Of a stretch of DNA of 64,000 nucleotides, positions 1 through 64,000 are shown in pieces. Every line of letters begins with the position of its first letter. The first letter of the stretch is position 1. Source of the stretch: Methylohalobius crimeensis 10Ki (GTDB lineage Bacteria > Pseudomonadota > Gammaproteobacteria > Methylococcales > Methylothermaceae); NCBI RefSeq assembly GCF_000421465.1, contig NZ_ATXB01000001.1, positions 1,922,001 to 1,986,000 of the forward strand. Reading direction: 5' to 3'. The notes beneath the pieces were generated by a model. The model made no database searches and had not been told where the DNA came from. It worked only from the letters and a program-made list of their open reading frames with translations. A program made the translations under genes and the position numbers.

Positions 1-135
1 CCGTTCCCGAATCCCGGTGCGCTCCAGAATCCAAGCGTTGGAGGTATCCACTATTTGGGCGATATCGTCATTGGTGCGCACCGATTCGGGCAAATAGCCG
101 CCGGTTCCGGCAATGTGGGAATAATATCGGCTCAT
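1..135 (-). CDS. fabH: 3-oxoacyl-ACP synthase III (FabH), N-terminal 45 residues
   Basis: KAS III condenses acetyl-CoA with malonyl-ACP to start fatty acid synthesis. Only the N-terminus is present; the gene runs off the left edge. The peptide begins [17 protein letters not shown] and continues with [15 protein letters not shown], the conserved FabH start (GTG-YLP and the W-I-xxRTGIxxR element that contacts CoA). Its ATG overlaps the plsX stop codon in an ATGA, so it is the last visible gene of the yceD-rpmF-plsX-fabH operon, the classical proteobacterial order. Identification rests on 45 residues plus the neighbours. Confidence 0.93.
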
Positions 136-1205
136 GCGTTACTTATCCGGACCGAGGGCGATTTGGAGGCGGCGGATTCGTCCCCGTGATTCGCGAAAAT
201 AGTGGAAACCCGCTCCCCGATCCGCTGGGGCACCGCTTTATCGATCTCCAGGAGCGCCATGCGTATGGCATTGGCAAAAGCATAACGATCGGCGTTGCCG
301 TGGCTTTTGATCACGATCCCTTGAAGCCCCAGCAAGGACGCCCCATTATAACGGCGCGGGTCGAAGCGCCGCTTGAAGGATTTGAGTACCGGCAAGGCCA
401 TCAACCCCACTATTTTGGTGTAAAGATTGCTGCGGAATCCATCCTTGAGCGTTTGGCCCAAAAGCCGCGCCAATCCCTCGACCGTTTTCAGCGCCACATT
501 CCCCACGAATCCGTCGGTGACCACGATGTCCACATCTCCCATGAAGATATCGTCGCCTTCGATATAGCCGATGAAATTCAGATAGGAATCGCTCAACAGC
601 TTGGCCGCCTGTTTGACCTGCTCGTTGCCTTTGATTTCTTCCTCGCCGATGTTGAGCACCCCTACCTTGGGGGCTTCCACATTTTCCAGCGCGCGCACCA
701 ATTCGTGGCCCATCACCGCAAATTGGTATAGATGCTCGGCGCTGCAACCCACGTTCGCCCCCATGTCCAAGATATGGGTATGACCGTGTAGGGCAGGCAA
801 AGACACGATGATCGCCGGCCGGTCGATCCCCGGGATGGTCTTGAGGACGAAGCGCGCCGTGGCCATTAGGGCGCCGGTGTTGCCGGCGCTGACACACGCA
901 TCGGCCTCGCCGTCGCGCACCAGATTCAAGGTGACCCGCATGGAAGAATCGCGCTTGTTGCGCAATGCCTTGGATGGCAAATCGTCCATGCTGACCACCT
1001 GGGAGGCGTGGCGAATCACCAATCGCTCCCGGGCGGCGTGATCGTGGCGTTGCAACTCCTCCGTGATCGCATCTTGCTGTCCCACCAAGATCAACCGCAA
1101 ACCGGGAAATTCTTGGAGGCAGTCCAATGCTGCTGGAACCGTGACTTCCGGACCGTAATCACCACCCATCGCATCCAATGCGACTACGGGTGTCCGACTA
1201 GGCAT
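132..1205 (-). CDS. plsX: Phosphate acyltransferase PlsX
   Basis: PlsX makes acyl-phosphate from acyl-ACP, the acyl donor for PlsY in phospholipid synthesis, and works as a peripheral membrane enzyme. The 357-residue protein has the family start [16 protein letters not shown], a central [10 protein letters not shown] segment and a [14 protein letters not shown] segment, all diagnostic, and normal family length (340-360). It is preceded by a 72-bp gap after rpmF and overlaps fabH by four bases at its end. The start has only a weak ribosome binding site, but an earlier start would enter the rpmF-plsX spacer. Confidence 0.97.
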
Positions 1206-1277
1206 GATTCAAGCCTGCACTTATGTTAAACATGGGGTTTTTCTGGTCTGGAAAGAAATTAAGCTCGGAAAAGAAAC

Positions 1278-1475
1278 TTACTCTTCCTCGAATTCTTCTT
1301 CCTGTTTGACTTCGATTACGTGCTGACCACGGTAGTAACCGTCCGGGCTCACATGGTGACGCCGGTGGGTTTCGCCGGTCAAGGGATCCTGGGAAAGGGT
1401 CGGTTTCTTCAATGCATCGTGGGCGCGACGCTTACCGCGCGTAGCACGAGTTCTTCGGTTTTGTTGTACCGCCAT
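1278..1475 (-). CDS. rpmF: 50S ribosomal protein L32
   Basis: A small basic protein of the large ribosomal subunit. The 65-residue product starts [20 protein letters not shown] and has the conserved [18 protein letters not shown] segment; the acidic C-terminal tail is longer than in E. coli. It has an AAGGAG ribosome binding site just upstream and lies between yceD and plsX, the usual place. No zinc-binding cysteines are present, so this is the zinc-independent form. Confidence 0.97.
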
Positions 1476-1496
1476 GATGAATAGCTCCTTAATGTC

Positions 1497-2006
1497 TCAA
1501 GAATTGTCCGTCTTCAACTTTTCCAATTCCGCAAACGGGTTGCGACGCTCGGATGCCTTTTCCGTCGCGTCACCGGTCTTAAACGCGGCCGGTTCACAAT
1601 CGGCATGCCGCGGTATGGGAGGGATCGCCAGAATCAATTCGTCCTCGACGATGTCCCCGAACGGAATTCGGGCCTCCGTCAACAGCAACGGTTCGTAAGG
1701 CTCCGGAAGCAGATCGCCTTCGTCTATGGAAGTCACCACCCCCAAATTGACCGAGCTGCGAACTTCGATCCACAAAGGTTCCAGACAACGCTGGCAAATC
1801 ACTTCCAGATCGGCGGACACCCGACCGGTGATGACCGCCGTGCGCCCTTCCCGGGCAAAACTCAAATCCACATCCACCGCGTCATCCAGATTCAAGATCA
1901 TGTCCCTCAGCCGGCTCAAGCACCTCAACGGCAACTTTCCCCGGCACCGCCACCCCTGGTCCGCGCAGACGAGGGGATCGATCAAATCAGGTAGATGCGT
2001 CGGCAT
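1497..2006 (-). CDS. yceD: YceD family (DUF177) protein, 23S rRNA accumulation protein
   Basis: YceD/DUF177 proteins are linked to 23S rRNA accumulation and are almost always encoded upstream of rpmF. The 169-residue product has the family signature VICQRCLEPL in the middle, VEDELILAIPPIP afterwards, and a C-terminal NPFAELEKLK, matching the layout of E. coli YceD (173 aa). I chose the ATG at 2006. A longer version from a TTG at 2045 is unlikely because that TTG is the -35 hexamer of a strong promoter. The chosen ATG lies only a few bases from the predicted transcription start and has no Shine-Dalgarno sequence. Confidence 0.9.
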   Translation of the reverse strand: MPTHLPDLIDPLVCADQGWRCRGKLPLRCLSRLRDMILNLDDAVDVDLSFAREGRTAVITGRVSADLEVICQRCLEPLWIEVRSSVNLGVVTSIDEGDLLPEPYEPLLLTEARIPFGDIVEDELILAIPPIPRHADCEPAAFKTGDATEKASERRNPFAELEKLKTDNS

Positions 2007-2015
2007 AATTGAGAA

Positions 2016-2045
2016 ATAATATCGGTTATTGGCAAAACCTGTCAA
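2016..2045 (-). promoter_or_regulatory. Sigma-70 promoter for yceD-rpmF-plsX-fabH
   Basis: On the minus strand TTGACA (2045-2040, perfect -35) is followed after 18 bp by TATTAT (2021-2016, -10). Transcription would start near 2009-2010, three or four bases before the yceD ATG at 2006, so the operon mRNA may be leaderless. The 83-bp gap also holds the start region of the divergent maf gene. Confidence 0.75.
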
Positions 2046-2089
2046 AATAATGTGAGATTTTCTTTTACCATCAACTCGTAATCGCGGCT

Positions 2090-2680
2090 ATGGAGACACC
2101 CCCACTCGTTCTCGCCTCCGGTTCCCCTTACCGGCGCGGCTTGCTGGAAAAGCTGCAATTGCCGTTCGTCACCGCGGCGCCGGAGATCGACGAAACCCCT
2201 TTTTTCAACGAATCCCCGGACCATCTGGCGATGCGCCTGGCGGCGGCCAAGGCAAAGGCGGTGGCGGAAGCATTCCCGCAACATCTGATCATCGGCTCGG
2301 ATCAGGTGGCGCTGCTGGGCGGGCGAAAATTGACCAAGCCCGGCGGTTACGAAGCCGCGGTAGCGCAACTGGAGGCAGCCTCCGGTCGGAGCATGTGTTT
2401 CTATAGCGGCGTCAGCCTCCTGAACGCCCGCACCGGCCGCCAACTGAGCGCCGCGGACGTGTGCAAAGTGCATTTTCGAAGCTTGTCCAAGGAGGCGATC
2501 GAAGACTATATCCGCCGCGAACAGCCTTACGACTGCGTCGGCGCATTCAAGGCCGAAGGACTGGGCATCAGCCTATTCCGGCGGATTGAAGGCGACGATC
2601 CCAACGCGCTGATCGGATTGCCTTTGATTCAGCTTATAGACCTTCTGGGGCGTTTCGGCATCAAAATTATCGGATCATGA
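2090..2680 (+). CDS. Maf-family nucleoside triphosphate pyrophosphatase (YceF type)
   Basis: Maf proteins hydrolyse non-canonical or modified nucleotides to monophosphates. The 196-residue protein has the Maf N-terminus LVLASGSPYRRGLLEKL, the IDETP loop, IIGSDQVALL with the catalytic aspartate, and C-terminal YDCVGAFKAEGLG and DPNALIGLP. The position beside yceD and the SDQV and CVGAFK motifs favour the YceF (m7GTP pyrophosphatase) branch over the dTTP/UTP branch. It is divergent from yceD and overlaps the next gene by four bases (ATGA), so the two are probably co-transcribed. Confidence 0.93.
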   Translation: METPPLVLASGSPYRRGLLEKLQLPFVTAAPEIDETPFFNESPDHLAMRLAAAKAKAVAEAFPQHLIIGSDQVALLGGRKLTKPGGYEAAVAQLEAASGRSMCFYSGVSLLNARTGRQLSAADVCKVHFRSLSKEAIEDYIRREQPYDCVGAFKAEGLGISLFRRIEGDDPNALIGLPLIQLIDLLGRFGIKIIGS

Positions 2681-3192
2681 GTATCGACGACAAAGACAAG
2701 GACTTGTTCCGCCGCGCCGTCGCCGGAATCCGGCCCCTATCCTCCGATCAGGGCCGAGCGTCCGCTCCTCGGCGCCGAAGAATCGCCCGATCCGTCCAAA
2801 GGCTCGCCGAGGAAACGGTCGAGGTGGGAGAAGTCGGCTTCGGCGAAACGATCAGCTACTTGCGTCAGGGTCACGATCAGCGTCTGCTCAAAAAACTGCG
2901 CCAAGGCAATTTCCCGCCCCAAGCGGAGCTGGATCTGCACGGTCAAACCCGCACCCATGCCCGAGCTTTATTGGAGGATTTCCTGATCGAGTGCCGTTGG
3001 CGGCGGGTCCGCTGCGCCCTGATCATTCACGGCAAGGGTTGGCGTTCGGACAATTTCCAACCCGTTTTAAAAAATTTCCTCAACCAGTCACTGCCTGGAT
3101 TCCCCCAGGTGATCGCCTTCTGTTCGGCCAAGCCCAGCCACGGCGGCACCGGCGCCCTGTACGTGCTATTTGCTCAAAACCAAAAGAAATAA
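2677..3192 (+). CDS. Smr/MutS2-domain protein
   Basis: A 171-residue protein with a charged N-terminal half and a C-terminal Smr domain. The domain has AELDLHGQTRTHARALLEDF, the LDLHG motif typical of Smr nucleases, then RCALIIHGKGWRS and later PSHGGTGALYVLF, which match HGKG and GGxGAxxVxL. Stand-alone Smr proteins are DNA/RNA-nicking or ribosome-associated nucleases; the substrate here is unknown. It overlaps maf at its start, and its last 19 bases overlap the convergent uppP gene. Confidence 0.88.
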   Translation: MSIDDKDKDLFRRAVAGIRPLSSDQGRASAPRRRRIARSVQRLAEETVEVGEVGFGETISYLRQGHDQRLLKKLRQGNFPPQAELDLHGQTRTHARALLEDFLIECRWRRVRCALIIHGKGWRSDNFQPVLKNFLNQSLPGFPQVIAFCSAKPSHGGTGALYVLFAQNQKK

Positions 3193-4001
3193 AACAAGAC
3201 ACCTCCGAGTACCAAGCGATATAACACGAAGGGAAGCATCCCGACGCGTTCCAATAAGCCCAAAAACCAGCCGATGCAGCCATAAGCGCTCAATCCCGAC
3301 ACGGCCACGCCCAAGCCCAGCACGTACCAATCCACGGCTTCGGCTCCCTGGATCAAATCGAGGGTTTTCAAACCGCCCGCCAGGAAAATCACCGGAATGG
3401 ACAGCAGGAAGGAGAAGCGTGCCGCCGCCACGCGATCCAATCCCAGCAGCAAGCCGCCGGTCAGGGTGATGCCCGAGCGGGAAGTGCCCGGAATCAGCGC
3501 CGCCGCCTGAAACAGGCCGATCACCACGGCGTCTCGCCAAGTCAATCGATCGAGTCCTCGGCGCTCGGGCGCCAGCGCCTGGGCCAACCACAGCAGGAGA
3601 CCGAAAACAACGGTGGCCGTAGCGATCACCAAGGGGGAACGGAGAAAGGTCTCTACCCAATCCTTGGCCAAAAGGCCCGCCACCCCCACCGGCACGGTGC
3701 CGATCAAGACACCCCAACCCAAAACCGCGTTGGGGTTCATGCGTTGTTCCGCCGCTTCAAGCGTGTCCGAAGCGAAAAACAAGGATTTGAACCAATCCTT
3801 CAGGATGCGTCCCAAGTCGTGGCGAAAATAAGTCACCACCGCCAGCAGAGTCCCCACGTGAACCGCCACGTCGAACGCCAAGCCCTGGTCCGCCCAATCC
3901 AAAAACACCGGCACCAGAATCAGATGGGCCGAACTGGAGATGGGAAGAAACTCGGTCAGACCCTGGATCAGGGCCAACCAAAAAGCATGCTCGCACGCCA
4001 A
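3174..4001 (-). CDS. uppP: Undecaprenyl-diphosphatase UppP (BacA)
   Basis: An integral membrane enzyme that dephosphorylates undecaprenyl diphosphate to recycle the lipid carrier for peptidoglycan and O-antigen. The 275-residue protein has the family motifs ALIQGLTEFLPISSSAHL near the N-terminus and ALIPGTSRSGITLTGGLLLG in the middle, with about eight hydrophobic segments. Translation appears to start at a TTG (4001) with an AGGAGG ribosome binding site five bases upstream; that site lies inside the last codons of truD, so the genes are coupled. Its end overlaps the convergent smr gene. Confidence 0.95.
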   Translation of the reverse strand: MACEHAFWLALIQGLTEFLPISSSAHLILVPVFLDWADQGLAFDVAVHVGTLLAVVTYFRHDLGRILKDWFKSLFFASDTLEAAEQRMNPNAVLGWGVLIGTVPVGVAGLLAKDWVETFLRSPLVIATATVVFGLLLWLAQALAPERRGLDRLTWRDAVVIGLFQAAALIPGTSRSGITLTGGLLLGLDRVAAARFSFLLSIPVIFLAGGLKTLDLIQGAEAVDWYVLGLGVAVSGLSAYGCIGWFLGLLERVGMLPFVLYRLVLGGVLFYFFWF

Positions 4002-4002
4002 C

Positions 4003-5040
4003 TCAACCTCCTGAATTTTCGGTTTCGATCAACTCGCGCACCAGACTCGTGGCATAGGCTCCGGAGGGAAGTTCGAAAACAAGCGCCAGATCCGAATCGC
4101 GCCACGTCCAATCCAACTCTCCCACGCGAACCCGGAACGGTCGACGCATTCCCTTGACGCCCGCATTTTCCAAACCTCGAGCCAGCTTCGGACACGCCTC
4201 GATGACTCGACTTTCAATCGCGCCGGCATCCAGGGTCGCCCGCTCTCCTTCCCGCCCCCACAAGGGACCGGTGGGGTGCAGCTGCAACGCGGCCACCCGT
4301 GAGCGAATGTCGGCATCCGGCGATTCAGCCAAAAAACCCGCACCGCCGCCGTCGAACATCAGCCAGTCTCCGGGCAGCGGCGTATGCCAATTGTTTTGCT
4401 CGATCCGGGCGGCAAGCACTTGATTGAACAAGAAAGAGCGGGCTACGGAAAGATACAAGCTGCGCAAATGACGATTGCGAACAACGCTTTGACCGGTCAA
4501 TAGATTTTCCGCCCGGCTCAGATTGCCCCCTTCGCGGCCGAAGCGTTGGGGACCGAAATAATTGGGCATGCCTTGGGCCTTGATCCTCGCCAGAACCGAA
4601 TCTATGCGCTCTCGATCCCCGTTCAAAGCGCGCAGACAGAGCCTGAAACGATTTCCTCGAAGCGCGCCTCGTTTGAGTTTGCGTCGATTGCGCGTGCATT
4701 GGCGTATCCGGATCGTGTCTCCGTTCAATGCGTGCCACGGCAAATCCGGCCGGCCCGGCAGGTGAACGCTGAACCATTGCCACGTCAACCCGTGGCGATC
4801 CTTGAGACCGGCATAACCGATGCGGCCACGGGATACATCCGCAAAGCGGGCCAACATCCCGGCCGCCTGCTCCGTATTGAGCTCGCGCTTTTCGACCCAC
4901 AAAAATACGTGTTCGCCATCACCGGAAGGCTCGAAGCCGAGCACTTCTTCCACCTGGAAATCCTCCGGCTGGCGCTTCAACATCCCTTTTCCATACGGCC
5001 CGCCGTAAACGCGCGGCCAATCCGGAATCGGCCAAGTCAC
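4003..5040 (-). CDS. truD: tRNA pseudouridine(13) synthase TruD
   Basis: TruD isomerises U13 of tRNA-Glu. The 345-residue protein has the early motif [14 protein letters not shown], the catalytic region [19 protein letters not shown] with the active-site aspartate, and [16 protein letters not shown]. coli TruD is 349 residues. I take the GTG at 5040 as start because it overlaps the ispF stop (GTGA) and gives the family length. The same reading frame stays open further upstream inside ispF but has no TruD similarity there. The ispD-ispF-truD order is common in gammaproteobacteria. Confidence 0.95.
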
Positions 5041-5522
5041 CTTGGCCGCTCGAGCAAAGCTACCGCGTAGGCGGAAATCCCTTCGCCCCGGCCCTCGAAG
5101 CCCATTTTTTCGGTGGTGGTGGCTTTCACGTTGACCTGGTCCGGCGAAATCTCCAGATCGGCGGCGATATGGTCCCGCATGGCGGGAATGTGCGCGGCCA
5201 ATCGAGGGGCCTGACAGACGAGGGTGAGATCCACATTGACCGGCGCCCAATTCAACTCATCCAAAAGCGAACGTACCCGGCGCAGCAGCACCCGGCTATC
5301 GATCCCCTTGAAGGCGGGATCGGAATCGGGAAAATGGCGCCCGATATCGCCCTGCCCAGCGGCCCCCAACAATGCGTCGCACAAGGCATGGAGGGCCACG
5401 TCGCCGTCGGAATGGGCCGCCATCCCTTGCTCGAAGGGGATCTTCACGCCGCCTAAAACCACATGATCGCCGGGCTTGAACCGGTGGGCGTCATAGCCTT
5501 GACCGATGCGAAACGCGCTCAT
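5037..5522 (-). CDS. ispF: 2-C-methyl-D-erythritol 2,4-cyclodiphosphate synthase IspF
   Basis: IspF forms MEcPP from CDP-ME 2-phosphate in the MEP isoprenoid pathway. The 161-residue protein starts [12 protein letters not shown], with the zinc ligands DxH, and has [32 protein letters not shown], and a C-terminal [16 protein letters not shown] segment, all signature elements. The ATG at 5522 overlaps the ispD stop by four bases. Normal trimeric-enzyme length. Confidence 0.97.
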
Positions 5523-6210
5523 CTTCGCTCCAAATAAAATTCCGCCAAAGGCAAATCCTCCGGCCGAGTGATCTTGATATTGTCCGGACTGCCCTCCACG
5601 ATTCGAGGGCGAAGTCCGGCCCATTCCACCGCGGCGGACTCGTCGGTCACCGCCTCTTCGGCCGCCAGGGCTTTCTCCAAGGCGTCGCGCAATACCCGAT
5701 AGCGAAACATTTGCGGCGTCAGCGCCCGCCACACCCGACTCCGGTCCAAGGTGGCGCCGATCCGGCCGTCCGCCACCTCCTTGAGGGTATCCACCGAAGG
5801 CAAAGCCAGAATGCCGCCGACCGGGTCGTCGCACAAGGATTCGATCAATCGCTCCGCATCCTCGGGTTTGAGACAGGGACGGGCGGCATCGTGAACCAGC
5901 ACCCAATCTTCATCGTGGGCCACCTCCGCCAACGCCCGCAAGCCCGCCAACACCGAATCGGCGCGCTCCTTTCCTCCCGCCGTGGTAGCGATCCGGGAAT
6001 CGCTCGCCACCGCCAGCTCGGGCCAATAGGGATCGGTCGGGGCCAATGCCACCATAATCCGGTCGAGTCGCGCCACCGCCAGTAGACTGGCCAGGGTATG
6101 CTCGAGCACCGATCTCCCCGCCAGGGAAAGATACTGTTTGGGCACGCCGACCCGCATGCGCTTGCCGACACCCGCCGCGGGCACCACCGCCCAAAATCGC
6201 AGACGATTTG

Positions 6211-6214
<4 letters not shown>
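5519..6214 (-). CDS. ispD: 2-C-methyl-D-erythritol 4-phosphate cytidylyltransferase IspD
   Basis: IspD couples MEP to CTP in isoprenoid synthesis. The 231-residue product has the CTP-binding N-terminal loop [20 protein letters not shown], the [11 protein letters not shown] motif and a C-terminal [16 protein letters not shown], matching the family throughout. It overlaps ftsB at its start and ispF at its end by four bases each; the arrangement ftsB-ispD-ispF-truD is the usual gammaproteobacterial one. Confidence 0.97.
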
Positions 6215-7820
<1,606 letters not shown>

Positions 7821-7844
7821 TCATCGAAACCTAGGCTTACCGCT

Positions 7845-8687
7845 TCAAACGGTATCCTCTAAGAATTGACCCGCCTTCACGCTCTGATCCAGCGCCATCA
7901 GGGTCTCCAACAAGGGTTGGATTCGAGCCAGCGGCCAGGCGTTGGGCCCGTCGCTGAGCGCCTTGTCCGGGTCCGGATGGGTCTCCATGAACACCCCGGC
8001 GATGCCCGCCGCGACCGCCGCCCGGGCCAGCACCGGAACGAATTCGCGTTGACCGCCGGAAGCATGGCCTTTTCCTCCCGGCAACTGAACCGAATGGGTG
8101 GCGTCGAACACCACCGGACAGCCGGACTCGCGCATCACCGCCAAGGAGCGCATGTCCACCACCAGGTTGTTGTAGCCGAAGCTGACGCCGCGCTCGCAGA
8201 CCATTATCCGGTCATTGCCTGCCGCCTTGGCCTTGGTCACCACATGACGCATATCCCAGGGCGCCAGAAACTGACCTTTCTTGATATTGACCGGCAGGCC
8301 CTGACGCGCCACGTTCTGGATGAAATCGGTCTGGCGGCACAGGAAAGCCGGGGTCTGCAGCACATCCACCACGGAGGCCACTTCCGCCAAGGGGGTGTAC
8401 TCGTGGACGTCGGTCAACACCGGCACGCCGACGGTTTCCTTGACCTTGGCCAGAATCTTGAGCCCTTGCTCCAGCCCCAGACCGCGAAAACTTTCCACCG
8501 AAGAGCGGTTGGCCTTGTCGAAGGAAGATTTATAGATGAAAGGTATCCCCAGCGTGGCGGTGATTTCCTTCAATCTCCCGGCGGTGTCCAGGGCCAATTG
8601 CTCGCTTTCGATGACACAGGGACCTGCGATCAGAAACAGCGGATGGTGCAAACCCGCCTCGACACCACACAAAGAAATGCTAGTCAT
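7845..8687 (-). CDS. kdsA: 3-deoxy-8-phosphooctulonate synthase (KdsA)
   Basis: KdsA condenses phosphoenolpyruvate with arabinose 5-phosphate to give KDO 8-phosphate for lipopolysaccharide core synthesis. The 280-residue protein contains [48 protein letters not shown] and [14 protein letters not shown], the diagnostic elements. It lies 13 bp after pyrG and 57 bp before eno in one minus-strand run (pyrG-kdsA-eno), a common proteobacterial cluster. The presence of kdsA supports a Gram-negative cell envelope. Confidence 0.97.
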
Positions 8688-8700
8688 GTTGCTACGCCTT

Positions 8701-10359
<1,659 letters not shown>

Positions 10360-10570
10360 CTATTTTACTCGACCGGCATCTTTACGTCACGATTGACAGG
10401 CGGACGATTCCGAACATCAGCTCGATCGGCAATGGCCCGCCTCCCCCCATCCCTTGCTCGATTTGTGGTCAACTCGGGATTCGGCGGCCGATTCTGCCAG
10501 AAACGACCTATACTTTCCTGAGAATGGCTTTATCCACCGCCCACTTGACAAAGCAAGGACAGTTCTCGAA

Positions 10571-11770
10571 GTGACGAATTTCTTGATCGGTCGCCAACAA
10601 ATATTCGACCGAAACCTGAATATCTACGGCTACGAATTACTCTTTCGTTCTGAGGATAATACGCAAGCCTCCCTGGACAACGGAGCGGCCATCACCCAGC
10701 AATTGATTCTCGACGCCGTTCTTGAGATCGGCCTGAAAAAGCTCACCGGAGGGACTCGCGCATTTATCAACTTTACCGCCGACAATCTTCTGGCGGGAAC
10801 CGCCGAGTGGCTTCCCAAGGAAAGGGTGGTGATCGAAATCCTGGAACACACGAAGATCACCCCGCAATTGGTCAGCATGGTGGATCGCTTGGCAGCCGCC
10901 GGCTATTTGATCGCCCTGGACGATTTCGTATTCGACCCCGAGTGGGAACCCTTGGTCCGTATCGCGCACTTCATCAAACTCGATGTCCGGGCGGGATCGG
11001 AGGCGGAGAACATCCGATTGATGGATCGGCTCAAGCCCTACCCGGCCAAAATCCTGCTGGAAAAGATCGAAACCGAACAGGAATTCGAACGCTATCGCCG
11101 ACTAGGAGGGGATTATTTTCAAGGCTACTTTTTGCATCGCCCTCACACGATCGCCAGAAAGCGGCTCGATGCGGCCCGGCAAACGATTCTTCAACTGGTC
11201 GGTGAACTGCACAAACCCGATATCGACCTCCATCGGATCGCCGAACTCATTCGTCGCGATTCGGCTTTAAGCTACAAGTTGTTGAATTTCATCAATTCCG
11301 CCTGGTTCGCTTTACCTCGGCATATCGATTCCATCGAGCAAGCGGTCATCTTGATCGGAGTCAATCAAATCAGACGCTGGACCACCCTGATCAGTCTCGG
11401 CAACGCCGTGCAGAAGCGCCCCAGCGAGCTATTCCGGACCGCTCTCCTTCGGGCCCGGATGTGCGAGCTCTTGGCGATCGACTCCGATCTCCAGGATGCC
11501 GAGCAGGCTTTTCTAGTCGGCCTTTTTTCCACCTTGGACGCCTTGCTCGCCACGCCTTTGACGGAAATCGTCAACACCTTGCCTCTGTCCGAAGAAGTGA
11601 AAGACGGGCTTTGCCAACAAGGACGCTTGGGGGAAATACTGCAGTGCGTGCTGCGTTACGAAAGGTGGCAATTGCAAGACATTCACTCCAACCGATTTAC
11701 CCTGACCGCGATCAATCGGGCGTATTTGGAAAGCATCGCCTGGGAGCAAGAAGTTTATAGCCATTTATAA
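10571..11770 (+). CDS. EAL-like/HDOD signalling protein (YuxH/CdgJ family)
   Basis: A 399-residue two-domain protein. Residues about 1-200 form an EAL-type fold: FLIGRQQIFDRNLNIYGYELLFR at the start, VIEILEHTKI, LIALDDFVFD, FIKLDVR and DYFQGYFLHRP. The canonical EAL is ELL and DDFG is DDFV, so phosphodiesterase activity is uncertain. Residues about 205-390 are an HDOD domain (DSALSYKLLNFINSA and IEQAVILIGVNQIRRW). This architecture occurs in bacterial motility and c-di-GMP signalling proteins. I start at the GTG (10571), which has AAGGA 11 bases upstream and gives the family N-terminus; the frame is open upstream without recognisable homology. Confidence 0.85.
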   Translation: MTNFLIGRQQIFDRNLNIYGYELLFRSEDNTQASLDNGAAITQQLILDAVLEIGLKKLTGGTRAFINFTADNLLAGTAEWLPKERVVIEILEHTKITPQLVSMVDRLAAAGYLIALDDFVFDPEWEPLVRIAHFIKLDVRAGSEAENIRLMDRLKPYPAKILLEKIETEQEFERYRRLGGDYFQGYFLHRPHTIARKRLDAARQTILQLVGELHKPDIDLHRIAELIRRDSALSYKLLNFINSAWFALPRHIDSIEQAVILIGVNQIRRWTTLISLGNAVQKRPSELFRTALLRARMCELLAIDSDLQDAEQAFLVGLFSTLDALLATPLTEIVNTLPLSEEVKDGLCQQGRLGEILQCVLRYERWQLQDIHSNRFTLTAINRAYLESIAWEQEVYSHL

Positions 11771-11782
11771 GCCCTTCAGAGA

Positions 11783-11946
11783 GACTGTTTACAAAGTGGC
11801 CCCGACCGAAGCGGGGTCCGGCGGCTCGCCCTCCGGGACGTCGTGAACCCGTCCCTGGGGACTCGAATCGCGACCGTCCGGGTCGCGAACGCCCTTCGGT
11901 CAAGCCGCCGGACCCCGCACTACTTTGAGTGGCTTTGCAAACAACC
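11783..11946. repeat. 164-bp palindromic repeat-like element with imperfect terminal inverted arms
   Basis: The arms (11783-11828 and the complement of 11901-11946) align without gaps over about 46 bp. They include an exact 16-bp match with core GCGGGGTCCGGCGGC, and the outer ends TGTTTxCAAAG also match. The interior holds smaller perfect hairpins, GTCCC-TG-GGGAC (851-862 of the 11-kb block) and TCGCGACC-N5-GGTCGCGA (11868-11888). There is no reading frame of note. It has the form of a non-autonomous mobile or palindromic intergenic repeat; copy number elsewhere in the genome cannot be seen from here. A run of eleven or so cytosines follows at about 11949. Confidence 0.6.
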
Positions 11947-12062
11947 ACGCCCCCCCCCCAAACACGAAACGCCGAGGTATGTGATGACAAACCGACTCAA
12001 GTAGCGCCCCAGAAGCATTCTCCAACTTGCCGGACGTGCCGGCAACCGGTATCTTATTGCCC

Positions 12063-12689
12063 ATGTTACGAACCACCCGCAATCAAGCCATCGCCTTAGC
12101 CGGTCTCGCCCAGGCCGTGCATTTGGTCCAGCAAATCGCCAAACGCGGCCAGACGGACCGGGAAGCGATGGAAATCAGCATCGCCAGCACCTTGAAAATC
12201 GACGCCGACACGGTGGAGGACGTTTACGGAGGGATCACCGGATTGCGGGACGGACTGCTCAAGCTGAAGCAGCAAATGGGCGGCCGCGAACACATCGACC
12301 CGGAACACGCCCGCTACAGCGCCTTGTTGGTTTTTCTGGAAAACAAACTGGAAAAGCGCCCCGATGTCCAAAAGCAACTTCGCGCCGGGCTGGAAAAGGC
12401 GGCCGTGCAGGCCGAAACGGCCCCCTCGATCACGGACGAATCGGTGCTGGAAATCCTGGCCGACACCTATCACCAAAACATCAGTCCGCTGGGCCCTCGG
12501 ATTATTATTTCCGGGGAACGCATGTTCCTGACCGATCCGGACAACGCGCACAAGATTCGTGCCCTGCTTCTCGCCGGCATCCGCTCTGCGGTGCTGTGGC
12601 GTCAATGCGGCGGCGCACGGTGGAAATTCCTTCTCAACCGTCGCCGGCTGCAGCAGGAAACTCAAGCCTTGATAGATCAAATCGACTGA
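12063..12689 (+). CDS. hflD: High frequency lysogenization protein HflD homolog
   Basis: A 208-residue mostly helical protein of the HflD (YcfC) family, which in E. coli is a peripheral membrane protein affecting lambda CII stability. Family features visible are NQAIALAGLAQAVHLVQQIA near the N-terminus, the middle ARYSALLVFLENKL, and the C-terminal KIRALLLAGIRSAVLWRQCGG. In most gammaproteobacteria hflD follows mnmA and precedes purB; neither is here, so the gene has been relocated. No clear ribosome binding site; the ATG at 12063 is chosen by family length. Confidence 0.88.
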   Translation: MLRTTRNQAIALAGLAQAVHLVQQIAKRGQTDREAMEISIASTLKIDADTVEDVYGGITGLRDGLLKLKQQMGGREHIDPEHARYSALLVFLENKLEKRPDVQKQLRAGLEKAAVQAETAPSITDESVLEILADTYHQNISPLGPRIIISGERMFLTDPDNAHKIRALLLAGIRSAVLWRQCGGARWKFLLNRRRLQQETQALIDQID

Positions 12690-12693
12690 CCCT

Positions 12694-13694
<1,001 letters not shown>

Positions 13695-13698
<4 letters not shown>

Positions 13699-14453
13699 AT
13701 ATTATCCTGGTCATTGCCGCCCGAGAACTGCGCAGCCTGTTCCTATCCCCCTTGGCCTGGTCGGTCCTGGCGGTGGTCCAGCTTCTGTTGGGCTATCTTT
13801 TCCTGGCCCAGTTGGAGTACTTCCAGATGGTGCAACCGCGGCTGGCGGCCATGGAAGGCGGCCCCGGCCTGACCGAAATGGTGGTGGTTCCTCTGTACGG
13901 CAACGCCGGCATCATTCTGCTGCTGGTTACCCCGCTGATGACCATGCGCCTGATCAGCGAGGAGCGGCGCAACCGGACTTTGAGCTTGCTGTTCAGCGCA
14001 CCGGTATCCATCACCGAGATCATTCTGGGCAAGTATTTGGGCATACTCGGTTTCATGGGCCTTTTGATACTGATGATGACCTTGATGCCGTGTTCGCTGG
14101 CCGCCGGCACGTCCCTCGACTGGGGCAATCTGGCCGCCTGCGTTCTCGCCCTGGGTCTGCTCTTGGCCACATTCACCGCCATCGGCCTGTATCTATCCGC
14201 GCTCGCCAATCATCCCATCGTGGCGGCGGTGGGCGGCTTCGGCGCCTTGCTCCTGTTGTGGATCATCGATTGGAGCGGCACGATCGGCACCAGCCGCGGC
14301 ACGGTGCTCGGCTATTTGTCCATGCTGCGTCACTATGAAAATTTACTGAAAGGCCAAATCAACACCACCGACTTGGCTTACTTTTTCCTGGCCGCGCTGG
14401 CCTTTGTCGTCCTCAGCATCCGACGTCTCGACAACGACCGGCTTCAGAAATAA
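13695..14453 (+). CDS. ABC transporter permease (GldF-like, ABC-2 type)
   Basis: A 252-residue integral membrane protein with about six hydrophobic segments. It begins MNIILVIAARELRSLFLSPLAW and includes LISEERRNRTLSLLFSAPVS, the cytoplasmic coupling segment typical of ABC-2/GldF permeases. The ATG at 13695 overlaps the stop of the ATPase gene; its own TAA shares a base with the next ATG, so all four genes should be translated from one mRNA. The longer upstream reading frame has no permease features and overlaps the ATPase. Confidence 0.9.
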
Positions 14454-15835
14454 TGAAGATAAACCGTAAGCTGCACCAACAGATTCGCCTGCAGAATTTT
14501 CTGTTCACCCTCCTGTTCCTCGTCTTGGTGGGCCTATTGGCGTGGTTGTCAGAGCGCTACTCCACCGGCTGGGATTGGACCGCGGAAGGCCGCCACAGTC
14601 TTTCGGAATCCAGCCAAAAAGTGTTGGTCCTCATGGAGGACCCGCTGACGATTACCGCTTATGCGCACGAGGACAACGAATTGCGCGGCCGGATCAAGGA
14701 ACTGGTGATTCCTTATCAACGCCATAAGGCCGATCTGGAGCTGACCTTCGTCAATCCCGATCTCCATCCGGACCGAGTACGGGAACTGGGGATTACCATG
14801 GACGGAGAATTGACCCTCGAATACGGCCAACGCACCGAAAAGGTTCACGATCTGAGCGAACAGGCCTTGACCAACGCCCTCGCCCGTTTGGCCAAATCCC
14901 AAGAACTCGCCATTTTGTTCCTGGAAGGGCATGGGGAGCGTTCGCCGCTGAGGGATGCCAATTTCGACTTGGGCCAATTCGGCCACACCTTGGAGAACCA
15001 AGGTTTCCAGGTCCATGGCTGGAATCTGGCCAAACAGCCGGATCTGCCGGCCAACACCTCGGTGCTGATCATCGCCAGCCCGCAGGTGCCTTACCTTCCG
15101 GGGGAAGTGGAAACCATCCGGCGTTTCGTCGACGACGGCGGCAATCTTCTCTGGTTTGCCGAACCCGGCAACCTGAAAGGACTGGAGTCACTGGCGGAAA
15201 CCCTCGGTGTGACTTTTCTGCCGGGGGTCGTAGTGGACCCGAGCGGCCGGGCCCTCGGCATTCAAGACCCCACCTTCGCCCTGGTGGCCGAATACCCGCT
15301 GACACCCATTACCCGCAATTTCCAAAATCTCACGCTGTTTCCTAGAGCAAGGGCCTTGGAAACGAAAGATTCGGGGCAATTCAGCGCCGGCGTTTTCCTT
15401 CAGACCCTACCCCGAACTTGGAACGAAACCGGCCCCTTGGAAGGCGAAATCACCTTTGATCCCGACCAGGGGGAACAGGAAGGACCGCTGCCTCTCGGTG
15501 TGACTTTGACCCGCCCCATGCCCGGCGACGGGGAAGACGGCGATTCCGATTCCCGGCAATCGACGAATCAGCGTATCGTGGTGATTGGAGACGGGGATTT
15601 TCTCTCCAATACCTACCTCGGAAACGGCGGCAATCTGGACTTGGGGCTCAACATCGTCCAATGGTTGACCCACAACGATCGCTTCATCGACATCCCCCCC
15701 AAGACCGCGCCCGATACCCGGCTGACCCTTTCCTCCACCGCCTTGGCGCTGATCGGGTTCGGATTCATGATCGTGCTGCCGCTGATTTTGTTCGGCGGGG
15801 GAATGTTCATTTGGTGGCGACGCAGACGCGCTTGA
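14453..15835 (+). CDS. GldG-like ABC auxiliary subunit, membrane-anchored
   Basis: A 460-residue protein with an N-terminal membrane segment (about residues 16-34), a large extracytoplasmic domain and a C-terminal membrane segment (about 430-453, ending in WWRRRRA). The extracytoplasmic part has the GldG-type features LAILFLEGHGERSP, VLIIASPQVPYLPGEVE and VDDGGNLLWFAEPG. This family accompanies GldA/GldF-type ABC transporters. Role in this organism unknown. Confidence 0.85.
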   Translation: MKINRKLHQQIRLQNFLFTLLFLVLVGLLAWLSERYSTGWDWTAEGRHSLSESSQKVLVLMEDPLTITAYAHEDNELRGRIKELVIPYQRHKADLELTFVNPDLHPDRVRELGITMDGELTLEYGQRTEKVHDLSEQALTNALARLAKSQELAILFLEGHGERSPLRDANFDLGQFGHTLENQGFQVHGWNLAKQPDLPANTSVLIIASPQVPYLPGEVETIRRFVDDGGNLLWFAEPGNLKGLESLAETLGVTFLPGVVVDPSGRALGIQDPTFALVAEYPLTPITRNFQNLTLFPRARALETKDSGQFSAGVFLQTLPRTWNETGPLEGEITFDPDQGEQEGPLPLGVTLTRPMPGDGEDGDSDSRQSTNQRIVVIGDGDFLSNTYLGNGGNLDLGLNIVQWLTHNDRFIDIPPKTAPDTRLTLSSTALALIGFGFMIVLPLILFGGGMFIWWRRRRA

Positions 15836-15838
15836 ACC

Positions 15839-16726
15839 ATGTCCAAACGTTGGTGGTCGATCGGAATATTGCTGGCACTGGTCATCGTTTTGGGGGGCTG
15901 GGTTTACTGGCTCGGGCGGCCCCTTGCGCCCCAACCTTCCTCACCCTTGGCGCAAATCGACCCTGATGCGATCCGGTACATTCTCGTGGAGCACCCCGGC
16001 GAGCGCCTGGAATTCTCCCGCCAAGGAGAGGCCGATTGGCGTATGACCCGACCGTTGGACGCGCCATCGGACGCCTACCACATGGAGCAACTGCTCAGCC
16101 TACCCAGCCGGAGCAGCGAAAAACGCTACGGGGTGGCGGAAAAGGATCTGGAACGCTTCGGTCTGAAGCCGCCCCAAGCCAGCGTCTGTCTCAAAAAAGC
16201 CGCCGACGCGACCGATTGTGCGGCCGAACTCCTCTTCGGTCATCAGAACCCACTCAATTCCCAGCGTTATATTCAGGTGGGCGATGAGCTCCATTTGGTC
16301 ACCGACGATTTGTACCATCAGTTGACCGCTCCGGCCGCCACGTGGGTCGAACACAAACTGCTGTCCGATGACAGCATTCGAAGCCTGGACTTGCCAGGCT
16401 GGCACATCGCTCTGGACGAGGAGGAAAAATGGACCTCCGATCCGGAGCTTCCCGCCGATCGACTCGAAGGCTTGGTATCGGCTTGGCGCAACGCGCGCGC
16501 CATTCAAGTCACGCCGTTCGACGGGGAAGCGCCACCCCGAGCCCAACGCATTCAAATCGAACTGGAGGATGAGGCACTGGAATTCGTTATCCTCCAACGG
16601 AAGCCGGAATTGGTTTTACTGCGCCCGGACCTGAAGCTGCAATACCATTTTTACGGCTCCGTCGGCGAAAACTTGTTGTCTTCTCCCGAACCTTCCCCTC
16701 CCCCGACCGCCCCCGACGCTCCCTGA
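15839..16726 (+). CDS. DUF4340 domain protein
   Basis: A 295-residue protein with one N-terminal membrane anchor (residues about 5-25) and an extracytoplasmic DUF4340-type region, for example LERFGLKPPQASVCL, ELLFGHQNPLNSQRYIQVGD and HKLLSDDSIRSLDLPG. Proteins of this type are the usual fourth partner of GldA/F/G-like ABC units. It starts three bases after the previous stop and its TGA overlaps the mutM ATG. Proline-rich tail. Function not established. Confidence 0.82.
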   Translation: MSKRWWSIGILLALVIVLGGWVYWLGRPLAPQPSSPLAQIDPDAIRYILVEHPGERLEFSRQGEADWRMTRPLDAPSDAYHMEQLLSLPSRSSEKRYGVAEKDLERFGLKPPQASVCLKKAADATDCAAELLFGHQNPLNSQRYIQVGDELHLVTDDLYHQLTAPAATWVEHKLLSDDSIRSLDLPGWHIALDEEEKWTSDPELPADRLEGLVSAWRNARAIQVTPFDGEAPPRAQRIQIELEDEALEFVILQRKPELVLLRPDLKLQYHFYGSVGENLLSSPEPSPPPTAPDAP

Positions 16727-17541
16727 TGCCCGAACTCCCCGAGGTCGAAACGACGCGCAGGGGCTTGGAGCCCCATCTTGTGGGAAGAAACTTTGCAAGC
16801 GTCGAGATCCGCCAACCGCGGTTGCGCTGGCCCGTTTCCCAATCCTTGCCGACGCGTTTGGCGGGAGCGCCGATCGAAAGCATGCGTCGGCGCGGGAAAT
16901 ATCTGCTCCTGAAAACCGCAGCCGGTACCTTGATCATCCATCTCGGGATGTCCGGAAGCATGCGTCTGGTCGCCGACGGCCTTCCCTTGCACCCCCACGA
17001 TCACGCCATATTCACGCTGGATTCGGGGCAACGACTGGTATTCCACGACCCGCGCCGTTTCGGCGCCCTGGTGTGGACGGAAACCTCCCCCGCCGCTCAT
17101 CCCTTGCTGAGCCACCTGGGATTCGAACCTTTCGATCCCGAATTTACCGGGGAATGGCTTTATCGAACCTCCCGAAACCGCCGGCAAGCCGTCAAAACCT
17201 TGCTCATGGACCAGCGCATCGTAGTCGGGATCGGCAACATTTACGCCAACGAGGCTTTGTTTCAGAGCGGAATCCACCCGAGCCGACCGGGGGGGCGTAT
17301 TTCCGAATCGCGTTATCGTTTACTGGTGGAAAATATCCGGCAAATACTCGGCTGGGCCATTGAGCAGGGAGGCACCACTTTACGCGATTTCATCAATGAA
17401 AAAGGCCAACCGGGCTATTTCCAGTTGGCCTTGCAAGTCTACGGGCGGGAAAACCGGCCCTGTCCCCGCTGCACCACCGCGATCCGCCGCATCCGTCTCG
17501 GCCAACGGGCGACTTATTACTGTCCCCGCTGTCAACGGTAA
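16726..17541 (+). CDS. mutM: Formamidopyrimidine-DNA glycosylase (Fpg/MutM)
   Basis: A bifunctional base-excision repair enzyme removing 8-oxoguanine and nicking the abasic site. The 271-residue protein begins MPELPEVETTRRGLEPHL (the proline after the initiator Met is the catalytic nucleophile), has the conserved HLGMSGSMRL, VVGIGNIYANEALF and a C-terminal zinc finger with CPRC and YYCPRCQ pairs. All catalytic elements are present. Confidence 0.97.
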   Translation: MPELPEVETTRRGLEPHLVGRNFASVEIRQPRLRWPVSQSLPTRLAGAPIESMRRRGKYLLLKTAAGTLIIHLGMSGSMRLVADGLPLHPHDHAIFTLDSGQRLVFHDPRRFGALVWTETSPAAHPLLSHLGFEPFDPEFTGEWLYRTSRNRRQAVKTLLMDQRIVVGIGNIYANEALFQSGIHPSRPGGRISESRYRLLVENIRQILGWAIEQGGTTLRDFINEKGQPGYFQLALQVYGRENRPCPRCTTAIRRIRLGQRATYYCPRCQR

Positions 17542-17548
17542 TTCATTA

Positions 17549-18367
17549 TTACAGCGACAACTCCTCATCCAAAGGCGGAAGCGGCGGCTCTGCTTCGGGG
17601 ATCTCGCCCGGCTCGGTTTCCTCCATCATGGCTTCCGCCCCTGCTTCCATTTCCTCCAGTTTATCTTCGAACCGGGATCCGGTATCTATGCTTACCGAAG
17701 CCCCCTTGGCCAAAGCCAGTTTGTGGCCCGCTTCGGCAAAGGAGAAGACCAACTTCGCTTTCAAGGTTCGAGGACCGGCGATCAAATATTGTTTTTTCCC
17801 CTTGCTCTCAAAAATCGCGCTCTCCAATTCTTCCCCCACACTATGGTCGAAAGGCTCGGCAATGGGATCTTCCTGTCCTCCCTGAGAAAAATAACCACTA
17901 AATTGCAAGCGATCGCCAGTGGCGGTACCGAGACCGGTTGCGGTGGCGAAAAACCCTTCGATTTTGGCTCGGGCCATGATCAGGCCGTTGGGCCCCGGCG
18001 GAAAAGTGTGCTCGAATTCAATGACGACTTCCTTGGGCATGTCACCGGCATGGCTAGCTTCCGGAGTCGGTTGCGAGGCATTTCCGTTCTCCCCTTGAGG
18101 GCCGGCGGCGACGCTTTCCGCGGCCACGAAAATCGCGTTATGGATATTCACGATGTCGCGCCTGGCATCGCTGTAACAAATTTGGGGGACCTTGCCCGCC
18201 TCGCTCGGCTCGATCCTGAAACCCGGATATTCCCCGTCGATCTCGATGCAGGTTTGGTCTTCCATCTCCGGCACCATTTTCTTTCCTTGAATCGTCACTT
18301 CGAATGCCGATGCCGTGTGGATGCCCAGCAGCAGAGCACCACTCACCCCTAGGATTCGTGTCAGCAT
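17549..18367 (-). CDS. Secreted protein of unknown function
   Basis: I do not recognise a family. The 272-residue product has a signal peptide (MLTRILGVSGALLLGIHTASA, cleavage near residue 21) and an acidic proline/glutamate-rich C-terminus ending PPLPPLDEELSL. It has two cysteines in the mature part (DQTCIEIDG and PQICYSD). The ATG at 18367 has a GGGGGAAAT ribosome binding site; an earlier start at 18403 would spoil the signal peptide. It is convergent with mutM and follows the sqr gene with a hairpin between, so it probably has its own promoter. It may be periplasmic or cell-surface. Confidence 0.6.
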   Translation of the reverse strand: MLTRILGVSGALLLGIHTASAFEVTIQGKKMVPEMEDQTCIEIDGEYPGFRIEPSEAGKVPQICYSDARRDIVNIHNAIFVAAESVAAGPQGENGNASQPTPEASHAGDMPKEVVIEFEHTFPPGPNGLIMARAKIEGFFATATGLGTATGDRLQFSGYFSQGGQEDPIAEPFDHSVGEELESAIFESKGKKQYLIAGPRTLKAKLVFSFAEAGHKLALAKGASVSIDTGSRFEDKLEEMEAGAEAMMEETEPGEIPEAEPPLPPLDEELSL

Positions 18368-18460
18368 ATTTCCCCCATGCGATAATTTGGATTTATCAGT
18401 CAATTGAAAAAACTATAGCACTATCCGCGCCCGGCATTGTTGGCATCGGTCATCATCTAC

Positions 18461-18492
18461 AAATTTAGAATGCCGGAGCGTTTGCTCCGGCA
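18461..18492 (-). terminator. Probable terminator downstream of sqr
   Basis: A perfect 9-bp stem, TGCCGGAGC-GTTT-GCTCCGGCA (18471-18492), followed on the minus strand by the T-rich TTCTAAATTT. It lies 27 bp beyond the sqr stop codon. The T run is interrupted, so efficiency is uncertain. Confidence 0.55.
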
Positions 18493-18518
18493 GCTCGAAA
18501 CGAAAAAAACCGATCTTT

Positions 18519-19742
18519 TCAACCCAACGGCCAAACTCGCGCGTCCCCTCCTTTCAGGAGTACATTCCAGTAATACCAGGGCAGAAAATATTTCTTGAAA
18601 TAATACATACTCCGCCGCTCCTTGCTCTGATCGATGGGGAAGGTTTCCTTGGGCTGCAGATTGTAGTCGAATTCCGCCAATACCAATTTACCGTAACCCG
18701 TGGTCAGAGGACAGGAGGCATAACCGTCGTAGGCGGCGATTCCCTCGCCTCCGCCGATCGCCGTCAACAGATTGCTGACCGCCACATAGGTCTGGCTGCG
18801 TGCTGCGGCGGCGGTTTTGGAGTTGGGGGTGTTCGCGCAATCGCCCAGGCCGTAGACGTTGGGATATTTCAAGTGCCGCAAAGTATGCTTGTCCACATTC
18901 ATCCAGCCACCCTCATCGGCCAAGGGGCTCTCCTTGAGAAAGGCCGGCGGTCGCATCGGCGGAGTCACATGAAGGAAATCGAAAGCGTGCACTTGACGAT
19001 CCCCCGTGGTCACGTGTTCAAGGGTCGCTTCCTTTTTATCGATATCGATCGCGACCAGATGATGCTGGAAATGGGTCTCGATTTCCTTGCGTTTGAGGAC
19101 CTCGTTGAGGGTTTTGGCGTAACGTTTGACCGGAAAGATGCCGGGAGCGGCCGAAAAAAACATTTGTTTTATTTTGCCGCGCACATTGCGCTTGCGCCAC
19201 GCGTCATCCGCTAAATAAGCGATCTTCTGGGCCGCGCCGGGACATTTGAACGGGGGTTTCGGCTGGGTGAAAATCGCCGTTCCTCCGCCAAACCCTTTAA
19301 TGGCCTCCCAAACCTGGGGCGCCAGATCGTAATCGTAAATCGAAACCACCCCCATATTCCGCTGCAAGGCCTCCTGAAGCCCCGGGATCGAATCCCAGGC
19401 GATTTCGATGCCCGTGGCCACCACCAGGTATTCGTAACTGATCTGATTGCCCGAACGGGTGGTGAGCGAATTATTATCAGGATCAAAGCTCTGCACGGCA
19501 TCGTGAATCCAGGTCACGCCCTCCGGAATCACTTCCTTCATGGATCGCCAGGTGGACTTGGGCTTCATCTCCCCGGCGCCGACCAAGGTCCAACCGGGTT
19601 GATAGTAATGCACGTCCTTAGGCTCCAACACCGCCACATCCAGCGTCCCTGACTCATCGAATTTCTTTAAATGCGCGGCTACGGCTACGCCTGCGGTTCC
19701 CCCGCCGACGATAACGACTTGATGGGAAATTGCGTCAGACAT
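18519..19742 (-). CDS. Sulfide:quinone oxidoreductase family flavoprotein
   Basis: Oxidises sulfide and passes electrons to the membrane quinone pool; the sulfane product is handed to an acceptor. The 407-residue protein has an N-terminal FAD dinucleotide fold (VVIVGGGTAGVAVAAHL), a second VYGLGDCANTPNSKTAAA flavin-binding segment, and two cysteines in the redox positions, C167 (FKCPGAAQKIAYLAD) and C344 (GYASCPLTTGYG), as in type II (mitochondrial-type) SQRs. It is 64 bp downstream of regA on the same strand, with a strong AGGAGGAG ribosome binding site. A paralog lies at 58399-59649. Confidence 0.88.
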   Translation of the reverse strand: MSDAISHQVVIVGGGTAGVAVAAHLKKFDESGTLDVAVLEPKDVHYYQPGWTLVGAGEMKPKSTWRSMKEVIPEGVTWIHDAVQSFDPDNNSLTTRSGNQISYEYLVVATGIEIAWDSIPGLQEALQRNMGVVSIYDYDLAPQVWEAIKGFGGGTAIFTQPKPPFKCPGAAQKIAYLADDAWRKRNVRGKIKQMFFSAAPGIFPVKRYAKTLNEVLKRKEIETHFQHHLVAIDIDKKEATLEHVTTGDRQVHAFDFLHVTPPMRPPAFLKESPLADEGGWMNVDKHTLRHLKYPNVYGLGDCANTPNSKTAAAARSQTYVAVSNLLTAIGGGEGIAAYDGYASCPLTTGYGKLVLAEFDYNLQPKETFPIDQSKERRSMYYFKKYFLPWYYWNVLLKGGDARVWPLG

Positions 19743-19807
19743 TTCAACTCCTCCTAGCTTTTATAGGCTTTTTTTATTTAGGGACAAAGAACGATCTCGG
19801 CACTGCG

Positions 19808-20344
19808 TCATTCCTTGACCGGCCGCTTGTCTAGTTTACGCTGCAAAGTTCGTCGATGCATCCCGAGCGCCCTCGCGGCTGCGGAAATGTTTCCTTCGTG
19901 CTCCATCAACACCTTCTGCAAATACTCCCACTCCATCCGCTTGACCGACAAGGGCTTATCTTTTAACTCCACGTCCGGGTCTCCGCTTTGCTTATGGAGT
20001 GCGGCGACGATCTCGTCCGCATCGGCCGGCTTGGTCAAATAATGAACGGCGCCCAACTTGATCGCTTCCACCGCCGTGGCGATACTGGCATAGCCGGTCA
20101 ATATCACGATGCGGGTATTGATATCCAGCTCTTTCAGTTTCTTGACCAAGACCAATCCCGAATCGTGGCCGATTCTAAGATCGATCACCGCATATTCGGG
20201 GGTTAATTGGGTCGCCTGTTCCAAACCGGATTCCACGGTCCGGGCGACCGCCACATCGAAACCGCGTTTTTTCAAGGCTCGCTCGAGCACCCAGCAAAAG
20301 GTTTCGTCATCGTCGACCAATAACAGCCGCGGTTGATCACTCAT
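19808..20344 (-). CDS. regA: Redox response regulator of the RegA/PrrA/ActR family
   Basis: The 178-residue regulator has a receiver domain with acidic pocket (VDDD, residues 10-13), phosphoacceptor D55 in VIDLRIGHDSG, and lysine in YLTKPAD, then a short linker and a C-terminal Fis-type helix-turn-helix (NISAAARALGMHRRTLQRKLDKRP). This is the typical RegA layout; the HTH is nearly invariant in the family. It overlaps the kinase gene by eight bases. RegA-family proteins control respiration, oxidases and carbon fixation in response to redox state. Confidence 0.92.
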   Translation of the reverse strand: MSDQPRLLLVDDDETFCWVLERALKKRGFDVAVARTVESGLEQATQLTPEYAVIDLRIGHDSGLVLVKKLKELDINTRIVILTGYASIATAVEAIKLGAVHYLTKPADADEIVAALHKQSGDPDVELKDKPLSVKRMEWEYLQKVLMEHEGNISAAARALGMHRRTLQRKLDKRPVKE

Positions 20345-21668
20345 CGCTTTCCTCCTCGGCGTGCTGATTCAGCAAAGGCAGTTGAATGTGAGTCCGGGTT
20401 CCGCCGGCGGGCATGGATTGCATTTCGATTTCTCCCCCCAGGCGTTCCACGGTGGCATAGGATAAAAACAAGCCCACACCCAAGCCCTGCTTGGAAGACA
20501 CCACCGGATATCTGCCCAGCTGTTGGGTCAAGCCCGGATTGATGCCGGGACCTTGATCGATAATCAACAGTTCGAGCCGATAACAATCCCAGGACGCGGT
20601 TAATTCCACCACCTCCGGCGAAACTTCGGCGGCGTTGTTGAGAATGTTGATCAGAGCATGGCTCAATGTCCGCTCGGCAATGATTTTGGCTCGGGGATCC
20701 TCTTTCGTGACTTGGAACTTCAAGCGGGCGCCGGAATACTGTTGACGCCATTGCTGGACCAGTTTTTCCAAATAGCGTCGAACTTCTTCCATGTGCCCTG
20801 ATTCGGCCCGCCTTTGGCCGGCGGAGGCCGACATCACCGCCAACGCGTTTTTGCAACGTTCGATTTGATCCTTGAAAATCAGCAGGCGCTGACGTAATTC
20901 CGCATGATCCCCACCGGGATAATCCTCCAGCAGCTCTTGCACCAGAATCGTCATCGTGCCCAAAGGGGTGCCGATCTCGTGGGCGGCTCCGGCGGCCAGG
21001 GTTCCCAAGGCCACCACTTGTTCGTCGCGCAAACTTTGTTCGCGTGCTTCCGCGAGCCTGCGCTCTCGCTCTCGCAGCGTATTGGCCATTTCCACCACGA
21101 AATAAGCCACCAAACCGGCACTGAAAACGAACCCCACCCAGGTACCGAAAGCGCGCAATCCGAACCCCGGATAGTCTTCCAATAACTCCAAGGGCAAGCG
21201 ATCGGTTTGCACTTCCGCAACGGGAAGCGGGGGTAGAGGATGGTAATAAACAATCAAAAAAGTATAGGCGCCGCAAGCCAGGAATACCATGTACCAGGTA
21301 TAGCGTTGAGGCAAAACGGTAGCGGTGATGATCAGCGGCAATAATAGAAACCATGCCATGGGATTGGAGGTCCCTCCGGCAAAATACAACAAGCCGGTAA
21401 TTCCCAAAGCATCCAGGCATAAGTGGCAAAACAATTCCAGCTCGGTGACCGGACGTTTTTCTTGCAGCCGATACCAAGTGAGACAATTCACCGCCACCAT
21501 TACCGAGATAATGCCCCACAAGGGATTGATGGGCAGGGGAACGCCGAGATCGTAAACCGTAATGCCAATGATTAAAGCATCGCCGGTGATCAATAAATTC
21601 CGCAATACAAACAACCACTTGAGATTGCGTCGTGCGGCATCGGCGGAATCGATGGAAGGGTACAGCAT
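20337..21668 (-). CDS. regB: Redox sensor histidine kinase of the RegB/PrrB family
   Basis: A 443-residue membrane kinase with about six transmembrane segments in residues 1-195. It has the RegB ubiquinone-site motif GGTSNPM (98-104), the H box AAGAAHEIGTPLGTM with H230, and the redox-sensitive cysteine region RCKNALAVMSASAG with C272, equivalent to the reactive cysteine of Rhodobacter RegB. The ATPase region includes NILNNAAEVSP and IDQGPGI. It forms an operon with regA and probably sqr. Its upstream region carries a RegA-like box at 21695-21711. Confidence 0.93.
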   Translation of the reverse strand: MLYPSIDSADAARRNLKWLFVLRNLLITGDALIIGITVYDLGVPLPINPLWGIISVMVAVNCLTWYRLQEKRPVTELELFCHLCLDALGITGLLYFAGGTSNPMAWFLLLPLIITATVLPQRYTWYMVFLACGAYTFLIVYYHPLPPLPVAEVQTDRLPLELLEDYPGFGLRAFGTWVGFVFSAGLVAYFVVEMANTLRERERRLAEAREQSLRDEQVVALGTLAAGAAHEIGTPLGTMTILVQELLEDYPGGDHAELRQRLLIFKDQIERCKNALAVMSASAGQRRAESGHMEEVRRYLEKLVQQWRQQYSGARLKFQVTKEDPRAKIIAERTLSHALINILNNAAEVSPEVVELTASWDCYRLELLIIDQGPGINPGLTQQLGRYPVVSSKQGLGVGLFLSYATVERLGGEIEMQSMPAGGTRTHIQLPLLNQHAEEESDE

Positions 21669-21694
21669 AGGGTGTTATCGGTGATATTCGCGGG

Positions 21695-21711
21695 TGCGAC
21701 AATTTGCCACA
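21695..21711. promoter_or_regulatory. Candidate RegA box 1 (imperfect)
   Basis: TGCGACAATTTGCCACA matches the RegA/PrrA-type arrangement GCGNC-N5-GNCGC except for one base in the right half. Its centre is 32 bp upstream of a -10-like TATCTT (21735-21740, with a TG two bases before it) of the first sRNA-like unit, and 35 bp upstream of the divergent regB start, so it could serve both directions. Confidence 0.5.
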
Positions 21712-21747
21712 TTCCAAAGTTCAGCATCCATTGCTATCTTTGTCCTC

Positions 21748-21843
21748 AAGGTAATGCTCATTACCTCCTGTCTCGCTAGTTTTGAGCGTGCGACCTTTCC
21801 TCCTCTTTGCAGGGAGTCCAACTCCCTGCAAGGCTTCTTTTTT
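21748..21843 (+). ncRNA. Putative small RNA 1 (RegA-boxed, anti-SD motif)
   Basis: No reading frame of interest. The predicted start (about 21748) is seven bases after the -10-like TATCTT. The RNA would contain a 5' hairpin AGGTAATG-CT-CATTACCT (21749-21766), an unpaired linker, the C-rich motif CCTCCTCTTTG (21799-21809), and an intrinsic terminator: an 11-bp stem (21807-21817 with 21821-21831, loop CCA) followed by CTTCTTTTTT. The same order of elements recurs 180 bp downstream in a second unit. Ends are predictions. Confidence 0.6.
21807..21843 (+). terminator. Intrinsic terminator of putative sRNA 1
   Basis: Perfect stem TTGCAGGGAGT/ACTCCCTGCAA with a three-base loop, followed by a T-rich run ending in six T. 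It points to the plus strand, where no protein gene lies upstream, which is a reason to infer an RNA gene. Confidence 0.8.
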
Positions 21844-21874
21844 AAAATCTGCATAAACTGGGTTTTTGCCCACC

Positions 21875-21891
21875 TGCGACAATATGTCGCA
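21875..21891. promoter_or_regulatory. Candidate RegA box 2 (perfect palindrome)
   Basis: TGCGACAATATGTCGCA is an exact inverted repeat (7-bp arms, 3-bp centre) and fits GCGNC-N5-GNCGC fully. Its centre is 32 bp upstream of a TG-extended -10-like TAAGCT (21915-21920), the same distance as in unit 1, which would place it over the -35 region. Confidence 0.6.
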
Positions 21892-21927
21892 TTCCCATCC
21901 TATCCAATCGTTGTTAAGCTGGATCCC

Positions 21928-22017
21928 GAGTTCGGCATTACCGAACTGTTATTGCATGACAGTAGTGCAATACTCCTCCTCTTTGACAGCAGGGCCTCAA
22001 CACCCTGCTGTTTTTTT
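21928..22017 (+). ncRNA. Putative small RNA 2 (RegA-boxed, anti-SD motif)
   Basis: Predicted RNA of about 90 nt: 5' hairpin AGTTCGG-CATTA-CCGAACT (21929-21947), a second weak hairpin ATTGCA-N9-TGCAAT, the C-rich stretch ACTCCTCCTCTTTG (21972-21985) and a terminator with a 9-bp stem plus seven T (21986-22017). It shares the box, spacing, 5' hairpin, CCTCCTCTTTG motif and terminator with unit 1, so the two look like sibling RNAs. It ends inside the stop codon of the convergent GlcG-like gene. ACTCCTCCT is complementary to the sqr ribosome binding site. Ends are predictions. Confidence 0.62.
21986..22017 (+). terminator. Intrinsic terminator of putative sRNA 2
   Basis: Stem ACAGCAGGG/CCCTGCTGT with loop CCTCAACA and seven consecutive T. 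Oriented to the plus strand; the opposite orientation has no T tract. Confidence 0.85.
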
Positions 22018-22525
22018 ATCCATCGTCCAATTCCACTCCGATCGCCTTGAGGCCGGCCCGCGCACAAGCCACATCCAGCATCGCGCCGGGCGCTCCGCCC
22101 ACGCCGATTCCGCCCACGACATGCCCATCGGCACGGATCGGCAAACCGCCACCGAGTATCAAGATCGACTCATTCATGTCGTGCAATGCCTGGATCTCGG
22201 GATCCTTGGCGATCATGCGCGCCAACTCGTGCGTCGGCTTACGTAAGCTCAACGCCGTATAGGCTTTGCGCCAACTGCTATCCAGGGTATGGGGGCCGGC
22301 GCCGTTACTGCGCAGCGATACCAGCGAGTGTCCGGCGTCATCCACCACGGCGGCGCCGATTTCATAGCCTTTGGCTTGACAATCCGCCAGCGCCGCCTTG
22401 GCCGCCTTGGCCGCCTGCAAAGCATCGTTCATGGACAGCGTGGCGCGCTGAAGCGGCGCCAATTCGCCGGCATCAGCAAGCGTGAACCAAGCCGTCAACC
22501 CTATCGCGAACAACCGATTCCACAT
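22016..22525 (-). CDS. GlcG/HbpS-family (DUF336) secreted protein
   Basis: A 169-residue protein with a signal peptide (MWNRLFAIGLTAWFTLADAG) and a GlcG/HbpS-type domain: LQAAKAAKAALADCQAKGY, GAAVVDDAGHSLVSLRS, TLDSSWRKAYTAL, and a C-terminal GGGLPIRADGHVVGGIGVGG. HbpS-type members bind haem or corrinoids and can act as redox sensors; GlcG members lie in glycolate clusters. Function here is open. The ATG at 22525 has GGAGGTAAAT just upstream. It follows the class II aldolase-like gene by 15 bp. Confidence 0.82.
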   Translation of the reverse strand: MWNRLFAIGLTAWFTLADAGELAPLQRATLSMNDALQAAKAAKAALADCQAKGYEIGAAVVDDAGHSLVSLRSNGAGPHTLDSSWRKAYTALSLRKPTHELARMIAKDPEIQALHDMNESILILGGGLPIRADGHVVGGIGVGGAPGAMLDVACARAGLKAIGVELDDG

Positions 22526-22540
22526 ATTTACCTCCATCGA

Positions 22541-23176
22541 TCAATACCGCGCCCCCAGCGCCAACGACCATGCCTTGGCCAGGGTTTCTATCAACGAAAG
22601 CGCCGCTCGTCGAGGGGTATCCGCATAAGCGATCACCCCGTCCGGATGGCCCTTCATGACAATGATACCGTGCTCGGGCTGTTTTCTCACTTGCTCCCGC
22701 ACCGCTTCGGCCATGGCCGGTGTGCCGTATTCCGCCGTCGCTGGCGTCGCCCGAAGGGCCAAGCGATCGCTGTAACGCCAAATTTCGGGAGAATGTCCGT
22801 GCATCACCGCTCTCACCGCCACCGAGGCTCGATAAACCGAGGCGTGAGTCAGCGCTTCGGAAGACGGGGGCTGGCATCCTTTAGCCACCACTTGATTGAC
22901 GGTGGGATCGGCACTTTCCACCAGGCAGTAATGCTCCGAAGACAAATGCGCCTTGCCTCCCGTTTGGGTGGCGCTGATCACAAATCGGTCACCCGCGAGA
23001 CGTTGGCTGACATTACCGTAGGCCAGCCCTTGGTAACGCTTGGGGTCTTGTCCGATCAACCCCAGATGAAACAATAGGCACCGCCAGGACTCTAAATCGG
23101 GATAATCGTCCCATTGAGGCGGCGCACTCAAGGTGAATCGAAGCCGATATTTGACGACACCTTCCTCATGAAGCAT
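22541..23176 (-). CDS. Class II aldolase/adducin family protein
   Basis: A 211-residue protein resembling class II aldolases (fuculose-phosphate aldolase/adducin head fold). Visible are LAYGNVSQRLAGDRFVISA (matching the GNxS substrate loop), SSEALTHASVYRASVAVRAVMHGHSPE with the metal-binding HGH, and HGIIVMKGHPDGVIAYAD with the third histidine. Substrate unknown. It is the first gene of a two-gene operon with the GlcG-like protein. Confidence 0.75.
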   Translation of the reverse strand: MLHEEGVVKYRLRFTLSAPPQWDDYPDLESWRCLLFHLGLIGQDPKRYQGLAYGNVSQRLAGDRFVISATQTGGKAHLSSEHYCLVESADPTVNQVVAKGCQPPSSEALTHASVYRASVAVRAVMHGHSPEIWRYSDRLALRATPATAEYGTPAMAEAVREQVRKQPEHGIIVMKGHPDGVIAYADTPRRAALSLIETLAKAWSLALGARY

Positions 23177-23382
23177 GGGCGGCGAAACCTTAAAACCGAT
23201 CCGAAACTTGACTGATAAAATAAATTGGCTAAGCTAGCACGCTACCCTGCAACAGTCCAGGCGTGAGGGATGCACCTTAGCCATCCTCACCCCAGCCATC
23301 ACCGGCCTTTGAAATATGCATGGCTCGAATTCCCAAGGCATTGAAAAGCAACAGGATAAAAGATACCTTATCGGATATAATC

Positions 23383-23467
23383 GCGAATGTGGCGGAACTG
23401 GTAGACGCGCTGGATTTAGGTTCCAGTGGGGCAACCCGTGAGAGTTCGAGTCTCTCCATTCGCACCA
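23383..23467 (+). tRNA. tRNA-Leu (anticodon TAG)
   Basis: 85 nt. Acceptor stem GCGAATG pairs with CATTCGC before A-CCA (CCA is encoded). The anticodon arm is CTGGA-TTTAGGT-TCCAG, giving anticodon TAG (reads CUA/CUN), there is a class II variable arm, and the T arm contains GTTCGAGTC. A weak promoter (TTGAAA at 23341, 17 bp, TACCTT) lies upstream. Apart from this tRNA the 385-bp gap between the aldolase gene and tig holds nothing I can identify. Confidence 0.95.
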
Positions 23468-23561
23468 ATTTCCAAGCCCGCCCACCGACCCATACCCGAC
23501 CATCGGCCAATAATCATTATCGCTAACCAACCAAGTCAGTAGTTCACGAGGTAAGACCATT

Positions 23562-24878
23562 ATGCAGATTTCCGTCGAATCCACGTCCGACATCGGCCGC
23601 AAAATGACCATCCAGGTCCCGGAAGATAAAATCCAGGCGGAGATTGACAACCGCCTGAAATCCCTGGCGCGGCAGGTGAAAGTGGACGGTTTTCGGCCGG
23701 GCAAAGCGCCTGCCCGCATTATTCGCCAACGTTTCGGCACACAAGTCCGCGAGGAAGTGCTCTCCGAACTGATCGGATCGAGCTTCACCGACGCCGTCAA
23801 AGAACGGTCCTTGCGGCTGGCAGGCGACCCCCAAATCAAGCCGCAGGACATCACCGAAGGCGAAGGCATGACTTTCGAGGCCCAATTCGAGGTCTATCCG
23901 GACATCGAGCTTGCCGCCATGGACACCTTGGAGGTCGCCAAACCGGTTTGCGAAATCACCGAGGCCGACCTGGAAACCATGATCAAACGCCTGCGGGAAC
24001 AAAAGAAAAGCTGGCACGAAGTGGATCGTCCGCTGCAAACCGGCGATCGCGCCACGATCACCTTCGAGGGATTCCAGGAAAACGGCGACCCCCTGGAAAA
24101 CGGGAAAGCGGAGCATTTCCAGATTGAAATCGGCGCCGGCAACATGATTCCCGGCTTCGACGAAAAGCTGCTGGACCACAAATCGGGAGATCACCTGGAA
24201 TTCGAGCTGACTTTCCCCGAGGATTATCATCACGAAGATATCGCCGGAAAACCGGTTCTTTTCAAAGTCGACGTAGAAAAGGTGGAAGAAGGCCGGCTGC
24301 CGGAGATCGATGCCGAATTTGCCAAGGAATATGGCGTCGAAAGCGGAGATGTGGAGGAATTTCGCCGCGAAATCAAAGCCAACATGGAACGCCAATTACA
24401 TCAGGCGCTCAAGGAAGAAACCAAAAACAAGGTCCTTGATGCCCTCCACGAGAAGAACCCGATTCCGGTCCCGGAAGCCTTGGTCAAACAGGAAATTCAG
24501 CGCATGCTGCAGCCGATGGCCGACGCATTGAAACAAAATCCGGAAATATTGAACCAATTGCCGCTTGACAACATCAAAGAAAGTGCGAAAAAACGCGTCT
24601 CCATGGGACTATTGCTGGCGGAAATCATTCAGAATCACGATATACAAGCCGACTCCGATCGAGTTCGCGAAACCATCGAGGAAATGGCCCAAAATTACGA
24701 AGACCCGCAAGAAGTCGTCAATTGGTACTTCGGCAATCCGGAGCAATTGGCGCAGATCGAAAACCTGGTTTTGGAAGAGCAAGCAATCGATTGGATTCTC
24801 GAGCAAGCCAAAATCTCCGAGGAACCGATTTCCTTCGAAGACCTGATGAAAAAGCAACAGCAACGCCAAGCAGCCTGA
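23562..24878 (+). CDS. tig: Trigger factor
   Basis: Ribosome-bound chaperone and peptidyl-prolyl isomerase. The 438-residue protein has the N-terminal ribosome-binding domain with the GFRPGKAP signature (GFRPGKAPARIIRQRFG), a FKBP domain in the middle (GDRATITFEGFQENGDPL ... MIPGFDEKLL) and a helical C-terminal domain. A GAGGT ribosome binding site lies upstream. Order tig-clpP-clpX is the standard gammaproteobacterial one. Confidence 0.97.
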   Translation: MQISVESTSDIGRKMTIQVPEDKIQAEIDNRLKSLARQVKVDGFRPGKAPARIIRQRFGTQVREEVLSELIGSSFTDAVKERSLRLAGDPQIKPQDITEGEGMTFEAQFEVYPDIELAAMDTLEVAKPVCEITEADLETMIKRLREQKKSWHEVDRPLQTGDRATITFEGFQENGDPLENGKAEHFQIEIGAGNMIPGFDEKLLDHKSGDHLEFELTFPEDYHHEDIAGKPVLFKVDVEKVEEGRLPEIDAEFAKEYGVESGDVEEFRREIKANMERQLHQALKEETKNKVLDALHEKNPIPVPEALVKQEIQRMLQPMADALKQNPEILNQLPLDNIKESAKKRVSMGLLLAEIIQNHDIQADSDRVRETIEEMAQNYEDPQEVVNWYFGNPEQLAQIENLVLEEQAIDWILEQAKISEEPISFEDLMKKQQQRQAA

Positions 24879-24893
24879 TAAGAGCATAAAACC

Positions 24894-25520
24894 ATGAGCA
24901 ATTCTTTCGACGTCTACAATCAAATGGTCCCGGTCGTCATCGAACAAACGCCTCGCGGGGAACGGGCTTTCGACATCTTCTCCCGCCTGCTCAAGGAGCG
25001 AGTGATTTTCCTGGTGGGCCCGGTGGAAGATCATATGGCCAATCTGATCGTCGCTCAGTTGCTGTTCTTGGAATCGGAAAACCCCGACAAGGACATCCAC
25101 TTATATATCAATTCGCCCGGCGGCGTGGTGACTTCCGGTCTCGCCATCTACGACACGATGCAATTCATTCAACCCGACGTCAGCACCATGTGCATCGGTC
25201 AAGCGGCCAGCATGGGGGCGTTGCTCCTGGCGGGAGGTGCCGCCGGAAAACGCTACTGCGTGCCCCACTCCCGGGTGATGATCCATCAACCCCTGGGCGG
25301 ATTTCAGGGCCAAGCGAGCGATATCGACATTCACGCCAAGGAGATCCTGCAAACCCGGGATCGACTCAATCGCATTCTCGCCCATCATACCGACCAACCA
25401 TTGGAAAAGATCCAACAGGATACCGACCGCGATTACTTCATGAGCAGCAACGAAGCGCTCGAATACGGCCTGATCGATAAGGTTTTGACGACCCGCGCCA
25501 AACTGCAATCGGACAGCTAA
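24894..25520 (+). CDS. clpP: ATP-dependent Clp protease proteolytic subunit ClpP
   Basis: Serine protease forming the ClpXP/ClpAP chamber. The 208-residue protein has the catalytic serine in [14 protein letters not shown], histidine in [10 protein letters not shown] and aspartate in [24 protein letters not shown] is also typical. Follows tig by 15 bp. Confidence 0.98.
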
Positions 25521-25630
25521 CAGGCATCGAAGCTTGGCATTTATCCCCGTCAGGGTTTATGCTGATATTGCTGATATACCGGTCTGGTGTGACGATACCT
25601 TTTTTCCAGTTATATAGTTCGAGGTAACCT

Positions 25631-26905
25631 ATGAGCGACGCCAAGCGCGGTAAGGACAGAGAAGGGAAGCTGCTGTATTGCTCGTTTTGCGGCAAGAGCC
25701 AGCACGAAGTTAGAAAATTGATCGCCGGCCCTTCGGTCTTCATTTGCGATGAATGCGTAGACCTGTGCAACGATATCATTCGCGAAGAACTGCAGGAGAG
25801 CACGGGCGGCGGCGAGGACCGTCTACCCAAACCCAGGGAAATCAAGGAAGTTCTGGAAGAATACGTCATCGGTCAGGAGGAAGCCAAAAAGATTCTCGCG
25901 GTTGCGGTCTACAACCACTACAAGCGGCTTCGCTCCCAACATAAGAAGAATGACGTGGAACTGGCCAAGAGCAATATTTTGCTCATCGGTCCGACAGGTT
26001 CCGGCAAGACCTTGCTGGCGGAAACCTTGGCCCGTTTTTTGGATGTCCCCTTCACTATTGCGGACGCCACCACGTTGACCGAAGCCGGCTATGTCGGGGA
26101 GGATGTGGAAAACATCATCCAAAAGCTATTGCAGAAATGCGATTACGACGTGGAGAAAGCCGAGTCCGGTATTGTCTACATCGATGAAATCGACAAGATC
26201 TCTCGCAAATCCGACAACCCCTCCATCACTCGGGATGTTTCCGGAGAAGGCGTGCAGCAGGCACTGCTGAAATTAATCGAAGGCACCATCGCCTCGGTTC
26301 CGCCGCAAGGAGGACGCAAACACCCTCAACAGGAATTTCTCCAGGTCAATACCGGCAATATCCTGTTTATCTGCGGGGGGGCTTTCGCCGGACTGGAAAA
26401 AATCATCCGTCAGCGTTCGGAGAAAGGGGGTATCGGTTTCTCCGCCGAGGTGAAACGCAAGCAGGATACCCAAAATGTCGGCGAAATCCTGACTTCGGTG
26501 GAAGCCGAGGACTTGATCCACTACGGCTTGATCCCGGAATTCGTGGGTCGTCTGCCGGTGGTCGCCACTCTCAAGGAGCTGGACGAAGAAGCCCTGGTGC
26601 GCATTCTGACCGAGCCCAAAAACTCTCTGGCCAAACAGTACAAGCGGCTGTTCGAAATGGAAGCCTGCGAACTGGAAATCCGGGAAGAGGCGCTTCGCGC
26701 CATCGCCAGAAAGGCGATGGAACGCAAAACCGGCGCGCGCGGCTTGAGAACCATCCTGGAGCATACGCTCCTGGATATCATGTACGAGCTTCCCTCGACC
26801 GACAACATCACCAAAGTGGTGATCGACGAGAGTGTCATCAAGGAAGAGTCCAAGCCTTATCTCATCTACGAAAGCAGCGATAAGCAAAGGGCTTCGGCCG
26901 AGTAA
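25631..26905 (+). CDS. clpX: ATP-dependent Clp protease ATP-binding subunit ClpX
   Basis: AAA+ unfoldase for ClpP. The 424-residue protein has the N-terminal zinc-binding domain (CSFCGKSQ and [11 protein letters not shown]), Walker [10 protein letters not shown], Walker [11 protein letters not shown] and the sensor regions. It lies 110 bp after clpP, a gap that may hold its own promoter. The usual downstream neighbour lon is absent; a terminator follows. Confidence 0.98.
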
Positions 26906-26915
26906 ATAGCAACGG

Positions 26916-26951
26916 CCGGCTGTCTGAAATTCAGGCAGCCGGTTTGTTTTT
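26916..26951 (+). terminator. Intrinsic terminator after clpX
   Basis: Stem CCGGCTGTCTGAA/TTCAGGCAGCCGG (one T:G wobble position) followed by TTTGTTTTT. It lies 11 bp after the clpX stop and closes the tig-clpP-clpX run. Confidence 0.85.
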
Positions 26952-27055
26952 CATCCCCTGCCTCCATTTGCTTCGTTGATCGGATCTGTCAACTGACTTG
27001 CTTCGTAGGCAGCCATCTGGCAGTATTCACCCAACCCCACGGCAACGAAGCGATC

Positions 27056-27919
27056 ATGGCGGATACCTCCCGAACCATCTTAACCGTGGAAGGGCTTTCC
27101 GTTTCTTACGGAAGAGACCATATCCTGCAAGACCTGTCGTTTTCTCTGAATGAAGGTGACGTCTTGGTGATTCTGGGTCCCAATGGCGCCGGCAAAACCA
27201 CCCTGCTGCGGGCGTTGCTCGACCTGATCCCCCATCGAGGCACGGTCACCTGGCAGACCCGCAATATCAGCTACCTTCCTCCCCAAGAATTCTTGCAGAG
27301 ACAGGCTCTTCCTCCTCTAAGCGTCGAAGAATTCTTTCACCTGAAAACCCGCGATCGCGATGCGATCGTCGTTTTTTCCACGTCCCTCGCAGTCGCCTTT
27401 CTGTTTCTCCCCCAAAAAGAAACCGAGATCGCTTTGCTGGGCGATGTTTCTCAAATCACCCTGTCCACCGTATTGGTCACCCTGGCGATCGCCGGCGGGA
27501 TTTTTATCGTCGTCAAACGGATCTATCCCAATATGGTCTTGATCGGCATTTCGCCCGATCTGGCCCAATCCCAACAAATCGATCCCCGTCGCTACAACAC
27601 CGTTTATTTGATTTGCATCGCGCTGACCGTGGCACTGGGAGTGCGAATTGTAGGCGGTTTGATGACCGCGGCACTGCTGGCCATTCCAGCTTGTACGGCC
27701 AAGAATATCAGCAAAAACCTGACCCAGTACGCCTACTTCAGCCTCTCGGCGGGGGCGTTGGCCGCCGTGCTTGGAATCGCGGGCTATGCCGCGACCGACG
27801 TACCCCCCGGTCCTTTGATCATTATCGCCAGCGGGTTGCTGTTTTTGGTCTCGGTCTATCTGAAAATGCGTCAGAAAGGCCATGATGGTGAAACAGAGCC
27901 GCCAACGGAGCCCGAGTGA
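27056..27919 (+). pseudogene. Chimeric ABC metal transporter: truncated ATPase fused to permease C-terminal part
   Basis: One uninterrupted frame of 287 residues joins two different subunits. Residues 1 to about 97 are the start of a metal-type ABC ATPase (ILTVEGLSVSYGRDHILQ, Walker A GPNGAGKTT at 41-49, Q-loop YLPPQE). The signature, Walker B and switch regions are missing. From about residue 100 it continues as the second half of an ABC-3 (ZnuB/MntB-like) permease: LLGDVSQITLSTVL, VALGVRIVGGLMTAALLAIPA, DVPPGPLIIIASGLLFL. The likely cause is an in-frame deletion of several hundred bases spanning the end of a znuC-like gene and the start of a znuB-like gene. It cannot be a working ATPase; it is probably a remnant unless the junction is an assembly artefact. 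Confidence 0.75.
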
Positions 27920-28033
27920 AATGCTCCCAATTCCCACGACGCATGCACGATAAAGGGTTCCGAAGCCGACCCACTTGCATTGGGTCCGGTACCATAGTCG
28001 TCTCGACAACCAGTGGGAATCGGAATCGTCTCA

Positions 28034-28417
28034 ATGATCAAAAATTACACGGATCACTCGGCCAACGAACGCACTTATTTGGCCTGGATACGCACCGCCA
28101 TAGCGGTGATCGCCTTTGGATTTGTCATCGAAAGATTCGATCTTTTCCTGGCTTACATTGCCCAGGCCCTCCCGGAAACCATGCCTCTCGCTCCATCGGC
28201 TCACCGGGAAGCCTTAATCCTGGGATTGGGGCTGGTCTTCTTCGGAATTCTTCTAATGGTCGTCGCGACCTTGCGCTTTATCCTGATTGCCAAGCAGATC
28301 GATCATCCTGATCAGCGCCGACCGCCCAGCACGTTCGTCGTGATCGGCTTCGCCGCCTTGTTGTTCCTGTTCAGCTTGTTTCTTTTGGGATATCTGATCC
28401 GACTTTTGTGGCAATGA
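28034..28417 (+). CDS. DUF202 (YidH family) membrane protein
   Basis: A 127-residue protein with three membrane segments and the DUF202 signature at the N-terminus, DHSANERTYLAWIRTAIAVIAFGFVIERF. Similar proteins in E. coli (YidH) have no established role. The ATG at 28034 is chosen so the protein starts just before the signature; an in-frame GTG lies 21 bases upstream. It ends 17 bp before the CstB-like gene and may be co-transcribed with it. Confidence 0.85.
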   Translation: MIKNYTDHSANERTYLAWIRTAIAVIAFGFVIERFDLFLAYIAQALPETMPLAPSAHREALILGLGLVFFGILLMVVATLRFILIAKQIDHPDQRRPPSTFVVIGFAALLFLFSLFLLGYLIRLLWQ

Positions 28418-28434
28418 AACAGACGGAGGTTTCT

Positions 28435-29841
28435 ATGTTTTTCAAGCAATTCTATTTGGGCTGTCTCGCCCACGCGTCCTATCTCATCGGCGACGAAGAG
28501 ACCAAAACCGCGATCGTCGTCGATCCTCAGCGCGATATCGAACAATATCTCGAAGAAGCGCGCGAGCAGAATCTCGAGATTCGCCACGTCTTCCTGACCC
28601 ATTTCCACGCCGATTTCATCGCCGGCCATTTGGAACTCCGGGATCGGGTCGGCGCGAAAATCCATCTGGGCGCTCGGGCGGATGCGGAATATGAATTCGT
28701 TCCGCACAGCGATGGCGATACCTTGGCATTCGGCAAGGTTCGCCTCGACATTCTCGAAACGCCCGGTCATACCCCCGAAGGCATTTCGATCGTGGTTTAC
28801 GATCTGGCCAAGCGGACCGATGCGCCTTACGCCGTACTGACCGGCGACACGCTGTTTATCGGCGATGTGGGACGTCCCGATCTATTGGCCTCGTTCGGCG
28901 CTTCGGCGGTGGAGCTGGCCGAGATGCTTTACGATTCTTTGCACGATAAGCTGTTGCCGCTACCCGACGAGACCATGATTTATCCGGCGCACGGCGCGGG
29001 CTCCATGTGCGGAAAAAGTCTCAGTACGGATCTGTTTTCCACTATGGGAGAGCAGCGTCGGTATAACTACGCTCTTAAACCCATGAGCAAAAAAGATTTC
29101 ATTCAGCTGGTCACGGCCGGTCAACCGGAGGCGCCCAAGTATTTTTCCCATGATGCCGTGCTCAACCGGAAAGAGCGCCCCACCCTGGAGGAAACCTTGG
29201 AAACCGAATTGAAGCCGCTTTCCCTCGATCAAGTAATGGAGATGAAACAATCCGGAGCCCAACTCTTGGATGTACGGGATGCGGCGGATTTCGCGGGCGC
29301 GCATCTGGCCGGCAGCGTCAATATCGGCCTCGGCGGTTCCTATGCCACCTGGGCGGGCACCCTTCTCGATCGCACCCGGCCCATCGTGCTGATCGCCGAC
29401 CCCGGTCTCGAACAAGAAGCCGTGATGCGTCTCGGCCGAATCGGCTTTGACAATGTGGCGGGTTATCTGGAGGGAGGCATGCAAGCCTTGGAAACCCGTC
29501 CCGACTTGGTTCGGCGAATCGATCGCATCACCGCCCCGACATTGGCCGAAAGGCTTCCCTCCCCGGAATCGCCGCTGGTTCTGGATGTCCGCAAGGACAC
29601 GGAATGGCAGCAAAAGCACATCGGGGAAAGCCTCAACATCCCACTCAACCATCTCGCCGAACGCAGCAAGGAATTGCCCCGGGACCGACCTGTCGTCGTC
29701 CATTGCGGCACCGGCTACCGGTCATCCATCGCGGCCAGTTTGCTGGAAAAACAAGGATTCGACAACATCATCGACCTGGTGGGCGGCTTCAACGCTTGGG
29801 AAAAATGCTGTCCCGATAATGTTTCCGGCGAAAACGGCTAA
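28435..29841 (+). CDS. CstB-like persulfide dioxygenase with two rhodanese domains
   Basis: A 468-residue three-domain protein. Residues 1 to about 235 are an ETHE1-type metallo-beta-lactamase domain (HVFLTHFHADFIAGH metal-binding motif, ETPGHTPEG, LTGDTLFIGDVGRPDLL, and YPAHGAGSMCG). About 260-355 is a rhodanese-like domain with no active-site cysteine (RPIVLIADPG), and about 370-462 is a complete rhodanese with the cysteine loop VVHCGTGYRSS. The MBL-pseudorhodanese-rhodanese order matches S. aureus CstB, which oxidises persulfides to sulfite/thiosulfate. GGAGG precedes the chosen ATG. Confidence 0.9.
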   Translation: MFFKQFYLGCLAHASYLIGDEETKTAIVVDPQRDIEQYLEEAREQNLEIRHVFLTHFHADFIAGHLELRDRVGAKIHLGARADAEYEFVPHSDGDTLAFGKVRLDILETPGHTPEGISIVVYDLAKRTDAPYAVLTGDTLFIGDVGRPDLLASFGASAVELAEMLYDSLHDKLLPLPDETMIYPAHGAGSMCGKSLSTDLFSTMGEQRRYNYALKPMSKKDFIQLVTAGQPEAPKYFSHDAVLNRKERPTLEETLETELKPLSLDQVMEMKQSGAQLLDVRDAADFAGAHLAGSVNIGLGGSYATWAGTLLDRTRPIVLIADPGLEQEAVMRLGRIGFDNVAGYLEGGMQALETRPDLVRRIDRITAPTLAERLPSPESPLVLDVRKDTEWQQKHIGESLNIPLNHLAERSKELPRDRPVVVHCGTGYRSSIAASLLEKQGFDNIIDLVGGFNAWEKCCPDNVSGENG

Positions 29842-30026
29842 GCGCATGCTTTTTGGGCTCTTTGATGGGGACGCAAGTTAAACCGATTCGGCAAAGTTTT
29901 TAAGGGTTGACGCCCCAGCAAACGTCCGGGCCGCATATTCACTCCCATGTGTGTTAAAAATTTCCTATTGTTGAAAATCATCTCACAAGCAGGAAGCAAC
30001 GCAAGCGGCCTTTGAGGAGAGACTCC

Positions 30027-30464
30027 ATGCCTCATCATCCCAAGGATATTAAGCTCGACAAAACCTTCTTCCAACGCAATGATGGAAAAATAACCGATCG
30101 ACATTTTGCTCGTATCATCGAAAAGGCCCGGGAAATCGAGGACACAGTAAAAGACAGGCCCAAGTTGCACGGGCTTTGGAAAGATGTTCTTTTGTGCTTG
30201 GAACTGATCAGGGATTACCGTTCCGGCGAATACAAGCAAATTTCAACTTGGGCGATTGCCGCGGTGGCTTTCGGACTGCTCTACTTGATCAATCCGATGG
30301 AATTGATCCCGGATGTCATCCCCGTCGTTGGCTATTTGGACGATGTGGCGGTTATGGTACTGATTTTAAAATTGGTGAAAGGCGAGCTTGAGGAGTACGA
30401 GGCTTGGAGAAAGGAGCGCACCGAATACCAAAAAGCGATTTCCAGGCTTTTGAATCGTGAGTGA
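30027..30464 (+). CDS. DUF1232 (YkvA-like) membrane protein
   Basis: A 145-residue protein. The C-terminal half has the DUF1232 motif LLYLINPMELIPDVIPVVGYLDDVAV within one or two hydrophobic segments; the N-terminal half is charged and helical. Function of the family is unknown. The ATG at 30027 has GAGGAGA six bases upstream. The stop overlaps the GTG start of the following ZIP transporter. The 185-bp gap before it holds no gene I can identify. Confidence 0.82.
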   Translation: MPHHPKDIKLDKTFFQRNDGKITDRHFARIIEKAREIEDTVKDRPKLHGLWKDVLLCLELIRDYRSGEYKQISTWAIAAVAFGLLYLINPMELIPDVIPVVGYLDDVAVMVLILKLVKGELEEYEAWRKERTEYQKAISRLLNRE

Positions 30465-31362
30465 GCCCGTCACCTTGCTCGCCAACCTCGCTATTGACGG
30501 TTTCTCTTCCATCCTCCATTTATTGTCGTTCCACACCTGGAGTCAGGCCGCCTTCCGCTGGTTTGCCGAACAAAATCATGTTCTGCAATCCTTGCTGGCT
30601 GCAATTTTCACGTGGGGAGTGACCGCCCTCGGCGCTGCCCTCGTGTTTTTGGTCAAACACGTGAACCAAAAACTTCTCGACACCATGTTGGGCTTTTCGG
30701 GAGGCGTGATGTTGGCCGCCAGCTATTGGTCCTTGCTCGCGCCGGCGATCGATTTATCGGCAGATTATGGTTCTTTGTCCTGGCTCCCGGCAGCGGTTGG
30801 ATTTGGAGTCGGGGCGCTCGCGCTGAAAATAGGCGACCGGCTCCTGCCTCACTTCCGCTTGGGCATGCCCTTGCAGGCCGATGAAAGCATCGTAACCACC
30901 TGGCGGCGAACCGTGATGCTGGTAGTCGCCATCACGCTACACAATATACCCGAGGGGCTGGCGGTAGGAGTTGCCTTCGGCGCCCTGGGTTGCGACTTCC
31001 ACACGGCTACCTTGGGTTCCGCGATCGCCTTGGCCATCGGCATCGGCTTACAAAATTTTCCCGAAGGCGCAGCGGTGTCCATGCCGCTGCGCCGCATGGG
31101 CTGGTCGCGACTGCGCAGCTTCTGGTATGGCCAGCTTTCCGCGGTGGTTGAACCCATCTCCGCAGTGGTGGGGGCCGCCGCGGTAACGAAGTGCATGCCC
31201 ATCATGCCTTATGCCCTGGCCTTTGCCGCAGGAGCCATGGTTTATGTGGTGGTCGACGAGGTCATTCCCGAATCGCGGGAACGAGGCAATACGAACATCG
31301 CCACTTGGGGAGTCATACTTGGTTTTATCGTGATGATGATTTTGGATGTCGCCTTGGGCTGA
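30457..31362 (+). CDS. ZIP family divalent metal transporter (GufA-like)
   Basis: A 301-residue membrane protein with about eight membrane segments. It has the two ZIP metal-site helices HNIPEGLAVGVAFG and NFPEGAAVSMPLRRMG, and GFSGGVMLAASYWSLLAPAI earlier, as in GufA/ZupT-type ZIP proteins, which take up zinc or other divalent metals. Starts with GTG overlapping the DUF1232 gene. A good terminator follows. Confidence 0.88.
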   Translation: MSEPVTLLANLAIDGFSSILHLLSFHTWSQAAFRWFAEQNHVLQSLLAAIFTWGVTALGAALVFLVKHVNQKLLDTMLGFSGGVMLAASYWSLLAPAIDLSADYGSLSWLPAAVGFGVGALALKIGDRLLPHFRLGMPLQADESIVTTWRRTVMLVVAITLHNIPEGLAVGVAFGALGCDFHTATLGSAIALAIGIGLQNFPEGAAVSMPLRRMGWSRLRSFWYGQLSAVVEPISAVVGAAAVTKCMPIMPYALAFAAGAMVYVVVDEVIPESRERGNTNIATWGVILGFIVMMILDVALG

Positions 31363-31393
31363 ACCGAGTTTCTTTGCTCGATGCAACTTTGTC

Positions 31394-31422
31394 GGCTGGA
31401 TTTTTCAATCCAGCCTGTTTTT
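31394..31422 (+). terminator. Intrinsic terminator after the ZIP transporter
   Basis: Perfect 9-bp stem GGCTGGATT/AATCCAGCC with loop TTTC, followed by TGTTTTT. Separates the DUF1232-ZIP pair from the ba3 oxidase operon. Confidence 0.85.
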
Positions 31423-31478
31423 GCCCGGCATGCGAATATATAATCCAAGGCACCCTTGTCGATTCAGGAGGTGCGACC

Positions 31479-31634
31479 ATGTCCGATCCCCTCGAAGAAA
31501 AAGAAAAAAATCAAATCCTCAACACCCCGCCCATCGGTACTTGGATCCTGATGCTCATGATTGGCGCCGGCATGGTGCTGGCCTGGTTGTTCATTTACTT
31601 CGGGGTTTTCCTGCCTCGCGGCGCGGTGCAATGA
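31479..31634 (+). CDS. Cytochrome c oxidase subunit 2A-like small membrane protein (ba3 type)
   Basis: A 51-residue protein with one membrane segment (about residues 21-41, GTWILMLMIGAGMVLAWLFI). It has a CAGGAGG ribosome binding site and lies 9 bp upstream of oxidase subunit II. Family B (ba3) oxidases carry a short extra subunit IIa with one helix in this position of the operon; size, topology and location all fit. No catalytic residues expected. Confidence 0.75.
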   Translation: MSDPLEEKEKNQILNTPPIGTWILMLMIGAGMVLAWLFIYFGVFLPRGAVQ

Positions 31635-31643
31635 GGTGAAGCC

Positions 31644-32168
31644 ATGCATATCGACCCATTGGAGAAGAAATGGATATATATTGTTCTGGGGATGACCGCC
31701 CTCTTCCTGGGAGGGATTTTTTTTACCACTTTTGTATTCGACATTCATCCTCCCAGCAATGTGGAAACCATCGACTCGGCACGGCTGCATTTGAGCGAGG
31801 AGTTCGCCGAAGATAATCTGGGCGTCAAACGCCAGCCGGACGGTACCATCAAGGTCATCATGGTCGCCGGCCGATACGGTTTTTTCCCGCGTCGAATCAC
31901 CCTTCCCGCTGACACCCCCATCACCTTCCGCTGGGCCAGCATCGACGTCCTTCACGGCGTGCACATGCCCATGACCAACATGAGCACCATGGTGGTGCCC
32001 GGTTACGTGTCGGAAATCACCACCGAATTTCCCAAGCCCGGCGACTATCCCATGCTGTGTAACGAATATTGCGGCCTCGGCCACGATTTCATGTGGAGCA
32101 AAGTAACCGTGGAGGAAAAACAGGCTTGGATGCGACGGCACCCCAACTTCGGCGGAGGTGAGTCATGA
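31644..32168 (+). CDS. Cytochrome c oxidase subunit II, ba3 type
   Basis: A 174-residue protein with one N-terminal membrane helix (about 12-33) and a periplasmic cupredoxin domain. The CuA ligands are complete: histidine in DVLHGVHM and the CNEYCGLGHDFM motif (Cys-x3-Cys-x3-His-x2-Met). The short length is typical of family B oxidases. Overlaps subunit I by four bases. Confidence 0.93.
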   Translation: MHIDPLEKKWIYIVLGMTALFLGGIFFTTFVFDIHPPSNVETIDSARLHLSEEFAEDNLGVKRQPDGTIKVIMVAGRYGFFPRRITLPADTPITFRWASIDVLHGVHMPMTNMSTMVVPGYVSEITTEFPKPGDYPMLCNEYCGLGHDFMWSKVTVEEKQAWMRRHPNFGGGES

Positions 32169-33787
32169 CCGATACCCATACTCGACAACTGAGCATTTGG
32201 AACTTCGGGGTTGCTTTCTCCGCTTTCCTTATCGCCGCTTTCATGGGTTTTTATCAGGTGGTCGAACGCAGCGGCATATTCCCTGCCCTTGAATCGGCCA
32301 AGGTGTACTTCGCGTCGGTCAGCTCCCATGGGGTGCTCATGGCTTATGTGCTGACCACTTTTTTCATCATGGGATTCGGTTATTACACGGCGGCGACCGC
32401 TTTGCAGCGGCCGATCTGGAAACCCGTGTTAGCCTGGGCCGGATTCGGCTTGAGCCTATTCGGGACGGTTCTCGCGGCGATTCCCCTGCTCACGGGCAAG
32501 GCTTCCGTCCTCTATACCTTTTATCCTCCGATCCAGGCCAGCTCATTGTTCTATATCGGCGTCGCCCTGCTGGTGGCGGGCTCCTGGGTCTGGTGCGTCA
32601 TCATGATCGTCATGACGCACCAATGGCAGAAGGAGAACCCGGGCCGCCCCATTCCCCTGGCCATGTTCGGCACCGCGGCCAATGTTTTCCTGTGGCTGTG
32701 GACCAGCGCCGGCGTGGGAATGGAAGTGCTGTTTCAGTTGATTCCCTGGTCCTTGGGGTGGCGCGATACCGTCGATCCGGGCCTGGCCCGCACTTTGTTC
32801 GTCTGGACCCTGCATCCGATCGTTTATTTTTGGCTGATCCCCGCCTACATCGCCATGTATTGCTTCGTCCCCCGGGCCGCCGGCGGATATCTGTTCAGCG
32901 ACGAAATGGCAAGATTCGCCTTTTTAGGGCTTTTGGTCTTCAGCTTGCCCATCGGCTTCCATCATCTCTACATGGATCCGGAACAAGCGGCGGGCTGGAA
33001 ATTGCTCCACGGTATCCTTACCTTCATGGTCGCCGTCCCCACCTTGATCACCGGCTTCACCGTCTTCGCTTCCCTGGAAATTGCCAGTCGCCTGAACGGC
33101 GGCCGGGGGCTACTGGGCTGGATAGGTCGCCTAGCCTGGGGCAACCCCATGGTGTTGGCGGCGGTTCTGGCCCTTTTGATGTTGATTTTGGGCGGCTTCG
33201 GCGGCATCGTCAATGCCAGTTACGCGCTCAACGCCATGGTTCACAATACCGCCTGGGTACCGGGTCATTTCCATCTCATTTTCGCCGGCACCACGGTCAT
33301 CATGTATTTCGCCATCGCCTACCATCTATGGCCTAGGCTGACCGGAAAAGCGCTTTGCAACAACAACCTGGCTTTGATCCAGCTCTGGACCTGGTTTGTG
33401 GGCATGACCTTGCTCAGCACGCCCTGGCATGTCCTGGGCCTCTTGGGGCAGCCGCGGCGCATCTCCAGCGTGACTTACCACAGCCTGCTCACCTTGGCCT
33501 GGCAACCCTACGAATTGTTCATGATCATGGGGGGCGCCTTGCTGCTCGGTTCGGCCGTTTTGTTCGGTTATATCCTGCTGAAGAGCTTGCGTAACCCGAG
33601 TCCTCAAGTCGATTTGGAGCCGAACTATGCCGATCCGATTCATCCCCCGAGGGACATGCCCGCGTGGGTGGAAAACATGAAGATTTGGAACGTGATCGTC
33701 GCGGGTTTCATGTTGGTCAGCTTCGGCATCCCGATCTTGCAGTTCTTTTTCTTGAAAACCTACGATTCGGTTCCCTGGGGGTATTGA
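32165..33787 (+). CDS. Cytochrome c oxidase subunit I, ba3 (family B) type
   Basis: The haem-copper catalytic subunit, 540 residues with about 12-13 membrane segments. WTLHPIVYFWLIPAYIAMY contains the CuB histidine and cross-linked tyrosine characteristic of family B, and MVHNTAWVPGHFHLIFAGTTV contains the second histidine cluster. Reduces O2 with electrons from cytochrome c through CuA; family B enzymes have high O2 affinity. Part of the operon subunit IIa-II-I-cytochrome c. Confidence 0.95.
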   Translation: MTDTHTRQLSIWNFGVAFSAFLIAAFMGFYQVVERSGIFPALESAKVYFASVSSHGVLMAYVLTTFFIMGFGYYTAATALQRPIWKPVLAWAGFGLSLFGTVLAAIPLLTGKASVLYTFYPPIQASSLFYIGVALLVAGSWVWCVIMIVMTHQWQKENPGRPIPLAMFGTAANVFLWLWTSAGVGMEVLFQLIPWSLGWRDTVDPGLARTLFVWTLHPIVYFWLIPAYIAMYCFVPRAAGGYLFSDEMARFAFLGLLVFSLPIGFHHLYMDPEQAAGWKLLHGILTFMVAVPTLITGFTVFASLEIASRLNGGRGLLGWIGRLAWGNPMVLAAVLALLMLILGGFGGIVNASYALNAMVHNTAWVPGHFHLIFAGTTVIMYFAIAYHLWPRLTGKALCNNNLALIQLWTWFVGMTLLSTPWHVLGLLGQPRRISSVTYHSLLTLAWQPYELFMIMGGALLLGSAVLFGYILLKSLRNPSPQVDLEPNYADPIHPPRDMPAWVENMKIWNVIVAGFMLVSFGIPILQFFFLKTYDSVPWGY

Positions 33788-33788
33788 G

Positions 33789-34439
33789 ATGCGCAAGATA
33801 CTCGCAATCGCCCTATGCTTGGGCGCCGGGGCGGTATCAGCGGCTCCGGCAACGCAAGTCGCCTGGACCGCCGAAACGCTGGATCTGGTGGCAAGCGGCG
33901 ATTCCGAACGGGGGGAGCAGCTGGCGACCGCTTGCTCCAGTTGTCACGGCACGGATGGAATCAGTTTAAATCCCGCCTTTCCTTCCCTGGCCGGCCAGTT
34001 GCCGACCTATCTCTATCGTCAACTGCGCGACTATAAGGACGGCAGCCGCGAAAACCCCTTGATGCAGAACTTCGCCAGCGGATTAAGCGACCAGGACATG
34101 GCGGATCTAGCCGCCTGGTATAGCCGCCAAAAACCATCGGTAGGTCCGCAAGCCGATTCGGAGCGATTCGAAGCGATCACTGCGCTGGTTCGTCGCGGTG
34201 ACAGTAAACGGATCATTCCTCCTTGTCGCGTCTGCCACGGGGAAAATGGCCAAGGAGAGCGGATCGACACCCCACGGATCGCCGGCCTATCCCAGACTTA
34301 TCTGGAACAGACGCTTCAGGCTTACGGGGACGGCAGCCGCCACAACGACATCTACGGGCGGATGCGGCTGATCGCCAAGCAACTGACCGCCGAGGAAATC
34401 CGTCTCCTGTCCGAGTACTATGCCACCCTGCAACCCTAG
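33789..34439 (+). CDS. Diheme cytochrome c (c4-like)
   Basis: A 216-residue periplasmic protein with a signal peptide (MRKILAIALCLGAGAVSAAPA) and two CxxCH sites, CSSCHG and CRVCHG, each followed by a typical class I fold (FPSLAGQLPTYLYRQLRDY and RIAGLSQTYLEQTLQAY). Cytochrome c4 proteins donate electrons to haem-copper oxidases; its place directly after subunit I suggests it feeds this enzyme. Confidence 0.9.
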   Translation: MRKILAIALCLGAGAVSAAPATQVAWTAETLDLVASGDSERGEQLATACSSCHGTDGISLNPAFPSLAGQLPTYLYRQLRDYKDGSRENPLMQNFASGLSDQDMADLAAWYSRQKPSVGPQADSERFEAITALVRRGDSKRIIPPCRVCHGENGQGERIDTPRIAGLSQTYLEQTLQAYGDGSRHNDIYGRMRLIAKQLTAEEIRLLSEYYATLQP

Positions 34440-34459
34440 GAATGTGCTGGATTTACTCA

Positions 34460-34996
34460 ATGTCTACACACCCTCATGCGAGCAAAGGAGCTTGGATGCT
34501 CCTCGCCGGATGGCTGGTCTTGATGGGAGTTTTCCCCACCCTCGCCCAAGCAGCAACCGATGCCTCGGAGCTTCCGCGTTTGGTCCTTCCCGATCTCCAA
34601 GATCGGAACCGTCACCTTCTTGAGTGGTGCGGCAAGGTCATACTACTCAATTTTTGGGCCACTTGGTGCGGTCCCTGCCAGATCGAACTTCCCCATTTGG
34701 TAGAATATCAGCGCCGTTACGGTCGGCATGGACTTCAAGTGATCGGTGTCGGACTGGACCGGCCGGACAAACTCGAAAACGTGGTCCGCACTCTGGATAT
34801 TCCCTATCCGGTGCTCCATATCTCCTCCCGACAGGGAGGGCGTTTGCTTCGACAGTGGGGCAATTCACAAGGCGTATTGCCCTACACGGTGGTGATCGAC
34901 CGAAGCGGATCCATCGTCTTCACCCATATCGGCGTATTCGACGACGAAGCATTCGAATTCTTCGTAAAACCATTGCTTTCAACGGGATTGGAATGA
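34460..34996 (+). CDS. TlpA/ResA-like thioredoxin-fold protein
   Basis: A 178-residue exported protein: N-terminal signal (about residues 12-33), then a TlpA-like domain with LLNFWATWCGPCQIELPHL (active CxxC) and the cis-proline region GVLPYTVVIDRSG. Such proteins reduce apocytochrome cysteines or the CuA site; its position after the oxidase genes suits a maturation role. ATG at 34460 preferred; an in-frame ATG at 34442 is possible. It overlaps the next gene by four bases. Confidence 0.85.
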   Translation: MSTHPHASKGAWMLLAGWLVLMGVFPTLAQAATDASELPRLVLPDLQDRNRHLLEWCGKVILLNFWATWCGPCQIELPHLVEYQRRYGRHGLQVIGVGLDRPDKLENVVRTLDIPYPVLHISSRQGGRLLRQWGNSQGVLPYTVVIDRSGSIVFTHIGVFDDEAFEFFVKPLLSTGLE

Positions 34997-36363
34997 AAGG
35001 GAAAATTTTTGATTGCAGTGTTTTATCCATCTACCTCATTCTGGCGACGGGTTTTACCGCCTTGCTGCTCATACTCATGCCGCCTTATCAGAATGCGGAT
35101 GAATCCGCCCATTTCATGCGGGCGGACCACATCTCCCGAGGCGGCATCATCGGCCACCGGGACGGCAAAAGCAGCGGCGGCACCATCGACGCGGAACTGA
35201 TGTTACTTGGGGGCGCCGTCCAAGGCATCCCCTTCCACACCGAGAATAAAATCAACGCCGAAGCCCTGAAAAGCGCTGCCCGGATTCATTGGAACGGCGC
35301 GACTTTCGATGCCTGGTTCCAGAACACGGCCCCCTATCCGCCAACCTTATATTTTCCGTCCGTATTATCGATATGGGTGGGCAAAGCATTGGACCTCAGC
35401 GTGCTCAACACTTTGCTCCTGGCACGGGCAACCAATGCCCTGACGACCATCACACTGGCCTGCGCAGCGATGTTTTTGGCGCGAGGCAAGACGCTCGCCT
35501 TCGCCGCGGTATTCCTGTTGCCCATGTCCGCCGCCCTTGCCGGAGCGGTCAGTCAAGACGGTCCTCTGCTCGGTCTCTCGGCCCTCTACGGTGCGTTAAT
35601 CGCGAACGCCTTGCGAGGTCGGGGAGGTCTTAACGGTAAAGGGACTGTCTTCGCGGCCCTGGTCATAACCGCTGTCGTCATGGCCCGGCCCCCCTATGCG
35701 CCTGCCTTAATGCTTCTACCGCTGGCGGCTACGAATCCCCGCCACGGCTGGACGGCTGTGGCCGGTGCGCTAGCGGCGGTGGGTGGATGGTCCATGCTTG
35801 CGGCATCCGAGGCCGTGGTCGTCATGACTTTCCCGGAGGGAACGCCCAATCCGTCCGAACAATTGCAAACCATAGCGCTCCATCCGATCCAATCACTGGC
35901 GGTTTTGGCCAATACGGTGGACCAATATGGATGGCCCTGGGTGAAACAAATGATCGGTGTGCTCGGCTGGCTCGACACCCGCCTACCGCAATTCTTTTAC
36001 ATTGCCGCCTGCTCGATCGTGCTGTTGATCTGCGGCGTCACGTTCGAACAAGAGCCCCAATCTCGGCACCCGCGAAGCGTCGGCCTCGCCTTGGCGGCGA
36101 TTGCACCCGCCATGATCGTGGGCATCATGGTCATTCAATATCTATACTGGAGCCAGTTGAACGCTCCGGTGGTTGCCGGAGTCCAGGGACGTTATTTTCT
36201 GCCGGTGCTGTTGATGCTGATTCCTTTTCTCCCGGGAATTAGAATCAAGGAGAACGGCGTGGCTCATACCGTGCTGATAGGAACCTTCGCCGGCTGGGCG
36301 TTGGTGACCATCGTGGTGACGGTTTGGGCCGTCGTGAATCGATATTATCTATCGGCCCCTTAA
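34993..36363 (+). CDS. DUF2142 family membrane protein, glycosyltransferase-like
   Basis: A 456-residue protein with about ten hydrophobic segments. Near the N-terminus it has MPPYQNADESAHFMRADHI, the DExxH-like acidic loop typical of DUF2142/GT-C type membrane proteins; later GVQGRYFLPVLLML also fits. Such proteins are suspected lipid-linked sugar transferases of the cell surface. Its ATG overlaps the TlpA stop codon, but a functional link to the oxidase operon is not evident. Confidence 0.75.
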   Translation: MKGKIFDCSVLSIYLILATGFTALLLILMPPYQNADESAHFMRADHISRGGIIGHRDGKSSGGTIDAELMLLGGAVQGIPFHTENKINAEALKSAARIHWNGATFDAWFQNTAPYPPTLYFPSVLSIWVGKALDLSVLNTLLLARATNALTTITLACAAMFLARGKTLAFAAVFLLPMSAALAGAVSQDGPLLGLSALYGALIANALRGRGGLNGKGTVFAALVITAVVMARPPYAPALMLLPLAATNPRHGWTAVAGALAAVGGWSMLAASEAVVVMTFPEGTPNPSEQLQTIALHPIQSLAVLANTVDQYGWPWVKQMIGVLGWLDTRLPQFFYIAACSIVLLICGVTFEQEPQSRHPRSVGLALAAIAPAMIVGIMVIQYLYWSQLNAPVVAGVQGRYFLPVLLMLIPFLPGIRIKENGVAHTVLIGTFAGWALVTIVVTVWAVVNRYYLSAP

Positions 36364-36417
36364 CCAAACGTTGACCAGGCGCCGAAGAAAACCCTCCGGC
36401 GCCCCCTTCAGTCGAGG

Positions 36418-37509
36418 TCATTCCGATCGGGGCAACTGCCACCGCACCGAATGGCGATCCAGCAATCGGGCGGCATAGTCGGGAAACTTTTCCGCCAACA
36501 TGGCCCGGCGCACGCGGTCCTCGATCGCAGCGAAGCGCTTTTGTTCACCCGGGCGCCGGTCGACGATCATAACCAAATGAAACCCCCGCGGCGTCTCGAT
36601 CACCTCGCTGACGGTTTTGTCGGGCAAGGAGGCCAGCGCCTGTTCGATGGGAGGCATCCCGCTTCCCGCCGGCAACCAGCCCATATCGCCGGCATGCTCG
36701 CGGCCGTAAGAATCGACGCTGTATTTGGAGGCCAGTCGAAACAGACTTTCGCCGGCCAGAATTTTCCGCCGCAAGCGCTCGGCCAATTCGCGCGAATCCA
36801 CCACGATCTGACCGATCCGACGGCGCTCGGGAACGCGCCCGATTGCCGGATGGTCCCGGTAATAGTCGCGCAGCACCGAGGCATCGGGAATCCATTCCTT
36901 TTCCTTGGTTTCCCTGAGCTTCTGGACCAAAAGTTCGCGCCGATAATCGCCGACCTGTTCTTCCACATCGATCCCCGCCGATCGGGCGGCTCGAGCCCAT
37001 AAAGCGGTTTCGTCCAGATCGCCGAAGCGCTTTTCGAGGTCCGCCAAAGCATCGGATTTGAACGCCTCGTAGCGACGCGACACATACAACGCCCGCGCCG
37101 CCGCCAAAGCATTCAGATCGGTACCGAATTTTTGCCGCCACTGCTGCACCTGCTCCACGGGCACCTCGATACCGTCCCGCAGTTTTTGCAAATATCTTTG
37201 CGCCAAAAGGCCCGTTTCAAAGGTTTTCAATTCAAGCTGGATCCCGGGCGTTCGGTCCAACCCCAAACGTTCGGCCTCCAACAGCAACGCCTCGAAATGC
37301 ACCAAACGCCGGAGCAAATCACCTCGCAGCCGCGCCTGTTCCTCCTCGCCCAGAGCAGGGATGCGGGTAGCGAACGGCGAGGATTTTAGCGCCTGCTCCA
37401 GCTGCGCGTCGGTGATCTCATGACCGCCCACCGTGACCAAGACTTGAGCCTGTCCGGGCATCAGAATGCCCAGCAACAGCGCCCAAAAGCTCATATACCT
37501 GTATTTCAT
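36418..37509 (-). CDS. Parvulin-type peptidyl-prolyl cis-trans isomerase (PpiC/SurA-like)
   Basis: A 363-residue exported protein: signal peptide (MKYRYMSFWALLLGILMPGQAQ), a SurA-N-like helical region from about 30-220, and a parvulin domain at about 228-320 (RRRIGQIVVDSRELAERL, FRLASKYSVDSYGREHAGDMGWLPAG, VIETPRGFHLVMIVDRRPG). It probably assists folding of periplasmic or secreted proteins. It is the last gene after the multihaem cytochrome on the same strand, 78 bp after that gene's true stop; parvulins are often encoded beside large multihaem cytochromes. Confidence 0.87.
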   Translation of the reverse strand: MKYRYMSFWALLLGILMPGQAQVLVTVGGHEITDAQLEQALKSSPFATRIPALGEEEQARLRGDLLRRLVHFEALLLEAERLGLDRTPGIQLELKTFETGLLAQRYLQKLRDGIEVPVEQVQQWRQKFGTDLNALAAARALYVSRRYEAFKSDALADLEKRFGDLDETALWARAARSAGIDVEEQVGDYRRELLVQKLRETKEKEWIPDASVLRDYYRDHPAIGRVPERRRIGQIVVDSRELAERLRRKILAGESLFRLASKYSVDSYGREHAGDMGWLPAGSGMPPIEQALASLPDKTVSEVIETPRGFHLVMIVDRRPGEQKRFAAIEDRVRRAMLAEKFPDYAARLLDRHSVRWQLPRSE

Positions 37510-37587
37510 GGTGAATGACGCCGTTCCAGATCAAAACCCGAGATACTGACGGGTTTCCGAATGTTCTGTCCGAAAACCCGCATTCGT

Positions 37588-39955
37588 CTAACGGGGGTGC
37601 TTGCCGCCCAAATCCGGTGCACTGGCGTGCATCCAAGCCACTGCGGCATCGAAGTCTTCCCCGATTTTCTTGTCCTTCCAGGTCAAGTCCACCGCCAATT
37701 TGGGCACGCCGTTGGCGTTGGTCTCGTGACAGGAAGCGCACTTGAGCGGTCCATGGCTGCCGTCCGGGTTGTACTGCGGTGCCTGCTTGTAGGTTGGTGT
37801 CCACCCGGGGGGTTACCGGAAAGAGGCCGTGGATCGACTGATGGCAAGCTTGGCAGGTGAGCCCCGCATGGCCCTTGGAATAACGCATCAAGCTGTATTT
37901 TCCGGGCTGATTGATGGGGAACGCCACCCCGCCCTGGCCTTCCACGAACGGGGGCGCATGGCAGTCGGCGCAATGGGGTTCGCCCGGCGACAGCCAGTAA
38001 TCGCGGCCGTGACTGGCCGCTTCATAGGAAACCGCCGCCGCCCCGCTTGCTTCCTCAATCAACTGGAGGGATTCGGGATCGGCCTTGGGGTCGGCGGACA
38101 AGATGGTGACGTTCACATCCCCGTCTTCGTCCTTATGGATCAAAGGGTGCGCTCCCTGCATGGCAATGACCGCAATATCCGGCACCATCCGCTCCTTAGA
38201 CCAGGTTAACAGAATGCCCGATTTGGCGGGAGAATCACGGCCGTTTTTATCCGGCACCACCTTGGGATCGAGATAGTTTTCGATCAATGCCTGCTCGCTC
38301 ACTCCGATCGCCTTGGCGATCTCCAACAAGGATTTATCGCGAAGCGTTTCCCCTTCCTGCCGGAAAGCGTGGGTGATGCGGTCGCGCTGATAGAGTTCCC
38401 GCGACAATTGATTATGGCAATTGGTGCACCACAACCCCTTGCCGCCCTCGCCGTTGCCGATCTTGGAAACATTGGCCTGGAGCCATTGGCCGACGGCGTT
38501 CAGATGTTCCGGGGTTTCGACGCCGTCCTTATCCTTGCCGGGATTGGAATGCACGTCGCGGCTTGCGAAACACCCTCCTTTGGTGTCGCGGTTGTCGGCG
38601 TCGGCATAACGGTTTTTTCCTTCCGGGGTAATAGGGTAACTGTCCAGAGACCCATCCTGGCGATGTGCCGGATGGCAACCGGCGCAGGTGCCGGTTCGAC
38701 CTTGGGAATCGGGCATCGGCCGGTTAGTCTGGTGGGCGTAATGAAGGGCCTCGCTCAAAGGCGGCAGGGGAATATCCCCGCTTACTTTATTGCCGGTCAA
38801 GGCTTCCGCGATTCCCTTGGATTCCAGCACCCCGATCACGTTGTCCGCATGACATTTTTGGCACAACACCGGGTCGCGTCCCAAACGGTTGTTGAGGGCG
38901 CGGCTGTCGGGATCGTATTGGGCGATGAAATCGGTGCCGTGCTTGGCGTCGTGGATCTGAAGAATGGAGATCGAAGTCGCTTTGAGGCCGGCGATATAAT
39001 CGCTCGCCCCGAGCCCTTTCCAAAAGGCGAACTCGCGCTTATATAAGGGGTACTTGTCGCCGTTGGCGTTGTCGTTGGCATGACAGTTGGAGCAGTTGGG
39101 CACGTCGATGGGATTGGTGCCGATGAATTCGACCGGTTCGCCGCTATGGCTGTCGAGAATGGGCTTGCCGGTTTCGGCGTCCACCAAGCGGACCCAGGCT
39201 TCCTGATAGGGATGGATATCGCTTTCCACGATAGACAACGGGTTTTTGGTGACGGTGCTGTCGCTGAAGGGGGTCAACGGCAATCCCAGCGCCTCCCAAA
39301 TCCCCGGATTGGTCAAGACGATGGGCACGTTATCCAGCACCGGCGACTTGGTGAACACGATGGTTCCCTCCTTGCCGCTGTAATGCAAATGCCCTCCTTT
39401 CATCGGACTGGGCACCGCCGCTCCCGCCGGGCCGTTGTCCAAGGGCACCGGAATTTCGATCCCCACCCGTTGCTTTTCTTTGTCCTTGCTGGTGCGTTTG
39501 GGGTTGCTGCCCTTCAAATCCTGATACACATAGAGATGGGTCCAATAGGCATTGCCGACGTTCTCGTCGGGGCCGTACTTGCCATCTCCGTTGACGTCGT
39601 AGGGAACGGTCCAATAATCGAGCTTGGCCCCTTCCGAATAGGTGTTGTCCACATGGCCGTATTCCAACTTCATGCGTTTATCCCCGTCCACCAACACGGT
39701 GGGGTCTTCGGGGTCGGAACCTAACAGTTGGGGCAGGTCGTATGGTCCTTTGGCGGTCTTGATGACCTGACTCTGGATTGAATTGTAAGGGGGCAGAACG
39801 CAACAGTAGGAAAAATCGAAGCCGGTACAGTGCATGCCCAGCTCGTAGCTGATGGTGATGTTGTAATCGTTTTTGGGCTTAGTGGCATTCGGTGCTGTAA
39901 AACCCCACCCCGAAATTATCAACCCCAGCACCAATGAAGGGACACGAACATTCAT
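37588..39955 (-). CDS. Seven-haem multihaem cytochrome c, frameshifted near its C-terminus
   Basis: A large exported cytochrome. From the ATG at 39955 (AAGGAGG upstream) the frame encodes a signal peptide, a 250-residue haem-free N-terminal part and six CxxCH sites (CSNCH, CQKCH, CAGCH, CTNCH, CADCH, CQACH). At a run of six G on the plus strand (37807-37812) the frame is lost. Removing one base restores PGWTPTYKQAPQYNPDG, a seventh haem site CASCH (codons at 37740-37726) and a natural end GGKHPR at the TAG at 37588-37590, for 788 residues. As written, the reading frame runs on with unrelated sequence into the parvulin gene. This is a recent mutation or a homopolymer sequencing error. Role: extracytoplasmic electron transfer, partner unknown. 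Confidence 0.85.
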
Positions 39956-40013
39956 AGCAGCCTCCTTCACCCTTCCCCCGCCTTACTCAAAGACGGGGGA
40001 ACAAGGTCGGTCA

Positions 40014-40310
40014 TTACTTCAGGCTTTCATAATAGGCAGCGATATTTTCTATATCGGTTTCCGACAGGGATGCGACCATCGCCTTCATGATCGCGTGGTT
40101 GCGATCACCACTCTGGTAAGCCTTCATCGCACTGACCAGGTATTCGGCGTTCTGGCCGGCCAAATTGGGATAAGCAGGCTGGGTGGCCATGCCGTCGGCC
40201 CCATGGCAACCCGCGCAAGCGGCGACCTTTTCCTTGCCGGCATCGATGTCCGCCGCCTGGACACTCGACAGTATTCCCATCAAAGACACAGCCATGAACG
40301 TCATCTTCAT
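40014..40310 (-). CDS. Small cytochrome c, class I (c4/c5-like monohaem)
   Basis: A 98-residue exported cytochrome: signal peptide (MKMTFMAVSLMGILSSVQA), one haem site CAGCHG, YPNLAGQNAEYLVSAM and a C-terminal SLSETDIENIAAYYESLK, as in single-domain cytochrome c4/c553 proteins. The ATG at 40310 has GAGGAAAG upstream. It lies 58 bp before the multihaem cytochrome on the same strand, so it could be its electron partner. Confidence 0.9.
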   Translation of the reverse strand: MKMTFMAVSLMGILSSVQAADIDAGKEKVAACAGCHGADGMATQPAYPNLAGQNAEYLVSAMKAYQSGDRNHAIMKAMVASLSETDIENIAAYYESLK

Positions 40311-40382
40311 GGTGCTTTCCTCATATCGGTTGATTGGAAAGCCAATCATACCCAAAATCCTCCGGGTTGCCCTAATCTTTAG

Positions 40383-40652
40383 CTATGTCCAATTCGCTTC
40401 TTTGAGTGAGCCGGGGTGATTTTCTCGGGCGCAGCATTCCCAATAGACCGCCAGCCCCCGATGAAGGCAGCGCACCTCCTGCTCCGGATAATCATTCGAA
40501 TAGAGGCAGAGAGCCCGAAAATATTCACTGATCTCCCGCGCCAGATGGGGAGTGGGATCGTGAAAATAGCGCCGCACCAGCCGTCGAATCATGGTTTCGA
40601 TATGGGATGAAGACAAATTTGCCAATGGATGCGAAATATAAACAGGACCCAT
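40383..40652 (-). CDS. Small protein of unknown function, paralog of the 40705-40998 product
   Basis: An 89-residue soluble protein I do not recognise. It has a GAGGAG ribosome binding site. Its middle (PTPHLAREISEYFRALC) aligns with PCPVLAQKVENHLRVLL of the next gene upstream, with the same spacing to a preceding hydrophobic/basic helix, so the two are probably diverged copies. Both lie between a DUF2325 gene and cytochrome genes. Cysteines are present but form no known motif. Confidence 0.6.
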   Translation of the reverse strand: MGPVYISHPLANLSSSHIETMIRRLVRRYFHDPTPHLAREISEYFRALCLYSNDYPEQEVRCLHRGLAVYWECCARENHPGSLKEANWT

Positions 40653-40704
40653 TCATTCTCCTCTCAATTTGGTACTGCCTCACGCTTGCGATATTTTCGT
40701 CCGT

Positions 40705-40998
40705 TCAGTGTTTGGTAACGCCGATAGGCACTGTCTCGATGGGACCGACCAAGCGCTGCATGGACGATCGATAGGACAAGTGCACCCATTGACCGTGCAA
40801 TTGTTCGAAAACCCCACGCCAATCCTTCAATTCTTCGCTGCACTCGGAATGCAGCAATACCCGTAGATGATTCTCCACTTTTTGAGCCAGAACCGGACAG
40901 GGTCTCAGGCTATAACAGGTCATCAGATGACTAATCACCGAAATCAGGGTGAGAAATTCAGGTTTTTCTCGACTTGAATCGCCTTGATGGTCGGTCAT
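40705..40998 (-). CDS. Small protein of unknown function, paralog of the 40383-40652 product
   Basis: A 97-residue soluble, mainly helical protein with no family I recognise. AAGGAGG lies upstream of the ATG. Shares with its neighbour the pattern P-x-LA-x(2)-[IV]-x(2)-[FH][FL]R-x-L preceded by a 15-residue helix. It sits 61 bp after the DUF2325 gene, probably in the same transcript downstream of the Fur box. Confidence 0.6.
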   Translation of the reverse strand: MTDHQGDSSREKPEFLTLISVISHLMTCYSLRPCPVLAQKVENHLRVLLHSECSEELKDWRGVFEQLHGQWVHLSYRSSMQRLVGPIETVPIGVTKH

Positions 40999-41059
40999 AC
41001 ATACCTCCTTTAAGTAGGTAGCAATGCAATATTTTTTTCTATGGGAATCGAAATCGACC

Positions 41060-42343
41060 CTAGGCCGGAATCAAAACCCGGCTATTACCCATATCATTCT
41101 TTGGCCCTATCTCATCAACGACCAATTTCCATAACCCTTCGACGAAGGCGGCCAGACTCGCCTTGGGCAGCAGCAGAAAAGGCTTGCCTCGTCGGCGGCA
41201 TTCGCGCTTGATCCGCCTCACCGCATCGTGGCTGACATGATCGAGGGGACACAGCACCCAATCGGCTCGAGTGAGTAGTGCATCCAGATAGACACGATTG
41301 TCCTCCTTTCCGCCGTCATGACAGATCAATTCACCGCGACAACGCTCCACTAAGGTCCGAAAACAGGCCCATTGGCGATGCCGGCCTCCCACATAAAGGA
41401 CCCGGCGACCGGACAAGTCGATGGCGGCATCTCCCACTGCACGATCGGCCCCTTCTTCTAAAAATCGCTCCAAGACAGCATTCAAATATTCATGCTCCTT
41501 GCTCAAGGTTGCCAACTGTTCCTTCAATTGCCGCTCCCGCTCATGGGCAGTCTCTGCCGCATGTTTCCAGCGGGCGGATTCGGATACCGCACGTTCACAG
41601 CGGTTTACAAGCTTGCCCAGGCTTGTCATCGCATCGTCCAATCGGCGACACAGGCGGTTGTTCTCGCTACCGCTTTCTATATGCTGGAGACGCCACTCGG
41701 CTGCCTTTAATCGGCGCTTGACCTCCATGGAATCGTCCAATTGATGGCGCAGTTGGGAGATTTCCCGGTCCTTTGCTTGAAGACGGCGCTGGAATTCCCG
41801 GCAAGACTGGCTCATCTCCTTCTCCAGTCTTGGCACTTGGCGCTTAAGCTGGACCAAACGCTGCATATCAATCCGCATCGAAGCCCCGTTCAAATGGGAA
41901 AGCATGTGGATTTCGCCAAACAGCCGGAACATGAGCGACTCCGAGGCACAGGGATGAGTGACCGCTGCCCAGAAAGCCCCGGCGATATCGCCTTCGGCAA
42001 AGGCCTTCTCCCACAATTGAGTCAATGCCGCTAAATCTTTTGCCTTTTTGAACTCCTTTAGGATCTGATCGTATTTCCGATCCAGATATTTCTGCACCAG
42101 TTTAGCCAAAGGGGAGGATTTGCCGATCAAAGTGACGAACGAACAGTGGAGCTCGTAGTCACTGACCCCCTGCGGGACCCCCAACCGGGCCTTACGACAA
42201 AGCTTGCGTAGCTCCTCCAAGGTCAGGCAGGTGCCGGCAATACTGCAATGGAATCGGTGCTCGAGTTGCCACAGTTTTTTGCGTTGGGAAGGAAATCCAA
42301 GGTTTGTCGTTGTCGATTCCAACCGTGCAACCGATGCAGTCAT
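41060..42343 (-). CDS. DUF2325 domain protein with long coiled coil
   Basis: A 427-residue cytoplasmic protein. Residues about 20-165 form a helical N-terminal part containing HRFHCSIAGTCLTLEELRKLC; about 170-310 are a coiled coil rich in Glu, Arg and Gln; about 330-410 are DUF2325 (VLYVGGRHRQWACFRTL, HDGGKEDN, ADWVLCPLDHVSHDA, KPFLLLPKASLAAFVEGL). The family's function is unknown. A strong Fur-like site lies 37 bp upstream, so expression is probably iron-repressed. First gene of a possible six-gene run. Confidence 0.85.
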   Translation of the reverse strand: MTASVARLESTTTNLGFPSQRKKLWQLEHRFHCSIAGTCLTLEELRKLCRKARLGVPQGVSDYELHCSFVTLIGKSSPLAKLVQKYLDRKYDQILKEFKKAKDLAALTQLWEKAFAEGDIAGAFWAAVTHPCASESLMFRLFGEIHMLSHLNGASMRIDMQRLVQLKRQVPRLEKEMSQSCREFQRRLQAKDREISQLRHQLDDSMEVKRRLKAAEWRLQHIESGSENNRLCRRLDDAMTSLGKLVNRCERAVSESARWKHAAETAHERERQLKEQLATLSKEHEYLNAVLERFLEEGADRAVGDAAIDLSGRRVLYVGGRHRQWACFRTLVERCRGELICHDGGKEDNRVYLDALLTRADWVLCPLDHVSHDAVRRIKRECRRRGKPFLLLPKASLAAFVEGLWKLVVDEIGPKNDMGNSRVLIPA

Positions 42344-42379
42344 AATGGTACCTCCTTCTCATCAATCCTTGAATACAAA

Positions 42380-42394
42380 TGATAATGATTATTT
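42380..42394. promoter_or_regulatory. Fur box
   Basis: TGATAATGATTATTT matches the 7-1-7 Fur motif TGATAATNATTATCA at 13 of 15 positions. It lies 37 bp upstream of the DUF2325 start and about 350 bp upstream of the divergent outer-membrane gene. Confidence 0.75.
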
Positions 42395-42743
42395 TTTGTA
42401 TATCAAGCCGAATTTACGACTCCTGACCTTCAGTATCCCCGACACATCAAAGGATGAATCTATTCAAAGAAAACAACCCTGCCGCTACGGTATGTGATGA
42501 TTCTTACTACAATACCGATTGGCTACGAAGCCGATAAATGTAAAAATTCAGCGATTGTCCCGCTCGGTAACGGAAAAAATGACGGAAAAAATGGAGGACA
42601 TGATGACGAACCCGCCGGGAACGAATTTGGATTCCAAAGCGTGGCCTGAAGAGGCGAATCCTAGAGAAAATAACGGTTCAAATTCGACACGAATAAATTG
42701 GGTTTGCTGGAGACGGGTCCGAAGCACGACTCTTCAGAAGGGA
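42395..42743. other. Non-coding region between Fur box and outer-membrane protein gene
   Basis: About 350 bp. The frame of the downstream DUF2490 gene stays open here from about 42519, but the encoded sequence is unlike a signal peptide or the barrel domain. It contains a 12-bp tandem repeat (CGGAAAAAATGA/CGGAAAAAATGG at 42571-42594) followed by GGAGGACATGATG, which could act as an alternative start site. No other feature seen. Confidence 0.4.
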
Positions 42744-43460
42744 ATGGGCTCAAAGCTATGGGTATTGCTTTGGTTTGGTTTAGGAATGCTGACGGCCAGC
42801 ACAGCGTACGCCGCCGACAACGCCTTTTTCGGCTGGTACGGCGTCTCCGCCCACGGGAGGTTGGACAAGCTTTCGCCGGCCCTGGAAAATTTCAGCTGGA
42901 GTGTCTTGAACCAGGCACGCTTCAGTCATCATGCCCAGGAAAAGTTTGCCAACAATTCCAACCGGCTTGCCGAATACTTGCTTTTCATCCAATTCAATTA
43001 TCACTTCAACGACCAGTTGCATGTGGGGCTGGGCTATACCCGCGACTGGCTCGACACCTTCAATGAAAACCGTGCCTACGAGGAAATCGGCTGGCAATCG
43101 GAGCCGTTCGAATGGGGCCGGTTGATGACGCGCACCCGGCTGGAACAGCGGGTTCATGACAACGCCAAAAACCGCAACGTCGGCTGGCGGGTGCGGGAGC
43201 TGGTCCAGTGGAGCTACCCCCTTCCGGGGCTGCCCAGGGTTGCTTTGGTCCTCAACGACGAAGTGATGTGGTATCTCAATTCCAGCCGATGGCGCAGCGA
43301 CGGCTTTGCCGAAAACCGCGTCTTCGGCGGCTTCAACTTCCGGATTCTTCCCGATATTCAACTCACTATGGGATATCTGAACCAGTTCGTGCGCAAGGAA
43401 ACTTCGAAGCAAAGTCAGCTCAACCACGCTTTGTTCACCAACCTGGATTTCAGCTTCTGA
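42744..43460 (+). CDS. DUF2490-type outer-membrane beta-barrel protein
   Basis: A 238-residue exported protein with a clear signal peptide (SKLWVLLWFGLGMLTASTAYA) and alternating hydrophobic/aromatic strands such as LHVGLGYTRDWLDTF, RLMTRTRLEQRV, and a C-terminal HALFTNLDFSF ending in phenylalanine, typical of outer-membrane barrels. RTRLEQR and the NDE motif fit DUF2490. The start at 42744 follows AGAAGGGA closely; an upstream in-frame ATG after GGAGG (42600/42603) would add about 48 residues before the signal peptide. Function unknown; position downstream of a Fur box suggests iron. Confidence 0.72.
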   Translation: MGSKLWVLLWFGLGMLTASTAYAADNAFFGWYGVSAHGRLDKLSPALENFSWSVLNQARFSHHAQEKFANNSNRLAEYLLFIQFNYHFNDQLHVGLGYTRDWLDTFNENRAYEEIGWQSEPFEWGRLMTRTRLEQRVHDNAKNRNVGWRVRELVQWSYPLPGLPRVALVLNDEVMWYLNSSRWRSDGFAENRVFGGFNFRILPDIQLTMGYLNQFVRKETSKQSQLNHALFTNLDFSF

Positions 43461-43524
43461 TTATGCAGAATCTCTAATACAAATCCTCACTCTAGGGAAA
43501 AATATTGGCTGCCGGACCGATACC

Positions 43525-44901
43525 ATGAAATGCCTTCAATGCTTTGTGACGGTCATGCTGATGCTGGGTAGCGGAATAGCCGCAGCCGAATCGGTCGGAC
43601 CGGCGGCTCGCGGCGAGCTTCCCGCACATCCCTTGACTCTGCAACAGGCCATTGATCTGGCCATCCAGCGCAATCCCGACATGCATGTGGCGCAGGCTCG
43701 AATCGAGACCGCCCGCGCCCGCATGCAGGAGGTTCAGGCGGCCTTTTTCCCCCATCTCCAGGCGGGTCTCGGCTATACCGCGTCCAACGATCCCAGCCGT
43801 GCCTTCGGTATGATCGTGGCCCAACGTCGCTTCGATTTCAGCATGGACATCAATGAGCCGGGTTATATCAAAGATTTCCGGCCCGAGATCGGGGCAAGCT
43901 GGTCGCTGTTCCGCGGCGGACAGGACTATTTCACCCGGCAGGCGGCGAAACTCGGCCTGGATGCCCAAAAGGCCCGCAAAAACGCCGTCCACGGCACCCT
44001 TCGCGCCGCTGTCAGTAGCGCTTTCTACGCGCTGTTGGAAGCCCCTCAACAAATCGAGGTGGCCCGACGCACGCTGACCGCCATCGGCAGAGAACTGGAG
44101 CACGTCCGCTCTCGCCGAGAGCAAGGCATGGCGCTGAAATCCGATGTCCTCTCCCTGGAGGTTCGATTGAATCAAGCCGAGGCGGCGGAAATCCGGGCCC
44201 GGAACGCGGAAGAAGCCGCTCGGACCGCCTTGCGTGCATTACTCGCCGCCCCGGCGGACAGCTCATTGAAAGCCAATCCCACCGATGTCGCCGAACCGCC
44301 CGCTGCCCCGGGAAAATTCAGCGACTGGCTCGATCAAGCCCGGCGTCACCGTCCCGAACTTCAGGCCGCGGAAAAGAACGTGGCGGCCAAGGAAAAGGCG
44401 CTTCTGGCCGCGCGCGGCGCTCGCCTGCCACGCGTCGATGCGTTCGCCGTGTACGGTCAAAACAGCAAGAAACCCCACTTCTCCACCGATAAAGACAATG
44501 TCACCGTGGGGGTTCGGGCCGAAATCGATCTGTTTTCCGGCGGCGCGATCACGGCGCGGATCGAGCAGGCCCAACGACAGCTGGAAGAAGCCCGCGCCCT
44601 CAATCAGAAAATCCACTTGCAAGTGGAACGGGAGGTCAAACAGGCCTGGCTGACGCTTCGGGAAGCCCTGGCGCAACTGAATGTCGCCCGCGCCGAAGTC
44701 GCCGCCGGCGAGGAAGCCCTGCGTCTGGTCCGTGAACAATACCGCGGCGGCACCGCGACGGTCACCCGCTATCTCAACGCCGAAACCGACGCCGCCAGCG
44801 CGCAACTCCATCTGATCTCCGCCCGTTTCAACACCCTTACCGCCCAAGCCGAGATGCAACGCGCGACCGGCATGGGGATCGCTCAGGAGCCTTCGTCATG
44901 A
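43525..44901 (+). CDS. TolC-family outer-membrane efflux protein
   Basis: A 458-residue exported protein with two OEP repeats: LTLQQAIDLAIQRNPDMHVAQARIETARARM in the first and HRPELQAAEKNVAAKEKALLAARGARLP in the second, each followed by long coiled helices. Forms the outer-membrane channel of the RND system encoded by the next two genes; it overlaps the adaptor gene by four bases (ATGA). Confidence 0.93.
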   Translation: MKCLQCFVTVMLMLGSGIAAAESVGPAARGELPAHPLTLQQAIDLAIQRNPDMHVAQARIETARARMQEVQAAFFPHLQAGLGYTASNDPSRAFGMIVAQRRFDFSMDINEPGYIKDFRPEIGASWSLFRGGQDYFTRQAAKLGLDAQKARKNAVHGTLRAAVSSAFYALLEAPQQIEVARRTLTAIGRELEHVRSRREQGMALKSDVLSLEVRLNQAEAAEIRARNAEEAARTALRALLAAPADSSLKANPTDVAEPPAAPGKFSDWLDQARRHRPELQAAEKNVAAKEKALLAARGARLPRVDAFAVYGQNSKKPHFSTDKDNVTVGVRAEIDLFSGGAITARIEQAQRQLEEARALNQKIHLQVEREVKQAWLTLREALAQLNVARAEVAAGEEALRLVREQYRGGTATVTRYLNAETDAASAQLHLISARFNTLTAQAEMQRATGMGIAQEPSS

Positions 44902-45980
44902 CCTCCCGTAAACGTTTCTCCGGCAAACTGATCCTCGTGCCTCTCGTCGTGCTCGCCGTGGCCCTTCTGCTTTTTTATCTGCAAGGTGGCTTTTCCCGCA
45001 AGACCCCTCCCGGACAGACCGAGGTATCGCCCCCCCCGGCCAAAGGGGAAATCGTTGCCGTCACGCGGGAAACCTTACCCATCCGCTTGAGCTGGCCGGC
45101 CACGGTCGTCTCCCACACCGTCGCCCGGATCGCCCCCAAATTTCCCGGCCGTATCCTTGAAATCACCGTCAGACCGGGGGATTCGGTTCAAGCGGGACAA
45201 CTGTTGGTACAACTGAACGCCAGCCAAATCCGAGCCCAGTGGCAGGCGGCCCAAGCCGCCCTCGCTTCCGCGCGGGCGCAGGCCGAACGGGCGGAAGCCG
45301 ACGCCCGCCGACTCCGCAATCTATATGCCCAAGAAGCCGCCACCCGTCAGGATCTCGACGCCGCCCTGGCCGCCGAGCGGAGTACCCGAGCCCAAGTGGA
45401 GGCGGCGCGCCATCGCGTCGAAGCCATCCGCGCCCAACTGCAAGAAACCGAACTCAAGGCACCGTTCGCCGGCAACGTGATCGAACGCCGCGCCGATCCC
45501 GGCGACATGGGCCTTCCGGGCCAACCCATCCTGGTGCTTCAGGACCCCGACCGGTTGCAAGTAGAAACGGCGGTTCCGGAACGTTGCCTCGGAGGTTCGA
45601 AGGTGGGCGACCCGCTGGCGGTGGAAATCCCCGGCGCCCAACTGAAACTCACCGCCCGCATCACCGAAAGAGCCGCGGCCGCCGACCCCTTGACCCACAC
45701 GGTTCTGGTGAAGGCAATCTTGCCCGCCCACCGGTCGATCACCCCGGGCGCGTTCGCCTGGGCACGTCAGGCGTGCGGAAAGCGCGAGGCCCTATTACTG
45801 CCCGCCACCGCCGTCCGCCGCGTCGGCCAGCTGGAAGAAGTCACCCGGGTTAAAAACGGAGTCGTCCAGGTCCGGCTGGTGCGAACCGGTCAGCGCCACG
45901 ACAATCGGGTGGAGATCTTGTCCGGCCTGCAAGCGGGCGACCGAGTTCTAATGCCGTCGGCAAGGGCGGAGGCAGAATGA
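44898..45980 (+). CDS. RND efflux periplasmic adaptor (membrane fusion protein)
   Basis: A 360-residue HlyD/AcrA-type adaptor: N-terminal membrane segment (about 10-28), a lipoyl half-motif GRILEITVRPGDSVQAGQLLVQLN, a short coiled-coil hairpin, the second lipoyl half ELKAPFAGNVIERRADPGDMG, and a C-terminal barrel. Links TolC to the RND pump; overlaps both neighbours by four bases. Confidence 0.92.
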   Translation: MTSRKRFSGKLILVPLVVLAVALLLFYLQGGFSRKTPPGQTEVSPPPAKGEIVAVTRETLPIRLSWPATVVSHTVARIAPKFPGRILEITVRPGDSVQAGQLLVQLNASQIRAQWQAAQAALASARAQAERAEADARRLRNLYAQEAATRQDLDAALAAERSTRAQVEAARHRVEAIRAQLQETELKAPFAGNVIERRADPGDMGLPGQPILVLQDPDRLQVETAVPERCLGGSKVGDPLAVEIPGAQLKLTARITERAAAADPLTHTVLVKAILPAHRSITPGAFAWARQACGKREALLLPATAVRRVGQLEEVTRVKNGVVQVRLVRTGQRHDNRVEILSGLQAGDRVLMPSARAEAE

Positions 45981-48900
45981 ACGCCGAGCAAAACCTGGGC
46001 TTTATCGCCCGGATCGTCGAACTGTTCATCACTTCCCGTCTGTCGCCGCTGATCCTCATCGCTTCCTTGCTGATGGGCATGGCGGCGCTGCTTCTGACCC
46101 CGCGCGAGGAAGAACCCCAGATCGTGGTGCCGGTGATGGACGTGTTCGTGGAAGCGCCGGGCGCCTCGGCGGACGAAGTGGAAAAACTCGTGGCCACGCC
46201 GCTGGAGCAAAAGCTTTGGGAGATTCCGGGGGTGGAATACGCCTATTCCATGTCGATGCCGGGACGGGCCGTGGCCACGGTGCGCTATTACGTGGGCGAG
46301 GACCGCGAGGACAGCTTGCTCAAGACTTGGAGCAAGCTGATGTCCAACCAAGACTTGATCCCGCCCTTCGTCTCCGGCTGGACGGTCAAACCGGTGGAAA
46401 TCGACGACGTTCCCATCGTCCTGTTGACTCTGTCTTCCCCCGATCCGGCTTATGGGGGCTACGAATTGCGCCGCATCGCCGAGGAATTGGTGGATAAAAT
46501 CGGCACCGTGGAAAACACCGGCAAGATCTGGATCAGCGGCGGGGAAAGGCGCACTTTGCGGATCTATCCGAATCCGGCCAAGCTCGCCGCCCATCAGGTG
46601 ACGTTACTGGAACTGATTCGAACGCTCCAAGCCGCCAACCTGAACCTTCAAGCCGGGGAGTTCGATCTCTCCGACCGCCGCCTGCGCCTGGAAGCCGGCC
46701 CCTTCATCCGAACCCTGGCGCAGGCGGAATCCATCGTGATCGCCCAGCACGGCGGACGTCCGGTCTATTTGCGCGAAGTGGCCCGTTTGGAAGACGGACC
46801 GGCGGAGACGGACACTTATACGCGCATCGGTTTCGGTCCTCAAGCCGGCCGCAGCGAAATCATCGCCGGCCCCGAAGCCAGCGCCGGCGAAAGCGGTCCC
46901 GCAGTCACCATCGCCGTCCCCAAGCGGCGCGGCGCCAACGCTGTGACCGTGGCCCGCGCGGTGATCGATCAAGTGAAATCTCTCCACGACCGGGTCATTC
47001 CCTCCCAAGTGACGGTCACGGTCACTCGCGATTACGGCCGAACCGCCAACGACAAAGTCAATGAACTGGTCCAAAATCTGGTGGTGGCCATCCTCCTCGT
47101 GGTCACCGTGCTGGCCATCATTTTGGGCCTGCGCGAGGCATTCGTGGTGGCCATCGCCGTACCGGTCACCTTCGGCGTGACTCTGTTCATGGATCTCCTA
47201 TTCGACTACACCATTAACCGCGTCACTTTGTTCGCCTTGGTTTTATCTTTGGGGCTCTTGGTCGACGATCCCATCGTCAATATGGAAAACATCTACCGCC
47301 ACTTCAAAATGCGCCGCCAACCGCCCTTGCCGGCCGCCTTGACCGCGGTGGACGAAGTGCTGCCTCCCACCATCTTCACCACCCTGACCGCCATCGTCTC
47401 TTTTTTGCCCATGGCCTTCATCACCGGCATGATGGGACCCTACATGGGCCCCATGGCCTTCAACGTCCCGGTGGCCCTGACCGTTTCCACCTTTGTGGCG
47501 ATCACCATCACACCGTGGATCAGCTATCGCCTGCTCAAAGGAGACTACGGCAAAAAGGAAGAGGAATCTTTCGATCTTGAACGTACCTGGATTTATCGAG
47601 TCTATCGCGCCCTTCTGGCGCCTTTACTTAAAACGCCTCGGCACGCCGGTCTATTTCTGCTGGCGGTGGCGATTCTGTTTCTGCTCTCCTGTCTCCTGGT
47701 GGTCTTCAAGGTGCCGCTGAAACTCTTGCCGTTCGACAACAAAAGCGAACTGCAATTGGTGATCGATATGCCTCGCGGGACCACTCTGGAAACGACCGAC
47801 GCGGTCACCCGGGATCTGGAGGCCTATCTGGCCACGGTCAACGAGATCACCGACTTCAGTGCCTATGTGGGGCTCGCCTCCCCTATGGACTTCAACGCCA
47901 TGGCCCGGCGCTATTATTTGCGCCGCGGCGCCCATCAAAGCGACATCCGGATCAACTTGGTTCACAAGCTCGACCGCGATCAACAATCCCATCAGATCGC
48001 ATTGCGCATTCGGCCCGCCGTCGAGCGCATCGCCGCCCGCCACGGCGCCAATGTCAAAATCGTGGAAACCCCGCCCGGCCCGCCGGTACTCTCCACCGTG
48101 GTGGCCGAAGTTTACGGTCCGCCGGGAGGCTCGTATGCCGACCTCGTCGTCAACACGAAGAAAGTCCGGCAGGAGTTCGATAAGCTCGACATCCTGGTGG
48201 ATGTGGATGATTTCGTGGATGCCCCCCAAACCCTCTTGCACTACCATCTGGATCAATCCAAAGCGGCGCTCCACGGCATTACCGTCCAGCAGACGGCGAA
48301 GACTTTGGCGGCGGCCCTCGACGGCGCGCAGATAGGCATTCTGCACGCCGATGGCGAGCGTTTTCCCGCCTCTATCTTGGTCCGCCTGACTCGTCCCCTC
48401 CGCTCGGTTCCCGAGACCCTCCTGACCTTGCGGGTACGCGCCCAAGACGGCCATCTGATTCCCCTGGGGGAAGTGGGGCACTTTGAGCGCGAAGCACAGC
48501 CGACGACTCGCTTCCATAAGAATTTGCAACCGGTCAACTACGTCGTCGCCGAACTCGCCGGCCATGCCCCGGTGGAGGCGGTCATCGCTTTAACCCGCGC
48601 CTTCAACGAGCGTCCCCTGCCGGAAGGCTACGATGTCACCCTGCGCGGAGAAGGCGAATGGAAAATCACCGTGGATGTGTTTCGCGATCTGGGAATCGGC
48701 TTCGGCGCCGCCTTATTGCTGATTTATGTCTTGTTGGTGATTCAGACCAATTCTTTAGGGATGCCGGGAGTGATCATGCTCGCCATTCCCCTGACCATCA
48801 TCGGCATCATGCCCGGCTTCTGGCTCTTGAACATGCTCCCGGAACCGATCGGGCCCTACCCCAACCCGGTTTTTTTCACCGCCACCGCTATGATCGGGAT

Positions 48901-49192
48901 GATTGCCTTGGCCGGCATCGTGGTGCGTAATTCCATTTTATTGATCGATTTCACCGAACGGCTTCGCAGCCAAGGCCGATCCTTGCGCGAAGCGCTGATC
49001 GAAGCCGGCGCGGTGCGTTTTCGGCCGATTCTCCTGACCGCATTCACCACCTTGTCCGGCGCCGTGGTCATGACGCTGGACCCCATCTTCTCGGGACTGG
49101 CGTGGAGCTTCATCTTTGGCATCTTCGCCTCCACTTCCTTTACTTTATTAGTGATTCCGGTGGTTTATTGGTTGTTGTCCAGAACCCGGTAG
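45977..49192 (+). CDS. RND efflux transporter permease
   Basis: A 1071-residue inner-membrane pump with the usual 2x6 transmembrane layout. The proton-relay aspartates are present, D430 and D431 in LGLLVDDPIVNMENIYRHF; GxxxxxTLxRPI-type repeats include FGVTLFMDLLFDY and the C-terminal FRPILLTAFTTLSGAVVM. No charged residues typical of CusA heavy-metal pumps are obvious, so a multidrug/hydrophobic-substrate or unassigned RND type is more likely. Operon TolC-MFP-RND is complete. Confidence 0.92.
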   Translation: MNAEQNLGFIARIVELFITSRLSPLILIASLLMGMAALLLTPREEEPQIVVPVMDVFVEAPGASADEVEKLVATPLEQKLWEIPGVEYAYSMSMPGRAVATVRYYVGEDREDSLLKTWSKLMSNQDLIPPFVSGWTVKPVEIDDVPIVLLTLSSPDPAYGGYELRRIAEELVDKIGTVENTGKIWISGGERRTLRIYPNPAKLAAHQVTLLELIRTLQAANLNLQAGEFDLSDRRLRLEAGPFIRTLAQAESIVIAQHGGRPVYLREVARLEDGPAETDTYTRIGFGPQAGRSEIIAGPEASAGESGPAVTIAVPKRRGANAVTVARAVIDQVKSLHDRVIPSQVTVTVTRDYGRTANDKVNELVQNLVVAILLVVTVLAIILGLREAFVVAIAVPVTFGVTLFMDLLFDYTINRVTLFALVLSLGLLVDDPIVNMENIYRHFKMRRQPPLPAALTAVDEVLPPTIFTTLTAIVSFLPMAFITGMMGPYMGPMAFNVPVALTVSTFVAITITPWISYRLLKGDYGKKEEESFDLERTWIYRVYRALLAPLLKTPRHAGLFLLAVAILFLLSCLLVVFKVPLKLLPFDNKSELQLVIDMPRGTTLETTDAVTRDLEAYLATVNEITDFSAYVGLASPMDFNAMARRYYLRRGAHQSDIRINLVHKLDRDQQSHQIALRIRPAVERIAARHGANVKIVETPPGPPVLSTVVAEVYGPPGGSYADLVVNTKKVRQEFDKLDILVDVDDFVDAPQTLLHYHLDQSKAALHGITVQQTAKTLAAALDGAQIGILHADGERFPASILVRLTRPLRSVPETLLTLRVRAQDGHLIPLGEVGHFEREAQPTTRFHKNLQPVNYVVAELAGHAPVEAVIALTRAFNERPLPEGYDVTLRGEGEWKITVDVFRDLGIGFGAALLLIYVLLVIQTNSLGMPGVIMLAIPLTIIGIMPGFWLLNMLPEPIGPYPNPVFFTATAMIGMIALAGIVVRNSILLIDFTERLRSQGRSLREALIEAGAVRFRPILLTAFTTLSGAVVMTLDPIFSGLAWSFIFGIFASTSFTLLVIPVVYWLLSRTR

Positions 49193-49363
49193 AATTCTCG
49201 CCTGATTCCTGTCCGTCAACACTTTTTTCGATTTCAGGAAAGTCCGCTGGAACGCATGTCGGAAACTTTCGCCGCGGTGTATTTTTGTCCGGCAAAATGC
49301 TAGATTGATGGGTTTGTAATATTTCCCAAGCCCAAAAAACCAGTAAGAACAAAAGGTTGACAA

Positions 49364-49612
49364 ATGGCCGATCTATTCGATAGCGGGATCGAACTGATGC
49401 TCATCGGGATGGGCATCGTATTCCTGTTCCTGGGATTGCTGGTGGCGACCGTCAACGGAATGTCCCGAATCATTTGCCGCTGGTTTCCGGACCAACCACC
49501 GCCGACACCCTCTCGCCCTTTCCGGACCGCCGCCGCCCAAGCCGAGAAAGGAGATATCGTCGCCGCCATCGGCGCCGCGATACACCGCTATCGGACCGAA
49601 CACCGCAATTGA
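49364..49612 (+). CDS. oadG: Oxaloacetate decarboxylase gamma chain
   Basis: An 82-residue protein with one N-terminal membrane helix ([23 protein letters not shown]) and a short proline-rich cytoplasmic tail, typical of OadG, which assembles the Na+-pumping complex. It is followed by the alpha and beta subunit genes in the order gamma-alpha-beta. Weak ribosome binding site (AAAAGG). Confidence 0.88.
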
Positions 49613-49643
49613 CCCAACCCAGCTCTCGAGGAGTCCCCCCATC

Positions 49644-51419
49644 ATGACCAAGCGTTTAGGCATTACCGAAGTCGTATTGCGCGACGCCCATCAGTCGCTG
49701 TTAGCCACCCGCTTCCGACTTGAAGATATGCTGCCCATTTGTTCCAAGCTGGACCAAGTCGGTTTCTGGTCCTTGGAGGTCTGGGGCGGTGCCACCTTCG
49801 ACGCATGTATCCGTTATTTGGGCGAAGACCCGTGGGAACGGCTGCGGGCCTTCAAACAGGCGCTCCCCAACACCCCCCTGCAAATGCTGCTGCGCGGCCA
49901 GAATTTGCTCGGCTACCGCCATTACGCCGACGACGTGGTGGACGCTTTCGTGGAGCGGGCCGCCGCCGGCGGAATCGACGTATTCCGCATTTTCGACGCC
50001 CTCAACGACCTGCGCAACATCGAACACGCGGTCAAGGCCGTCGTCGCCGCCGGCAAGCACGCCCAGGGCACCATGTCCTATACCATCAGCCCGGTGCATA
50101 CCGTCGACACCTGGGTGGACCTGGGCAGACGCTTGGAGGATCTGGGCGCCCACTCGGTCTGCATCAAGGACATGGCGGGACTGCTCAGCCCGCACGTGGC
50201 CACCGAACTGGTGGGCCGCCTGAAAAAAAGCCTGGATATCCCGGTCCATCTTCATTGTCATGCCACCACCGGCCTGAGTGTGGCCACTTTTTACGCCGCC
50301 GCCGAAGCCGGGATCGACAACCTCGACACCGCGGTTTCCTCCATGAGCATGACCTACAGCCACAGCCCCACGGAAACCATGATCGCCATCTTTCAGGGCC
50401 ACGCGCGCGATACCGGGCTGGACCTGGAACGGGTGGAAGAAATCGGTCTTTATTTCCGCGAGGTGCGGAAAAAATACGCCCAATTCGAAGGCGCGCTCAA
50501 GGGGGTCGACAGCCGCATTCTCGTGGCCCAGGTACCCGGCGGCATGCTCACCAATATGGAAAATCAGCTCAAAGAGCAAAATGCCTCCGACAAGCTGGAC
50601 CAGGTGCTCAAAGAGATCCCCCGGGTGCGAAAAGACCTGGGCTACATTCCCCTGGTGACACCGTCTTCCCAAATCGTCGGCACCCAAGCGGTCATCAACG
50701 TGCTTTCCGGAGAACGTTACAAGACCATCACCAAGGAAGTTCAGGCACTGCTGAAGGGCGAGTACGGCGCCACCCCCGCTCCGGTCAACGAGGAACTGCA
50801 ACAGCGGGCCCTCCAGGGAGAAGCCCCCATCAGCCACCGCCCGGCGGATCAACTCGCCCCGGAAATGGAGAAATTGACCGAAGAGTTGACCCAACTGGCC
50901 CGGGAACATAACGTTCAATTGGCCGACCATGCCATCGAAGACGTCTTGATCTACGCCCTTTTCCCGCAAATCGGTTGGAAATTTCTCCAGGAACGCGGCA
51001 ATTCGGAGGCATTCGAACCGCGGCCGCAGGAGGAAGCCGCCTCCCCGGCGCCAACCGCCCCGAGCGCCGCGCCGCCGGCCAACGCTCCGGCCAGCTATAA
51101 GGTCGTGGTCAATCAAAAGGTTTATCACGTGGAAGTGGCTCCCCACGGAGCGGTCACCTCCATCCAGCCAACCGCCGAGCCTGCCGCGCAAGGCGCCAGC
51201 CAAGGCGGAGCCCAGATCACCGCCCCGATGGCCGGCACGATCCTCAAAGTCAACGTCAGTCCGGGAGATAACGTGCAAGAAGGGGATCTGGTCTTGGTCA
51301 TGGAGGCCATGAAGATGGAAACCGAAATCCACGCCAAGCAAGGCGGAACCGTGCAAACGGTTCGAGTCAAGGAAGGGGATGCGGTCGCGGTGGACGACGT
51401 ATTGATTATTTTGGATTGA
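49644..51419 (+). CDS. oadA: Oxaloacetate decarboxylase alpha subunit
   Basis: The carboxyltransferase/biotin subunit. The 591-residue protein starts with a pyruvate-carboxylase-type TIM barrel ([16 protein letters not shown]), has metal-site SLSCHATTGL-like [15 protein letters not shown], then a Pro/Ala-rich linker and a C-terminal biotinyl domain with the lysine in [11 protein letters not shown] (about residue 556). Decarboxylates oxaloacetate with transfer to biotin; the beta subunit then pumps Na+. Confidence 0.95.
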
Positions 51420-51436
51420 GGGCAAAGGAACGCAGC

Positions 51437-52564
51437 ATGGAAAACCTCGGTTTACTCTGGGAAAGCACGGGCCTGGCCAATTTCACCATCGGCCAAGCGT
51501 CGATGATCGGCGTCGGCCTGCTGCTCCTGTATCTGGCCATTCGCAAAGGCTTCGAGCCGCTGTTGCTGATCCCGATCGGCTTCGGCGCGGTCCTCAGCAA
51601 CATTCCGGTGGCGGAGATCTCCGGGGAAGGCGGAATCCTGTATTATCTTTACTACGGCATCAAGACCGGCGTCTTTCCTTTGTTGATCTTCATGGGCGTG
51701 GGCGCGCTGACCGACTTCGGACCCATGCTCGCCAATCCCCGCACCTTGTTTCTGGGGGGAGCGGCCCAATTCGGCATCTTCGGCACCCTCCTCGGCGCCA
51801 TCGCCCTCAACTTCATTCCCGGCCTGGATTTTAACCTCAAAGATGCGGCCGCCATCGCCATCATCGGCGGCGCGGACGGTCCCACCTCGATCTATGTCGC
51901 TTCACGCCTGTCACCGGAGTTGCTCGGGGCGATCGCGGTGGCCTCTTACTCCTACATGGCCTTGGTCCCCTTGATCCAACCACCGATCATTCGGTTGTTG
52001 ACCACGGAGAAGGAGCGGCAAATCGAAATGCCCCAAATGCGCGCGGTCAGTCAAAGGGAGAAAATCGTGTTCCCCCTCCTATTGATCCTCCTCGCCGCGC
52101 TGTTACTGCCGTCGGCCGCCCCCCTGATCGGGATGTTCGCCCTGGGCAATCTGATGCGCGAATGCGGCGTGGTGGAACGGCTCAGTCGAACCACCCAGAA
52201 TGAACTGATCAACATCGTGACCATTTTCCTGGGACTGTCGGTGGGTTCCAAGCTCAATGCGGCCAGTTTCCTGCGCCTGGAAACCCTGGGAATATTGGTG
52301 CTCGGCGCCATCGCCTTCGCCCTCGGAACCGCCACCGGTATCCTCATGGCCAAGCTCATGAATCGCCTGGGCAAGGTCCCCATCAACCCCCTTTTAGGAG
52401 CGGCGGGCGTCTCGGCCGTGCCCATGGCGGCCCGCGTCGCCAACAAAGTCGGTTTGGAAAGCAACCCCCACAATTTTCTTTTGATGCATGCCATGGGTCC
52501 CAACGTGGCGGGCGTCATCGGATCTGCCGTGGCGGCAGGAATTCTGTTAGCATTGGTTCACTGA
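51437..52564 (+). CDS. oadB: Oxaloacetate decarboxylase beta subunit (Na+ pump)
   Basis: A 375-residue membrane protein with about nine to eleven segments. It has the OadB signature regions [19 protein letters not shown] (with the conserved GADGPT aspartate) and the C-terminal [20 protein letters not shown] and [20 protein letters not shown]. Couples decarboxylation of carboxybiotin to Na+ export. The ATG at 51437 has AAAGGAA upstream. Confidence 0.95.
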
Positions 52565-52587
52565 TCCCCGCTAAGGAGGTGATTGCC

Positions 52588-53043
52588 ATGCGTACCCTAA
52601 TCTTTGCCGCATTATTCGGCTTGAGCACCTCTGTTCTTGCAGAGGAACTTCGCTTCGAAGACTTGCCGAAAAGCGTTCAAGAAGCATTCGAGCAGACCCA
52701 CCCCAACGCCCGTGACGTGGAAGTGGAGAAGGAAGCCGAGGAATACGGCGAACCCCTCTATGAAATCGAGTTCGAGGCCGACGGCGTTGAATACGAAGCC
52801 TTCTATCACACCGACGGGAGCTTTTTCGGCTATGAACGCGAATTTCCCCGCGGTTTATTGCCTCAAGCGGTCAAGGACTCGATCGAGAAAAGGTTTCCCC
52901 AGGGGGAAATACAAGCCGCCGAAGTGGTGGTCAACGCGGAAGACGAGCCTCTGGCCTATGCAGTGAAAATCAAGGACAACGGCGAGGAATGGGAAGCCTA
53001 TTTCAATGCCGACGGCTCTTTCATCAATCAACTGAAAGATTGA
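52588..53043 (+). CDS. Secreted PepSY-like protein with two internal repeats
   Basis: A 151-residue acidic exported protein (signal MRTLIFAALFGLSTSVLA). The mature part is a tandem duplication: LRFEDLPKSVQEAFEQTHP...EYEAFYHTDGSFFGYER and GLLPQAVKDSIEKRFPQ...EWEAYFNADGSFINQLK, each about 65 residues ending in a YxxDGSF motif, as in PepSY-like (DUF2874/BLIP-like) proteins. It has a full TAAGGAGGTGA ribosome binding site. Function unknown; probably periplasmic. Confidence 0.7.
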   Translation: MRTLIFAALFGLSTSVLAEELRFEDLPKSVQEAFEQTHPNARDVEVEKEAEEYGEPLYEIEFEADGVEYEAFYHTDGSFFGYEREFPRGLLPQAVKDSIEKRFPQGEIQAAEVVVNAEDEPLAYAVKIKDNGEEWEAYFNADGSFINQLKD

Positions 53044-53083
53044 ATCGGACGCCGACGGAATCCAACGCAAGGGAGGTTTCTTC

Positions 53084-53677
53084 ATGTCCAGCCAATGGCA
53101 AAAACCGCTTCAATCCTTGGTCGCGATGATCGCCACCTGGATATTGGGAATGCTGGTCGCCCAAATTCCCGTCTTCGCCCATCCCCTGGTGGCGAATTTA
53201 TCCTTGGCCGAAGCGGTTCTCTACCTGACCCAGTTCGCCCTCCTCGTCCTGTTTTTCATTCTGGGCCGTCAAATCAGCGCGGCCTTGCCGGAAAACGGCA
53301 AAACTGCTTCGTTTCTGCGAGCGATTCTTGCCCCGCTGGTCGTCTTGATCATCCTGGGCCTGGGTCAGGAGACGTTGCTGAATCTGACTTCTCCTTATCT
53401 CTCCGTCACCGGCGAACGATTGTTGATTGTGGCGTTCTGGCTGGCCATCCTGGTCAGCGCAGGGTGGCTGATTTGGCTCTGCTATACCCATGCCTCGAAA
53501 TTGGTGGCGGGCATCATCGCTCTGGTCGACAAACTTCGACACTGGCGTCACCAAATCCGCACCTGCCCCGGGTGCGGCGCTCACTTGAAAGAGGACTTTC
53601 CTTACTGCCCCTACTGCGGCGCTCCCTTGCAGACAGGGCATTCGGAACCCTCCCCGGGAACCACTCGCGAGCCTTAA
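53084..53677 (+). CDS. Membrane protein with C-terminal zinc ribbon
   Basis: A 197-residue protein with about four membrane segments (residues 10-150) and a cytoplasmic zinc ribbon near the C-terminus, CPGCGAHLKEDFPYCPYCG (two CxxC pairs). I do not recognise a named family. AGGAGG-type site (GGGAGGTTT) upstream. Lies 40 bp after the PepSY-like gene. Confidence 0.6.
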   Translation: MSSQWQKPLQSLVAMIATWILGMLVAQIPVFAHPLVANLSLAEAVLYLTQFALLVLFFILGRQISAALPENGKTASFLRAILAPLVVLIILGLGQETLLNLTSPYLSVTGERLLIVAFWLAILVSAGWLIWLCYTHASKLVAGIIALVDKLRHWRHQIRTCPGCGAHLKEDFPYCPYCGAPLQTGHSEPSPGTTREP

Positions 53678-53761
53678 CCGCCTTTTCGACAAAGCTTGGG
53701 GCTGGGGGTACAATCGACAGGGCTACTGATAAAACTTGATCCAGAGCAACAGGAGGACGTC

Positions 53762-54001
53762 ATGTTCCTGAAAAGAAAACAAGATGGACATCTGGTCGAA
53801 ATACTCTCTCTCGGTGATCTGATCAATCCGCTGCACAAACAAGTGGTGGGACGTCTGCACTATGGCGAAGAAGCCGGCGATCCGGATAAATTCGTTAAAG
53901 CGGAACTGTCTTTTCCCTCGGACGAGGAACTCCCCCGCTGCTGGACCGATATCCATTACCGCGACGATGAATTGTTCAAGCGCCTGAAAATCAACGTCTA
54001 A
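53762..54001 (+). CDS. Small conserved-looking protein of unknown function
   Basis: A 79-residue soluble, charged protein (MFLKRKQDGHLVEILSLGD at the start, CWTDIHYRDDEL near the end). It has an AGGAGGAC ribosome binding site eight bases upstream of the ATG and a terminator right after its stop, so it is very likely a real gene; no family recognised. The frame is open further upstream, without a ribosome binding site. Confidence 0.6.
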   Translation: MFLKRKQDGHLVEILSLGDLINPLHKQVVGRLHYGEEAGDPDKFVKAELSFPSDEELPRCWTDIHYRDDELFKRLKINV

Positions 54002-54010
54002 CTAGACAAA

Positions 54011-54037
54011 GGGCAGGCCCAAAGGCCTGCCCTTCTT
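54011..54037. terminator. Bidirectional-looking terminator between convergent genes
   Basis: Perfect 9-bp stem GGGCAGGCC/GGCCTGCCC with loop CAAA, followed on the plus strand by TTCTTT and preceded by ACAAA. Separates the plus-strand small gene from the minus-strand DsrE gene at the end of the sulfur operon. Confidence 0.8.
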
Positions 54038-54065
54038 TACCCGAGGATGATTCCTTTCCCGTCGG

Positions 54066-54425
54066 TCAATACTCGACGTTTTTATCGCAATCCGCCAACG
54101 CCTGAATAAAATCCCCCATTTCCTTGATTTCGGCGTTGGGGATCATCTTTTCCGGCTCCACGCCGCGCGCCAAGGCGCATCCTTTGCAAGCCCAGATGGG
54201 AATACCCATCTCGACCACCTCGGACAAGACTTCCTTCAACGCTTTGACGTTCACGCCCACGATATGATCGGCCGCTCCGGGCCGGACCAGCGCGGTCGCC
54301 TCGTCCCATAGAAAAATCAGTGGTTCGTGACCTTGGGCCTGGGCCGTCTTGGCGGCGATGTAAGGCAAAGTCGCCAGCGTTGGATTCTCGGTGCCATGCT
54401 TGGCGGAAATCAGAATCTTGGCCAT
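54066..54425 (-). CDS. DsrE family protein
   Basis: A 119-residue protein of the DsrE/TusD-type fold: AKILISAKHGTENPTLATLPYIAAKTAQAQGHEPLIFLWDEA, then the cysteine pair WACKGCALARGV and a C-terminal helix. Many DsrE proteins bind sulfane sulfur on a cysteine. It ends the operon with persulfide dioxygenase 54 bp upstream, so it may carry or sense sulfane sulfur made by SQR. The ATG at 54425 has CGGAGGAACC upstream. Confidence 0.85.
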   Translation of the reverse strand: MAKILISAKHGTENPTLATLPYIAAKTAQAQGHEPLIFLWDEATALVRPGAADHIVGVNVKALKEVLSEVVEMGIPIWACKGCALARGVEPEKMIPNAEIKEMGDFIQALADCDKNVEY

Positions 54426-54479
54426 GTTCGGTTCCTCCGTTTCATCGGTCGACATTCAAATTAAGCATGCTTTTCATCT

Positions 54480-55373
54480 TCAGAAATCCAGGGGCAAATT
54501 CCCGCTTCCCAACACATTCAGAGGAATCTTCAGATAGCGCTTGTCGTTCGTCTCTGGCGGCGGCATCCGGCCGGCGCGAATATTGACCTGAAGCGAGGGA
54601 AGGATAAACTTGGGCGCCGCCAGCACCTGGTCGATGCCGTCGCGGATTTTGACGAATTGGTCTTCGGAAGTGCCGTCGTGAACCAAAGGGTTGCGTTCCC
54701 GCTGGGCTTTCACCGTGGACACGTGGCGTTCTCCCGGCGCCCCGGGACGGTAATCGTGGCACATGTAAAGTTGGGTCTCCCCGGGCAGGGTCAGGATTTT
54801 CTCGCGGATCGAACGATACATCGCCTGGGAGCTGCCGTTGGGAAAATCGCAGCGGGCGGTGCCGTAGTCGGGCATGAAGACGGTGTCGCCCACGAACGCC
54901 GCCTCCTCGTTCACCACGTAAGTGAGACAGGCCGGGGTGTGCCCCGGCGTGTGCATGGTCCGAACCGGCACGTTGCCGATTTGGAAGGTTTCCCCGTCGG
55001 CAAACAAACGATCGAATTCGGAGCCGTCTCCGGAGACGTCCTCGATATTGTACAAGCTCTTGAAGAACTGCTGCACTTCCCGGATATGCTCGCCGATGCC
55101 GATCTTGCCGCCGAGCTTGGATTGCAAATAAGCGGCGGCACTCAGGTGGTCGGCATGGGCATGGGTCTCCAGCAGCCATTCCACCGTCAACCCCTCCCGG
55201 CGGACATAATCGATGATTCGATCGGCATAGTCGGTACCGATACGGCCCGCGTTATAGGCAAAATCCAGGGCCGAGTCGATAATCGCACAATTTTTGGTTT
55301 CGGGACACGCCACCACATAAGTGAAAGTATTGGTAGATCTATGGTAAAAGTGGTGAATCACAGGTGAAGCCAT
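54480..55373 (-). CDS. Persulfide dioxygenase (Blh/ETHE1-type MBL-fold protein)
   Basis: A 297-residue metallo-beta-lactamase fold protein with LLETHAHADHLSAAAYL (iron-binding HxHxDH), MHTPGHTPACL, FVGDTVFMPDYGTARCDFP and LYMCHDYRP, matching bacterial persulfide dioxygenases, which oxidise glutathione persulfide to sulfite. It lies 43 bp after cydX in the SQR-cyd operon, so it would remove the persulfide made by SQR. It is a second, shorter enzyme beside the CstB-like protein at 28435-29841. Confidence 0.88.
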   Translation of the reverse strand: MASPVIHHFYHRSTNTFTYVVACPETKNCAIIDSALDFAYNAGRIGTDYADRIIDYVRREGLTVEWLLETHAHADHLSAAAYLQSKLGGKIGIGEHIREVQQFFKSLYNIEDVSGDGSEFDRLFADGETFQIGNVPVRTMHTPGHTPACLTYVVNEEAAFVGDTVFMPDYGTARCDFPNGSSQAMYRSIREKILTLPGETQLYMCHDYRPGAPGERHVSTVKAQRERNPLVHDGTSEDQFVKIRDGIDQVLAAPKFILPSLQVNIRAGRMPPPETNDKRYLKIPLNVLGSGNLPLDF

Positions 55374-55416
55374 GATGCTCTCCTCGTATTTTCAAGTTTG
55401 GGGGATGGTTGTCGGT

Positions 55417-55578
55417 TTACGACCGCGCACCCCACCCGGAAAAACGCTCGGCGATTCGATCGCGGGTGGATCGTGCTTCCGAACTGTCCATATCGCAGTT
55501 CAATTCCAACCACATCGCATTGAGGACGGCAAAGGAACAGGCGAACCCCATTCCCAAAGCCCAGGCGAAATACCACAT
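55417..55578 (-). CDS. cydX: Cytochrome bd oxidase small subunit CydX
   Basis: A 53-residue protein starting MWYFAWALGMGFACSFAVLN and continuing AMWLELN, the classical CydX signature (W-Y-F-x-W-xL-G ... NAMWLE) with one membrane helix, then a charged tail. AAGGAGA lies upstream of the ATG, 12 bp after the cydB stop. CydX is needed for stability and activity of cytochrome bd-I in E. coli. Confidence 0.95.
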   Translation of the reverse strand: MWYFAWALGMGFACSFAVLNAMWLELNCDMDSSEARSTRDRIAERFSGWGARS

Positions 55579-55590
55579 ATCGCTTCTCCT

Positions 55591-56709
55591 TCAGTGGTTC
55601 TCGATGGTGCTACCGGTCACCGGCCCCCACAGGACTCGATAAACCCACCCGGTATAGGTAATGACGATGGGAAGGAATATCAAGGTGAGGGCCAATACCA
55701 ATTTGAGGGTAAAGGGACTGGAAACCGCATCCCAAACGGTCAGACCGCTGCCCGGATCGAGGGACGACGGCAGCAGAAAAGGAAACAATGCGAATGCCTC
55801 GGTCAGCAAGGTAGCCGCCATGGCCGCACCGCTGACCCAGAACGCCAGCCCGGGAATGAATTGGCGGGCGAACGCCCCGGCCATCAAGGTGCCCGTCACC
55901 GCAACGGCGGGAGCGATCAGCATCCAAGGATGGATCAGGAAATTGCGCAGCCACCCCGCGCCGATCACCTCGACGGTTTTTTCCAGGGGCGAGAATGCGG
56001 TGGCCGGATCCGGCGAGTCGACGATCCGATGGCCTTCAATTCCGAATAGACTCAAAGCGACCAAGCCCATGGCCCCCACCGCGACAAAAGCACTGATCGA
56101 AGCGGCTTGCCGGGCGCGCAAGGCAATCGGGCCGAGGGTGCGACACTGGAGAAAATTGGCGCCGTGCAGGACCAATAAAGCCACCGTGATCGTCCCGCAA
56201 AGCAATGCAAAGGGATGCAGCAAGTCCCAAAAGGCGCCCGTATACGTCATCCGCAGGGATTCATTGAACCGGAACGGCAGCCCCAGGAGGAGATTTCCCA
56301 TCACCACGCCCAATAGCAGCGCCGGCAGGAAACCGCCGGCGAACAACGCCCAATCCCAAAACTTGCGCCAGGCAGGGGACTTGAGCTTGTCGCGGAAATC
56401 GAATCCGGCCGGCCGCAGCAGTAAGGAGAATAGCAGCAGCATGATCGCCAGATACGGTCCCGAGAACAAGCTGGCGTACACCAGCGGCCACACGGCGAAC
56501 AGAATCCCGCCCAAAGTGACCAACCACACCTGATTGCCCTCCCAGGTTCCCATCACCGTCGAGAGGATCGTCCGGCGTTCGGCATCGCCGCGCCCCAGAA
56601 ACGGCAGCAACATGGCGATGCCCAGATCGAATCCCACGGTCAGGACGAAGCCCACCATATAAAGGCCGATCATCAACCACCAAATGATTTTCAGCGTATC
56701 GTAGTCCAT
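55591..56709 (-). CDS. cydB: Cytochrome bd ubiquinol oxidase subunit II
   Basis: The 372-residue protein has about nine membrane segments; it starts MDYDTLKIIWWLMIGLYMVGFVLTVGFDLG, contains TVMGTWEGNQVWLVTLGG and a C-terminal VWDAVSSPFTLKLVLAL, all standard for CydB. Forms the structural partner of CydA. Between cydA and cydX in the operon. Confidence 0.96.
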   Translation of the reverse strand: MDYDTLKIIWWLMIGLYMVGFVLTVGFDLGIAMLLPFLGRGDAERRTILSTVMGTWEGNQVWLVTLGGILFAVWPLVYASLFSGPYLAIMLLLFSLLLRPAGFDFRDKLKSPAWRKFWDWALFAGGFLPALLLGVVMGNLLLGLPFRFNESLRMTYTGAFWDLLHPFALLCGTITVALLVLHGANFLQCRTLGPIALRARQAASISAFVAVGAMGLVALSLFGIEGHRIVDSPDPATAFSPLEKTVEVIGAGWLRNFLIHPWMLIAPAVAVTGTLMAGAFARQFIPGLAFWVSGAAMAATLLTEAFALFPFLLPSSLDPGSGLTVWDAVSSPFTLKLVLALTLIFLPIVITYTGWVYRVLWGPVTGSTIENH

Positions 56710-56722
56710 CGCCGCGCTCCTC

Positions 56723-58261
56723 TTACGCCTGCACCGGTTGACCTTCCGCCGGCCCTTGACGGATGAGTTTCACCATCAAGAACATTTCCACCACCAGCAG
56801 CACCGAATAAAATCCGATAAAAGCACTCAGGCTAAGCCACACATCGCCGCTCTTGACGTTGGAGGCGCTCAAAAAAGTAGGCAGCACCCCGCTGATGGTC
56901 CAGGGCTGGCGGCCGTATTCGGCCACGAACCAACCCAACTCCGATGCCAGCCACGGAAGCGGCATGCCGTAAAAGGCCAGCTTCAAAAGCCAGCGCTTGC
57001 GATCGGCGACGCGGCGGGCACAGTAGTAGAAAGCGGCGGCAAAGATGAACAACATCAGAAAACCGGCGGCCACCATGCCGCGGAACGTCCAAAACAGGGG
57101 CGCCACGTGGGGAATGCTGGCGCGGACGGCGCGTTCGATTTCAGCTTCGCTCGCATTCAAAACGTCCTCCCGGTAGCGCTTGAGGAGCAAGGCGTAACCC
57201 AGATCGGCCTGATGCGCGGCCAGCGTTGCCCGAGCCCCGGCGTCGTCGCGGTCGCGGCGTAGATCCTCCAGTGCGCGATAGGCGATGAGCCCACTGTGGA
57301 TTCTTTCCCGCGCGTGTTTTTCCAGGTCCTCGATCCCCAACACTTCTTCGTCCACCGAACGGGTGGCAATCAAGCCCAGCACATAGGGAATCTTGATTTC
57401 ATAGTGGGTGGTTCTCGCCGCCTGATCGGGAAAGCCGAACAGAGCGAATCCTGCCGGGGGTTCTTCCGTCTCCCACGCGGCCTCGATGGCGGCCAGCTTG
57501 ACTTTTTGCGTCTCGCCGGCGCTGTAGCCGCTTTCATCCCCCAACACGATCACCGAAAGCGCCGACGCCAACCCGAAACTGGCGGCGATGGCAAACGAGC
57601 GTCGGGCCATGGCCAGATGCCTGCCCTTGAGGAGATACCACGCGCTCACGCCGAGCACGAACATGGCCCCGGTGGTGTAGCCGGCCGCCACCGTATGCAC
57701 GAATTTAACCTGGGCCACCGGATTGAAAAACACTTCGGGGAAGCTGGCCAGCTCCATCCTCAAGGTGTCGAAGTTGAACTCCGCCCCCACCGGATATTGC
57801 ATCCAGGCGTTGGCGATCAAGATCCACAACGCCGACAAACTTCCGCCGACAGCAAGCAGCCAGGTCACGATCAGATGCTGGAGCTGGGACAGGCGATTCC
57901 AACCGAGAAAGAACAGACCGACAAAGGTCGATTCCAGGAAAAACGCGATCAGGCCTTCGGCGGCCAGGATCGGGCCGAACACATCGCCCACGTAATGGGA
58001 ATAATAGGCCCAATTGGTGCCGAACTGGAACTCCAACGGCAAACCGGTGGTCACGCCCAGGGCGTAATTGATTCCGAACAGCTTGCCCCAAAAACGGGTC
58101 ATCTCCCGGTAGATTTCCCGCCCGGTCATTACATAGACCGACTCCATGATCGCCATGATGAAACTCAGGCCCAGGGTCAGCGGAACGAACAAGAAATGAT
58201 AGAGCGCGGTAATCGCAAACTGCAGCCGGGACAGATTGACCACGGTGTCATCGAATCCCAT
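56723..58261 (-). CDS. cydA: Cytochrome bd ubiquinol oxidase subunit I
   Basis: The 512-residue catalytic subunit oxidises quinol and reduces O2. It has SRLQFAITALYHFLFVPLTLG with the haem b595 histidine, FGINYALGVTTGLPLEFQFG, a haem b558 region, and an E. coli-like long Q-loop (roughly residues 255-395, with RIHSGLIAYRALEDL and DLGYALLLKRY), so it is the bd-I (L-type) form. Its start overlaps the end of cydP by 14 bp. Confidence 0.96.
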   Translation of the reverse strand: MGFDDTVVNLSRLQFAITALYHFLFVPLTLGLSFIMAIMESVYVMTGREIYREMTRFWGKLFGINYALGVTTGLPLEFQFGTNWAYYSHYVGDVFGPILAAEGLIAFFLESTFVGLFFLGWNRLSQLQHLIVTWLLAVGGSLSALWILIANAWMQYPVGAEFNFDTLRMELASFPEVFFNPVAQVKFVHTVAAGYTTGAMFVLGVSAWYLLKGRHLAMARRSFAIAASFGLASALSVIVLGDESGYSAGETQKVKLAAIEAAWETEEPPAGFALFGFPDQAARTTHYEIKIPYVLGLIATRSVDEEVLGIEDLEKHARERIHSGLIAYRALEDLRRDRDDAGARATLAAHQADLGYALLLKRYREDVLNASEAEIERAVRASIPHVAPLFWTFRGMVAAGFLMLFIFAAAFYYCARRVADRKRWLLKLAFYGMPLPWLASELGWFVAEYGRQPWTISGVLPTFLSASNVKSGDVWLSLSAFIGFYSVLLVVEMFLMVKLIRQGPAEGQPVQA

Positions 58262-58412
58262 GGCGCACCTCCGAATCGCTGGAAAACAACACCGTTGGAG
58301 CCGGGGCCGGAACCTGCCGGAAACAGCAGGCCCAGATGCCCCATAGAAACAGTGCTTTGAATATCAGCACCGCCCCAATCTCCCAAACCAAGCGCCGGTC
58401 AGAGCGGGTCAT
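58248..58412 (-). CDS. cydP: Small subunit CydP of cytochrome oxidase
   Basis: A 54-residue protein beginning MTRSDRRLVWEIGAVLIFKA with one membrane helix (about residues 11-30), the pattern of the CydP family (DRRL, then K and a W-rich helix) usually encoded upstream of cydA. It overlaps the end of sqr by 14 bp and the start of cydA by 14 bp, so it is probably translated by coupling. No strong ribosome binding site. Confidence 0.8.
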   Translation of the reverse strand: MTRSDRRLVWEIGAVLIFKALFLWGIWACCFRQVPAPAPTVLFSSDSEVRHGIR

Positions 58413-59649
58413 GACCGCTGCCGAAATCGCGCGGTACCGGTTTCGGCCATTGACGTCCCTTGACCAGTCCTTTCCAGTACACCAGCGGCAGGACGTAGCG
58501 CTTGAGGAGATACATGCTCAGCCGCTCCTTGCCCTGATCGAAGGGAAAGGTTTCGCGTACCTCTCCCCCATACAGGAATTCCGCCAGAATGACGCGGCCG
58601 TAACGAGTCACCAGGGGACAGGAGCCGTAACCGTCGTATTGCGCCTTGAGATCGCCGCCGCCCATCGCCGCGGCCAAGTTGCGGACCACCACCGGCGCCT
58701 GGGAACGCACCGCGGCGGCGGTCTTGGAGTTGGGGCTGCCGGCGCAATCCCCCAAGGCGAAGACGTTGGGATAGCGCACATGCCGCATGGTGTACTGGTC
58801 CACGTCCACCCAGCCGGCTTCATTGGCCAGCGGACTGTTTTTGACGAAATCCGGCGGCGACTGGGGCGGTGTGACATGGATCATATCGTATTGATGGACC
58901 ACGGTTTCGCCGCTGTCGAGGTTTTCGAACACCGCCTCGCGCGCCTCGGGCCGGATGGCCACCAGATTATGGCGATAGCTCGTCTGGATGTCGCGCGGTT
59001 TGAGCACCCGATTCGTCAGCGCATCGGCGTATTTCTTGACGCCGAAGATGCCGGGCGTGGCCGTCAAATAATGCACGGTGCAGCGATCGCGAATCCCCTT
59101 GCGGCGGAAATAGTCCTCCGCCAGATAGGCGATCTTCTGGGGAGCGCCCGGGCATTTGATCGGCATCGGCGGCATGGTGAAAAGCGCCGTGCCGCCGGTG
59201 AAATTCCGGAGCATTTCCCAAGTGTCATCCACCGTGTCATAGCTATAATTGCTGCAGATGCCATGTTGGCCGACGATCTCCTTGCTCAAGCCATCGACCC
59301 TTTCCCAATCCAACTTGAGACCGGCGGCGACAATCAGCCAATCGTAGCCGATCTTATTGCCGCCCTCGGCAGTCACCACTTTTTGATCCGGGTCGACCGA
59401 AGCGACCCGCTCCTTGATCCAATTCGCCTGCCGGGGAAGCAAATCGGCCATATTGCGCGCCGTGGTTTTCCGATTGACGATGCCCGCCCCCACCAAGGTC
59501 CACATGGGTTGGTAATAATGCACTTCGGACGGCTCGATCACCGCCACATCCGTACATTTGAGCTGTTCCACCACCCGGTGGGCCATACCGGCACCTGCGG
59601 CGCCGCCGCCAATTATCACGATCGAATGATGTGGGTTTGTCGTGGTCAT
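58399..59649 (-). CDS. Sulfide:quinone oxidoreductase family flavoprotein
   Basis: A 416-residue SQR-type flavoprotein, clear paralog of the one at 18519-19742. FAD-binding VIIGGGAAGAGMAHRV at the start, VFALGDCAGSPNSKTAAA, and redox cysteines C166 (IKCPGAPQKIAYLAE) and C344 (GYGSCPLVTRYG). Electrons from sulfide would enter the quinone pool right beside the quinol oxidase encoded downstream. Overlaps cydP. GGAGG-type site (CAGGAGGATT) upstream. Confidence 0.9.
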   Translation of the reverse strand: MTTTNPHHSIVIIGGGAAGAGMAHRVVEQLKCTDVAVIEPSEVHYYQPMWTLVGAGIVNRKTTARNMADLLPRQANWIKERVASVDPDQKVVTAEGGNKIGYDWLIVAAGLKLDWERVDGLSKEIVGQHGICSNYSYDTVDDTWEMLRNFTGGTALFTMPPMPIKCPGAPQKIAYLAEDYFRRKGIRDRCTVHYLTATPGIFGVKKYADALTNRVLKPRDIQTSYRHNLVAIRPEAREAVFENLDSGETVVHQYDMIHVTPPQSPPDFVKNSPLANEAGWVDVDQYTMRHVRYPNVFALGDCAGSPNSKTAAAVRSQAPVVVRNLAAAMGGGDLKAQYDGYGSCPLVTRYGRVILAEFLYGGEVRETFPFDQGKERLSMYLLKRYVLPLVYWKGLVKGRQWPKPVPRDFGSGHDPL

Positions 59650-59686
59650 CGGAAATCCTCCTGAAGGGAAAAGGTGAATAAATTAT

Positions 59687-60517
59687 TTAGATGTTTGCCT
59701 TAAATTGATCGACCCAATCCATAAGATGATCGATCAGATCAGTCAAGGCGGGAAGAAAATCCTCCCATTGCTGAAACAGAATGTAAATCGCCATTCCGAT
59801 TACAAACCAAGCGAAGGTTTTACGCAAATGCTTCGCCGCAATTCGGTGCGCCAACCAACTCCCCAGAAACGAACCGACCACCGCGGAGCCGGTCACCACG
59901 CCCGCCAAGGTGTAATCTACCGAAACGTGGCTGAGGTAGCCAATAAATCCGGCCATGGATTTGAGAAAAATGACCAGCAGCGAGGTACCGATCGCCAAGT
60001 GCATGGGCAGCCCCCCCAGCAGAGTCAAGGCCGGCACTACCAGAAAACCGCCGCCCGCCCCCACCAAACCGGTGACGGCCCCCACCACCAGGCCGTGAAG
60101 GATGATTTCTCCCCAGGCCATGCAATCCAAACATTCGCCCTCTTCCCGCTTCGGCTTCCTGGAGTTTTGTCCGTTGCGCAGCATCGCCCACGCGGTGGCG
60201 AACATGATCAAGGCAAATCCCACCAGCAACAGTACCGAGGGAATATAACGAGCGACCCATCCGCCCAAGAACGCCCCCACCATTCCGGCGGCACCGAAAA
60301 TCACCCCGACCCGCCAACTGACCGATCCTTTCCATGCGTGTTGGACCATCGCCACCAGACTGGTGATACCCACGACCAGCAGGGAGGTGGCGATCGCTTC
60401 CTTGGCCGGTACATGGAGGGCATAAACCAGGATCGGAACGGTCAGAATGGAGCCGCCCCCTCCGAGGAGCCCCAAGGTGAGACCGATAAGCAGAGATAAC
60501 AAAACGGCAAGAATCAT
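59687..60517 (-). CDS. TSUP (TauE/SafE) family sulfur-compound permease
   Basis: A 276-residue membrane protein with eight segments in two repeats; each begins with the TSUP motif, GLTLGLLGGGGSILTVP near the N-terminus and GAVTGLVGAGGGFLVVPAL in the second half. TauE/SafE proteins move sulfite, sulfoacetate or other sulfur anions. It is 37 bp upstream of sqr with no terminator between, so it probably heads the operon TSUP-sqr-cydP-cydA-cydB-cydX-PDO-dsrE and may export sulfite made by the dioxygenase. Confidence 0.88.
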   Translation of the reverse strand: MILAVLLSLLIGLTLGLLGGGGSILTVPILVYALHVPAKEAIATSLLVVGITSLVAMVQHAWKGSVSWRVGVIFGAAGMVGAFLGGWVARYIPSVLLLVGFALIMFATAWAMLRNGQNSRKPKREEGECLDCMAWGEIILHGLVVGAVTGLVGAGGGFLVVPALTLLGGLPMHLAIGTSLLVIFLKSMAGFIGYLSHVSVDYTLAGVVTGSAVVGSFLGSWLAHRIAAKHLRKTFAWFVIGMAIYILFQQWEDFLPALTDLIDHLMDWVDQFKANI

Positions 60518-60967
60518 TGCACACCGCCTTCAATACTTTCCAAATAAACGCCGGTTCCGATTGTTTCCGGTTCGACTCCGTTCCCACTCTATAGGAAACG
60601 AACTCTATATTCCAATATCTTATATTGATATATCATATATCTATTTATGCCATTTAAATATAATCCCCACCCTGCTGCCAGGTGCGCCGCGCCCGCGTCA
60701 ACTCTTCCAGTCGGCGCGCCACCTTTTCTTCTTCCATAATGTGACCGATTTCTCATTGTCGCCATAAAGCGACGCATTCTTCCGGATGCGCACTAACCTA
60801 TAGAAGGGATGCAATCTTGCCATCGATAGGGAAAAGCGCCTCCCATCGAATGCAATTTTTTGTCGAAGGTCCCCCTTTCGCAAGGGAGATTGCGACTCTG
60901 ACTCCCCCTGCACGGGAAAGCTGCAGTTCAAAACCTTTCTTTCAACAAGAAAAACAAAAGGAATACC
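60518..60967. promoter_or_regulatory. Divergent regulatory region between the sulfur operon and multicopper oxidase genes
   Basis: 450 bp without a supported gene. An AT-rich block at 60604-60655 holds a perfect palindrome GATATAT-C-ATATATC (60627-60641) and an overlapping ATATC-N7-GATAT (60615-60631). A second inverted repeat GTCGC-CATAAA-GCGAC lies at 60758-60773, and a small hairpin CCCTT-TCGC-AAGGG near 60880. These could be operators for either operon; the owner regulator is not in the window. Confidence 0.5.
60627..60641. promoter_or_regulatory. Candidate operator, 15-bp palindrome
   Basis: GATATATCATATATC has 7-bp arms around one central base. It lies 110 bp upstream of the TSUP start. 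Short AT-rich palindromes of this type are bound by ArsR-family sulfur regulators (BigR/SqrR type) in other bacteria; the assignment here is a guess. Confidence 0.4.
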
Positions 60968-62647
60968 ATGAAAAGAAGAGCCTTTCTTAAAGCCGGTGCG
61001 GCGGCGATGGCCACCACACCCGCAATATTTGGCGGCGGGATGCTGCCCCGAACGGCCTACGGACAACTATGCCGTCCCGAAGGAATCCGAACCCCCGGCA
61101 CGGAACCGAACAGCCCGCCGGTCCGCCATTATCTCGAGCCTTTGTTTATCCCGCCGGCCATGGAGCCGGTCAATCCGGCGAGCCTGTCGCCGCAACCCGA
61201 TCCGGATCGCCATCAAAGATTTCGCGAATTTCCGCCAGTCAAATACTACATTCAATCTCTAACGGAAGGATTATGGAACTATCACCAGGATCTTTCCAAA
61301 CTGAATCCGATCGGATTCGGCTCCCTGGCCTGGATGTTCGACGGCATGACGCCGGGAAGCACCCTGGTGGCTCGCTACGGCGAACCGGTGTTCGTCCGCC
61401 GCTACAACGATCTTCCGATGACCGAAAACTCTCTCCTTCCCTTCGGACTGCCCTTTTCCAGCATCCATCTGCACAACGCCCATACGGCGTCCGAAAGCGA
61501 CGGCTACCCGGAGGATTTCACCTTTCCCGGTCAATTCTGGGATCACCACTACGCCATGATGTATGCGCGCAACGATCCCCGGGAGGCTCTGGCCAGCCTC
61601 TGGTACCACGACCATATGCTGGATTTCACGGCCACCAACGTCTATGCGGGTCTGTCCGCCATGGCGATTTTCTACGACGAGCTGGATTCGGGTGATGAAA
61701 ACGACCCCAATCCCCATGCTTTGCGGCTGCCGGGCACCTACGGCAAATACGATATCTATCTGATATTGCATGACGTCCGCTTCGATCAGCACGGCAACCC
61801 CAGCTACAACCTATTCGATACCGACGGTCACTTGGGCGACCTGATCACCGTCAACCGCAAGGTGACCCCCTATCTGGAGGTGGAACCGCGTAAATATCGC
61901 TTCCGCATCGTGGACGGCGGACCTTCCCGCTTCTACGAACTGGCCTTGAGCGACCAATCGCCGCTGTTCGTCATTGCCAACGACGGCAATCTCCTGGAAG
62001 CACCGGTGGAAACCACCAGCATCGTCCTGGGCCCTGCCAACCGCTACGACATCATCATCGACTTTTCCCGATACCGCCCGGGGGATACGGTGGAGATGCT
62101 CAACACCATGGAGCAGATCAACGGCCAAGGACCCACCGGCCGCCGCCTGGAAGGGCCGAACCGGATGCCGGTGATGCAGTTCCGGATCAAACCCCTGGAA
62201 GGCCCGGACAACAGCCGGATTCCGGATTCTCTGCGGGAATTTCCGCCCATCAATCTCAAAGAAGTACGCGCCGAACGGGAATGGGTATTCGACCACGACA
62301 TGGGACTATGGGTCATCAACGGCGAGTTCATGGATCCCACCCAAGTCGCCGCCGCGCCCGAGCAGGGATCGGCGGAAATCTGGACTTTCCGCAACGCGGG
62401 CAGTTCCTGGGCCCATCCGGTCCACGTTCATTTCGAGGAATTCCAAGTGCTTGAATGGAACGGTAAACCACCCACCGGGGTACTCAAAGCCAGAAAGGAC
62501 GTCGCCACCCTGGGACCGAACGACGTGGTGCGCGTCTTTTACCGATTCGATGATTTCCTGGGCCGCTACGTCATTCACTGCCACAACAATGTGCATGAAG
62601 ACAACGCCATGATGGCCCGCTGGGACATCGTGCCCAAAGAAAAATAA
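60968..62647 (+). CDS. Tat-exported multicopper oxidase
   Basis: A 559-residue laccase-type oxidase. It starts with a twin-arginine signal (MKRRAFLKAGAAAMATTPA). All copper-ligand motifs are present in order: SIHLHNAH, WYHDHMLDFTATN, WAHPVHVHFEEF, and YVIHCHNNVHEDNAMM (type 1 and trinuclear sites). Three cupredoxin domains. AAAAGGAAT precedes the ATG. Substrate unknown; could oxidise metals (Cu+, Mn2+, Fe2+) or organics. First gene of a three-gene run with two other exported proteins. Confidence 0.93.
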   Translation: MKRRAFLKAGAAAMATTPAIFGGGMLPRTAYGQLCRPEGIRTPGTEPNSPPVRHYLEPLFIPPAMEPVNPASLSPQPDPDRHQRFREFPPVKYYIQSLTEGLWNYHQDLSKLNPIGFGSLAWMFDGMTPGSTLVARYGEPVFVRRYNDLPMTENSLLPFGLPFSSIHLHNAHTASESDGYPEDFTFPGQFWDHHYAMMYARNDPREALASLWYHDHMLDFTATNVYAGLSAMAIFYDELDSGDENDPNPHALRLPGTYGKYDIYLILHDVRFDQHGNPSYNLFDTDGHLGDLITVNRKVTPYLEVEPRKYRFRIVDGGPSRFYELALSDQSPLFVIANDGNLLEAPVETTSIVLGPANRYDIIIDFSRYRPGDTVEMLNTMEQINGQGPTGRRLEGPNRMPVMQFRIKPLEGPDNSRIPDSLREFPPINLKEVRAEREWVFDHDMGLWVINGEFMDPTQVAAAPEQGSAEIWTFRNAGSSWAHPVHVHFEEFQVLEWNGKPPTGVLKARKDVATLGPNDVVRVFYRFDDFLGRYVIHCHNNVHEDNAMMARWDIVPKEK

Positions 62648-62677
62648 TTCCATCAGGAACCCTTCCAGGAGCAAAAC

Positions 62678-63370
62678 ATGAACAACAAAAACCGCCGTGC
62701 ATTCCTGGCTTCCGCGGCAGCGGCCGTACCAGTTGCCGCCGCTGCCTTGGCCACCGGAACCGAACCCAAACCGTCGGCATTCAAAACCTGCCCCCGAGCG
62801 GTGAGCGGACCCAATGCCACGCGTTTCCCCCAAGTCGTGGTCGAGGATCAACACAAACGCAAGGCTTGGTTCTACGAAGAATTGCTGCACGACAAACTGG
62901 CCTTGGTCAGCTTCACCTCGGTCCACGGAGAGCGCGATTTTCCGGTACTGGAAAATCTGGTAAAGGTCCAGGCGTTGCTGAAAGAGCGCTTGGGAAAAGA
63001 CGTTTTCATGTATACCGTCACCACCGAACCTTATCGGGACGGCCCGAATGAATTGAAAAAGCTGGCCGAAGCACACCAGGCCCGGTGGCGATTCCTTACC
63101 GGGGACGTGCAATCCATCCGGGAGGTGCTCGCATCCTTCAACGTTCGAGGACGGCTGAGCGGACTGGTCTGGATCGGCAACGAACAAACCGGCCGTTGGA
63201 TCAAAAGACCCACCCAACAACCGCCAATGGCCATCGCTGAAGTGGTCGCCCGGCTGAGTGTGGGAAAAAACCACAAGCCGTTTTTAGTGGACCGGCATAG
63301 CGCCGAAGTGGGTATCTCGAAGCATTACCGTCGGGATAGTCAAGCGGCAACCACGTCTTCCAAAGGATGA
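62678..63370 (+). CDS. Tat-exported SCO-like thioredoxin-fold protein without the CxxxC motif
   Basis: A 230-residue protein with a twin-arginine signal (NRRAFLASAAAAVPVAAAALA). The fold resembles SCO1/SenC: VVVEDQHKRKAWFYEELL, LALVSFTSVHGERDFPVL and VFMYTVTTEPYRDGP, ending in a SCO-like RFLTGDVQSIREVL. The usual FTSCxxxCPxL copper motif reads FTSVHGERDFPVL, so both copper cysteines are missing; a distal histidine cannot bind Cu alone. It probably serves a structural or other role with the multicopper oxidase. Confidence 0.78.
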   Translation: MNNKNRRAFLASAAAAVPVAAAALATGTEPKPSAFKTCPRAVSGPNATRFPQVVVEDQHKRKAWFYEELLHDKLALVSFTSVHGERDFPVLENLVKVQALLKERLGKDVFMYTVTTEPYRDGPNELKKLAEAHQARWRFLTGDVQSIREVLASFNVRGRLSGLVWIGNEQTGRWIKRPTQQPPMAIAEVVARLSVGKNHKPFLVDRHSAEVGISKHYRRDSQAATTSSKG

Positions 63371-63392
63371 TCCCAGCAAGGAGGTAACTTTC

Positions 63393-64000
63393 ATGAATCA
63401 GCAATCACGCATCCGGAACCGCCGACAACTTCTCTCGGGCTTGCTGCTGGGAAGCTTGGGGCTGGCCAATATGGCCCAGGCGGGTTGCGAACCGACGTTC
63501 GATCCCATGACCGGAAGGACCGGCTACATGGGGCATCCCTGCCCGCAAACTCGCCCCGGCCCTTCCAGACAGGTCGAGCATGCCGACGGCAGCATGGAGA
63601 TCTGGACCCCGGAAGGCCATTTTCCTTCCGTCGATCCCTTCAGCAATCCGCCGGGAAGCAACTTTCTACTCACGGTTCACGAGAACCTGCGGGATTTCCT
63701 GGGGAACGAAATGCCCAACACCCTGCCGTCCACTCCCACCAATCCCTATAATCTGCACGACGGGCCGGTGTTGACCCAATCCATCAATCCCACCAATCCG
63801 GAAGAGGATCTGGACCGGATCATCGACGAGATCGAGCGGGCCGCCCGTACGAACGGAAAAGTGGACGCGGACCTGATCCGCCTGGGCATCGACATCCTAG
63901 AAGGCAATCCCATCGAGAACCGCGCCTATTCCGGTTTTCCCATGCTGCACTACAATGGCTGCCTCAAACAAAAAACGGTGGAACCGATTTTCGATGCCGA
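63393..64000 (+). CDS. Exported protein of unknown function, cut by the window end
   Basis: About 202 residues are visible and the frame is open to the last base. It has a likely signal with twin arginines (IRNRRQLLSGLLLGSLGLANMAQA), then a cysteine- and proline-rich part (GCEPTFDPMTGRTGYMG, HPCPQTRPGP), and a conserved-looking HADGSMEIW. AAGGAGG is upstream. It follows the multicopper oxidase and SCO-like genes and is probably in the same operon; no family recognised. Confidence 0.65.
   Translation, partial: MNQQSRIRNRRQLLSGLLLGSLGLANMAQAGCEPTFDPMTGRTGYMGHPCPQTRPGPSRQVEHADGSMEIWTPEGHFPSVDPFSNPPGSNFLLTVHENLRDFLGNEMPNTLPSTPTNPYNLHDGPVLTQSINPTNPEEDLDRIIDEIERAARTNGKVDADLIRLGIDILEGNPIENRAYSGFPMLHYNGCLKQKTVEPIFDA

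Follow-up and report, generated by a model that had tools for sequence, protein, structure and literature searches.

In the window, a term used here for the whole 64,000-nucleotide stretch of DNA that was analyzed, two small RNA (sRNA) genes lie in tandem and divergent from regB. Judged from its sequence, the region encodes a real sRNA gene pair that belongs to an apparently undescribed family of a known general kind. The explanation that best accounts for the data as a whole, and that is considered likely, is that the two units specify sRNAs, about 96 and 90 nt long, that act in trans, are activated by RegA and, aided by Hfq, pair with Shine-Dalgarno (SD) sequences, and that throughout the order Methylococcales RegBA has such an RNA as its partner, which occurs in tandem in this genus and some others.

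The window forms part of contig 1 of a 3.51-Mb genome that is approximately 99% complete (Methylothermaceae, order Methylococcales). The response regulator RegA, which has a Fis-type HTH, is encoded at 19808..20344 and the redox sensor kinase RegB at 20337..21668, both on the minus strand. Their best NCBIfam matches, ActR_PrrA_rreg (192 bits; curated cut-off 250) and ActS_PrrB_HisK (214 bits; curated cut-off 350), correspond to the ActR/PrrA/RegA and ActS/PrrB/RegB families at scores below the curated cut-offs. On the other side of the sRNA pair, an HbpS/GlcG-like gene (22016-22537, minus strand) is convergent on unit 2. A type III sulfide:quinone reductase-like gene, whose score also falls below the curated cut-off, is located 3' of regA (18519-19742), and such a gene is linked to regA in the longer loci of three relatives (L041, L059 and L063).

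The two units (21695-22017) are read from the plus strand, and each comprises a RegA-type box, an extended -10-like hexamer, hairpins, a CCUCC linker predicted to be unpaired and an intrinsic terminator. Box 1 (TGCGACAATTTGCCACA, 21695..21711) has its center 35 bp upstream of the regB start codon and its end 27 bp from it, and box 2 (TGCGACAATATGTCGCA, 21875..21891) is a near-perfect palindrome. The hexamers, TATCTT preceded by TGC in unit 1 (21735..21740) and TAAGCT after TGn in unit 2 (21915..21920), start 32 bp from the respective box centers, and a CCTCCTCTTTG stretch follows the 15-bp box core by 88 bp in unit 1 and 84 bp in unit 2. The boxes, the 32-bp spacing, the CCTCCTCTTTG stretches and the plus-strand terminators were all found where the original prediction had placed them.

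Predicted sRNA 1 (21748..21843, about 96 nt; orthologues in alignment A2) has a start deduced from the -10 element and an end deduced from the T run. Its 5' hairpin, GGTAAT-GCTC-ATTACC (21750..21765), is followed by a second CCTCCT (21764-21769) and by the anti-SD-like CCTCCTCTTTG (21799..21809), the first six bases of which are predicted to be unpaired (0.98). The predicted stem of its terminator (21805..21843) begins inside CTTTG, occupies 21805-21833 and is succeeded by a T-rich tail. Predicted sRNA 2 (21927..22017, about 90 nt) is nearly invariant from 21952 on in seven genomes, the terminator loop excepted. It carries a 5' hairpin, AGTTCGG...CCGAACT (21929..21947), a second hairpin, ATTGCA...TGCAAT, with an invariant loop (21951..21971), and the anti-SD-like CTCCTCCTCTTTG (21973..21985, with CCTCCTCTTTG at 21975-21985), in which CCTCCT is predicted to be unpaired (0.96) and is invariant in the seven genomes; the T run of its terminator (21985..22017, stem site 21985-22012) overlaps the convergent gene at its stop codon. 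The short 5' hairpin that had been assigned to both units is present in the minimum free energy structure of unit 2 and in that of unit 1 from six relatives, but the window copy of unit 1 adopts a longer pairing.

In neither unit does any of 200 shuffles fold as well as the predicted RNA (z-scores of -4.68 for unit 1 and -5.86 for unit 2), and a terminator scan of both strands of 1 kb returned three sites, including the two unit terminators on the plus strand, against a mean of 0.8 in shuffles. Each unit is predicted to possess its own promoter, an intrinsic terminator and a stable fold, without a conserved reading frame. In the predicted folds of units, 5' hairpins are followed by a linker that is largely unpaired and then by a terminator. 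The unpaired probability of CCUCC has a median of 0.96 in 35 units (above 0.8 in 24 of them; lowest value 0.38), and the corresponding UCCU-type stretch of 18 units without CCUCC has a median of 0.85. Covariation is detected in the terminator stem, at three of nine pairs in family f8 (alignment A7) and at four of eight pairs in f1 plus f4 (A8). No covarying pair was found within the genus alignments because unit 2 is too conserved there, and the 5' hairpins align too poorly across families for covariation to be scored.

The motif TGCGACAANNTGYCRCA, with at most one mismatch, occurs at three places in the genome, two of which are at these units, and its backwards control at none, which bears out the claim that the repeated arrangement exceeds chance. 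A two-mismatch box scan of the window performed no better than shuffles (10 matches versus a mean of 6.1, with 15 of 100 shuffles reaching 10), so that within the window only perfect sites count. As -10 elements, the window hexamers TATCTT and TAAGCT are weak, matching TATAAT at four and three of six positions, and the unit-2 hexamer of the six relatives matches at four or five (TATGAT in three). A consensus sigma-70 scan at the units yielded no -35/-10 pair, which is to be expected if an activator replaces the -35 element. Among 58 box-to-CCTCCT matches from 53 named loci that were not chosen for a -10, many of them from related species and hence not independent, the best TATAAT-like hexamer is situated 31-32 bp from the box center in 48; shuffling of the downstream bases placed it there in a mean of 6.7 of 58 (maximum of 14 in 500 rounds). 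Several of the 58 matches resemble, by eye, promoters of protein genes, so that the box and a -10 at a fixed distance from it together have the appearance of a general type of activated promoter.

Conservation in relatives, which the original prediction had named in advance as a test, was observed in the genus: the pair is present in the genome of the window and in six of the nine others (7/10 by BLASTN), and the strict box-to-CCTCCT pattern identifies two units in each of these seven. A covariance model built from unit 2 of the seven genomes and containing no box (R1) matches the same seven (E <= 5e-16) and none of the other three. Full-length RegA, in concordance with BLAST, occurs in exactly the seven genomes that carry the pair, the remaining three giving only receiver-domain matches for RegA and kinase-domain matches for RegB. 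RegB was checked in five genomes of the genus and is full-length only in the two with RegA. Since the sRNA and regBA genes are linked, this 7-to-3 co-occurrence is counted as one or few events and may reflect a single joint loss. In the seven genomes, unit 2 retains long stretches without any change, among them the unpaired linker, and the RegB proteins of the six relatives are only 67-71% identical to that of the window. Hfq is present in nine of the ten genomes, that of the window included.

Beyond the genus, R1 also matches six genomes of families f3 and f4 (E 0.003-0.008), and at the four f4 matches (G012, G027, G059 and G064) the RNA is divergent from regB with a zero-mismatch box just upstream. 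The strict box-to-CCTCCT pattern is found in 25 of 311 genomes of the order (backwards control 0), and RegA in 288 of 311 at E <= 1e-35. DNA upstream of regB was taken from 40 of the RegA-bearing genomes, all of which have RegB. In 28 of these, a box that deviates at no more than two positions is found within 420 bp and is directed away from regB, and in 27 (11/14 in f4, 16/26 in f8) it is accompanied by an intrinsic terminator, the stem of which begins 103-140 bp beyond the box start, L268 having the box without a terminator. Dinucleotide-keeping shuffles produced such a box in a mean of 0.013 of 40, with a maximum of one over 300 rounds. The other 12, with RegA and RegB, have no box near regB (L261, L262, L270, L273, L274, L278, L279, L284 and L286-L289). 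Further units divergent from regB are found in L008 (f5), L050 (f2), L035 (f8) and L046 (f4), the contig of the last ending before any terminator. G054 and G039 contain two complete CCUCC-bearing units in tandem, and G030 has two boxes, its first unit having a poor terminator and no CCUCC. Outside the order, boxes are situated near RegBA homologues at L023, L027, L040 and L058; in L040, a Desulfobulbaceae MAG with RegB/RegA homologues, a divergent box is associated with a CCTCCT-bearing stretch (4162-4262).

Several additional loci carry similar elements. Similar tandem copies of units are found in f3 and f2 (L033, L054, L050 and L053), and extra CCTCCTCTTGA repeats occur without a nearby box (L012 and L053); together they suggest repeated duplication. 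The f6 genome G028 has a box of this type followed by a terminator-ended stretch with CTCCCTTTG (L010, 1501-1660), which is perhaps a more distant, unlinked relative. In Nitrosomonas and similar ammonia-oxidizers (L038, L045, L049, L052, L057, L062 and L065), a RegA-type box and a -10 at 32 bp are combined with a CCCTCC-bearing RNA-like stretch; in the predicted folds of L038, L052 and L057, the two ends pair and CCCTCC occupies the apical loop. These stretches perhaps represent an analogous redox-controlled anti-SD RNA.

A ChIP list of RegA sites in Rhodobacter capsulatus includes, in the ccoN group row, GCGACCGTTCGTCGC, whose half-sites and spacing equal those of the boxes described here, the other sites in the list being much more degenerate (PMC5359404). 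This match, together with the RegBA link, makes RegA the best candidate regulator, and the units are probably sibling sRNA genes beside RegBA that are driven by RegA. Control by RegBA, as originally proposed, has gained strong comparative support from RegA/RegB co-occurrence, divergent regB linkage, the fixed -10 spacing and conserved terminators, but the parallel with CcsR that accompanied it is weak (see below). The third perfect box of the genome (L016 1501-1517; genome C1:1070295-1070311) is flanked by a copZ-like HMA gene and, downstream, by an HMA-DsbD_2 gene, and is accompanied by a TATAAT-like hexamer at approximately the spacing seen in the units. The seven genomes of the genus with RegA all carry it at this locus, the sRNA promoters being in each of them the other two of the three perfect box loci, and so do G005 and G006, both without RegA and RegB (relatives of the locus: L237, L239-L242, L252, L253 and L255). 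Its core is nearly constant, and the flanking inverted-repeat arms, which change together and form longer inverted repeats, may also have a role in RNA. As confirmation of a RegA regulon, this box is weakened by its retention in two genomes without RegBA, in which another regulator may read the motif; alternatively, these drafts may have recently lost RegBA or be incomplete.

It is improbable that the palindrome is generally read by some other regulator and that the tie to regBA is positional only. Such a regulator would account for the copZ/DsbD_2 box of G005 and G006, and two studies point the same way, reporting that prediction of a RegA motif was not possible for At. ferrooxidans (PMC5506826) and that PrrA has no strong consensus in R. 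sphaeroides (PMC4263372). However, the sRNA boxes of the genus are restricted to genomes with RegA (7/7 versus 0/3), boxes adjoin RegBA homologues even outside the order, and the half-sites and spacing coincide with an R. capsulatus RegA ChIP site (PMC5359404). The proximity of box 1 to the regB start codon could indicate that the box serves regB autoregulation, with the divergent transcripts being terminated by-products. This is very improbable, as unit 1 separates box 2 from regB and leaves it without a minus-strand gene of its own, the sequence of unit 2 hardly varies downstream of its promoter, and the Methyloprofundus-type units, like those of f3, have no regB within the loci examined. 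Hardly any credence can be given to the units being small open reading frames instead of regulatory RNAs: a mechanical 118-aa plus-strand frame does span both, but it crosses both terminators and box 2, and alignments A2, A3, A7 and A8 contain frame-breaking indels, whose lengths are not multiples of three, and have no start codon in common.

No Rfam family reached its gathering score over the units, whether of the window or of the 16 loci checked, the searches returning only tRNA elsewhere, and only weak matches below the cut-off were obtained over the units up to an E of 5. RF02278 was rejected, with no match in the window at the gathering score, none in 21650-22060 up to an E of 5 and none in the genome of the window at an E of 0.1. 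The Burkholderia families ncS25 (RF02869) and ncS16 (RF02866) were also rejected, reaching 18.2 and 14.7 bits on the strand of the units against gathering scores of 46 and 48. The ncS25 model had no match anywhere in 369 genomes of the class, controls included, and is thus uninformative. RF02278-like matches occur in 185 of the 369 genomes at E <= 0.1, only two of them above the gathering score; as five of 14 control genomes match as well, many of these are due to chance. The best 30 RF02278-like loci of this sample (E of about 2e-6 or better) contain CCTCC without exception and have no RegA box (at most two mismatches) within 150 bp upstream, which implies that anti-SD sRNAs in general do not carry the box. 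Despite strong scores, 28 of these 30 loci (L296-L325) remain below the gathering score, and the RF02278 model may be too narrow.

The units had initially been compared with CcsR of Rhodobacter, whose RNAs carry a C-rich motif. The comparison is weak: CcsR1-4 are likewise several related RNAs, but they are described as co-transcribed with the upstream gene ccaF1 within the RpoE/RpoH network and not as independent RegA-boxed genes, whereas both units here are equipped with a box and a terminator of their own and regB diverges from the pair; CcsR was rejected as a parent family on origin and control (PMC8307010). By analogy, the NmsR siblings of Neisseria meningitidis are a closer parallel, being two sRNAs with three stem-loops that repress several mRNAs through single-stranded, UC-rich anti-SD regions, although they are tied to the stringent response via RelA and not to RegA (PMC5362039). 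Paired sRNAs, stem-loops and a predicted single-stranded UC-rich region are also traits of the units, a likeness of kind and not of descent. OmrA and OmrB of enterobacteria are tandem sRNAs under the two-component regulator OmpR. PcrZ, an sRNA in the RegA/PrrA network of R. sphaeroides, is said to have been found PrrA-dependent by Mank et al. in 2012, and to our knowledge no box, tandem arrangement or regB linkage has been described for it. Unlike the units, PcrZ is concerned with photosynthesis regulation, and it forms with PrrA an incoherent loop around appA (PMC4263372). Enterobacterial FnrS, under FNR, is a further case of a redox regulator acting via an sRNA (PMC4263372). FnrS and OmrA/OmrB depend on other regulators and resemble the units by description, not by sequence. 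The RF02278 'toxic' sRNAs of Burkholderia, for which a 'common upstream motif' is reported, are similar to the units in being short and terminator-ended, in having unpaired, CU-rich stretches with complementarity to ribosome binding sites and in numbering several homologues per genome (PMC5688073). They differ in that their covariance model does not match the window and the 30 best RF02278-like loci of the class sample are devoid of the RegA box in the 150 bp upstream.

Anti-SD repression of other messages by both RNAs is plausible as a model, and the conserved, mostly unpaired linker and the presence of an Hfq gene are consistent with action at ribosome binding sites. Extended SD sites (AAGAGGAG-N3-11-ATG), given as raw counts per genus genome, are no commoner in the seven genomes with the pair (28, 9, 19, 15, 12, 14, 10) than in the three without (13, 25, 16). 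All ten genomes exceed the backwards control (13, 5, 6, 4, 5, 8, 2 with the pair; 10, 4, 3 without), as real SD sequences would give. Among the matches listed, of which 80 regions were examined (74 from sRNA-bearing genomes, with no G009 match among them), no convincing conserved SD target set emerged, orthologue clusters of candidate targets being few, too small or partly common to genomes without the pair; this search was crude and therefore lowers the anti-SD claim rather than closing it. The matches include, as judged from the N-termini, methanol-dehydrogenase-like genes in two genomes, which are not claimed as targets.

These counts bear on an alternative, considered unlikely, in which the RegA-activated sRNAs are real but their C-rich linker does not serve as an anti-SD seed, the RNAs instead pairing elsewhere (coding sequence or other RNAs) or binding a protein, to which the conservation of CCUCC would be due. 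The lack of enrichment of SD-type complementary sites in sRNA-bearing genomes, as far as a crude search can tell, would agree with this alternative. Moreover, most f8 units have UCUUCCUAA or a similar stretch in place of CCUCC, which fits weaker SD pairing or another role, and the second hairpin of unit 2 and its loop are about as invariant as the linker. Nevertheless, the linker is predicted to be unpaired in most units and is common to f1, f2, f3, f4 and f5 despite differing 5' parts, and UC-rich regions of such a kind act as anti-SD elements in NmsR (PMC5362039).

According to the preferred explanation of RegA-activated, SD-pairing sRNAs, active RegB would phosphorylate RegA, which would bind the two palindromes, whose box and spacing place their centers at about -44. 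Bound RegA would then activate the weak extended -10 promoters of both units. Each RNA would end at its intrinsic terminator and expose, in the predicted and conserved fold, a single-stranded UCCUCC linker between structured parts. This linker may pair with purine-rich SD regions, probably with Hfq, and the translation of a set of mRNAs would be lowered when the quinone/redox state demands.

RegBA controls methanol growth in Methylomonas sp. DH-1, in which only feo, among three candidate target promoters tested, was bound by RegA; the route to other effects was left open, and indirect RegA effects on tonB and a TonB-dependent receptor are described (PMC13274454). An order-wide family of RegA-boxed sRNAs beside regB is a concrete candidate for that route. 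In the open-access literature searched, outside which most subscription papers lie, no regulator-tied sRNA family is reported for Methylococcales; EcpR1 and alpha-r45 are sRNAs of the alphaproteobacterial methanotroph Methylosinus sporium 5 (PMC12403871), and a synthetic sRNA has been used in Methylomonas (PMC7720504). RegA probably acts partly through RNAs, and these may block ribosome binding on other messages. It is further proposed, tentatively and with some doubt, that in gammaproteobacterial methanotrophs the ancestral conserved output of RegBA is the regB-divergent sRNA and that much of the RegA regulon is post-transcriptional. If this is true, the effects on tonB and the TonB-dependent receptor in DH-1 could have such RNAs as their missing intermediary.
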